Origin: an uncultured Erysipelotrichaceae bacterium
GTDB taxonomy: Bacteria; Bacillota_I; Bacilli_A; RF39; UBA660
Direction of reading: 5' to 3'
Length of the DNA stretch: 37,589 nt
Assembly: GCA_902780395.1 (NCBI GenBank)
Contig: CACZFH010000013.1
Span: 1 to 37,589, forward strand
Shown piece after piece: positions 1 to 37,589 of this stretch. Position 1 is the stretch's first letter; each line of letters opens with the position of its first letter. A program made the translations under genes and the position numbers. Below the pieces are notes generated by a model. It was not told the DNA's origin. It worked only from the letters and a program-made list of their open reading frames with translations, and ran no database searches.

Positions 1-98
1 ATTATTTGATAATTTTCAAAAAAATTCAAATTTCGTGTGTTTTCAGTATGTATTAATATAACATAAAAATTTAATATTGACAAAACTTAGAATGTCAT

Positions 99-128
99 AA
101 AAAAGACGAAATTTAGTATAATTTCATC
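99..128 (-). terminator. Intrinsic terminator after the MMPL/pseudogene unit
   Basis: On the minus strand a 9-bp stem (GATGAAATT pairing with AATTTCGTC, one T-G wobble) with a 6-nt loop is followed by six T. It lies 17 bases beyond the last readable codon of the broken gene at 145-574, so it probably ends the MMPL transcript. Positions 1-98 show nothing else I can support. Confidence 0.65.
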
Positions 129-144
129 TAGTTTAAAAACTTTA

Positions 145-574
145 TTACTTTCTTATAGAACTTGAAAATTTTGATAATCTCATAATAGTATCAAATAAAG
201 AAATTTGGTTTTGTGCTAAAAACTCATAAGTTTCTATTTCTTCATAATACTCTCCTCTAGATCTATTAGCAATTTTTTCACTTTATCGCACGCAAGTCTA
301 TGCCATTATAAGACACTTTTTTATCACTAACTAAATATATAAAAGGGACTGATTTCTCAATCCCTAATATCTTAATCTTCCTATACTTTTATTTTGGTGA
401 ATTAAAGTTTGATTTCCATTCTACAAATCTATCTAATCTCCAAATAATATTATAAAATGTTGCTTTCTCAAAAACAGAACCACCTAAAACAAATGCAAAT
501 TCGAGTTCTATAAAAATAACACTAACGATATCAAGAGATTTTTTAAATCATTCTGTTTGATATACTTTTTTCAT
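145..574 (-). pseudogene. Decayed protein-coding gene, family not recognised
   Basis: From the ATG at 574 a single frame reads as convincing protein for 98 codons, ending with the stop at 278-280, but it is broken by TGA at codon 9 (548-550) and TAA at codon 62 (389-391). Readable segments include GGSVFEKATFYNI, IIWRLDRFVEWKSNF and KSVPFIYLVSDKKVSYNGID. After 278 the protein-like reading moves to another frame (ANRSRGEYYEEIETYEF), then shifts again to LAQNQISLFDTIMRLSKF, ending with TAA at 145-147. Two in-frame stops and at least two frameshifts in otherwise good coding sequence indicate a pseudogene of about 140 codons. It starts 20 bases after the MMPL stop and before a terminator, so it was probably cotranscribed. 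Function unknown. Confidence 0.6.
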
Positions 575-594
575 TATTTCTAACACATAATAAC

Positions 595-3500
595 CTACTT
601 TGTTTGCTTATAATAGCCTTTTCTACAGATAAATTTATCTGTAGCCGCTAATACACCAGGTAATACCAGCAAAATCAATAACGCTGCAACAAATGTACCT
701 TGTGATATAGTTTCACATATTTTAGCTGCAATAGCAGAAGCAAACCCTGCAACTACTAATGTAACAATTATCAAAATTGATGAAGAACTAATTATAGTAT
801 GAATAGAGCCATTGTAAGCATTTATTATTGCATCTTTTACTCCCATTGTTAATCTCGACTCTCGGTAATATTCAGTATATACAATAGCATAATCTATTGT
901 TGCACCCATCAAAATTGCTTGAACTATTAAAAGTGAAATAAAATATACGGAACCACCAGATAAAAATATAACACTCATAGTAGTATATACTGCTGTTTGA
1001 ATAATTAAAACTAGAACCAAAGGAATAATTAAATCTTTAAAAGTTACTGCAACAACAATAAATATAAATATCATTGTTAATAGTGTTATTCTATTTAATT
1101 CACCATTAAATGTTTTACTAATTTCAACTGCCATCGGAGAGTTTCCAACAACATAGATATCTTCTTTACCACCAATTTTATTATGAATATCATTTATGAA
1201 ATCAAATGTTTCCTGTTCTTCAAATGGATAACTTGTATTTAATACTATTCTAGAATATTTTGATGATACTATCATTTTTTTTGATTTATCTACAGTCTTT
1301 TTTGCTTCAATTATTGTATCTCTCTTATCTTTATCAATGAAATTATCAAATCTAGAATCAGTTAATATGTCATCATTTATATAATTGATAAATTCTTCTA
1401 TTGTCATTTTCCAAGAATCATTGTATTCATTACTACTCCCATAATACATATAAACTAAATCAATTAATGATTGATCTAAATTATCACTTAATACTTTTAA
1501 TGTTCCAAAACTTTCATTTGAAGTATATTTATAATTATTTAATGAATTGCTCATTAATTTATTAATTGTATTAAGTTTTTCTTTCTTGCTAGAATCAAAG
1601 TTATTTGAATAGTTTTTATTATTCATCACATTATTTACAATAAAATTAACATAGTTATATAAAGATATTTCCTGTCCGTTTTTTATATATTTTGAATTGT
1701 ATAAACTAAATAATAAACTCATTTTTTCGTTATCTATTCCAAGTAGTGAACTTAAATTAGAAGCACTATATTTTGTACTATTCAATGTACTAGTCATTAC
1801 TTCTTTTACTAAATTTAATTCTTTTAGTTGTGATGAACTAATCTTATTCTTTAATAATTTATTATTAAAATTATTTATTACTAAATTGCATAACTCTAAT
1901 GGAGTTAATTTTGTGTTTTTTGTATTATAGTCATAAACTCCATATATCATTTTAGTTTTTTCTTCACTTGTACCTGTAATACTACTAATCTCTTTATAAC
2001 TATATAAGGTATTTGTATTATTTACAACCTTATACGCTAATCCTAATTTGTCTGTATTACCATTCATATACTTCGATAGCATCTGGTTACTTTTATTTTC
2101 ATAAATAAAATTAACTAGATTTTTAATTGAAGCTTTTTTTAAATTGTTACTTTTATAATCGTATATACCATATATAAAACTTACTATATTATTATCTTGA
2201 GATAACACATCACTTAAACTATTAGCATCATATTTCGTACTAATATTAGACATTATATATGCTGCTGATTTAAGTGATTTTAAATTATCTTCACTAAAAG
2301 ATGAAGATATTTCTTCACTACCAAGTAAAGTATTTACAAAATTTACCGGTGTCATGGTATAGCTTGCCTCAATATCTCCTGTGATAGCATAATTTAATTT
2401 TGCAGCACTTTCATCATCTATTCCAAACATATCATATAAGTTAGTATTAGGAAGTGATTTATCATAATATGTATTTAGATTTATAATATTATTTAATGAA
2501 CTGATAGTTTCATCTGAAAAATAAGATTTATATTTCTCATCATTTGAAATACTAATAGCAGTATTAGCAAATTCATTTAATGTTAATTTGGTATTTGTAT
2601 TATATCCTGTATAGTAGATATATAAAAGATTTATTTCCTCATCATCTAAACTTATTCCAATACTATTTAAATTGTTTTTCATATTTGTAGCATCTATTTC
2701 TTGGCTGATAATACTTTCATCACTAATTATTTTTAAAAGTGACAATGAGTTGATAGTATCTTCATTGAATAAATTTTTATAATTATTATTATTAGCTAAA
2801 TTTAGAGTAAATGTAGCAAATTCATTTAACGAGATCTTTGTGGTACTATCTGATGTCGTTCTATAAAATAATAATAGTTGTTCTACCAAATTCTTATCTA
2901 TTCCAAACATATTAGATAACTCAAGAGCATTCATTTTTTTATTTATATAGTTAGTATTAGTGAACTTTTGTAAAGTTTGTAGTTTAGATATTGTATTTGA
3001 ATCTAAATTTGAGGAATACTCTTTATCATTAGCCACATCATTTAGCATAAAATTGACAAAATCTTTTATGGTTATTCTTGTATTCAAATTCTTACTATTA
3101 TAATAAATTAATATTTTTGAAACATCTGATTCATTCATTCCTAATATGTTTGCTATATCCGTTATTGTTCTATTTTTATTTATTTCATTACTTGATGTAA
3201 AATAAGTTAATAAATCTAAATTATCTTTAGGTTTACTATCTATTTGATTATTTAAATTTTCATTACTATAAACATCTGATTTAATAAATGAAATAAACTC
3301 ATTTAAAGTCATTTTATTATTGCTTTCCTTATTATAGTAATTATAGTAAAGAATCTTTGTTAAAAATTCATCTACTTTTGTATCCTTTCCTAAATCTTCA
3401 AATTTGTCATTTAATTCATTATAAGCTAATTTCTCATTTATAGTATTTGAATAACATAAAGTTTGATCTATATTTTCATTCTTTTCAAAATCTTTGCAAA

Positions 3501-4671
3501 AAGATGCCATTAATTCCTCATATTCATTTGCATACACAATTGCTATTTGATTTGTAGCTGGAAATACCTTTCCTACTTTATCTTGTTCTGAACCAGTATA
3601 TAGAACATTTATATTACCTTTTAATAAGTAAGCTGCTATAAACAAAGCAATTACGGCAAAAGCTTGAATATATCTTATTTTATATACTTTTGTACCTAAT
3701 TTTGATAAATTAAACTGAGGTGATTTTTTAGATGTTTTTTCAACTAAATTATCGAAGATTAATAAAAGTGCTGGTAAGCAGAAAAATATACTTAATAAAC
3801 TAAGTAGCACACCTTTTGCTAATACAATGCCTAAATCTTTCCCAATTGTAAAACTCATAAATATTAAAGCAAGTAAACCCACTATGGTAGTTACAGAACT
3901 ACTTGAAATAGCAGCAAATGAATGATATAAAGCTTCTTTCATTGCATCTATTTTGTTTAAATGATTTGCTTTTTCTTGTTTATATCTATTTGATAGCATT
4001 ATAGAATAATCCATAGAAAGAGCAAGTTGTAAAATTGCAACAATTGAATTAGTTATTGACGATACACTATCAAACATTATATTTGTACCTTTATTAATAA
4101 ATACTGCTATTCCAATTGATATTAAATATAACCATGGTTCAACATAAGATTCACTCAATATTGTTAAAATTACCATAGCACATAAAATAGCAAATATTAC
4201 AACCCATAATTGTAAAAGTGGCTTATTTTCGTCATATATAGTTCCACTCATCCCAGCTGTATTAAAATTATCTTTAACATAATTATAAACGTTGGTTGAT
4301 GTTTTAGAATCGGCATAGTCATCAACATTTAATATAAATAATGAATAATCATCTTTATTATATTTATCATTGTTTTCATACTTAACTGAACTAACACCTT
4401 CTACATTTTCTAACTTTTTTAGGGTATCATCTTTTTCATTTTCAGATAATCCCTTAAACATCACATTAAGAATAGAAGAATCCTGTTTGGCAAACTCTTT
4501 ATCCATTATGTCCTTACCTATTTTAGTTTCTGATGTTTCTGGTAAATACTTCATTATATCTTCATTTATATTTACTTTAGTTGATAAATACAAACTAAAA
4601 CAAGCGACTATTATAAATAAAGTTAAGAAGACATATCTACCATTGACAATTAAATTAGTTATCTTTTTCAT
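595..4671 (-). CDS. MMPL/RND-family exporter with a nine-repeat extracytoplasmic insertion
   Basis: Large membrane transporter of the MMPL branch of the RND superfamily, expected to export lipids, drugs or other hydrophobic cargo with the proton gradient. The start is the ATG at 4671 (MKKITNL), with GGGAGGG five bases upstream; the longer reading to 4707 has no ribosome site. One N-terminal helix precedes an outside domain, a helix block (about residues 155-320) with SMDYSIML (D221), then another helix. The C-terminal block repeats the plan with GATIDYAIVYTEYYRE (D1260). These two DY motifs are the usual proton-relay positions. Between the halves, residues about 414-1134 form roughly nine diverged repeats of 76-83 residues, each with a GID/GMN-type turn, an aromatic helix (YYN, FYR, IYDYK) and a motif such as MTLNEFISFI or ITIKDFVNFM. 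At 1358 residues it is longer than common MMPL proteins. A TetR gene is divergent, suggesting local repression. Confidence 0.9.
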   Translation of the reverse strand: MKKITNLIVNGRYVFLTLFIIVACFSLYLSTKVNINEDIMKYLPETSETKIGKDIMDKEFAKQDSSILNVMFKGLSENEKDDTLKKLENVEGVSSVKYENNDKYNKDDYSLFILNVDDYADSKTSTNVYNYVKDNFNTAGMSGTIYDENKPLLQLWVVIFAILCAMVILTILSESYVEPWLYLISIGIAVFINKGTNIMFDSVSSITNSIVAILQLALSMDYSIMLSNRYKQEKANHLNKIDAMKEALYHSFAAISSSSVTTIVGLLALIFMSFTIGKDLGIVLAKGVLLSLLSIFFCLPALLLIFDNLVEKTSKKSPQFNLSKLGTKVYKIRYIQAFAVIALFIAAYLLKGNINVLYTGSEQDKVGKVFPATNQIAIVYANEYEELMASFCKDFEKNENIDQTLCYSNTINEKLAYNELNDKFEDLGKDTKVDEFLTKILYYNYYNKESNNKMTLNEFISFIKSDVYSNENLNNQIDSKPKDNLDLLTYFTSSNEINKNRTITDIANILGMNESDVSKILIYYNSKNLNTRITIKDFVNFMLNDVANDKEYSSNLDSNTISKLQTLQKFTNTNYINKKMNALELSNMFGIDKNLVEQLLLFYRTTSDSTTKISLNEFATFTLNLANNNNYKNLFNEDTINSLSLLKIISDESIISQEIDATNMKNNLNSIGISLDDEEINLLYIYYTGYNTNTKLTLNEFANTAISISNDEKYKSYFSDETISSLNNIINLNTYYDKSLPNTNLYDMFGIDDESAAKLNYAITGDIEASYTMTPVNFVNTLLGSEEISSSFSEDNLKSLKSAAYIMSNISTKYDANSLSDVLSQDNNIVSFIYGIYDYKSNNLKKASIKNLVNFIYENKSNQMLSKYMNGNTDKLGLAYKVVNNTNTLYSYKEISSITGTSEEKTKMIYGVYDYNTKNTKLTPLELCNLVINNFNNKLLKNKISSSQLKELNLVKEVMTSTLNSTKYSASNLSSLLGIDNEKMSLLFSLYNSKYIKNGQEISLYNYVNFIVNNVMNNKNYSNNFDSSKKEKLNTINKLMSNSLNNYKYTSNESFGTLKVLSDNLDQSLIDLVYMYYGSSNEYNDSWKMTIEEFINYINDDILTDSRFDNFIDKDKRDTIIEAKKTVDKSKKMIVSSKYSRIVLNTSYPFEEQETFDFINDIHNKIGGKEDIYVVGNSPMAVEISKTFNGELNRITLLTMIFIFIVVAVTFKDLIIPLVLVLIIQTAVYTTMSVIFLSGGSVYFISLLIVQAILMGATIDYAIVYTEYYRESRLTMGVKDAIINAYNGSIHTIISSSSILIIVTLVVAGFASAIAAKICETISQGTFVAALLILLVLPGVLAATDKFICRKGYYKQTK

Positions 4672-4708
4672 TATATCCCTCCCATAATTATCATAAACAC
4701 ACATCAAA

Positions 4709-4736
4709 ATAATATTTTATTACTCTAATTATTCAA
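4709..4736 (-). promoter_or_regulatory. Possible promoter for the MMPL exporter
   Basis: Minus-strand TTGAAT (4731-4736), 16-bp spacer, TATTAT (4709-4714), about 40 bases before the ATG. The region is very AT-rich, so chance matches are likely. A short inverted repeat ATGTAT-N7-ATACAT lies nearby at 4791-4809 and could be a TetR operator, but its arms are only 6 bp. Confidence 0.35.
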
Positions 4737-4821
4737 ATACCACCACATTAGAATATATATGATGTTTATCCAACAATTTTAAAAATATATATGTATATTT
4801 ATCATACATTTTGTTTGTTAT

Positions 4822-4850
4822 TTGACTTTTTGTACTTTAATTAATATAAT
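4822..4850 (+). promoter_or_regulatory. Promoter of the TetR regulator gene
   Basis: TTGACT (4822-4827), a 17-bp spacer and a perfect TATAAT (4845-4850). Transcription would begin near 4857, at or just after the in-frame ATG at 4856. That supports the downstream TTG at 4874 as the real start. Confidence 0.7.
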
Positions 4851-4873
4851 AAACTATGAAACGAGGTGTTATA

Positions 4874-5443
4874 TTGAAAGAAAAAACTGATTTAAGAATA
4901 GTTAAAACAAAAAAGATTCTTTTTAATTCATTACTTAACCTTATGAAAATAAAAAATTTTGAAAAAATAAAAGTATCCGATATATGTGAAGAGGCATTAG
5001 TTAACCGATCTACTTTTTATGCTCACTATGATGATAAATATGAATTATTAATTGACTTATTTGAAGAACGTAAATTATCTTTGTTAAAAGTTTTTGAAGA
5101 TAATGAAAACAAAGCTTTTTCAAAAGAATATCTTATGGAACTATTAAGTATTTTAATAGATCATATTGAAGAAAACAAAGAAATCTATAGTGCTATCCTT
5201 GCTAATAATAGGAATGGTATATTAATTGATTTTTTAATTGATGCTATAGAAAAAGATGTATCAGAAAGATTAAAAAGCAATAGCGAAATAAATATCTCAG
5301 ATTTACCACTTGATATTATTGTAAAATTTTATGCAGGTGGATTAATCAATATTGGTATTGATTGTATAACACGAACAAATAAATATAGCAAAAAAGAACT
5401 GCTATTATATATTGATAAATTAATTCCAGATAAAATATCATAA
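4874..5443 (+). CDS. TetR/AcrR-family transcriptional regulator
   Basis: Predicted one-component repressor, 189 residues, of normal TetR length. The N-terminal helix-turn-helix spans about residues 7-50, with the typical IKVSDICEEALVNRSTFYAHYDDK stretch split as recognition helix plus STFYAHY. The rest is a helical ligand and dimer domain. The chosen start is TTG at 4874, because GAGGTG sits five bases upstream; the in-frame ATG at 4856 lacks a ribosome site and coincides with the predicted transcription start. It is divergent from the MMPL exporter, the standard layout of a TetR gene controlling a neighbouring efflux pump. The inducer is unknown. A strong hairpin follows the stop. Confidence 0.9.
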   Translation: MKEKTDLRIVKTKKILFNSLLNLMKIKNFEKIKVSDICEEALVNRSTFYAHYDDKYELLIDLFEERKLSLLKVFEDNENKAFSKEYLMELLSILIDHIEENKEIYSAILANNRNGILIDFLIDAIEKDVSERLKSNSEINISDLPLDIIVKFYAGGLINIGIDCITRTNKYSKKELLLYIDKLIPDKIS

Positions 5444-5480
5444 TTAGCATTTCAAATCAAAGTTGGAATTTTAGAAAAAT

Positions 5481-5510
5481 AAAAGGCCAACTTTTTTGTT
5501 GGCCATAATA
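5481..5510. terminator. Hairpin terminator after the TetR gene
   Basis: GGCCAAC (5485-5491), a loop of six T, and GTTGGCC (5498-5504) form a perfect 7-bp GC-rich stem. A/T runs flank both sides but there is no long pure T run on either strand. It probably works in both directions. Confidence 0.55.
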
Positions 5511-5529
5511 TTTTAATCTTCTATTTTTT

Positions 5530-5637
5530 TTATAATAATCCATTCACCATCTCTTTTGCCATTTTTTTCATTTCTGCCATATAGTTTTTAACTGTTCTAA
5601 GAGATTTATTATAATATTTTCTAATTCAATATCTCAT
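5530..5637 (-). pseudogene. Remnant of a small gene
   Basis: The minus-strand frame from ATG at 5637 has TGA at codon 4, then reads 31 plausible residues (KSLRTVKNYMAEMKKMAKEM within it) to TAA at 5530-5532. It has no clear ribosome site. It looks like the C-terminal end of a lost gene rather than a functional peptide. No family recognised. Confidence 0.3.
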
Positions 5638-5648
5638 AAATTTTGCTA

Positions 5649-6296
5649 TTAATTAAAATCTTCATTTGCTTTTATTTTATCAATATATTCTTTTTGTATT
5701 TTTATAAAATTATCTTTGTCTGATAGTAACTTTCTTATATCGATTAGAAACTGTTCATATGTAAAATCCTTGAAATAAAACTTTGCATATCCATTATCTC
5801 CAAATTTTTTTGATAATGCTTCATATGCCCCCTCAAACAATTCATTATCAGACAAATTAGGATTTTTCTTTTTGCCATAAAAATATGATCTTCTTAAACA
5901 CTGTTCTACACTTGAATTTCTAGAAGCAGATGATAAAATTTTTCCATATATATTTCTTGGTTCTCGATCAGAGTTTGCTCTTTGATCTTCAATTGCTTCT
6001 TTAATTATTTGTCTTTGTTCTAATGAAAAAAAATCTTTTAAAAATTCATCTTTTAACACTATTTCCCCACTAATTATTTCATGATTCTTTTCATCGTTAT
6101 TTGTTCTAATATCATGATAACTAATTACGGTATATAAAATATCATTATCTACCTTTAAATTATTATCTTTTATTATACTTTCACTACGCTTTATAACATA
6201 ATCAATCCTATCTAAACTGTCACCTATATAATTGTTCTTATAAAGTGGAAAAATATTTTTTTCTATATATTCTTTTAATTTATTATTGACTTTCAT
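5649..6296 (-). CDS. HD-superfamily protein with degenerate metal site
   Basis: 215 residues, started at the ATG at 6296 (MKVNNKL) because GGGGAG lies nine bases upstream. The fold is recognisable: an SYHDI motif (H61, D62), a following NHEIISGEI (H72) and a region EDQRANSDREPRNIYGKIL that matches the EDHRAS...GKI segment of metal-dependent HD phosphohydrolases. Several expected ligands are changed. The N-terminal G-H-x-x-x-H motif reads GDSLDR, the EDHRA histidine is Gln (residue 105), and the late ADR aspartate is Ser (residue 125). Catalysis is therefore doubtful; it may bind nucleotide or be a pseudoenzyme, though the frame itself is open. It is the first of three successive HD proteins. 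Confidence 0.7.
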   Translation of the reverse strand: MKVNNKLKEYIEKNIFPLYKNNYIGDSLDRIDYVIKRSESIIKDNNLKVDNDILYTVISYHDIRTNNDEKNHEIISGEIVLKDEFLKDFFSLEQRQIIKEAIEDQRANSDREPRNIYGKILSSASRNSSVEQCLRRSYFYGKKKNPNLSDNELFEGAYEALSKKFGDNGYAKFYFKDFTYEQFLIDIRKLLSDKDNFIKIQKEYIDKIKANEDFN

Positions 6297-6458
6297 AAGT
6301 AATTTCTCCCCTATCTTTAGTAATAATAGTTTTATCACAATTTATATTTATTATCAATTTCATAGTTAGATTCCGCTAATTAAAAATTATTATCAATCTA
6401 TTTTAAAATGATATCTAGCAATCACCTTCAAATTTCATTTTTGTATTATTATATATTT

Positions 6459-7001
6459 TCATTCATTTTTATTGTCTCCTTTAGTTAGTAATTTTTCCTT
6501 TGTTTTACTTAAATATTCTATTCTTTTTTCTAACTTATCTGGATGATGTGCAAGAGCATCACATCTTTGTATTTCATAAAGTTTTAAACATAATTCATAA
6601 TTATTATCAATTTGTTTACTACTAATTAGAGTATCATGATTTGCAATTAAATAACATATTAATTTAATATATTCTTCATCATAACCTAACCTATATAATA
6701 TTTCTTCAGACATTTTTGCTGATACCATTGGATGATTCTTAAAATGTCTAATTTCTTTATCTTGATATGAAAATGGTTTACCAATATCATGAAGTAATAA
6801 ACATAATCTTATATCAAAATCATTTTCAGATAAGCTTAATGCCAATAAAGTATGATTCCATACATCTAAATGATGATGAGGATGCTTATGTTCAAAACCA
6901 ATCATATATTTAATTTCTGGAATAATTTGCAACAAATAATCTATATTTTCACTAATAGATTCTACAACATTATCTGACAATAAAATTGATCGTAAATCCA
7001 T
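6459..7001 (-). CDS. HD-domain phosphohydrolase, CCA-enzyme-like HD type
   Basis: 180 residues from the ATG at 7001, with GAGGTG six bases upstream. It has a complete HD metal site: H50 in DVWNH, H71-D72 in LLLHDIGKP, H90 in HFKNH, H122-D123 in ANHD and D148 in QRCDALAH. The layout EHKHPHHHLDVWNHTLLAL is what is seen in the HD domain appended to tRNA nucleotidyltransferase/poly(A) polymerase proteins, but there is no nucleotidyltransferase domain here. The expected activity is a metal-dependent phosphohydrolase on a nucleotide or 2',3'-cyclic phosphate; the substrate is not shown by the sequence. It has its own promoter at 7064. Confidence 0.8.
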   Translation of the reverse strand: MDLRSILLSDNVVESISENIDYLLQIIPEIKYMIGFEHKHPHHHLDVWNHTLLALSLSENDFDIRLCLLLHDIGKPFSYQDKEIRHFKNHPMVSAKMSEEILYRLGYDEEYIKLICYLIANHDTLISSKQIDNNYELCLKLYEIQRCDALAHHPDKLEKRIEYLSKTKEKLLTKGDNKNE

Positions 7002-7063
7002 GTTTATCACCTCATATTTATTATTTAATATTTTTTCAACAAAAACTTATGATAACTTATAGG

Positions 7064-7072
7064 ATTATATCA
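7064..7072 (-). promoter_or_regulatory. Extended -10 promoter for the HD protein at 6459
   Basis: Minus-strand TGATATAAT, an extended -10 (TGnTATAAT) with no clear -35. The predicted leader is about 55 nt before the ATG at 7001. Confidence 0.5.
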
Positions 7073-7125
7073 ACAATCACTATTAAAACATTCAAATAAT
7101 CATAAAAAAGACAATATAATATCGT

Positions 7126-7809
7126 TTATTTATATTTTTTAATATAATTATCCAAATATTCTTGCCATTCAGGAACATTCTCTTCAATAAAAAATTCACT
7201 TAAAAAGTTTATAAAAAAACTATACCTTCTAAGAGATTCCTCTTTTCCTTTTTCAGTTAACATTAAGTCTTTTAGGTTTAATAATTTTTCAAAGATATGA
7301 TTAACTACTGTTCCTGTTTTTTTAGACTTATACTTGTCTACGTCAAGATCTAATACTGGAAAAACATCTTTATCAAAAAAAAGATTTCCGTGTGTTATAT
7401 TATAATGATATGATCTTAGGATTCCAATTGCCCCCATTGCATCTAACATATCAGCATCAGACACAACCATAGCTTCTTTTATGGTTGGAATAATTCCAGA
7501 TATTCTTTTACTATAACCGATAGTTTTAATAGAATCCATTATTATTTTCTTTTCTTCTACCGTAAAACTGGTTTTTGATAATATCATTTGTGTATTTGTT
7601 AAATTATCTGCATATTCCATCCCAAATATCTTATAATCATCAGCATCATGTAATAATGCTATTGCAGATACCAATTCTTTATTCACATTATCTCCTGAAA
7701 TTGACAATGCAATTCGTCGAACTCTATTTACATGATCCATACCATGGCCAGAATTATCAACACTAAGTAATTTAGTTACTTCATCTATTATTATTTTGTT
7801 ATTATCCAT
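7126..7809 (-). CDS. HD-domain metal-dependent phosphohydrolase
   Basis: 227 residues. It has the intact motif set of the stand-alone HD family: GHGMDHVNRV (H22, H26), ALLHDADD (H54, D55) and VSDADMLDAMGAIGI (D118-D120). These bind two metals and hydrolyse phosphomonoesters, probably of a nucleotide; the substrate is unknown. The start at 7809 is supported by GGGTGATG four bases upstream. A short leader follows an extended -10 promoter at 7828. The gene is transcribed in the same direction as two other HD-superfamily genes of different subfamilies, with separate promoters, so they are neighbours rather than a tight operon. Confidence 0.85.
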   Translation of the reverse strand: MDNNKIIIDEVTKLLSVDNSGHGMDHVNRVRRIALSISGDNVNKELVSAIALLHDADDYKIFGMEYADNLTNTQMILSKTSFTVEEKKIIMDSIKTIGYSKRISGIIPTIKEAMVVSDADMLDAMGAIGILRSYHYNITHGNLFFDKDVFPVLDLDVDKYKSKKTGTVVNHIFEKLLNLKDLMLTEKGKEESLRRYSFFINFLSEFFIEENVPEWQEYLDNYIKKYK

Positions 7810-7827
7810 TACTCATCACCCATACTT

Positions 7828-7836
7828 ATTATATCA
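7828..7836 (-). promoter_or_regulatory. Extended -10 promoter for the HD protein at 7126
   Basis: TGATATAAT on the minus strand, about 20 bases before the start codon; no convincing -35. Confidence 0.55.
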
Positions 7837-7870
7837 CATTCTCAATACTATTATTTTCATAATATTTAAT

Positions 7871-7907
7871 AAAAAAAAAATGTTAGATAAATTAATATCA
7901 AACATTT
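7871..7907 (-). terminator. Intrinsic terminator of the 11379-7959 unit
   Basis: Minus-strand stem AAATGTTTGATA with TATCTAACATTT (12 positions, one mismatch), loop of six, then ten T. Its quality suggests that the small genes before it once formed the end of a working operon. Confidence 0.75.
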
Positions 7908-7958
7908 TATTTTTATATTTTTTTAGATTAAAATGAACTTTTCTTATAAAGAAACTTA

Positions 7959-8270
7959 TTATTTTAATTTAAATCCTTTTACTTTTAATTTAGGTTTGTT
8001 TTCACATATATTATCCTCTTCAAATTCTTGAGTATAGAGATCACTATAATTAATTTTTGACGTAGTTATAAATAATTTTGAATCATCCTCTTCTTTTACA
8101 TCAGCACTTTTTATTGCTTTATCTAATGTATACTTATAGACTTCAAAAGGCTTTTTTACAGCTGGAGCAATTGGTTCTAATAATTGTAAGTTTTCCGCTC
8201 TTTGTTTATTTATAGCAATTTGTTTCTTGTTATCTTTGTCTATTGTATGCAATATTATTTAATCATTCAT
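7959..8270 (-). pseudogene. Small basic/acidic protein gene with an early stop
   Basis: An open frame of 97 codons (8252-7959) has no credible start: its first codon is TTG without a ribosome site. An in-frame ATG at 8270 overlaps the upstream small gene as ATGA, but TAA follows at codon 4 (8259-8261). The readable protein is hydrophilic (AENLQLLEPIAPAVKKPF, then an acid-rich stretch, ending KLKVKGFKLK). I recognise no family. Either a nonsense-inactivated gene or one restarted at the TTG. A good terminator follows. Confidence 0.45.
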
Positions 8271-8356
8271 AAACTATCCTTAATAAACCCCTGGAATTTC
8301 TATACATAAGAATCAAATATACCTAATTCTTCAAACAAATCTTTCTTTTCTTCTAC
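8267..8356 (-). pseudogene. Short coding remnant with ribosome site but no start codon
   Basis: GGAGG (8364-8368) is seven bases before GTA at 8356, where a GTG would be expected. The frame reads EEKKDLFEELGIFDSYV, a TAG at 8300-8302, then KFQGFIKDSL and TGA at 8267-8269, which overlaps the ATG of the next remnant. The ribosome site, continuous protein-like reading through the stop and the ATGA overlap suggest a two-gene translationally coupled pair that has decayed. Confidence 0.35.
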
Positions 8357-8384
8357 CTAATTACCTCCATTTATTCATAAAATA

Positions 8385-9779
8385 TCACAACTTTTCTAAT
8401 ATTTTAATTAAATATTCAAATGTCCGATTAACACTAGCTATTTCAACCTTTTCTTCTGGAGTATGAGCGCCTAATATATTAGGTCCAATTGAAACACAAT
8501 CAAGATTATCTCTTTTTCCTATAAAAATACCACATTCTAATCCAGCATGAACAACATCAATAACTAAATCTTTATGAAACATCTCTTGATAAACTTCCTC
8601 AAAAATATTTCTAAGTTGAGAATTATCATTAAACTTCCATCCTGAATATGGATTTCTTAGTTCAGTTGAAGCTTGAATATTTTGAGCATTATCTAAAATC
8701 ATCTGGACTACTTCATCTCTTTCATTATCATTAGAAGACCGAACCGAATGATTCATATAAATAATATCATCTTTAGTCTTAATTACTCCAAAATTTAAAG
8801 ATGTCTTAACTAACGAATCTAATTGTTCTTCATCTGCTATAACTCCATTTTTAGATTGAGAAATATATTGCATAATCTTAGTAGTATCTAAATCACTAAA
8901 GACTTTTTCCTTAATAAAATCTTCATGAATAGATACTATCCCCTGTTTTTCTCCATTTTGTTCTAAATAATCTTTTATAGAATGAACTAATTCATGATAA
9001 TCAAATTTCTCTTCAAATAAAATTTTTATTGTACATTCATCACAAATAGCATTATCTACTTTTCCACCATCAATACTAACTAAAAAATATCCATCTATTT
9101 TAGATAAAAAATCTCCTACACACTTAATAGCATTTACTCGATTCTTATTTATATCAATTCCTGAATGACCACCTAAAAGATTTGATATTGTCAAAGTATA
9201 CAAATAACCATCTTTTTCTTCTTTAACACCAGTATAAGTAACATCTACCCTAACTCCACCAGCACATCCTGCTGTTAAAATACCTTCGTCTTCAGAATCA
9301 ACATTTATTAAACGATTACCATCTAGATTCCTAAAATTAAATCCAATAGCACCTTCCATACCTACTTCTTCATTAACTGTAAATAATGCCTCTATTTTAG
9401 GATGCTTAATATCACTTTCTAAAAGTGCTAAAGTAATAGCCATTCCTATTCCATCATCTGCCCCTAAAGTAGTTTGATTAGCTCTTAAATATCCATTTTC
9501 TTCAATAATCTCAATTGGATCAGTTAAAAAATTATGAAGACTATCTTTAGTCTTTTGACATACCATATCCATATGTCCCTGAATAATAATAGGAGCATGA
9601 TCAAAATAACCTTCACTAGCTTCTTTTTTTATAACAACATTCCCTAGCTCATCCTGAATAACTTCTAAATTTAACCTCTTTGCACAATTAACCAAATAAT
9701 TCGATATTTTTTCAATATGATAAGTCTCCCTAGGTATTTCTGAAATTTCTTTAAAATATTTATAAACTAAATCATTCAT
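8385..9779 (-). CDS. pepD: Xaa-His / cytosolic non-specific dipeptidase (M20 family)
   Basis: 464 residues from the ATG at 9779 (MNDLVYK), with GGGAGGA four bases upstream. This cytosolic zinc aminopeptidase of the PepD type releases amino acids from dipeptides, including Xaa-His. The M20 metal-site motifs are present in order: IIQGHMDMVCQK (H69, D71), TLGADDGIGMA (D108), FTVNEEVGMEGA (catalytic E137 and metal E138), NVDSEDEGIL (D161), and HAGLECGIF near the C-terminus. The lid domain follows the GHSGIDI motif. The stop is TGA, evidence that TGA is a stop codon here. It lies 21 bases after the deoxyribosyltransferase-like gene and probably shares its transcript. Confidence 0.93.
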   Translation of the reverse strand: MNDLVYKYFKEISEIPRETYHIEKISNYLVNCAKRLNLEVIQDELGNVVIKKEASEGYFDHAPIIIQGHMDMVCQKTKDSLHNFLTDPIEIIEENGYLRANQTTLGADDGIGMAITLALLESDIKHPKIEALFTVNEEVGMEGAIGFNFRNLDGNRLINVDSEDEGILTAGCAGGVRVDVTYTGVKEEKDGYLYTLTISNLLGGHSGIDINKNRVNAIKCVGDFLSKIDGYFLVSIDGGKVDNAICDECTIKILFEEKFDYHELVHSIKDYLEQNGEKQGIVSIHEDFIKEKVFSDLDTTKIMQYISQSKNGVIADEEQLDSLVKTSLNFGVIKTKDDIIYMNHSVRSSNDNERDEVVQMILDNAQNIQASTELRNPYSGWKFNDNSQLRNIFEEVYQEMFHKDLVIDVVHAGLECGIFIGKRDNLDCVSIGPNILGAHTPEEKVEIASVNRTFEYLIKILEKL

Positions 9780-9800
9780 AAATCCTCCCAAATAATAATA

Positions 9801-10718
9801 CTAATTCTTTTTATATACTTTTTGTTCTTCTGTATTTATTATTTTTTTAATTTTGTAAATCATATCATCAGTAGTATTATATTCATAAAAATTACCTGTT
9901 ACTGATTTTAAAGAATTATTAGGTATTGTTCCTTTCTTATAAATACAATAAATAGGAGTATCATCATCATAAGCAAATCCTAATTCAATTCCTAACCCAG
10001 TAGCCTTATCAGATACTTCAGCAATCATCAAATCTATATCTCGATAAAAATTTCTTGTATAGTTTTCATATGTGTCATTTTCATGAGGTAATATAATATC
10101 ATATTTTTTTAATTCAAAATCTTGTCTAATAGGTTTATATAACTCTTCTTGATAAGGAATTTTCTTTGAATGAGCTACATAAATCTTATTAATACTATTA
10201 TGATTTTTCCTCATAATCACTCTTTTTTCAATAGGTAATATTTCTGTATGTTTGTTAATTCCTACATGATTAGCAACCTTAATAGCATTAATTAAAAGAT
10301 CTTCCAAACTATGATAAGGTTTTAAATTTTCATCAGTCTCATATAACCAATCATAATATTTTATTTTAATAGCCCAATCAGGTCTACCATATATTAATTT
10401 CCCAGTATGTATCCAATAACCAAACTCCCCATTAGTTGTAAGAGCTAACATATCAGAAGTTCTTGGTAACCATACCACAATCACAGATGCATAAGACATT
10501 GCATCTCTTTCCCACTGTGCTTGATCAGTATAATCTTTTTTAGGTAAGCCTGTTGAATATTCAGGTACATAAACAACCCCATCAAATCCTTTATCTTTTA
10601 ATATTTGGCAAGCTTCATTCCTCCAGGACTTAATATTTTCGTCTCTAGGAGTAGGACCTGCTAAAAAAATAGATTTTTGATTTTTAATCACCTCTTGATC
10701 AGAATAATTAATAATCAA
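9801..10718 (-). CDS. Double nucleoside 2-deoxyribosyltransferase-like protein
   Basis: About 305 residues. The N-terminal domain (about 14-115) has the hallmarks of the nucleoside deoxyribosyltransferase-like family: KSIFLAGPTPR, SWRNEA, GFDGVVYVPE, QAQWERDAM, VIVVWLPR and LTTNGEFG, with E98 at the catalytic-type position. The second domain (about 178-290) looks like another member of the same fold: INKIYVAHS, DLMIAEVS and GLGIELGFA with E245. Such enzymes exchange or hydrolyse the N-glycosidic bond of (deoxy)nucleosides or nucleotides. I chose TTG at 10718 because GGTGG lies eight bases upstream; a GTG at 10730 in the same frame would collide with the ribosome site. Neighbours are a methyltransferase and a dipeptidase. 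The substrate cannot be read from sequence. Confidence 0.75.
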   Translation of the reverse strand: MIINYSDQEVIKNQKSIFLAGPTPRDENIKSWRNEACQILKDKGFDGVVYVPEYSTGLPKKDYTDQAQWERDAMSYASVIVVWLPRTSDMLALTTNGEFGYWIHTGKLIYGRPDWAIKIKYYDWLYETDENLKPYHSLEDLLINAIKVANHVGINKHTEILPIEKRVIMRKNHNSINKIYVAHSKKIPYQEELYKPIRQDFELKKYDIILPHENDTYENYTRNFYRDIDLMIAEVSDKATGLGIELGFAYDDDTPIYCIYKKGTIPNNSLKSVTGNFYEYNTTDDMIYKIKKIINTEEQKVYKKN

Positions 10719-10749
10719 ACACCTCACCACCTTCTATTTATAATAATTA

Positions 10750-11379
10750 CTATTTTTTTCCAATATAATAAATCCCATTAGCCGTATGTCCATTCATTGT
10801 TGTATATTTTAATGTTTTTGTCTCTTCACACTTATAGTTCTTTAACAAATTAAAAAAGCTAGGCATGCTAAGATGTTTAAATATTCCTCCATCAACAGTC
10901 TCAAAAACACCATAGGATTTATATTTTTCTTTATACTCATCATATCTCTCTAAATACATATCAGATTGATTTAATAAGAAGTCATTTACATAGATTATTC
11001 CATCTTTTTTAAGAACACGATACAATTCTTTCATTAATCTCACTTGTTTTTCTTCTTCATGAATACAATTAAGTACAGCCACTAAAACAATAGAATCAAA
11101 ACTCTCATCATCAAAATTTAAAGTATCACCATCAATAAGATTAAAATCAATATAAGGATATATTTTTTTTGCCCTATAAATCATTTCACTAGAAAAATCT
11201 ACTCCTAACAAATTATTATAACCATGATCATACAATTCTTTTAATACTCTACCATATCCACATCCATAATCTAGTATTTTTTTATCTGAATCAACATATT
11301 TTTTAAATAAATCCATTTGAAATGGAGTATTAAATTTCTTTTCATTAGCAACCATATCCCAATAGTCTTTTTCGCTCAT
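10750..11379 (-). CDS. Class I SAM-dependent methyltransferase
   Basis: 209 residues. The AdoMet-binding motif I is KILDYGCGYGRVLKEL (about residues 34-49), followed by LLGVDFSSEMIYRAKK (acidic residue for ribose), an IDGDTLNF motif, LVAVLNCIHEEE and the VLKKDGIIYVNDF post-motif strand. This is a typical UbiE/type-11 methyltransferase domain; the acceptor is unknown. AGGAAGG precedes the ATG by five bases. It follows the terminator of the deaminase-like gene directly, so it probably uses the extended -10 at 11400. Confidence 0.88.
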   Translation of the reverse strand: MSEKDYWDMVANEKKFNTPFQMDLFKKYVDSDKKILDYGCGYGRVLKELYDHGYNNLLGVDFSSEMIYRAKKIYPYIDFNLIDGDTLNFDDESFDSIVLVAVLNCIHEEEKQVRLMKELYRVLKKDGIIYVNDFLLNQSDMYLERYDEYKEKYKSYGVFETVDGGIFKHLSMPSFFNLLKNYKCEETKTLKYTTMNGHTANGIYYIGKK

Positions 11380-11399
11380 ATTATCGCCTTCCTAACTTA

Positions 11400-11408
11400 A
11401 TAATATCA
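11400..11408 (-). promoter_or_regulatory. Extended -10 promoter for the methyltransferase unit
   Basis: Minus-strand TGATATTAT, directly after the terminator T run and about 20 bases before the start codon. It fits a new transcript covering the methyltransferase, deoxyribosyltransferase-like protein and dipeptidase. Confidence 0.45.
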
Positions 11409-11435
11409 AAAAAATCACTTAATAAGAAGTGATTT
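11408..11435 (-). terminator. Intrinsic terminator of the deaminase-like gene
   Basis: Minus-strand stem AAATCACTT / AAGTGATTT (9 bp, perfect), loop of six, then a run of seven T; it begins immediately after the stop codon at 11437-11439. Confidence 0.85.
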
Positions 11436-11436
11436 A

Positions 11437-12258
11437 TTATTTTTCTTCAGTAACATCTTTCTCTTTCTTAGTATAATCAATCGTAAGATCATCTACTATT
11501 TCAAAACGATGTTTCTGTTTTGTGACATTATCTTTTCTATCCGGATCAATTTCTTCAAAAAACATTTTAGCAGGTCTTGCCCAAATATTAGAATCTTCCC
11601 TCTCATATAAATTACGATAAATAATAGTATATTCTTTTGTTTCAGAATCCATACAAATATTATCAATATAATAATAATTACCTTTAAAATGTCTTACTAC
11701 TTTTCCAACAAAATCATAATAAACTTTAGATCCTTGCATACCATCTTTTTGTTGATAAACAGCATGTTTTTGATGAGAATACATATATTCTTTCTTTACT
11801 TTTCTATCTAACTTTTCAAAGACTACTTGAGCAATCTGCATTTTAGGCATTATAGTATAAGTAATAGGAGAATTATTAATAATTGTTAAATTTAACTTTC
11901 CCATAAATCCAGGATTTAAATGCTGAGTTGGAAGTGTAATTCCCAATCGATTAAAAGAAGTCCTTCCTCTAATTTGTCCACATATATTATTTGGTAAATT
12001 AAATTCATCTTCTAAAACTACAATAATACATTCTCCTGGCTTTAATTTATAACCCTCACTAATATTAATAACTTCAAATAAATTATCTAATTCTTGAGCA
12101 TCAATTAATGAAATTGATTTTTCTTCATCCTTAAATTTTAATATAAACTTATCAGTAGTTACATCATAAGAAGAAGAATGTAAATTCTGATAACTAAAAT
12201 TCTTTATTAACTTATTCTTAGTTAATAGCTTTCTTAATGTCTTATAACTTAAAATCAT
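11437..12258 (-). CDS. dCTP deaminase/dUTPase-like protein fused to DUF1653-like domain
   Basis: 273 residues from the ATG at 12258, with GGGGGAA six bases upstream. Residues 1-182 match the trimeric dCTP deaminase fold: SSSYDV, LKPGE, IRGRTSFNRLGI, LNPGFMGKLNLTIIN, a YxxK-like helix and the terminal YQQKDGMQGSKVYYDF motif. In true deaminases the strand after PGF.G contains a catalytic Glu (LEF/LEL); here that position is Thr125 (NLTII), so deamination is doubtful and a dUTPase-like or nucleotide-binding role is possible. Residues 183-238 (GKVVRHFKGNYYYIDNI, YRNLYERED, WARPAKMFFEEI) fit DUF1653, a small domain of unknown role. A DCD-DUF1653 fusion is unusual to me. The gene is transcribed alone. 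Confidence 0.82.
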   Translation of the reverse strand: MILSYKTLRKLLTKNKLIKNFSYQNLHSSSYDVTTDKFILKFKDEEKSISLIDAQELDNLFEVINISEGYKLKPGECIIVVLEDEFNLPNNICGQIRGRTSFNRLGITLPTQHLNPGFMGKLNLTIINNSPITYTIMPKMQIAQVVFEKLDRKVKKEYMYSHQKHAVYQQKDGMQGSKVYYDFVGKVVRHFKGNYYYIDNICMDSETKEYTIIYRNLYEREDSNIWARPAKMFFEEIDPDRKDNVTKQKHRFEIVDDLTIDYTKKEKDVTEEK

Positions 12259-12281
12259 ACTAAATTCCCCCATCAATAACT

Positions 12282-12344
12282 AGTATATCATCCTTTTAGT
12301 ATTACGAGAAGATGATTATTATTTTTTTCTGACATATTATATCA
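12282..12344 (-). promoter_or_regulatory. Two candidate extended -10 promoters for the deaminase-like gene
   Basis: Minus-strand TGATATAAT (12336-12344) and TGATATACT (12282-12290) both lie upstream of the start at 12258. Neither has a clear -35. The nearer one gives a leader of about 15-20 nt, the farther about 70 nt. Confidence 0.4.
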
Positions 12345-12367
12345 TTTTTTCTTAAAAAAATAAATAA

Positions 12368-12381
12368 TGTAAATGTTTACA
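12368..12381. promoter_or_regulatory. Perfect palindrome resembling a cre (CcpA) operator
   Basis: TGTAAATGTTTACA is a perfect 14-bp palindrome (TGTAAA, TG centre, TTTACA). It matches the catabolite-responsive element pattern except that the central C of CG is T. It lies between the divergent deaminase-like and 12458 promoters, upstream of both. Confidence 0.4.
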
Positions 12382-12426
12382 ACCAAAATTAATAATACGA
12401 GAAGAATAAATAATTATATGGTAAAA

Positions 12427-12432
12427 TATAAT
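12427..12432 (+). promoter_or_regulatory. -10 element for the 12458 operon
   Basis: TATAAT 26 bases before the ATG at 12458; no good -35 at 16-18 bp spacing, which would be consistent with dependence on an activator. Confidence 0.45.
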
Positions 12433-12457
12433 AAAAGAACAGAAAGAAAGTGATAAT

Positions 12458-14452
12458 ATGAACGATGAAGAAATTGTCCAAACGGGAAATGTAGATGTTG
12501 ATTTTAGTAATAATACAGAAATTCAAATTAATACTGAATCAGTAAATCAAGACTTAGACAGAAAAGATAAATCTGTAACAATAAAAGATAAAAATGGTCT
12601 TGAACAAAGAAGTAGTTCTATTATGATGGGTTATAACAAACAAGGCATAGTTTTAGCAGATGGAAGTTTTATTTCTGAAGAAGATATTGAAAAAGCTATT
12701 CAAGAAGAACTAAAAAGACAAGAACCAGGAACACTAATTGTTCACAAAAAAACATTCGCTCAAATTAATTTAGATAAATTATTTGAAATGATAAAAGAAA
12801 TATCCGGAGCTATTATAATAGAAGGAAAAAATCCTAATGTAAAAAATCAAGAATCTAGAAACTGGGGAGTACAAGGAAAAAATGGTGAAATAATAGACAA
12901 AGGAGTTGCTTTTTTAGGAAATAAAGGAATAGAATTATCCCCTGGTACATATGTAAGTCTAGAAGAAATTAGAAAAGCTTTAGAAGATTATATATACGCC
13001 AAAAAAGTACCAAAAAAAGGACCAGAACCTCCTAAGCCACCTCAAGGACCAGAATCGCCTAAGCCTCCACAAGAACCAGAAGAAGAACAAGAAATAATTG
13101 TCGCAAGAGTCGTAAGAAAATATAAATCCGGAGTAGCTGCCTTTTTAATACCTGTCATGATGTTTATTGGTGGAATAGATATAGATACTAGATATAAAGA
13201 AATAGTATATCAAAGAATTCTTACATCAGAAACAACAACCCAATCAGTTGATTATGATATTCATGGAGAAAATCATCGAAGAGAAACAGCAGAAGAAATG
13301 GTTGATAGAGCAATAAAAGAAATAGAAATGGGAGATAAAGTTCCTGTAAAAGATGGAGAAAAGTTTTATGTAAATAGTAACGAAACAGGTTCAAGTAAAA
13401 CAATGGGTGAAGAATTCAAAAAAGAAGGTAAAGAAGCCGGAGATTATCAAGTCACTGGATTTGCAATTGTAGTAAATGGAGAACCCATTGAATATATAGA
13501 AGACTTTAATGGAATAGATGATCAATCAAAATTAAAAGAATTTGTAGAGGAGACATTAATAAAACACAACCTAACAATCGATGATATTGAAATAAAAATT
13601 CACCTAGGATCAAACAAAGATGGTTCAAGATTAGGATGGATAGACATAACCGATTTAATCACCACCGATACTATTACTCCAGAATTAATCAAAGAAATAG
13701 TAGAAGATTATAGTGCTGGTAGTGGAACCATTACTGATTTTACAGGAGATACAATTACTTTATCAGATGGAACAACTATAAAAATCGTAGATGAAAATGG
13801 AAACTTTTTAAAACCAGGTACAGAAGTAACTGGCTCAGATAATCAAAAATATAGAATTGAAAAATTAGATGTTACAACTGAAACAAAAACAATTTCTACA
13901 CCTGAAGAGATAACAGAAAGTGTACCAGATGGAATAAAAGTAGAATGGAAACTAAATAACTTAGCTTTAGCAGCATCATTAGTAACTGCTCTATACGCAA
14001 TTGCTAATGCTCTAAGTACTTATAAGAAAAATAAAGAAAGTGAAGAAAATCCATCTTTATTTGAATTTGAAAATGAAAAACAATATATTGAATTCAAAAT
14101 AGAATTTAGAAAAGCCAAGAAAAAGTATGAAGAAGAATCAAAATTTGGCAAATTAATGAGAAGAGTCTTCATTGGAAAGAACACCGACATAATACAAAGA
14201 TTAACTCCTGAGCAAGTAAAAGAAGTATATGCTATTATAAAACGTCATTCAGGAATAGATTATATTATAGGTCCAAATGATAAAATAGAAATAAATGGTG
14301 GACAAATATATCTTCATTATGCCGATAAACATATACAAAATATTACTGACATAGTAATAGAAGAAATTTCCACAATCGGAAAAGAAAATCAAATAGACGC
14401 TGAAGGTCGTTTAGTAGAAAAGGATAATGAAAATGGAAATAATAGAAAATAA
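12458..14452 (+). CDS. Two-pass membrane protein with repeated N-terminal motif, function unknown
   Basis: 664 residues, no family recognised. The N-terminal region (1-222) contains two copies of a short motif: KQGIVLADGSFISEEDIEKA (about 61-80) and NKGIELSPGTYVSLEEIRKA (about 155-174). A Pro/Glu-rich linker (185-212) follows. The first membrane segment is about 224-241, a large region 245-498 lies on the other side, and a second segment is about 499-520. Lysines before the first and after the second segment suggest both ends are cytoplasmic and the middle domain outside. The middle contains GTITDFTGDTITLSDGTTIK, a small beta-rich unit. The C-terminal domain (535-650) is charged and helical. 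It is the first gene of a three-gene operon ending in a terminator at 14956. Confidence 0.75.
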   Translation: MNDEEIVQTGNVDVDFSNNTEIQINTESVNQDLDRKDKSVTIKDKNGLEQRSSSIMMGYNKQGIVLADGSFISEEDIEKAIQEELKRQEPGTLIVHKKTFAQINLDKLFEMIKEISGAIIIEGKNPNVKNQESRNWGVQGKNGEIIDKGVAFLGNKGIELSPGTYVSLEEIRKALEDYIYAKKVPKKGPEPPKPPQGPESPKPPQEPEEEQEIIVARVVRKYKSGVAAFLIPVMMFIGGIDIDTRYKEIVYQRILTSETTTQSVDYDIHGENHRRETAEEMVDRAIKEIEMGDKVPVKDGEKFYVNSNETGSSKTMGEEFKKEGKEAGDYQVTGFAIVVNGEPIEYIEDFNGIDDQSKLKEFVEETLIKHNLTIDDIEIKIHLGSNKDGSRLGWIDITDLITTDTITPELIKEIVEDYSAGSGTITDFTGDTITLSDGTTIKIVDENGNFLKPGTEVTGSDNQKYRIEKLDVTTETKTISTPEEITESVPDGIKVEWKLNNLALAASLVTALYAIANALSTYKKNKESEENPSLFEFENEKQYIEFKIEFRKAKKKYEEESKFGKLMRRVFIGKNTDIIQRLTPEQVKEVYAIIKRHSGIDYIIGPNDKIEINGGQIYLHYADKHIQNITDIVIEEISTIGKENQIDAEGRLVEKDNENGNNRK

Positions 14453-14726
14453 AGAATTTAATCAATTTATTGAAAAATACAAACAACTAGACTTAAAAGA
14501 TAAACAAAAAAATATAATTAGTTTACTGAAAGAAGATATTCTAGTACTTCAAAAAATTTTAGCAGATAATGATAAAGAAAAATCATATAAAATACTATAT
14601 AATAGAGAAATATTAGATGTAAATAATGAAAACTATACTGAAGATGATTTTTCAGAAGCTGTAATTGTATATCTTTATGCTATGAGAGAACTATTAGCAG
14701 AATTAATTGAAAAAGGAGGTTTTTAA
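14433..14726 (+). CDS. Small helical protein, function unknown
   Basis: 97 residues, mostly predicted helical and highly charged (KQLDLKDKQKNIISLLKED, then AVIVYLYAMRELLAELI). No family recognised, no membrane segment or signal peptide. It overlaps the end of the membrane-protein gene by 20 bases, indicating translational coupling. AAAGG at 14419-14423 is nine bases from the ATG at 14433; an in-frame ATG at 14427 is only three bases from it and is less likely. The next gene starts right after its stop. Confidence 0.7.
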   Translation: MEIIENKEFNQFIEKYKQLDLKDKQKNIISLLKEDILVLQKILADNDKEKSYKILYNREILDVNNENYTEDDFSEAVIVYLYAMRELLAELIEKGGF

Positions 14727-14963
14727 ATGGAAAAATTAGTAAAAGGTGAAGCTTGTGAACTAGACAATGGAAAAAATTATATAGTCTATTCACAAGTAGA
14801 ATATAATGGAAATGATTATGTATTTTTAATAAGTAATTTTACACCTGTAGAAATTAGATTTGCAAAACAATACATAGAAGCAGATGAGTTAAAATTAGAA
14901 CTAGTTACAGATCCCGAAGAAAAACAAACCTTATTAGCAATTTTCAATGAAAAAAAACAATGA
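14727..14963 (+). CDS. Small DUF1292-like protein
   Basis: 78 residues. ELDNGKNYIVYSQVEYNGN, DYVFLISN and the LELVTDPEEKQTLLAIF ending resemble the short DUF1292 (YrzB/UPF0473-type) proteins, whose role is unknown; the match is by eye and moderate. AAAAAGGAGG just precedes the ATG. The TGA stop lies in the stem of the following terminator. Its place in the operon suggests it acts with the membrane protein. Confidence 0.75.
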   Translation: MEKLVKGEACELDNGKNYIVYSQVEYNGNDYVFLISNFTPVEIRFAKQYIEADELKLELVTDPEEKQTLLAIFNEKKQ

Positions 14964-14987
14964 GTAAAAAATACTCGTTGTTTTTTT
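14956..14987. terminator. Bidirectional intrinsic terminator
   Basis: AACAATGAGTA / TACTCGTTGTT (11 bp, one G-T pair), loop of five A, T run 14981-14987; the A run on the other side serves the converging LOG-family gene. Confidence 0.8.
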
Positions 14988-15021
14988 CATAATTCATTTA
15001 ATATTAACCAAAATAATACCA

Positions 15022-15588
15022 TTATATTATCTTATTATTAATATAATCATTTTGATATTTAGTAATAAAATCAATTAATTCTTCTTCTTCATCATAGATA
15101 TTTAAATATTTAAAAATACTATCATCATTAAAATTTAAAGATATATATTTATGAATAGCCTTTAATACATCTTGGTAATGATTATCTCTATTATAGATTA
15201 CAATTTTTTTTGAACATTTATCTGTACGTAATTGCTCTAAAAAAGCAAATATTTCAGAAGTTGTTCCAGTACCACCTGGCATAAAAAACAAAATATCACT
15301 TTCTTCATAGATACGCTTTGTTCTCATAAAAGTATCTTCTACATATTCAAAATCAACATAATTAAATTCTATAGGATCTTCATGATAGCATTCCATCGTT
15401 TTTAAATAAATTTTTCTATTATGATTTTTAAAACTACGTAATACTTCCCCACTCATCCCATCTTTCATAGCAGCACCAATTACTAAATCATAACCAACTT
15501 CTGCTAAAGCATCACTAAATTTTTTAGCGTCATTAAAATATTTAGAATCTATGTTTGTTCTTGAAGAAACAGAAAAAAATACATTCAT
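15022..15588 (-). CDS. LOG-family protein (possible nucleotide phosphoribohydrolase)
   Basis: 188 residues. The Rossmann-like fold carries the family signature MPGGTGTTSE (about 103-112), preceded by MRTKRIYEESDILFF, where the LOG/lysine-decarboxylase-like family places its conserved basic pair. Members cleave the ribose-5-phosphate from cytokinin-type or ordinary nucleoside monophosphates; the specific substrate is not visible. AGGAGGTGG precedes the ATG. It may be cotranscribed with the small membrane protein and HAD gene upstream. Confidence 0.85.
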   Translation of the reverse strand: MNVFFSVSSRTNIDSKYFNDAKKFSDALAEVGYDLVIGAAMKDGMSGEVLRSFKNHNRKIYLKTMECYHEDPIEFNYVDFEYVEDTFMRTKRIYEESDILFFMPGGTGTTSEIFAFLEQLRTDKCSKKIVIYNRDNHYQDVLKAIHKYISLNFNDDSIFKYLNIYDEEEELIDFITKYQNDYINNKII

Positions 15589-15646
15589 GTTTCCACCTCC
15601 TGCTTATACATTATAATAATCATAAATAAAATGAATAGTCATATAT

Positions 15647-15883
15647 TTAATTACTTTTTTTTAATATTTTAAAAATAGAAACAATTGCAATTAAAGACCA
15701 CACTATTTGCAAAGTAAAGGAAAACCAAGCATCCTTAGGAAATACCCCAATTGCCATAAAAATACCAGCTAATAGATTTAATACCTGATAACACATACCA
15801 TTCTTAATCTTATTAGTAGATAACAAAATATAAGCAAGTAAAACTAGAATCATTCCAATCCAACCAATAATATCAAAAAACAT
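15647..15883 (-). CDS. Small three-helix membrane protein, CBU_0592-like
   Basis: 78 residues, nearly all hydrophobic, with about three membrane segments: IIGWIGMILVLLAYILLS, QVLNLLAGIFMAIGVF and FSFTLQIVWSLIAIVSIF, ending in KILKKSN. The pattern resembles the CBU_0592-type small membrane proteins of unknown function. AAGGAGG precedes the ATG; it lies 17 bases after the HAD gene and is likely cotranscribed with it. Confidence 0.75.
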   Translation of the reverse strand: MFFDIIGWIGMILVLLAYILLSTNKIKNGMCYQVLNLLAGIFMAIGVFPKDAWFSFTLQIVWSLIAIVSIFKILKKSN

Positions 15884-15900
15884 ATTAATCCTCCTTTTCT

Positions 15901-16536
15901 CTAATCCTTCATAATAGTCTCAATAACATTTGGTAACTCCGTTATATTATTAATTGAATAATAAGCAGAAACATCTTTTCCAAACCCATATTTAGCATAA
16001 ATAAAGTCTATATTAGCTTCTTTAGTTGCTGCTAAATCAAGTTCAGTATCTCCAACATAAACTCCTCTATTTATACCATAATCTTTCATAATTTTTTGAA
16101 TAGCTTCTCCTTTAGATAATCCTAATTGACTAGCAGCTATATAATCTCTAAAATACTGTTTTGTACCTGAAATATGAAAAAATGCTTCTATATATTTAAT
16201 ATCACAACTATTACTAACAATAAACAATTGATAATCATTCTTTAATTGTGAAAGAACAACATTTAAATTTGGATAAATCGTTCCACCATATTTGATAATA
16301 GATTGAATATTTAACCAAGAACTTTCATCAACATACCTTAACGCATCACTCAAATTAACATCTGGAAAAAAACTTTTTGCCACTCCTTCTTTATCAAGTC
16401 CAAAACTACTACAAACAGTTTCTCTACTAATCTTTTTTAAATGATACTTTTCAGCAATCTCATTAACAGTCTTATAAGTCGTATCAATAACTTCCCATAA
16501 TGTTCCATCAAGATCAAAAATAACAGCCTTTCTCAT
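15901..16536 (-). CDS. HAD-superfamily hydrolase, phosphoglycolate-phosphatase-like
   Basis: 211 residues with all four HAD motifs: VIFDLDGTLW (nucleophile D8, acid D10), FIVSNS, the lysine in LGLSKGEA and VYVGDTELDLAA. The alpha-helical cap is between residues 15 and 80, as in subfamily I phosphatases such as Gph/PgmB relatives. The substrate is probably a small phosphomonoester. GGGAAGG precedes the ATG and an extended -10 promoter lies at 16562. Confidence 0.88.
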   Translation of the reverse strand: MRKAVIFDLDGTLWEVIDTTYKTVNEIAEKYHLKKISRETVCSSFGLDKEGVAKSFFPDVNLSDALRYVDESSWLNIQSIIKYGGTIYPNLNVVLSQLKNDYQLFIVSNSCDIKYIEAFFHISGTKQYFRDYIAASQLGLSKGEAIQKIMKDYGINRGVYVGDTELDLAATKEANIDFIYAKYGFGKDVSAYYSINNITELPNVIETIMKD

Positions 16537-16561
16537 ATTTACCTTCCCTTACAATAAAATA

Positions 16562-16570
16562 ATTATAACA
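16562..16570 (-). promoter_or_regulatory. Extended -10 promoter for the HAD/LOG unit
   Basis: Minus-strand TGTTATAAT about 25 bases before the HAD start codon, directly after the terminator of the preceding gene. Confidence 0.5.
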
Positions 16571-16578
16571 TACATACT

Positions 16579-16608
16579 AAAAAACTACTATTAATTATTA
16601 ATAGTAGT
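16579..16608 (-). terminator. Intrinsic terminator of the AAA+ operon
   Basis: A 12-bp perfect stem (ACTACTATTAAT / ATTAATAGTAGT, one-base centre, so the loop must open to a few bases) followed on the minus strand by six T. It starts two bases after the stop of the 260-residue protein. Confidence 0.75.
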
Positions 16609-16610
16609 AT

Positions 16611-17393
16611 CTAATTTTTAAATTTACACTTATTTAAATTAAGATTCTCATATACCCGCCTCCAATGACTATTATTCATAAACTTTTTCATTACTTTATC
16701 CTCATTTGAATAAACATAAATAGGAAAATAACTAGTACTTAGTGAATAATTTTCAAAGTTGTAAGTAAGAGAAATAGAATCTCCAAACATTTCATATTGA
16801 TATTTTGGTTTATATAGATTCAATGATTTAGCTAAATCATTTAGAGTATCGGGACTAACTCCGAAATTATTAGGTTCAAAAAATAAATATCTGAAAAAAT
16901 ATGGAGTTAATTTTTCAATATAATCAAGTGCTTCTCCTGTTATTATCCAGTGAAGAAGATTATTACCTTGATTATCAAATTGTTCATTAACATTAATATT
17001 ATACAGCTTAACAGCGTCATCCAATATTTTTAAATAATTATAAATCATATTACCAATACGCATATGAGATTGGAAAACACAATCTAAATATAACTGACCA
17101 TCTTTATTAAACTCATAAGGAGAAACATAATCAAAAATAAATGGCATAATATTATCATAATGATGACTCCCATCTAAAAAAAGTAAATGAGGTAAATAGC
17201 ACCCTGTTTCTTCATCCATTTTAGATAATGAATCTTTATTAAAATAATCTAAGAAAGTTTCCCTATTAATCTCAAACCTATGATGAGAAATAAAATATTT
17301 TTTCAATGTAGTCCGAGAAAAATCAACTTTTCCATTTCCTATTTGAACACTAACTGTCCCCTTATCCTTCCATACATCATTTTGTTTATCCAT
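16611..17393 (-). CDS. Unknown protein with an ankyrin-like stretch, third gene of the AAA+ operon
   Basis: 260 residues, soluble, family not recognised. A segment around residues 138-165 (NEQFDNQGNNLLHWIITGEA and the following helix) has the N-x-L-L-H-x-x-x-x-G pattern of one ankyrin repeat, perhaps with a degenerate second. The N-terminus contains the strand-rich GTVSVQIGNGKVDFS. The ATG overlaps the end of the preceding gene by eight bases (ATGGATAA), with GGTG just upstream, so translation is coupled. Its fixed place suggests a partner or substrate adaptor of the AAA+ ATPase; this is inference from context. Confidence 0.65.
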   Translation of the reverse strand: MDKQNDVWKDKGTVSVQIGNGKVDFSRTTLKKYFISHHRFEINRETFLDYFNKDSLSKMDEETGCYLPHLLFLDGSHHYDNIMPFIFDYVSPYEFNKDGQLYLDCVFQSHMRIGNMIYNYLKILDDAVKLYNINVNEQFDNQGNNLLHWIITGEALDYIEKLTPYFFRYLFFEPNNFGVSPDTLNDLAKSLNLYKPKYQYEMFGDSISLTYNFENYSLSTSYFPIYVYSNEDKVMKKFMNNSHWRRVYENLNLNKCKFKN

Positions 17394-18300
17394 AATTCAC
17401 CATATTCTTTCTCTTTTGAATATCAATATTTTGATATTTTTGATTTATTTTTTTAATTGCCCTTTGATAATCTTCTTTTAAATCTTTACCGTATATTCCT
17501 AGTTCATCAGGTGAAGAAATATAAATTATTTGATCAATATTTTTTAATTTTTGATAAGCTTCTAAAAATTCAATAGTTTCATGACACTTAGAAGGAATTC
17601 CATACCCACCTACCCATTCGCTAGACTTTAATGGCATTTTCTCCTCAGCTCGAAATAATAATCTTCTAAGAAAAGAAAGATTTACAAGAGGAAAATACAT
17701 CAATTTTAAATTTATTTTTTCATATTCTTTTTTTAATGGAACCTCTAAAAATAATGATTCAGAATAACTCTTCGTATGACTAAGATCAAAACCATAAAAG
17801 TTAATCTTATATCCTTTTTTTTCTAAATATTGAATAAGACTTAATACTATAATTCCTCTATTCTTAACAGCATTTTTTGAAGTATAAGCTTCATAAGAAT
17901 AATTCATATAAATATTGATTGTTGGGTCATCTTTAACAACATGATAAGAATGCATAGCTGCTGGAATATTCAATAAATATCTAGGTACACTAGGAAGAAA
18001 TCCAGAAACTGAATAATAGTTCTCCACCCTATCTTGAGAATCTATATAATAATTCAAAGAATCAAATTTATCGGCAAATTGAATAAATCCTTCACTCATC
18101 CCATAACGGCATAAGTTCCAGGCTTCCTCATAAGAATTAGTTTCAGTAAAATAATAATCTCTAGATTTGCTTGCCATTTTATCAACAAACATATAATTAA
18201 CGTTCTCATCTCTAACATAAAACAAAAAATCATCTAAACTATCAAAAGTTCCCACATAGACAGTAGAATTATGAAATTGAAAACATTTTTCTTTTGCCAT
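17386..18300 (-). CDS. VWA-like / DUF7192-like partner of the AAA+ ATPase
   Basis: 304 residues from the ATG at 18300, with AGGTGA six bases upstream. No signal peptide or membrane segment. The central part contains GFLPSVPRYLLNIPAAM, a NRGIIVLSLIQYLEKKGYKI stretch (strand-helix-strand as in VWA-type folds), and SEWVGGYGIPSKC near the C-terminus. This arrangement resembles phage and bacterial DUF7192-type proteins found beside MoxR/CobS ATPases; the assignment is by eye and tentative. MIDAS motifs (DxSxS) are not obvious. It starts nine bases after the ATPase stop and overlaps the third gene, so the three proteins are made together. Confidence 0.6.
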   Translation of the reverse strand: MAKEKCFQFHNSTVYVGTFDSLDDFLFYVRDENVNYMFVDKMASKSRDYYFTETNSYEEAWNLCRYGMSEGFIQFADKFDSLNYYIDSQDRVENYYSVSGFLPSVPRYLLNIPAAMHSYHVVKDDPTINIYMNYSYEAYTSKNAVKNRGIIVLSLIQYLEKKGYKINFYGFDLSHTKSYSESLFLEVPLKKEYEKINLKLMYFPLVNLSFLRRLLFRAEEKMPLKSSEWVGGYGIPSKCHETIEFLEAYQKLKNIDQIIYISSPDELGIYGKDLKEDYQRAIKKINQKYQNIDIQKRKNMVNYG

Positions 18301-18309
18301 AAATATCAC

Positions 18310-19971
18310 CTAATATTCTTTCGTACTAATTTTTTTTACTTTCTGTAAATAATTACAAAACTTATCTTCATAATAACCAGTTGATACTGTTTTATCTAAT
18401 TCATTTAATATAATTCTTAAATCTTCATTACTCATTCCCTGAGTAAGAGTAAAATCAAATATTTTATCTAAATCAAATAATTCATTAGAAATCATCTTAT
18501 CAGCGTTTACTATATTTCTTGTAGAAATAACTTGTCTAAGTCTATTATTTTCAATAATTTTCCTAATCTTCCAATATAATGGTAAAAAATCTTGATTAAA
18601 TACCAGATTCGATTCTAATGTATTATCATAATATATATAAATTGGCGTAAAACGATTTAAAGATGCCACATCTAACTGATTTCTACCACAATAGAGCATA
18701 TTAGCACCATTACCATATGTATTAGCAGCAGCAGCTATATGAAAATCAGCATGTTTAGGATAACATTTACCATCAGGAAAAGAAGCATATTCATGATATC
18801 CTGTTCCAACAGCAGAATTAATAGCTAAAAGTGCACTAGCATTAGATTGATCTAACTCATCTATCATGATAAAGCCACCCTTTGTAAAAGCTTCATAAAA
18901 TTGCGTTTTACAATAATGACCATTTGCATCTACAAAACCCATTACTTTATATTCTTCTGTTACATCATTAACATAATAGAATTTCCAATCCAAAATATCC
19001 GCAATTTGCTCAATAATTACATTTTTTCCACATCCAGCAGGACCAACCAATAATGGATTAAAACCAGCTGAAACTAATTTCAAAACATCTTCAAATTGAT
19101 GATGAAGAATTTTTGGTTTAGTAGTCTTCTTTTCCTTATTATCAATAACAATTGAAATCATCTTATAAGGAGTTTCCACCTTGGCTTTTTCTAAAGCTTT
19201 ATCAACAATCATATCAGCTAATTCTTCTTTTCTTTGTTCGATAGATTTCAAAGATTTTTCACATTCAACCTGAACTTTAGCCAACCTTTTTTCTTCTTCA
19301 AGAACAGCATCTTTAACATCATTTTTCAAGTCCCCTAATAATTTTTTAGCAGCCTCTGCTTCTGATTTTTGAAGTTTTTTAAACTTATTACATTCACTCT
19401 TTAAATTTTTTAATTCCTGACTAACACCATCATTAACCAGTTTATTTACTTTATTATGAATCTCTTTCATAAACTGAGATCCTTCATCGCTTTTCTTCTT
19501 TAAATAAGAGTATTCTTTTTCCAAAGAAGTGGCCTTTTTCTGAAGATCACTTTCTTTTCTCTCTAATTTTTGAAGAACATCCTCAATTTCTTGATTAATC
19601 ATATCCCTTTTTTTACTAATATCATCACTCTTGATATCTACTTTAGTATCTATACTTTCAATTTTCTCAAACATAGAAACCATTGAACTAGCAAATTCAT
19701 CATTAACATAAGGAAACACTTGAAAAGAATACATAGAATTCTGAAAAAACTCATTATTAGAAATAACTAAATGAATATTATCCCAAAGAAAAGCATCATC
19801 TGCTATTTTTTTTACAGAAGGTGGAATAACAACATAGCGACAACTCTCCCAATCATAAAATGCTTGTGAACCTATTTCACAAAAAACATTTGGAATTATA
19901 CAAGAAGATAAACTTTTACAAGTATCGACTTTATCACTAAAGTATTCTCTCTGTAAAGAATTATTTTTCAT
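18310..19971 (-). CDS. LRR/coiled-coil/MoxR-CobS-type AAA+ ATPase
   Basis: 553 residues from the ATG at 19971, with GGGGG four bases upstream. Residues 24-65 look like one or two BspA-type leucine-rich repeats (PNVFCEIGSQAFYDW, then PSVKKIADDAFLWD). A long coiled coil runs from about 110 to 265. The AAA+ domain (285-500) has Walker A GPAGCGKN (310-317), with Asn where Ser/Thr is usual, Walker B GFIMIDELDQSN (366-377), sensor AAAANTYG (414-420) and an arginine in ASLNRF (437-441). It is closest to the MoxR/CobS type, whose members remodel partners together with VWA-like proteins. Here the partner would be the next gene. A strong promoter and a LysR-type operator lie upstream. Confidence 0.82.
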   Translation of the reverse strand: MKNNSLQREYFSDKVDTCKSLSSCIIPNVFCEIGSQAFYDWESCRYVVIPPSVKKIADDAFLWDNIHLVISNNEFFQNSMYSFQVFPYVNDEFASSMVSMFEKIESIDTKVDIKSDDISKKRDMINQEIEDVLQKLERKESDLQKKATSLEKEYSYLKKKSDEGSQFMKEIHNKVNKLVNDGVSQELKNLKSECNKFKKLQKSEAEAAKKLLGDLKNDVKDAVLEEEKRLAKVQVECEKSLKSIEQRKEELADMIVDKALEKAKVETPYKMISIVIDNKEKKTTKPKILHHQFEDVLKLVSAGFNPLLVGPAGCGKNVIIEQIADILDWKFYYVNDVTEEYKVMGFVDANGHYCKTQFYEAFTKGGFIMIDELDQSNASALLAINSAVGTGYHEYASFPDGKCYPKHADFHIAAAANTYGNGANMLYCGRNQLDVASLNRFTPIYIYYDNTLESNLVFNQDFLPLYWKIRKIIENNRLRQVISTRNIVNADKMISNELFDLDKIFDFTLTQGMSNEDLRIILNELDKTVSTGYYEDKFCNYLQKVKKISTKEY

Positions 19972-20000
19972 AAAGCCCCCACTCTCACTCACCGATATGT

Positions 20001-20029
20001 ATTATAACAGAATAATTATCTAATGTAAA
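20001..20029 (-). promoter_or_regulatory. Promoter of the AAA+ operon
   Basis: Minus-strand TTTACA (20024-20029), 17-bp spacer, TATAAT (20001-20006) preceded by TG (extended -10). Transcription should begin near 19994. Confidence 0.75.
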
Positions 20030-20034
20030 ATAGC

Positions 20035-20070
20035 AATAATTCATCATATCTATGAATTATTTTCATAGAT
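20035..20070. promoter_or_regulatory. LysR-type operator: two overlapping perfect inverted repeats
   Basis: The first repeat is AATAATTCAT (20035-20044), 7 bp, ATGAATTATT (20052-20061). The second is ATCTATGAA (20048-20056), 5 bp, TTCATAGAT (20062-20070). They share the ATGAA half-site, so three half-sites lie side by side, and the second contains a T-N11-A core. The second repeat is centred about 65 bases upstream of the predicted AAA+ start and about 50 upstream of the LysR start, as expected for activation of the operon and control of the regulator. Confidence 0.65.
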
Positions 20071-20074
20071 AATC

Positions 20075-20103
20075 TTGAATTTTAATAAAAAAAATAGTAT
20101 AAT
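20075..20103 (+). promoter_or_regulatory. Promoter of the LysR gene
   Basis: TTGAAT (20075-20080), 17-bp spacer, perfect TATAAT (20098-20103), 25 bases before the start codon at 20129. Confidence 0.7.
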
Positions 20104-20128
20104 AATCCCTACTTATTGGGGGGGTTAT

Positions 20129-21016
20129 ATGAATATTGATATTAATATAGAATTATTAAAAACTTTCTATATAGTAGCTAAATATAAAAATATTACAAAA
20201 GCTAGTAATGAATTATTAGTATCTCAATCTACTGTAAGTAAATCAATAAAAAATATAGAAGAACAATTAGATTGTCAATTATTTACAAGATCAAAAAAAG
20301 GAGTAGAACTAACAAAAGAAGGAGAAATACTATATAATTCAACTGAAAAAGTATTAAACATTTTAAATAATGATTTAAAGAAAATAACCAAAACAAAAAC
20401 AATTAATATATTAGTTGGAAAAGTATTAGCTGACAAAGTATTAGTTCCATATATTAATTTATTTCAAAAAAAATATCCTAATATTAAAATTAATTTGAGT
20501 TGTACAGATATAAAAGGAGTAAAAAGCAAATTAAAAAATGATGAAGTAGATATTGCCATAGGCTATTATATTGATGAATTAGAAGATAACTATGAACAAA
20601 GAAAAATAAGTCAAGAACTTCATCCAATATTTGTATGTAATAATAATTATAAAGAATTAATTAATAAAAAAATAAAAGTAAAAGAACTAGAAAAGTATCC
20701 TTATATTATAAGCTCTAAAGGAGCTACAACCTACCAATATGCCCTAGATTTTTTCCAAGAAAATAATCTAGATATAACACCTACTATGGAAATCTTAGGA
20801 ACTTCATTAATTACTCAATTAGTTAAAAATGGTCTTGGAATAAGTATTCTAACAAAAGAATTTATTGAGGAAGAATTAAAGAACCAAGAACTATTCGAAA
20901 TACAATTAGAAAAAGAATTAGAAACAAGACATTTAACTATCATAACTTATAAAAACAAGACGCTTAGTAAAGAAATTAATTATTTAATAGATTTATTAAT
21001 AAAAAAAGACAAATAA
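20129..21016 (+). CDS. LysR-family transcriptional regulator
   Basis: 295 residues from the ATG at 20129 (MNIDINIELLKTFYIV), with a GGGGGGG ribosome site; the longer in-frame ATG at 20075 lies within the promoter. The winged helix-turn-helix is residues 3-65 (KNITKASNELLVSQSTVSKS, then LFTRSKKGVELTKEG). The periplasmic-binding-protein-like effector domain (about 88-290) has VDIAIGYY and the VKNGLGISILTKEFI loop typical of the family. It is divergent from the three-gene AAA+ operon with an operator between them, so that operon is the probable target. The effector is unknown. The stop codon lies in a bidirectional terminator. Confidence 0.92.
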   Translation: MNIDINIELLKTFYIVAKYKNITKASNELLVSQSTVSKSIKNIEEQLDCQLFTRSKKGVELTKEGEILYNSTEKVLNILNNDLKKITKTKTINILVGKVLADKVLVPYINLFQKKYPNIKINLSCTDIKGVKSKLKNDEVDIAIGYYIDELEDNYEQRKISQELHPIFVCNNNYKELINKKIKVKELEKYPYIISSKGATTYQYALDFFQENNLDITPTMEILGTSLITQLVKNGLGISILTKEFIEEELKNQELFEIQLEKELETRHLTIITYKNKTLSKEINYLIDLLIKKDK

Positions 21017-21028
21017 TTGTCTTTTTTT
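21001..21028. terminator. Bidirectional intrinsic terminator
   Basis: AAAAAAAGACAA (21001-21012), loop ATAA containing the LysR stop, TTGTCTTTTTTT (21017-21028). A/T runs on both sides serve the LysR gene and the converging ATPase gene. Confidence 0.8.
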
Positions 21029-21029
21029 A

Positions 21030-21773
21030 TTATTCATCAAAGAGACGATGTTGCATAGCTAAAGGATTATCTAAATACATTTTATACAAAGAATAAATAT
21101 CCGTATCTTCATATTTTACTTCTTGAAAAGAATGATTTAAATCTAATATTTTTCCATCACGATAACTAATAAGAATAGGAGAATGAGTTGCAATAATAAA
21201 CTGACTACCATCTTTTACCAATTGATCAATTAAACATAATAATGATAATTGTCTTTCTGGAGATAATGCTGCTTCAGGCTCATCCAATATGTATAGTCCA
21301 TTTCCTTTAAATTTATTTTGTACTAATTGAATAAATGCTTCCCCGTGAGAACATTCATGTAAGTTACCTCCATAATAGGTATATAATTCAGGAAAGCCAT
21401 TTTCTTCTGCTATTCTTTCCATTTCTGTTGAAAAATTATAAAAACTTTCTGCCCTTAAAAAGAATTTCATTCTTGGCCTATTAAATGTTGCCACTCTAAG
21501 ATATTTTGATAATTCTGAAGTTGTATCTCTTGTTTCATACTGAAAATTTTCTGTTCCACCTTCTGGAGGCAATCCTAAAGCAACAGCTATAGCTTCAATA
21601 AAAGTAGACTTACCAACACCATTTTCTCCTACAAAAAAAGTTACAGGCGAATCAAAAGACAACTCTTTGAAGTTTTTTACAATTTCTATATTAAATGGGT
21701 ACCGATCAAAAGAATCAATTCTATCCCTCTCCAAAGTAACTTTTTTTATCATTAATTTAGAATTTAAACTCAT
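21030..21773 (-). CDS. SMC/ABC-type AAA ATPase (stand-alone, COG3910-like)
   Basis: 247 residues, soluble. It has Walker A FFVGENGVGKSTFIEA (about 46-61), a signature SHGEAFIQL, Walker B NGLYILDEPEAALSPERQ and an H-loop ATHSP. This is the set of single-chain predicted ATPases related to RecF/SMC, without coiled-coil arms. Their role is not well defined; DNA or RNP remodelling is possible. AGGTGA is four bases before the ATG. It is the last gene of the five-gene unit that begins with the ABC transporter, eight bases after the ADP-ribosylglycohydrolase-like gene. Confidence 0.85.
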   Translation of the reverse strand: MSLNSKLMIKKVTLERDRIDSFDRYPFNIEIVKNFKELSFDSPVTFFVGENGVGKSTFIEAIAVALGLPPEGGTENFQYETRDTTSELSKYLRVATFNRPRMKFFLRAESFYNFSTEMERIAEENGFPELYTYYGGNLHECSHGEAFIQLVQNKFKGNGLYILDEPEAALSPERQLSLLCLIDQLVKDGSQFIIATHSPILISYRDGKILDLNHSFQEVKYEDTDIYSLYKMYLDNPLAMQHRLFDE

Positions 21774-21781
21774 AAAATCAC

Positions 21782-22564
21782 CTAACGATAACCATATTCT
21801 TTTGCTTTTTCTAAAACTTTAACATAATTCTTTGGGAGCTTCTTTTGAATAGATTCCACTATAGAATCATCAATTCCATACAAAGCTTCTGCCATACTTC
21901 CTACAATTGCAGCATTAGTATCTGTATCTCCTCCCATTAATAAAGTCTTTCTAATCGCATCTTCAAAACTACTAGATTGATAAAAAGCATACAAACAGTT
22001 TCCTAAAGTTTCATAGCAAGTCATATTAAATCTTTTAAATGGTTGATAATGGACAGGTAGTTTTAATTTTTGATATACTTCTTCTTTAGAATATCCTTTT
22101 CTTAAATAATAAATCATTAAAGCTAAAGTAGATGCTGAAATAGTAGCTTCAAAAGAATGATGAGACGGATTCGTTGCCAAAAAAGCATTATGATAAACCT
22201 CTTCAGGATTATCAAACATAAATCCAACTGGAGAAATTCTCATCAAAGCTCCATTACCACCACTACAACCAATTTCTTTTTTCTTAGCCCAAGCAATTAA
22301 ACCTGGTGAAAATGGACTATCAAAATAAGGTTCAAATTCTGGTCGATAATCGAGTTTTAAAATATCATCAATATACTTTCGGATATAATAATCATAATTT
22401 CTATCATGTAATATAGCATCTAAAACAGCAACTGTTAAAATAGTATCATCACTATAAAAAGACTCATCTGTTAATAATATCTCAGGATCAATACTCCTAA
22501 TCTTTCGTGTTTGATCATATTCATAAACACTACCAACTAAATCTCCATAAATAGCACCATACAT
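21782..22564 (-). CDS. ADP-ribosylglycohydrolase family protein
   Basis: 260 residues from the ATG at 22564, with GGGAGGTG five bases upstream. All-helical DraG/ARH fold: MYGAIYGDLVGSVYE, the metal motif SFYSDDTILTVAV, GNGALMRISPVGF, ATNPSHHSFEA and the second metal motif GGDTDTNAAIVGSM. Such enzymes remove ADP-ribose from protein side chains or hydrolyse related ADP-ribosyl compounds, using two divalent metals. No ADP-ribosyltransferase is seen in the window. Cotranscribed with a metallophosphoesterase and an ATPase. Confidence 0.9.
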   Translation of the reverse strand: MYGAIYGDLVGSVYEYDQTRKIRSIDPEILLTDESFYSDDTILTVAVLDAILHDRNYDYYIRKYIDDILKLDYRPEFEPYFDSPFSPGLIAWAKKKEIGCSGGNGALMRISPVGFMFDNPEEVYHNAFLATNPSHHSFEATISASTLALMIYYLRKGYSKEEVYQKLKLPVHYQPFKRFNMTCYETLGNCLYAFYQSSSFEDAIRKTLLMGGDTDTNAAIVGSMAEALYGIDDSIVESIQKKLPKNYVKVLEKAKEYGYR

Positions 22565-22583
22565 CTTATCACCTCCCAAATAA

Positions 22584-23405
22584 TTACTTTTTCACAAATA
22601 TTTTTCTTTCATCTTCGCAAATAAGAGCATTTTCAAAATAATAAGGTTCTATTAAGAAATGATCACTCTCATTAGTTACTACTAAAAAGCCAGGACGGCT
22701 TTCATTATTTTGAATTTTATCATCAGACATAGTTGATACATAAGCCGTATGAGGTTCCTTAAATATGAAATTATGAGCATGTCCTCTCAAAACAATTGCC
22801 GCTTCACAAAATGGAATAGGAATCATATATTTTTTAGTAGGATGAATCAAAGCTATAGTAGAACCCAGCCAATTAATGTAACCATATTTTACACCTAATA
22901 AATTAAAGTCTTTTCTACTATTAAACATATCCATAAAATGTTGATCTTTACTAAAAGTATTAAAATCATGGTTACCAAACATCATAATATACCGAATTAA
23001 AGGATTATAAGGAAAATCATTTATAAGATGTTCTACCTGCTTGTCTTCATCGCGATATTTCCCCAAAACATTCTTAAAATCAGATTGAATAACATCACCA
23101 TTATGAACAAATGTATAAATACCCTTATCAATACCAAACATCATAGTCTCTTCAACATAGTAAAGGTTCTCGAATTTACTCCCAATATGAGTATCAGACA
23201 TAACTAAAATTCTTTTTTCATTAATAGAATAGCCTGTCATTAATGGCAAAAGATCCAAAGAAGGATATATTCTTTTTAAACAATATAATACTTCATAATA
23301 AGTTAACTTAGTTAACTCAGCTATTTCATTTACAGAAAATACATCAAAACATTCTCTAACCAAATTCATTTCTTCCTTTGTAATTTCATCTACATGTTTC
23401 TTCAT
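22584..23405 (-). CDS. Calcineurin-like metallophosphoesterase with N-terminal HTH-like segment
   Basis: 273 residues from the ATG at 23405 (MKKHVDEI), with GAGGTG four bases upstream. The metallophosphoesterase motifs are complete: VMSDTHIG (D71, H73), VHNGDVIQ (D104), FGNHDFN (N145, H146), ALIHP (H188) and LRGHAHNF (H209, H211). Residues about 22-48 (SVNEIAELTKLTYYEVLYCL) look like a helix-turn-helix, unusual for the enzyme. The substrate is unknown, perhaps a nucleotide or phosphodiester. It lies in the ABC/ADPRH operon. Confidence 0.87.
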   Translation of the reverse strand: MKKHVDEITKEEMNLVRECFDVFSVNEIAELTKLTYYEVLYCLKRIYPSLDLLPLMTGYSINEKRILVMSDTHIGSKFENLYYVEETMMFGIDKGIYTFVHNGDVIQSDFKNVLGKYRDEDKQVEHLINDFPYNPLIRYIMMFGNHDFNTFSKDQHFMDMFNSRKDFNLLGVKYGYINWLGSTIALIHPTKKYMIPIPFCEAAIVLRGHAHNFIFKEPHTAYVSTMSDDKIQNNESRPGFLVVTNESDHFLIEPYYFENALICEDERKIFVKK

Positions 23406-23428
23406 TAGGCACCTCAAAATAATAATTC

Positions 23429-24574
23429 TTAAACAAATAAAGTTTCTTCTGAACTATACTGTTTAGAAATAAATAATATAATTAAAATAGTATAAACAAT
23501 TGTAGTAATAAAAATAATAATCAATGATTGAATATTTATATCATTCATAGTAATATCATTTAATGCCATTCCACAATTAGCAATTGGAATAAAACTAAAC
23601 ATCGTATTATCAACTTCCATTACTTTAATAAAATAAGGAATTAAAGGTAGCAAAGAAATTAATTGTAAAGAAGATTGTGCTTCTTTATAAGTTTTAGCTT
23701 TACCCGATAAAGCAAAACAAACTCCAGCTACTAAAAAAGCCGATAATATAATAATAGATAAAACTAATAAAACCGAACTAGCATTAATAGCAATACGTAT
23801 ATCTTCAAATGTCTTAAACAGTGATTTCCCCAAATAGAAAGAAGGAATCATTAATGCATAAGAAACAACCCCAGAAACACAACCTAATAAAACTGTCGCT
23901 AAGTACTTCCCAATAATCAATTCAATACTCTTAATAGGGAAAGTTAATATTGTTTCCAAAGTTCCTCTTTCCTTTTCACCAGAAGTTGCATCAGTACTAA
24001 CCACAATACAAGTCATAATAATAATCATCAAAACATAAGTAATAGTCAAATTAAAAAATATAGAGAAGAAAGAATTATCTTCATCTTTAGCTAATGACTT
24101 AGATGAAATAATAATAGAATGAAATACTTCATCAGCAGCAATACCCTTTTCATTAAGATAAGCATATCCCAGTAATTGATTATAAGAATCAAGATAACTA
24201 TTAATATAAGAACTTGTCATTTGCCCACTATTTGTAGAAGTATCAGTATAAACAGTATAATTATTTTCTTCCTTTACAATATACCCAGTAATTTCCCCAT
24301 TATTATAAGCCGATTCCATATCTTCTAAAGTTTTATAATAATTATAATTAATAGAACCAATTTCCTTTACAATACTCTTTTCATTCTCAGATAATTGATA
24401 ATTTATTCCTACAGAATAACTAGAATTATCCATATAATCAAATAAGTAACCAAATAAGAGTATTATAACTGGAATAATAATAGGATAAAGCAAAATCTTA
24501 TGAAAAGATTTTTTATCCCTAATAATACCGCGTAATTCCTTAAATATCGTAATTTTAATATTATTCCATTTCAC
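23429..24574 (-). CDS. ABC-2-type transporter permease (NatB-like)
   Basis: About 381 residues with GTG start at 24574, chosen because GGTGGTG lies six bases upstream; an ATG at 24589 in the same frame lacks a site. One N-terminal helix (KILLYPIIIPVIILLFGYLF) is followed by an outside domain of about 120 residues, then five helices: FFNLTITYVLMIIIMTCIVV, LATVLLGCVSGVVSYALMI, VLLVLSIIILSAFLVAGVCF, SLLPLIPYFIKV and IIIFITTIVYTILIILF. SGEKERGTLETILTFP is the family coupling motif. This is the Na+-exporter-like NatB/ABC-2 family; the cargo is not known. It overlaps the ATPase gene by 14 bases. Confidence 0.88.
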   Translation of the reverse strand: MKWNNIKITIFKELRGIIRDKKSFHKILLYPIIIPVIILLFGYLFDYMDNSSYSVGINYQLSENEKSIVKEIGSINYNYYKTLEDMESAYNNGEITGYIVKEENNYTVYTDTSTNSGQMTSSYINSYLDSYNQLLGYAYLNEKGIAADEVFHSIIISSKSLAKDEDNSFFSIFFNLTITYVLMIIIMTCIVVSTDATSGEKERGTLETILTFPIKSIELIIGKYLATVLLGCVSGVVSYALMIPSFYLGKSLFKTFEDIRIAINASSVLLVLSIIILSAFLVAGVCFALSGKAKTYKEAQSSLQLISLLPLIPYFIKVMEVDNTMFSFIPIANCGMALNDITMNDINIQSLIIIFITTIVYTILIILFISKQYSSEETLFV

Positions 24575-25322
24575 TATGAACACCACCAATCAAAGCAATA
24601 AAAGCATCCCTAATATTAGTAGTATGAGTTTGCTCCTCAATATCTTTAGGAGTCCCCATAGCCACAACTTTTCCTTTATTAATTAAAACAACCCTATCAC
24701 AAATATTTTCAGCCTCTTCCATATAATGAGTTGAATATATAATACATTTTCCTTTTTCTCTTTCTTCTTTAATAAAATCCAAAATAACTTGACTAGAAAT
24801 AATATCTAAACCAGAAGTTGCTTCATCAAGAATATAATAATGAGGATCATGTAATACACACCTAGAAACTCCTACTCTTTGCATTTGACCAGTAGATAAG
24901 CTTCCAATCCTTTGGTCTTTAAATGATTCCATGTCAAATCTTTTAATAACTGTAGCTATTCTTTTTTCTGTATCCGTTTTACTCATATCATAATACTTTG
25001 CACACATTTTTAATAATTCTACACAAGAAATATCTTTATATAGATGAGTATTACCTGATAAAAAAGCTAATTGTTTTTTGATAGAAAGCTCATTATGTTT
25101 TAAATCTTTACCATCAAAAATTACTTTCCCATCACTAGGAGTCATAATACCTGCTATTATTCTTAATAAAGTAGTTTTACCAGCACCATTAGGACCTAAT
25201 AAACCAAGTATTTCACCATCATTAACCTTAAAAGAAATATCATCATCAGCCAAAAAAGAAACTTTTTTTCTTTTATCAACTATTTTATTAAACTTCTTAG
25301 AAACATGATTAACTTCAATCAT
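24561..25322 (-). CDS. ABC transporter ATP-binding protein (NatA-like)
   Basis: 253 residues from the ATG at 25322, with GAGAGGAG eight bases upstream. Walker A LLGPNGAGKTTLL, Q-loop region KKQLAFLSGNTHLY, signature LSTGQMQRVGV, Walker B HYYILDEATSGLD and H-loop YSTHYMEEAE are all intact. It powers the permease encoded by the overlapping next gene. First gene of a five-gene unit with ADP-ribosylglycohydrolase and ATPase genes downstream. Confidence 0.93.
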   Translation of the reverse strand: MIEVNHVSKKFNKIVDKRKKVSFLADDDISFKVNDGEILGLLGPNGAGKTTLLRIIAGIMTPSDGKVIFDGKDLKHNELSIKKQLAFLSGNTHLYKDISCVELLKMCAKYYDMSKTDTEKRIATVIKRFDMESFKDQRIGSLSTGQMQRVGVSRCVLHDPHYYILDEATSGLDIISSQVILDFIKEEREKGKCIIYSTHYMEEAENICDRVVLINKGKVVAMGTPKDIEEQTHTTNIRDAFIALIGGVHSEME

Positions 25323-25349
25323 ATAAACAACTCCTCTCAATTCACAATT

Positions 25350-25358
25350 AGTATAACA
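25350..25358 (-). promoter_or_regulatory. Extended -10 promoter of the ABC/ADPRH operon
   Basis: Minus-strand TGTTATACT about 27 bases before the ATPase start, after the sortase terminator. No clear -35. Confidence 0.5.
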
Positions 25359-25377
25359 TATAATAATTTATAAAACA

Positions 25378-25403
25378 CAAAAAAAGCGCCTAAAAAAACG
25401 CTT
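25378..25403 (-). terminator. Terminator of the surface-fibre operon
   Basis: Minus-strand AAGCG, ten-base loop, CGCTT (25384-25403) and a T7 run. The stem is short but the T run is good, and it begins directly after the sortase stop. Confidence 0.55.
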
Positions 25404-25404
25404 A

Positions 25405-26379
25405 TTATATAACTTCTTTATCAGCTTGAATCTTCTTTCTTGCTCGATATAAACGAAACATTCTAAATCCAAAAGATAAAAATAAGAAAACAACAAATAT
25501 TCCCAACAATATTAAAGCCAACTTACGATATGAAAATGGCAATTGAAAAGAAGCTTTAACCTGACTTTTCTGAATAATCTGAGCTGGTTTTTCTTGCTCT
25601 TCAACTGCTTGCGTAATTTCTTTTTCACCAGTAGATTCAACAAGCTTTGTAAAAAGAATTGCTCTCTTATAAGATCCTAAAGAATCACAAGTAGATAAAA
25701 CTAATAATTTATCATCATCTACAACTTCTTCACCACTAAAATGAATAGAATTTTCCTTTAAAAAATTAATAATAATATGATTATATTGATTTTTAATACG
25801 ATATACATCAAAAACATAATCTTCCGTAGCTAATACAATAGCATAAGATATAATTTTAATATCATAAACAACATTTTCAGTGTAAAGAGTTCCCGTTAAA
25901 TGACTATTAAAGAATTCATCATCTTCAAATTTCTTAATATCTGTAAACATCATACCCGTATTAATATGATGCCCATATATAACTGAAAATTGATCACTAA
26001 AAAATCTATCATTACGATAATCTAAGAAAATACTACCCGTAGTAGCATATTCATGTAAATAATTTCTATCAAGGTAATCATCATTATCAATTCCTTGCAC
26101 AACAGGATAATCTATAGTAGTATCATCAATAGTAATCCATCCAACTATATCAGGATTCAACTCTTTCAAATCTTTTAAATAAAGAACTTCTTCAGAAGGA
26201 GCACTAACAATTTCCTCTTTATCAGGTTTTAAAGCCACCACTTCTTCAGGTAAAGTTCCACTCTTTTGAATTAAATAATTATCATAAAGAGCATAAATAC
26301 CAATTAAAATAAGCAATAAAAAAACAATGGTCATAATACGATCAATGATTTTATTGATAGTTTTTACAGTTTTATCCAT
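25405..26379 (-). CDS. Class B-type sortase with two membrane anchors
   Basis: 324 residues from the ATG at 26379 (MDKTVKTINK), the AGGTG ribosome site about nine bases upstream. N-terminal membrane helix (about 14-32), extracytoplasmic catalytic domain 65-250 with VIYGHHINTG (H137), VLSTCDSLG (C231) and YKRAIL (R239), the sortase triad; then a linker and a second helix (about 286-306) followed by basic residues. Class B features include WITIDDTTIDYPVVQ and the long stretch before Cys. It should cleave the sorting signals of the pilin and adhesin encoded upstream in the same unit and polymerise or attach them. Confidence 0.88.
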   Translation of the reverse strand: MDKTVKTINKIIDRIMTIVFLLLILIGIYALYDNYLIQKSGTLPEEVVALKPDKEEIVSAPSEEVLYLKDLKELNPDIVGWITIDDTTIDYPVVQGIDNDDYLDRNYLHEYATTGSIFLDYRNDRFFSDQFSVIYGHHINTGMMFTDIKKFEDDEFFNSHLTGTLYTENVVYDIKIISYAIVLATEDYVFDVYRIKNQYNHIIINFLKENSIHFSGEEVVDDDKLLVLSTCDSLGSYKRAILFTKLVESTGEKEITQAVEEQEKPAQIIQKSQVKASFQLPFSYRKLALILLGIFVVFLFLSFGFRMFRLYRARKKIQADKEVI

Positions 26380-26406
26380 TGTTTCACACACCTTTATTGA
26401 TATAAT

Positions 26407-26988
26407 TTAAAAATCTCTTATTTGTACTTGAAAAATAACTCTTCCTACAATTTCATCTTTTGAAATACTTCCAAACTTTCTAGAGTCATTAGTATCATTA
26501 CGATAATCATTCGTAACAAAGAATTCATCTTGAATAACTTTATAAGGATATTCTATTTTCTTAGAACTATTCTCCTCAGTATCATAAAATGTAACAGTAT
26601 TTTCTTGATAACCATTAATAAATAAAATATTATTTGCAATAGAAATAGAATCTCCACTAATACCAGTAATTCTATATACTTGATAACGATTATCTCTTTT
26701 TACAACTACTACATCGCCTCTAGTATAATTATGATCTAGACGATAGAATAATAATAAACTACCATCTTTGAAAGAAGGAAACATCGATTTTCCATTCATT
26801 CTATAAACACCAAATATTCCAAATATGAAGATACAAACTATAATAACTATAGTAAGGATTCTAGAAGTAAGAAGCAAAATACTATGACGATTTTTTTTCT
26901 TTTGCTGTACTTGTCGAGCAACAATATCTTCTTCAAATTCCAATATTTCTATTGTATCATCTAATTTTCTATTTCCCTTCTTACCCAT
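26407..26988 (-). CDS. Signal peptidase I-like protein of the fibre locus, Lys position changed
   Basis: 193 residues; AGGAGG precedes the ATG. A cytoplasmic basic tail is followed by a membrane helix (about 38-60) and the S26 domain. MNGKSMFPSFKDG carries the nucleophile Ser68. The segment that normally reads YxKRxxGxxGD reads YQVYRITGISGD, so the expected general-base Lys is Tyr105. The box-E region VTNDYRNDTNDSRKFGSI is good. The canonical enzyme at 36478 keeps both Ser and Lys. Pilus operons often encode such a divergent peptidase, sometimes acting as an assembly chaperone; whether this one cleaves is uncertain. Confidence 0.85.
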   Translation of the reverse strand: MGKKGNRKLDDTIEILEFEEDIVARQVQQKKKNRHSILLLTSRILTIVIIVCIFIFGIFGVYRMNGKSMFPSFKDGSLLLFYRLDHNYTRGDVVVVKRDNRYQVYRITGISGDSISIANNILFINGYQENTVTFYDTEENSSKKIEYPYKVIQDEFFVTNDYRNDTNDSRKFGSISKDEIVGRVIFQVQIRDF

Positions 26989-27003
26989 AATTCCTCCTAA
27001 AGA

Positions 27004-27033
27004 AAATAAACTGCTAACAATAGCAGTTTATTT
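27004..27033 (-). terminator. Strong hairpin between pilin and signal peptidase genes
   Basis: A perfect 12-bp stem (AAATAAACTGCT / AGCAGTTTATTT) with a six-base loop follows the pilin stop by two bases. The minus-strand tail TCTTT is not a full T run. It may act as a partial terminator or RNA-stabilising structure that keeps pilin mRNA above peptidase and sortase mRNA. Confidence 0.6.
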
Positions 27034-27035
27034 AA

Positions 27036-28118
27036 TTAATTTGCCTCTGCTTGAGATAAACGTTTGTTAATATAAATACCTACAATTGCTAAACTAATTA
27101 ATATAATAAATGGTAAAACATTTACGAAAATACCAGTTAAAACATCAGATTGATAATTATTTACAAAAGAACATACGTTATTTGCATTAAAATCTGGATC
27201 ACTTGGATCAACAGTAGTTTTCGTTAATGTTTTAGCATTATTAGAACCTCCATCAATATAAGTACTATATTCTAAAGCACCATTTTCAGTAATAGTATAA
27301 GTTTCTCCTACTGGGATTTCATATGCTCCTCCAGAAGTCAAACCAATAGTAACTGATTGTCCATGTTTCAAATAAATTGTCGTTGTAGTACCAACAGTAT
27401 AAGTAGAAGAATTTACAGTAGTTGTACCATTAACAGAGTGATCACCTAAAACAGTATAAGTATCTCCATTATTTCCAGGTAGAGTAACAGTAAATGCAAA
27501 ATATTGATCCTTTTCAGCTAAATTACCAGTAACTCCATTAGATAAAGTAATATAAGTTAAACTAGATCGAGATGTAAATACCATATTAGATACTTTTGTA
27601 CCACCATCATCAGCAGGTTGAGCAACTAAAGTTGCAATCTTATTTCCTGTAGGTACATTATTTCCATCAACTTCATATCTAACAGATACATAGATAGAAT
27701 AAGAAGTACTATCATCTACTGGATAAAGAGTAGCATTAGAAGATGCTGTTTCTTCTACAATAAATTCATAATCTCCTACTTCATCAAATTGTAAAGTAGA
27801 TAAATCAATTGTTGCAGTTTGAGTAGCAACATTATTTACAGGTGCAACATTATTAAACACAATGTTTACATTTGTATAATCAAAAGGTGTTGTTCCATCA
27901 GTTGTAACGATTCCTGGATTATAATCTCCAGCTTGTACTTGATAAGTGAAAGTATTAGTTACATTATTAGTAACTCCTTGCACCTCACGAGTAACAGTCC
28001 ATGTTTGAGTACTACCACTATTGGCAGCAATTGTTGTTGTAGCAGCTTCTGCTTTAACAGTAAGCATAGCAACCATAACTACAATAATAGATAATATAAG
28101 TTTATTTAATTTTTTCAT
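27036..28118 (-). CDS. Pilin-like surface protein with Spy0128-type domains
   Basis: 360 residues. Signal peptide 1-25 (KLILSIIVVMVAMLTVKAEA, cleaved near AEA-A). Two beta domains follow: the first (about 30-180) has the Spy0128/FctA pattern with GDYEFIVEETAS, the second (about 188-318) has VTGNLAEKDQYFAFTVTLPG and YTITENG, a DUF7601-like unit; both carry Lys/Glu/Asn positions suitable for isopeptide bonds, which cannot be proved here. The C-terminus is DVLTGIF, a hydrophobic helix and KRLSQ: a sorting signal in which LPxTG is replaced by xVLTG. Thr-rich. Its ATG overlaps the adhesin stop by four bases. Likely the main fibre subunit. Confidence 0.85.
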   Translation of the reverse strand: MKKLNKLILSIIVVMVAMLTVKAEAATTTIAANSGSTQTWTVTREVQGVTNNVTNTFTYQVQAGDYNPGIVTTDGTTPFDYTNVNIVFNNVAPVNNVATQTATIDLSTLQFDEVGDYEFIVEETASSNATLYPVDDSTSYSIYVSVRYEVDGNNVPTGNKIATLVAQPADDGGTKVSNMVFTSRSSLTYITLSNGVTGNLAEKDQYFAFTVTLPGNNGDTYTVLGDHSVNGTTTVNSSTYTVGTTTTIYLKHGQSVTIGLTSGGAYEIPVGETYTITENGALEYSTYIDGGSNNAKTLTKTTVDPSDPDFNANNVCSFVNNYQSDVLTGIFVNVLPFIILISLAIVGIYINKRLSQAEAN

Positions 28119-29977
28119 ACATCATACTCCTTCTTACTTTTATTCCTATACCCTATAATAATAATGCCACTAATACTAATAAATATCAAGAGGTAAAATG
28201 GCATTTGACATGTAAATATTCCAGTTAATGGAGATCTTTCTTTATTATTTACAAAAGTAACAACATTATCTGTAGCCGCAATCGTACCTGATTGGGTTGA
28301 CACAGTAGGTAAATAATCATTATCATCGATTTCTTCAATTGTATAATCAGTACCTACTGGTATATCCTTAATAGTAACATCATTTAAGCTAGACACTTGA
28401 ACAACAGCCTCTCCAGAAGCATCAAAAACCAATGGATTTGCTTGAACATTACTACCAATATAATAAGTAAAGCTTTGGTTTAACGGAATAGATTGTGTAC
28501 TTAAAGTAATTTTAAAGCTAAACTCTTCTCCTACCTCAGCCAAGTTTCCTGTCACTTGTTTACTAATCACTAAATCAGCCCTAGCATCCAAAACCCATTG
28601 TGCCGTATAAGTAACATCAGCTGTAACTGTAGAACTAAATACTGGACTCCAACCAACAAAAATATAACCATTTCTAGTTGGCGTCCCAACAAAGCTAGGT
28701 GTAGGAGAGCCTTCTGCAACATCATTATAAACTTGATCTTGAAATAAAACCGTACCATTAACTCCATCAGTATATGTAACAGTATAAGTAGGTAAAATTA
28801 AAGTAAATGGATCATCCCAAGTACCAGTACCACCAATTAGTTCAGTATCATCTTTTAAATACAAAACAGGTCTAAACACCCTAGAAGTATTAACTCCATA
28901 ATTTGTTAAAGAACCATTTGAATTTAAACAATACGCAGCCGTCTTATAACGAGTATTAGGTGTCATAGTCCATTGAACCAAATTCATTACTCGATCTGAC
29001 TCACTAGCAGCATTAGCATTAGCTACACTTCTCATCCAGTTATTATCAACACAATCAGTATTAATGCTCAATGCAGTCATATCATAAGATGTAAGACAAT
29101 TACTACGACTAGTAGTATCAATACCAGATGTTGCATACCCATAATCACTAGGATACATCAAACCTATCTTTCCTATCCATCTAACAGAATTATCAGCATT
29201 ATTAGTCGTACTTCCTCTCTCCGCAGCATAAAAGGTTGCTACAGTTTTATTTGAAGCATTAGCAGCTATTCCTGCAGTTCCCCATGTAGTCTCCGCAATC
29301 ATACCTTGATAAACAGGATCAATAGAAGCAAAATTACCTGTTGTTGTAGATTTAAACCCACCGTTAGTGACACGAGCAGGTAAATAAATAGTTCCACCAT
29401 TATAATAACTACCCATATTTCGGAAAATATTAACTCTATTAGCAACAACATAATTATCGATATTAGAAGAAGCATTAATAGTATAAGCATGAGTAGCTGT
29501 ATTGTCTGTTTTAAAACCTGTATTGATATAATCTGTAGGATTCATCATCATCATAATTTCAGCATCTGACCACTCAGAGCTACCAGAACTAGTAGAGGAT
29601 CCTACTCCATTATTCTTATAATCATAAATACCTGTAAACAAAGCTTCATCTTTAATTAGTTTTACAAGTCTTTTTCCAGTTTGTCCATGGGAATCAGCAT
29701 CAAATAATCCAATAATTCTCCATTTTTCACCATTAAAAATAATATAATTGCAAGGATTTGCACCAACATAACGAATATTATTAGTTCCATTATTATCATA
29801 AGCTACGGTATTAGTACAAGTTCCAACCGTTCCAGTATTAATAACATCAAATGAAGATGAATTACCACCAGTTGCTAAACTAATTATATAATCATCAATA
29901 TTCTCATAAGCATTAACAGAAAAAGGCAACAATAAAAGAGAAAGAATGAATATTATAATAAAATACTTATTCTTCAT
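28115..29977 (-). CDS. Sortase-anchored multi-domain adhesin
   Basis: 620 residues, first gene of the fibre unit; AAAGGAGG precedes the ATG. Signal peptide 1-23. Residues about 60-385 look like a DUF6273-type domain (YIIFNGEKWRIIGLFD, then a C-terminal VFRPVLYLKDD). A Listeria/Bacteroides Flg_new/InlB-type repeat follows (about 395-465, ending GYIFVGWSP and YTAQW). Next a DUF7601-like domain (VTGNLAEVGEEFSFKITLS to TFVNNKE) related to the second domain of the pilin. The C-terminus is SPLTGIF (582-588), a membrane helix and KSKK: a variant sorting signal with PLTG. Probably the tip or minor fibre component. Confidence 0.85.
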   Translation of the reverse strand: MKNKYFIIIFILSLLLLPFSVNAYENIDDYIISLATGGNSSSFDVINTGTVGTCTNTVAYDNNGTNNIRYVGANPCNYIIFNGEKWRIIGLFDADSHGQTGKRLVKLIKDEALFTGIYDYKNNGVGSSTSSGSSEWSDAEIMMMMNPTDYINTGFKTDNTATHAYTINASSNIDNYVVANRVNIFRNMGSYYNGGTIYLPARVTNGGFKSTTTGNFASIDPVYQGMIAETTWGTAGIAANASNKTVATFYAAERGSTTNNADNSVRWIGKIGLMYPSDYGYATSGIDTTSRSNCLTSYDMTALSINTDCVDNNWMRSVANANAASESDRVMNLVQWTMTPNTRYKTAAYCLNSNGSLTNYGVNTSRVFRPVLYLKDDTELIGGTGTWDDPFTLILPTYTVTYTDGVNGTVLFQDQVYNDVAEGSPTPSFVGTPTRNGYIFVGWSPVFSSTVTADVTYTAQWVLDARADLVISKQVTGNLAEVGEEFSFKITLSTQSIPLNQSFTYYIGSNVQANPLVFDASGEAVVQVSSLNDVTIKDIPVGTDYTIEEIDDNDYLPTVSTQSGTIAATDNVVTFVNNKERSPLTGIFTCQMPFYLLIFISISGIIIIGYRNKSKKEYDV

Positions 29978-30022
29978 ATTTACCTCCTTTCTACATGCAT
30001 TTATTATCTTAGTCTTACCATA

Positions 30023-30028
30023 AGTATA
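30023..30028 (-). promoter_or_regulatory. Possible -10 of the fibre operon
   Basis: Minus-strand TATACT about 45 bases before the adhesin start, with no good -35 upstream; the amylase terminator ends just before it. Confidence 0.35.
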
Positions 30029-30038
30029 CTATAAAAAT

Positions 30039-30069
30039 CAAAAAAAGAAAATTCATATTAGAATTCTCT
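30039..30069 (-). terminator. Intrinsic terminator of the amylase gene
   Basis: Minus-strand AGAGAATTC / GAATTTTCT (9 bp with one G-T), loop of six, T7. Just before it a second small palindrome CTGTAAA-G-TTTACAG follows the amylase stop. Confidence 0.65.
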
Positions 30070-30098
30070 TTCTATATACTGTAAACTTTACAGAAAAA

Positions 30099-32216
30099 TT
30101 ATTTTTTTATCACTATTCCTCCATAAGGAGTTAAAATTTTTTTCTTAGATTGATTCAAAGAAAACACTTCTTCCCCCTGATTATAAATAGAAGGAATACT
30201 GATATCAATTGAAGAGTCACTATTATTTAATCCTATTAACATCTTTTGATCATGTGTATTATACTCAAATAACATAAAATCTGAATCTAATTCCAATATT
30301 TGAGGCATCGTTTCTTTAATAATTGGATTACTATTTCGATAATTACCCAACTTTTGAAAATAAGTAATTAATTCACGATCAGGATTATTCCAAGGATAAG
30401 GTCTTCTATTTGTTAAATTATCAAGTCCTTGCATTCCAGCTTCATCTCCATAATAAATAGATACCATTCCTGGCCATGAATATAAGAAAAGCAAATAAGC
30501 TTTATACTTTTCTAAAGCTTTTTCATATTCTTTAGCAGTCAAAATATAATTTTGAACAAAGTCAAAGTCTTTTTTAACATCATCATATATATCTTTAGTA
30601 AAACTTCCATTAGGATCAAAAGGAGAATAACGAAAAATTCCTTTTAAATAAGAAATCATTTCCGAAGAAACGTCATGCTTTAAAAGATAATCCATCAACT
30701 TCTGAAAAGAGAAATATGTTATTTCACTATATCCATTAAATAAAGACATAATATCATCATCCATATAACCTAGAAAATGAAGTCCATCATAAATTTTTCT
30801 TTGTAATTCTACTGGTAACGAAGAAAATTGCTGATTAGGATCAAATTCTCTAATTCCAAATAAAGTTATTTTTCTAGAAACATCGTGAGTAGAAGTAAAA
30901 TTCATTAAAGAATGAATAGTATCATCTGCATATTCTGCATTAATATCTTTAATAGTATAAGATAGTTTATAAGGGTCTCGATATTTAAAATAGCAGTCAA
31001 CCGCATCAATAAAATGATAGTTCATCACAGTATGCATTCGATCAGCTGAAATTAGAGTTCTCCCCTTACGCATAGGATTTTCCCAGACTTCTCCTATAAT
31101 AAATGGTTCTTTGCTATTTCTTTTAACAGCTTCATTAATCCATTGAAGACCTATATCAGCTATATCTTCAGGAACGTCCAACCTAACTGCATCCACTCCA
31201 TAAGAATAAACTCTATCAATAGTTCCTTTTTCTCCACAATGATACTTCTTCCAAAACTCCCCACTACTATCTAATTCGGGCATCGTTTCAAAATCCCACC
31301 AATAAGTATTTTTTTCTTGTCCATCTTTATACACATAACGATAAAAAGGATAATACTTACTATAAGGATTATTATAAGAACCTTGATCAAAAAAGAATTG
31401 ATCTTTATTTTTCCCATACCGATCAAAATATTTGCTTTCATCACTAGTATGATTAAAAACTAAGTCCAAAACAATTTTCATACCCCGTTTATGAGCTTCT
31501 TTCGTAAATCTCTTAAAATCTCGCCAACTTCCAAGATAGGGATCTATCTTTTCATAATCTATAGTATCATAACGATGAGTAGAAGGACTTTCAAATATCG
31601 GGCTTAAGTATAAAACTGTAACTCCAAGTGATTGAATATAATCTAGTTTTTGAATAATCCCCTCAATATCTCCTCCAAAAAAGTCCACATTCCAAACTTC
31701 TTCATTACCATAATGTTTCACCTTAGGATTATCCCCTAAAACAACATCTTCATCCCAAGATTCATGAATATCTCTTCTATCCATTTTTGGTAAAGGCTTC
31801 TTACTGCCTCGATAAAAACGATCAACAAAAATGTGATACATTATGGCACCCTTTGCCCAATCAGGTACAGAAAAACCAACACTTTCTTTGAATTTCTCAT
31901 AATATTCAACAGAACTTTTAACACCATTTTTAGTAATAAAATACTTATGATCATTACTTTTAAAAGAAAAATAATAAGAATATAAATAACGATTCTCTAA
32001 AAATAAATCATTCGAAAAAGAAGCATACTCTGAATCATTCCCAACATGTCCAAGAGGAATTTCATATGTACGTTCACCAACATCCAAATACAATAAAACA
32101 TCATCAATCCAACCAATACTCATTAGTATCTTAACCGTCACTAAATATTTTTTTCCATTTGAACAATCCTCTATTTCTTGAAAAGAAAAAGGAGTATTCA
32201 TATACATATTTACCAT
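30099..32216 (-). CDS. GH13 alpha-amylase family enzyme (neopullulanase/cyclomaltodextrinase-like)
   Basis: 705 residues from the ATG at 32216, with AAGGAG four bases upstream. An N-terminal beta domain (about 1-115) precedes the barrel. Catalytic regions are complete: VLDLVFNHT (249-257), GVDAVRLDVPED (nucleophile D347), FIIGEVWENP (acid/base E376), MNFTSTHDVSR (D445). YHIFVDRFYRG (127-137) at the barrel start is typical of the neopullulanase group. C-terminal beta domain at the end. No signal peptide, so it should work inside the cell on maltodextrins or imported alpha-glucans. It follows a sortase gene but has its own promoter. Confidence 0.92.
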   Translation of the reverse strand: MVNMYMNTPFSFQEIEDCSNGKKYLVTVKILMSIGWIDDVLLYLDVGERTYEIPLGHVGNDSEYASFSNDLFLENRYLYSYYFSFKSNDHKYFITKNGVKSSVEYYEKFKESVGFSVPDWAKGAIMYHIFVDRFYRGSKKPLPKMDRRDIHESWDEDVVLGDNPKVKHYGNEEVWNVDFFGGDIEGIIQKLDYIQSLGVTVLYLSPIFESPSTHRYDTIDYEKIDPYLGSWRDFKRFTKEAHKRGMKIVLDLVFNHTSDESKYFDRYGKNKDQFFFDQGSYNNPYSKYYPFYRYVYKDGQEKNTYWWDFETMPELDSSGEFWKKYHCGEKGTIDRVYSYGVDAVRLDVPEDIADIGLQWINEAVKRNSKEPFIIGEVWENPMRKGRTLISADRMHTVMNYHFIDAVDCYFKYRDPYKLSYTIKDINAEYADDTIHSLMNFTSTHDVSRKITLFGIREFDPNQQFSSLPVELQRKIYDGLHFLGYMDDDIMSLFNGYSEITYFSFQKLMDYLLKHDVSSEMISYLKGIFRYSPFDPNGSFTKDIYDDVKKDFDFVQNYILTAKEYEKALEKYKAYLLFLYSWPGMVSIYYGDEAGMQGLDNLTNRRPYPWNNPDRELITYFQKLGNYRNSNPIIKETMPQILELDSDFMLFEYNTHDQKMLIGLNNSDSSIDISIPSIYNQGEEVFSLNQSKKKILTPYGGIVIKK

Positions 32217-32249
32217 AAGACTCCTTCTACCCAATTCTATTCTACATAA

Positions 32250-32258
32250 ATTATAACA
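32250..32258 (-). promoter_or_regulatory. Extended -10 promoter of the amylase gene
   Basis: Minus-strand TGTTATAAT about 34 bases before the start codon and just inside the gap after the sortase gene. Confidence 0.5.
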
Positions 32259-32268
32259 CAAAAATTGC

Positions 32269-33093
32269 TTATTGCACAGAGACTAATTTTGCCATAATAA
32301 GTAAATTATAGCGATAATATTTAGCATAATAATTAGGATCCATAGAACAAGTCTGTAGAATCAATATCTTATCATTACGATTAACAGAAATACCAGTATC
32401 ATAAAGAGAATTACTCTTATATTTTTGTAATGTACTTTCCCATTCATCTGGAGTATAAGTCATCCTATGATAGAATTCTAATCCTTCACTCTGCTCATTA
32501 TCCGCAAGAGAAACATAAACAGAGAAGATTTGATAAGAATAATGTGCACCATTATACGTAATATTAATAATTGGATGTTCAGAATAAAAGCTAGGATTAT
32601 TATAATAATTTTGTAAAACTTGGAAAGGTCCATTACCAGCTGTAGAACTATGTCCATATAAAATAGTTTTTATATCTGTAAAATCATGTCGAAAATCTAC
32701 ATAAGGAACACCTATACCATCATATACTCCATTAATATTATGATTTAAGAAAAAATGCTCTCCGGTAGTATCTTTCATTAAATGATTTTCATAAATACCA
32801 GGAATTTCTATTTTATTACCATCTATTTTTGGAATTTCAACTACAGGTTCAGTAACAACTGGTGCAATTTCTTCAGGCGTCGTAACCATTACTTCCTGTA
32901 CAGGTTCTTCTATCTCTTCATTATTTTCGATTACTTCTTCCTCTTCAGTAACTTCAATAATTTTGTTTTCTTGTAAATGTTCTGGTTTTTCATAAACTTG
33001 TTTTTCTTCATCAACATAGCCAAAAAAAGAACCCAAAGTAATACATCCAGTTCCCAATATTTTGAAAACTAGAACTAATAAATCCCTTTTCAT
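32269..33093 (-). CDS. Second sortase, class B-like, with acidic linker
   Basis: 274 residues; GGGGG precedes the ATG by seven bases. A short N-terminal hydrophobic stretch (about 5-25, with KILGTGC that could be an atypical lipobox) is followed by a Glu-rich linker (about 29-85), unlike the compact linker of the fibre sortase. The catalytic domain has ILYGHSSTAG (H148), LILQTCSMDP (C249) and YRYNLL (R261). It is not next to a recognisable substrate gene, so it may be a general anchoring sortase. Driven by a near-perfect promoter. Confidence 0.85.
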   Translation of the reverse strand: MKRDLLVLVFKILGTGCITLGSFFGYVDEEKQVYEKPEHLQENKIIEVTEEEEVIENNEEIEEPVQEVMVTTPEEIAPVVTEPVVEIPKIDGNKIEIPGIYENHLMKDTTGEHFFLNHNINGVYDGIGVPYVDFRHDFTDIKTILYGHSSTAGNGPFQVLQNYYNNPSFYSEHPIINITYNGAHYSYQIFSVYVSLADNEQSEGLEFYHRMTYTPDEWESTLQKYKSNSLYDTGISVNRNDKILILQTCSMDPNYYAKYYRYNLLIMAKLVSVQ

Positions 33094-33117
33094 AACCTAA
33101 CCCCCATTAGTACGCAC

Positions 33118-33146
33118 ATTATACCATAAAATATGAAAAATGTCAA
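33118..33146 (-). promoter_or_regulatory. Consensus promoter of the second sortase
   Basis: Minus-strand TTGACA (33141-33146), exactly 17 bp, TATAAT (33118-33123): full matches to both housekeeping elements, 25 bases before the start codon. The strongest promoter in the window by sequence. Confidence 0.85.
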
Positions 33147-33174
33147 TTTTTACCAACAGGTGTTGATTATATAA

Positions 33175-33372
33175 TTATCGAATACGTTGATAAATAATAT
33201 AGTCTTCTATAGGAACATTATATTGGTTAGCTATTTCTATTAAAGTATCAAGGGATGCCTTGTCAATCTTTTCATAATCATCTATCATTCCCCCATATCC
33301 ACCAATAATAACGCCACCTCCTAAAATAGATTTTAAATCACTTTTTAGTCGTTCAATATCAATATTCTCCAT
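33175..33372 (-). CDS. Small protein, function unknown
   Basis: 65 residues from the ATG at 33372, with GGAGG five bases upstream and an extended -10 at 33395. The sequence starts MENIDIERLKSDLKSILGG and contains a Gly-rich turn (GGGVIIGGYGGM) followed by a helix and NVPIEDYIIYQRI. The last part, IEIANQYNVPIEDYI, has the look of a helix-turn-helix-like or XRE-fragment segment, but I do not recognise a family. Own promoter and good ribosome site argue that it is real. Confidence 0.65.
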   Translation of the reverse strand: MENIDIERLKSDLKSILGGGVIIGGYGGMIDDYEKIDKASLDTLIEIANQYNVPIEDYIIYQRIR

Positions 33373-33394
33373 ATATACCTCCAACTTGCTTTGT

Positions 33395-33403
33395 ATTATA
33401 ACA
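33395..33403 (-). promoter_or_regulatory. Extended -10 promoter of the 65-residue gene
   Basis: Minus-strand TGTTATAAT, about 16 bases before the ribosome site, immediately after the nfn terminator. Confidence 0.5.
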
Positions 33404-33407
33404 CAAG

Positions 33408-33430
33408 AAAAAAAGAACACAAAGTGTTCT
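33408..33430 (-). terminator. Intrinsic terminator of the nfn operon
   Basis: Minus-strand AGAACAC, loop TTT, GTGTTCT, then seven T; the stem overlaps the nfnB stop codon. Confidence 0.8.
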
Positions 33431-34787
33431 AACTTAATTTTTCCATTATCTCTTTAGCTGCTTTTTTACCAGCTTCCATTGCCAATATAACAGTAGCCGC
33501 TCCAGTAACAGCATCTCCACCTGCATAAACTTTATCTAATGAAGTTTTACTTCCTTCAACAACAATTAAGCCTCTATCACTTAATTCAATATTACTCATT
33601 TTTAATGCTTCATGATTAGGACTAGTTCCTAAAGCCATTACTACCATATCACATTCTACTGTATGAAGAGAATCTTTCTTTTCCACTACTTGTTTTCTTC
33701 CATCTTCTCCAGCCTCACTAAGTTCCATTTCAACTACTTCCATACCAATAACATTATTATTATCATCAGTTAAGATCTTAACTGGATTCTTCAATAAGTC
33801 AAAAACAATTCCTTCATCTTTAGCATGTTCAACTTCCATCAAACGAGCAGGTAATTCATCCATACTTCTACGATACATAATATGAGCATCTACTCCCAAT
33901 CGTTTTAAAGAACGAACAGCATCCATTGCCACATTTCCTCCACCAATAACATAAGCTGTTTTAACTTTTTTAATTGGTGTTTTACTATCATCTTTATATG
34001 CCCCCATTAAGTTAATTCTAGTTAGTATTTCATTGGCACTAAATACTTGATTAGCATTTTCTCCTTCAATTCCCATAAATTTAGGAAGTCCAGCACCTGT
34101 TCCTAAAAAAATAGCATCATATTTTTTCTGTAAATCAGGGATTGTTAAAGCATTTCCTATTGGTACATCACAAAGAACTTCAACTCCCAGTTTTTTCAAA
34201 CTATCAACTTCTTTTTGAACGATAGACTTAGGTAAACGAAACTCAGGAATACCATAAGTTAATACTCCCCCAGCTTTATGCAAAACTTCATAAACTGTTA
34301 CATCATAACCAGCTTTTGCCAAATCACCAGCACAAGTAAGTCCAGCCGGACCACTACCGACAATAGCAACTTTTTTACCATTCTTCTTTTTTGGTAACTC
34401 TGCTGAAAAATTATTAAGAATCGCTTGATCAGCAACGTATCTTTCTAAAGAACCAATAGAAATAGCTTCTCCTTTTAATCCTTTAACACACATAGCCTCA
34501 CATTGCTTTTCCTGTGGACAAACCCTTCCACAAACAGCTGGAAGTGAAGAAGAACGTGAAATAATCTCATAAGCTTCTTTTATATTACCTTCTTTAATAG
34601 CATGAATAAAATTAGGTATTTCAATACTAACAGGACAGCCTGTCATACACCGAGGATTTTTACATTGCAAACACCTAGAAGCCTCTTGAAGAGCTTCTTC
34701 ATCATTATAACCAAACTCTACTTCTTCAAAGTTCTTAACTCGTTCACTAGCTTCTTGTAATCTACCTTTTACTTTTTGATCATTCAT
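33429..34787 (-). CDS. nfnB: Nfn large subunit (GltA/SudA-like NADPH oxidoreductase)
   Basis: 452 residues; AGGAGG about seven bases before the ATG. N-terminal [4Fe-4S] region: SRCLQCKNPRCMTGCPVSI and VCGRVCPQEKQCEAMCVKG. FAD-binding VAIVGSGPAGLTCAGDLAKA, then a second Rossmann motif YVIGGGNVAMDAVRSLKRLG for NADPH, and the C-terminal YAGGDAVTGAATVILAMEAG. By itself this is the glutamate-synthase small-subunit (GltA) family; paired with the next-upstream gene it fits NfnB of the NADH-dependent ferredoxin:NADP oxidoreductase, which bifurcates electrons between NAD and ferredoxin in anaerobes. It overlaps nfnA by eight bases. Confidence 0.9.
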   Translation of the reverse strand: MNDQKVKGRLQEASERVKNFEEVEFGYNDEEALQEASRCLQCKNPRCMTGCPVSIEIPNFIHAIKEGNIKEAYEIISRSSSLPAVCGRVCPQEKQCEAMCVKGLKGEAISIGSLERYVADQAILNNFSAELPKKKNGKKVAIVGSGPAGLTCAGDLAKAGYDVTVYEVLHKAGGVLTYGIPEFRLPKSIVQKEVDSLKKLGVEVLCDVPIGNALTIPDLQKKYDAIFLGTGAGLPKFMGIEGENANQVFSANEILTRINLMGAYKDDSKTPIKKVKTAYVIGGGNVAMDAVRSLKRLGVDAHIMYRRSMDELPARLMEVEHAKDEGIVFDLLKNPVKILTDDNNNVIGMEVVEMELSEAGEDGRKQVVEKKDSLHTVECDMVVMALGTSPNHEALKMSNIELSDRGLIVVEGSKTSLDKVYAGGDAVTGAATVILAMEAGKKAAKEIMEKLS

Positions 34788-35628
34788 GTGCTTCTCCTCC
34801 TAATCTTTTCTTCATTATTTCCCATTTTTCAGCTTCTTCTTCTTTATAAATACTCATTCTTTTCAATGCTAAATCAAAATCTACTAAGAATCCATCAAAT
34901 TCTGGTCCATGAATACAAGCAAATTTAGGCTTTCCATCAACTTCACAACGACAAGCACCACACATACCACTACCATCTACCATTAATGGATTCATACTAA
35001 CAATAGTCTTAACACCATATTTTTTAGTAACTTCCACAACATTTTTCATCATAATAACAGGTCCAATAGCAACCACAATATCATAATCATGAATATGTTT
35101 TTCTAATAAGTCTGTTACAAATCCTTTAGTACCAAAAGAACCATCATCTGTAGCATAACGTATTTTGTGAACAACTTTTTCAATCTTATCACGAATTAGT
35201 AATAATTCAACATTTCTAGAACCATATATAACATCTACATCAAACCCCTGGTTATGCAAAAATTTTACTTGTGGATAAACTGGAGCAATTCCAACACCTC
35301 CAGCTACATAACAAATCTTTTTACCTTTGAATTCTTCTGGATGAGCACAAATCTCATTACCATTTCCTAATGGACCAACTACTCCAAATATTTCTTGATC
35401 AATAGTTGTAAGTTCTTCTGTAGATGCTCCTATTACTTGATAAATAAGAGTAAGAGTTCCCTTTTTACTATCATAATCATAAATGGTAAGAGGAATTCTC
35501 TCACTATCTTCCTTAGCCATAACAATAACAAACTGTCCAGGAATACACTTTTTAACTACTAATGGAGCCTCTACCATCATTTCAAATGAATTAGAGCTTA
35601 TTCTTTTGTTATACAAAATTTTATACAT
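34780..35628 (-). CDS. nfnA: Nfn small subunit (FAD/NAD-binding, [2Fe-2S])
   Basis: 282 residues; AGGTGA four bases before the ATG. Ferredoxin-reductase fold: FAD motif RIPLTIYDYD, NAD-binding YVAGGVGIAPVYPQVKFL, and a C-terminal [2Fe-2S] site DGSGMCGACRCEV...FACIHGPEFDG. This is the dihydroorotate-dehydrogenase electron-transfer-subunit (PyrK/SudB-like) family; size and partner gene match NfnA. With NfnB it links NADH, NADPH and ferredoxin pools in the cytosol. Cotranscribed with a membrane protein gene 14 bases upstream. Confidence 0.9.
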   Translation of the reverse strand: MYKILYNKRISSNSFEMMVEAPLVVKKCIPGQFVIVMAKEDSERIPLTIYDYDSKKGTLTLIYQVIGASTEELTTIDQEIFGVVGPLGNGNEICAHPEEFKGKKICYVAGGVGIAPVYPQVKFLHNQGFDVDVIYGSRNVELLLIRDKIEKVVHKIRYATDDGSFGTKGFVTDLLEKHIHDYDIVVAIGPVIMMKNVVEVTKKYGVKTIVSMNPLMVDGSGMCGACRCEVDGKPKFACIHGPEFDGFLVDFDLALKRMSIYKEEEAEKWEIMKKRLGGEAHE

Positions 35629-35641
35629 AATATCACCTAAC

Positions 35642-36427
35642 CTATCCTTTCTTAGTAACCTTCCCTATTAAATTATTTATCATATGAATAAACTTTATAA
35701 AATAACCTTGGTCTACACTAAATACAAAATACAAAATTCCTAAAACAACATCTAAAAAATCTAAAGTAATGATAATTGCCACACTAGCGGCTACTCCCAT
35801 ATATTTTGCAGAAGGAATTTTTTTCTGATACCCATAAATTGTAAATCCTAGTAAAATAACTTGAATAAAGCAAAAGATAATATCCGTAAAATTATCAGCG
35901 TGTAATAGTTGTTGCTTTTGAAATAATGGTATTTTAATTAATATAGCTAATACTAATACAACAATCGTAACAATCGTAGCTGTTTTAATAAAATTTGGAT
36001 CAGAACTATTATTTTTAAATTCTAAAAATGGTCCTGTCTCAACAACTTCTTTCTTTACTTTCTCTTCTTTTACTTCACTAGGAACAATACCTGTAATTTC
36101 ATTCTCATTTATTTTCAAAATAGGTTCCCATTTGCTTCCTACTCCTTCAAATAAAATACCACAATAGACTTCTAAATTAGCTTGATTGAGAATAGCTCTA
36201 ATACTAGGTGTATATACTCTAGCAGCTTTAATAACTTCCTCATCATAACTGTATGTAGGTCCTTTAAAAAAGATTATTTTTCCATCTAAGACATAACCTC
36301 TAACAATTGTATCAAATAAATTAGGATCTAATCCTAAAGATAAATACCATTCACGATGATCTCTAGAATCATTTATCAAAGTTTTAACTTCATTTCCGAT
36401 TATCATAAATAAAATACGATTATTCAT
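35642..36427 (-). CDS. Membrane protein with soluble N-terminal domain, function unknown
   Basis: 261 residues; AGGTGA four bases before the ATG. Residues 1-110 form a soluble domain (ILFMIIGNEVKTLINDSRDH, IRAILNQANLEVYCGILF), a charged linker follows (about 115-140), then four membrane segments: TATIVTIVVLVLAILIKI, FTDIIFCFIQVILLGFTIYG, YMGVAASVAIIITLDFLDV and VLGILYFVFSV. No family recognised. It is upstream of nfnA on the same transcript, though no functional link is obvious. Confidence 0.7.
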   Translation of the reverse strand: MNNRILFMIIGNEVKTLINDSRDHREWYLSLGLDPNLFDTIVRGYVLDGKIIFFKGPTYSYDEEVIKAARVYTPSIRAILNQANLEVYCGILFEGVGSKWEPILKINENEITGIVPSEVKEEKVKKEVVETGPFLEFKNNSSDPNFIKTATIVTIVVLVLAILIKIPLFQKQQLLHADNFTDIIFCFIQVILLGFTIYGYQKKIPSAKYMGVAASVAIIITLDFLDVVLGILYFVFSVDQGYFIKFIHMINNLIGKVTKKG

Positions 36428-36454
36428 ATTCTCACCTATTATCCATTATACAAG

Positions 36455-36479
36455 AAAAAAAAGAGTATTTCTACCCTTT
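36455..36479 (-). terminator. Intrinsic terminator of the signal peptidase gene
   Basis: Minus-strand AAAGGGTA, loop GAAA, TACTCTTT (8 bp with one G-T), then T8; the stem overlaps the stop codon. A TATAAT just after the T run may start the next unit. Confidence 0.7.
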
Positions 36480-36987
36480 ATTTTTTATTTCCTATTCGAG
36501 AAAATGGAAAAATTGTCAATCCTGTTTTTCCAATTATTTTATTTCTTGGAAAAGAATCGAAAAAACGACTATCTAATGAATGTTCTCGATTATCTCCCAT
36601 AACATAATAAGAATTTTTAGGAACAGTTGTTTTAAAATCATTAGTTTTTCCTTTTCCATAAGAATCTTTAATTGCTTTTCCATTAACATATAACTGTTCA
36701 TCTTTATATTCTATTTCTTCTCCTGGTAATCCAATAACCCTTTTTATTAAATATTCATCTCCATCATCAACCACAACAATATCAAATCGTTTAATATCAT
36801 TAAAACGATAACCAATAATATTTAATATCATAATATCTCCATTTTTTAAAGTATCATTCATACTATTGCCATTTACTTTAACAGGAGTAACAATATACTT
36901 TTTAACAAGAATTACCAATATCAAAACAATTATATAAGGAACATATTCTTTTATAAAAGATATAAATTTATTATCTGTATCACTCAT
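36478..36987 (-). CDS. lepB: Signal peptidase I
   Basis: 169 residues from the ATG at 36987 (MSDTDNK), with GGTGGG upstream. One membrane helix (about 16-33), then the S26 catalytic domain: VNGNSMNDTLKNGD (S42), YLIKRVIGLPGE (K82) and VMGDNREHSLDSRFFDSF. The Ser-Lys dyad and box E are intact, so this is the ordinary leader peptidase, in contrast to the fibre-locus homologue. It follows rplS, separated by a terminator hairpin, and has no clear promoter of its own. Confidence 0.92.
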   Translation of the reverse strand: MSDTDNKFISFIKEYVPYIIVLILVILVKKYIVTPVKVNGNSMNDTLKNGDIMILNIIGYRFNDIKRFDIVVVDDGDEYLIKRVIGLPGEEIEYKDEQLYVNGKAIKDSYGKGKTNDFKTTVPKNSYYVMGDNREHSLDSRFFDSFPRNKIIGKTGLTIFPFSRIGNKK

Positions 36988-37000
36988 AGACCCACCATAC

Positions 37001-37025
37001 AAAAAAATAAGGCATTGGCCTTATT
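37001..37025 (-). terminator. Hairpin terminator after rplS
   Basis: Minus-strand AATAAGGC, loop CAAT, GCCTTATT and T7; it starts at the rplS stop codon. Readthrough probably feeds the signal peptidase gene. Confidence 0.75.
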
Positions 37026-37368
37026 ATTTTTGTCCTCTTTCTTTGATTCGGTATCCGCCAATCATACCTCTTAAGAATGTAAGTTTAGCTCTTCTTACTT
37101 TTCCTCTACGTACAACTGTAATTCCAGCAACTTTTGGAGAATGAATTGGAAAAGTTCTTTCAACACCGACACCACTAGACATTTTACGAACAGTAAAAGT
37201 TTCAGATACACTTCCACCACGACGAGCAACTACTACACCTTCGAAAGCTTGAATACGTTCTCTTTTACCTTCAATAATCTTAACATCTACACGAACCGTA
37301 TCTCCAACACGAAATTCAGGGATATTAGGATTAATTTGCTTTTTATTAATCTTGTCTATAATATTCAT
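37024..37368 (-). CDS. rplS: 50S ribosomal protein L19
   Basis: 114 residues from the ATG at 37368 ([12 protein letters not shown]), with GAGAGGAG upstream; the longer reading to 37413 has no site. The family sequence is clear: [61 protein letters not shown] and [11 protein letters not shown]. It lies at the 30S-50S interface of the large subunit. A structured 5' leader and promoter lie upstream. Confidence 0.98.
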
Positions 37369-37441
37369 TTCTAAGCTCCTCTCTATATATATTTTACAAA
37401 TGATCATAATCATATAGATAAGCGGATCATTCCACTAGACG
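37369..37441 (-). promoter_or_regulatory. Structured leader of rplS (L19-leader-like)
   Basis: About 73 nt between the predicted start of transcription and the ATG. Minus-strand AGTGGA-ATGA-TCCGCT and ATGAT-TATG-ATCAT form two small hairpins; AATGATC in the first can instead pair with GATCATT of the second. Leaders before rplS are known in Bacillota as regulatory RNAs; here assignment rests on position and pairing only. Confidence 0.5.
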
Positions 37442-37447
37442 TATAAA

Positions 37448-37475
37448 ATTATATCATATTATCTAAAAAAATCAA
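37448..37475 (-). promoter_or_regulatory. Promoter of rplS
   Basis: Minus-strand TTGATT (37470-37475), 16-bp spacer, TATAAT (37448-37453) with TG extension (TGATATAAT). Confidence 0.6.
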
Positions 37476-37550
37476 GAAAAATCAAAAAAGTTTGTAATCA
37501 TTTTATGATAATGTCATGTTGTATCGTTTTTTGAAAATGTCAGTATGTAG

Positions 37551-37575
37551 TATAATATGCTCCTTGAGAAAGGAG
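37551..37575 (+). promoter_or_regulatory. -10 element and ribosome-site hairpin before the right-edge gene
   Basis: TATAAT (37551-37556), then CTCCTT (37560-37565), GAGA and AAGGAG (37570-37575): a 6-bp perfect hairpin with a GNRA-type loop that covers the ribosome site. If transcription begins near 37563 only part of the stem is in the RNA. Confidence 0.4.
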
Positions 37576-37583
37576 TAATCAAT

Positions 37584-37589
37584 ATGATT
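37584..37589 (+). CDS. Start of a gene running off the right end
   Basis: ATG ATT at the last six bases, with AAAGGAG (37569-37575) eight bases upstream and a TATAAT at 37551. Only two codons are visible, so nothing can be said about the product. Confidence 0.5.

Follow-up and report, generated by a model that had tools for sequence, protein, structure and literature searches.

What is the task of three tightly packed genes, a MoxR-type AAA+ ATPase and two partners, in an uncultured bacterium? The question is raised by positions 16611-19971 (minus strand) of a 37,589-nucleotide stretch of DNA from an uncultured Erysipelotrichaceae bacterium (contig CACZFH010000013.1), here called the window, for which an initial annotation made from the letters alone had proposed a chaperone, stress or anti-phage machine. 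The answer I favour, with a probability of roughly 0.6, is that the trio specifies a single remodelling machine of MoxR type, with a VWA-like co-chaperone and added recognition modules.

The first gene (18310-19971) encodes the 553-aa ATPase, starting at the ATG at 19971, with a GTG at 19992 as alternative start, and ending with the stop at 18310. The second (17386-18309) encodes a DUF7192 protein of 307 aa if read from its GTG; its likely start is the ATG at 18300, which leaves 9 bp after the ATPase stop. Its end (stop at 17386) shares 8 bp with the start of the third gene (16611-17393, ATG at 17393), which encodes an orphan protein of 260 aa. The spacings of 9 and -8 bp and the minus strand given initially are therefore correct, and the promoter and the terminator proposed for the trio both have candidates. 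Upstream of the ATPase gene lies a promoter-like site, TTTACA-17-TATAAT (20001-20029, minus strand), sigma-A-like with an extended -10, which matches at 11 of 12 consensus positions and is the top-scoring among 31 such sites, where shuffles yield 28.8; its assignment is by consensus only. Directly 3' of the last gene, a hairpin followed by U6 (16573-16608, minus strand; -11.9 kcal/mol, fold z -2.9) is a probable intrinsic terminator, and as it is A+T-rich it is missed by a GC-based terminator scan. The flanks hold a HAD hydrolase, a LOG-family protein, transporters and a divergent LysR-family regulator (20075-21016, plus strand; domain match) that might possibly belong to the trio; no phage genes were recognised there. 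LysR genes are found near the trio in other genera too, and LysR, metallophosphatase, LOG-family and a conserved 'MASF...' protein are recurrent neighbours across genera (loci L120, L160, L162 and L198, window 15022-15588 and 20075-21016), the 'MASF' homologue in L120 lying immediately 5' of the ATPase. Elsewhere in the window are a plus-strand pair of genes for 664 and 99 aa without convincing family match (12458-14726), and a pilus-like cell-surface cluster of sortase, signal peptidase and DUF7601 surface-protein genes (25408-29977).

At its N-terminus the ATPase shows a short BspA-like leucine-rich region (LRR_5, 2.8e-6, residues 18-84) of only about two repeats, followed by a charged, proline-free stretch (88-267) that is coiled-coil-like from about 93 to 265, and by an AAA+ core at about 284-530 (AAA_5, 2.6e-7; phrog_249, 1.2e-49). 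The motifs GPAGCGKN (310-317), FIMIDELD (367-374), N417, R430/R440 and R485 are conserved in the alignment of the ATPases (A6), in which the features of the MoxR clade, Walker A and B (G310-N317, D371/E372), sensor 1, arginine finger and sensor 2, are invariant, and the segment GFVDANGHYCKT appears to occupy the expected position of the helix-2 insert (H2i). Judged by its sequence, the protein is a MoxR-type AAA+ ATPase with intact catalytic motifs. The Walker A ending in N, 'GKN', was initially called unusual; it is present in 73 of 98 relatives, and is the rule of this ATPase clade rather than an oddity.

The second protein matches PF23822 (DUF7192) with an E-value of 1.9e-27 and 96.8 bits, far over the curated cut-off of 27, and phrog_1909 with 7.8e-36. 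No paper on DUF7192 was found in the literature searched. A structure model built from 46 sequences reached a mean pLDDT of 90.3, and among 350,542 PDB chains just four matched it with E < 1e-3, all of them NorD VWA domains in NorQ complexes (best 2.8e-5, probability 1.00). A second structure aligner concurs with a modest Z of 8.1 to NorD VWA (211 residues, rmsd 5.7), followed by the MIDAS domains of Rea1/MDN1 (Z 6.3-7.1), so that the Rossmann-like fold of a VWA domain is recognised in the model, at that modest Z. However, the intact metal-binding motif DxSxS (MIDAS) is missing; the window protein reads NYSYE at 136-140, and the first position is D in 14 and N in 21 of the 46 sequences. Because of this degenerate motif I term DUF7192 VWA-like, not a canonical VWA domain. 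Given the predicted fold and the near-invariant pairing with a MoxR ATPase described below, the protein most likely serves as a VWA-like co-chaperone whose metal site has degenerated, in line with the resemblance to VWA-like partners that had been suspected from the outset.

The third protein has no family match in profile searches, and no effector or enzymatic domain was found in it. Its model is weak (mean pLDDT 60.7, pTM 0.54), and nearly all top matches in a structure search with it are ankyrin folds, with scores within the chance range for repeat folds. Weak Ank_4 matches (0.027-0.036) occur in two members of the third-gene family and none in the window protein, there are weak Notch-ankyrin matches, and the motif DNQGNNLLHWIITG agrees with an ankyrin-like reading. 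For the ankyrin-like stretch seen initially the support is weaker than for the VWA-like partner, and the protein is probably an ankyrin-like adaptor according to this low-confidence model. The gene is the fastest-evolving of the trio and is tandem-duplicated in two genera.

Whether the three genes belong together can be judged from their distribution. The order ATPase, DUF7192, third gene is contiguous at 10 loci, the window included, in at least four genera of one gut Bacilli family: G059 (the rumen MAG RUG14143), the rabbit-gut Bacilli MAGs L120-L124, where the ATPase of L124 is truncated at the contig end, genus g242 (L160 and L162), G602 and the window. The third gene of G602 is divergent and was recognised only through profile comparison (hhalign, 4.7e-9). 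In a census of the family, the full-length LRR-type ATPase is present in 8 of 386 genomes, and the third gene in the same 8, seven by clear HMM matches and the eighth by profile comparison; two further genomes with weak third-gene matches (E about 1e-3) were left out of the count. Among 392 genomes searched across the phylum, the third gene is absent except in the genome of the window itself, which also holds two additional ATPase-DUF7192 pairs without it. All genomes examined are drafts from uncultured bacteria. Purifying selection acts on all three genes: Nei-Gojobori dN/dS is 0.06-0.33 where ATPase and DUF7192 are concerned, and the third gene has values of 0.27-0.52. As the trio is present in about 2% of the family genomes, it is not a core function. 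The initial annotation had named a lack of co-occurrence, or scattered phage remnants, as what would speak against a module of an AAA+ ATPase with two coupled partners; instead, the genes are conserved, contiguous and under selection, and the AAA+ motifs intact. The trio is a real, conserved and ordered module, of a MoxR-VWA kind that is already known, in a version that is new.

Among the other readings, the one that survives best, though unlikely, is a conflict system, in which a MoxR-vWA ternary switch would restrain the third protein, as effector or sensor, until a phage or stress cue in the style of VMAP or iSTAND. A MoxR ATPase and a vWA-type partner with a dedicated third component do fit the plan of the MoxR-vWA ternary systems, whose third components are VMAP, iSTAND, FtsH or beta-propeller proteins (PMC7159879), the distribution of the trio is patchy, and its third gene evolves fast and duplicates. 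However, none of these domains, nor any effector domain, is present in the three proteins, the bpMoxR score of 13.1 bits is well under the cut-off of 27, and in one genus the trio keeps its place beside spo0A and genes of glycolysis in a conserved synteny. Its PADLOC matches are of coiled-coil type only (best E 0.005), no defence island was found around it, and no phage genes adjoin it, so the anti-phage role suggested at first has nothing in its favour here except the overall layout of ternary systems. Apart from the trio, the window encodes an OLD/AriA-like ATPase of 247 aa that stands alone, with no nuclease (21033-21773), and, at 10750-11379, a short protein whose PADLOC match is mad2-like (3.5e-17); no complete defence system was seen.

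Less probable again is a role in sporulation or spore-envelope assembly, with a protein of the coat or envelope as the target of remodelling. The trio lies immediately 5' of spo0A at four loci of one clade (Spo0A_C, 3.5e-40), and that of L123 immediately 3' of cotJB-cotJC (CotJB 6.5e-24, Mn_catalase 1.1e-49). However, these four loci are relatives of one another with this synteny in common, no such neighbour is seen in the window or in other genera, and the promoter-like sequences are of sigma-A type by eye. Moreover, Spo0A is present in 108 of 117 family genomes and the trio in about 2%; with Spo0A nearly universal, its adjacency is a neighbourhood lead only, and its presence, equal to the family baseline, was dropped as a sporulation signal.

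The same core pair is abundant in phages, including staphylococcal Herelleviridae and an Enterococcus cecorum phage, as phrog_249 (labelled 'porphyrin biosynthesis') and phrog_1909 (DUF7192). In a sample of 80 viral contigs carrying a relative of the ATPase, DUF7192 accompanies it in 77, mostly within 150 bp, which bears out the initial remark that such proteins occur near such ATPases in phages; in the other three the ATPase lies at the end of the examined stretch. Two DUF7192 alignments gave no match in viral scans, although scans with the ATPase did, which reflects a limit of the pattern search and not absence, and plasmids, searched with the ATPase only, gave one weak partial match. The third gene was found neither in the 80 contigs nor in the phages and viral collections searched. 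A maximum-likelihood tree of AAA+ cores unites all 10 trio ATPases in a single clade (98/85), separate from the viral copies and next to two other chromosomal lineages; the root is a midpoint root, so that the direction is not fixed. Being outside the phage clade, the module is chromosomal, and a prophage remnant, as had been considered initially, is rejected on account of the separate clade together with the purifying selection.

It is likewise improbable, more so than the two readings above, that a pair from a phage has been domesticated and is today the assembly chaperone of a host complex, be it phage-derived or unrelated. Its abundance in phages would fit, as would the virion assembly proposed for a phage MoxR-vWA pair; according to work cited in PMC7824862, phages and archaeal viruses use pairs of MoxR and VWA, like that of the trio, as chaperones whose clients belong to virion assembly, and jumbo phages have a fusion of the vWA with a metallopeptidase. 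However, the position of the trio clade next to chromosomal lineages and the lack of the third gene in the viral collections searched argue against it. The least probable reading, a metal or cofactor insertase in the strict CobS/NorQ sense, can draw on NorQ, CbbQ and CobS as nearest named relatives (the phrog_249 label; CbbQ_C, 0.0016 in L120) and on the resemblance of DUF7192 to NorD VWA, but the ATPase scores 14.4 bits against the CobS cobaltochelatase cut-off of 558.55 (TIGR01650), the MIDAS is degenerate and no metalloenzyme adjoins the trio.

Other arrangements of the pair were also observed. In two family genomes (L177 and L192) the pair falls among the viral copies in the tree and probably belongs to prophages. 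Another chromosomal MoxR-DUF7192 lineage (L010:7511-12037, L023, L026, L027 and L028) regularly has a conserved gene of 430-470 aa (A11) 5' of the pair, a second three-gene plan; the A11 gene from L010, the one tested, has no Pfam match. A comparison of this gene, which lies 5' of the C4-type ATPase, with the N-terminal domain of the C26-type ATPase (A12) led me to reject the latter as its fused form (hhalign E 0.69), and neither A11 nor A12 resembles the third gene of the trio. A larger, stress-type cluster lies in L022:4790-13375 (G060), where TelA (PF05816, 1.4e-18) is accompanied by a gene for 402 aa, a MoxR-DUF7192 pair, a second AAA ATPase and a protein whose VWA motif is of the classical DxSxS-like type.

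The remodelling machine that I prefer has its closest parallel in NorQ-NorD, a MoxR AAA+/VWA chaperone for cNOR in which the VWA partner sits inside the ring and is twisted by ATP hydrolysis (PMC13036017). As there, a MoxR ATPase stands beside its partner, and among PDB structures NorD VWA comes closest to DUF7192. In contrast to NorD, which has a MIDAS, a long N-terminal domain and a linker, the MIDAS of the trio is degenerate; its ATPase has an LRR and coiled coil, there is an extra ankyrin-like gene, and there is no cNOR. Judging from its fold and conserved arginine finger, the ATPase would form a hexameric ring, on which DUF7192 would dock as NorD does on NorQ, as its fold, strict linkage and co-conservation suggest. 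By analogy, ATP hydrolysis would then move the docked DUF7192. The ATPase, through its LRR and coiled coil, and the third protein, ankyrin-like and in a presumed adaptor role, may supply protein-binding arms that select and hold one dedicated client, which would be remodelled, assembled or released; with the metal site degenerate, client binding probably proceeds without a classical MIDAS metal.

A more specific version can be offered only tentatively. In it, the AAA+/VWA-like machine would be of a new kind, its LRR-armed MoxR ring and its co-chaperone without MIDAS having in common an ankyrin adaptor that evolves fast, duplicates and directs the machine to different clients. The bacterial family would then have several chromosomal lineages of MoxR-DUF7192, the trio among them, and every lineage would have an accessory part of its own.

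With the main reading, DUF7192, a family with no assigned function and many members in phages, those of Staphylococcus among them, would gain a testable role as the VWA-like co-chaperone of MoxR, and the role of the phage 'CobS-like' ATPases would become testable as that of a two-protein system. Bacteria would use the same core, with recognition modules added.
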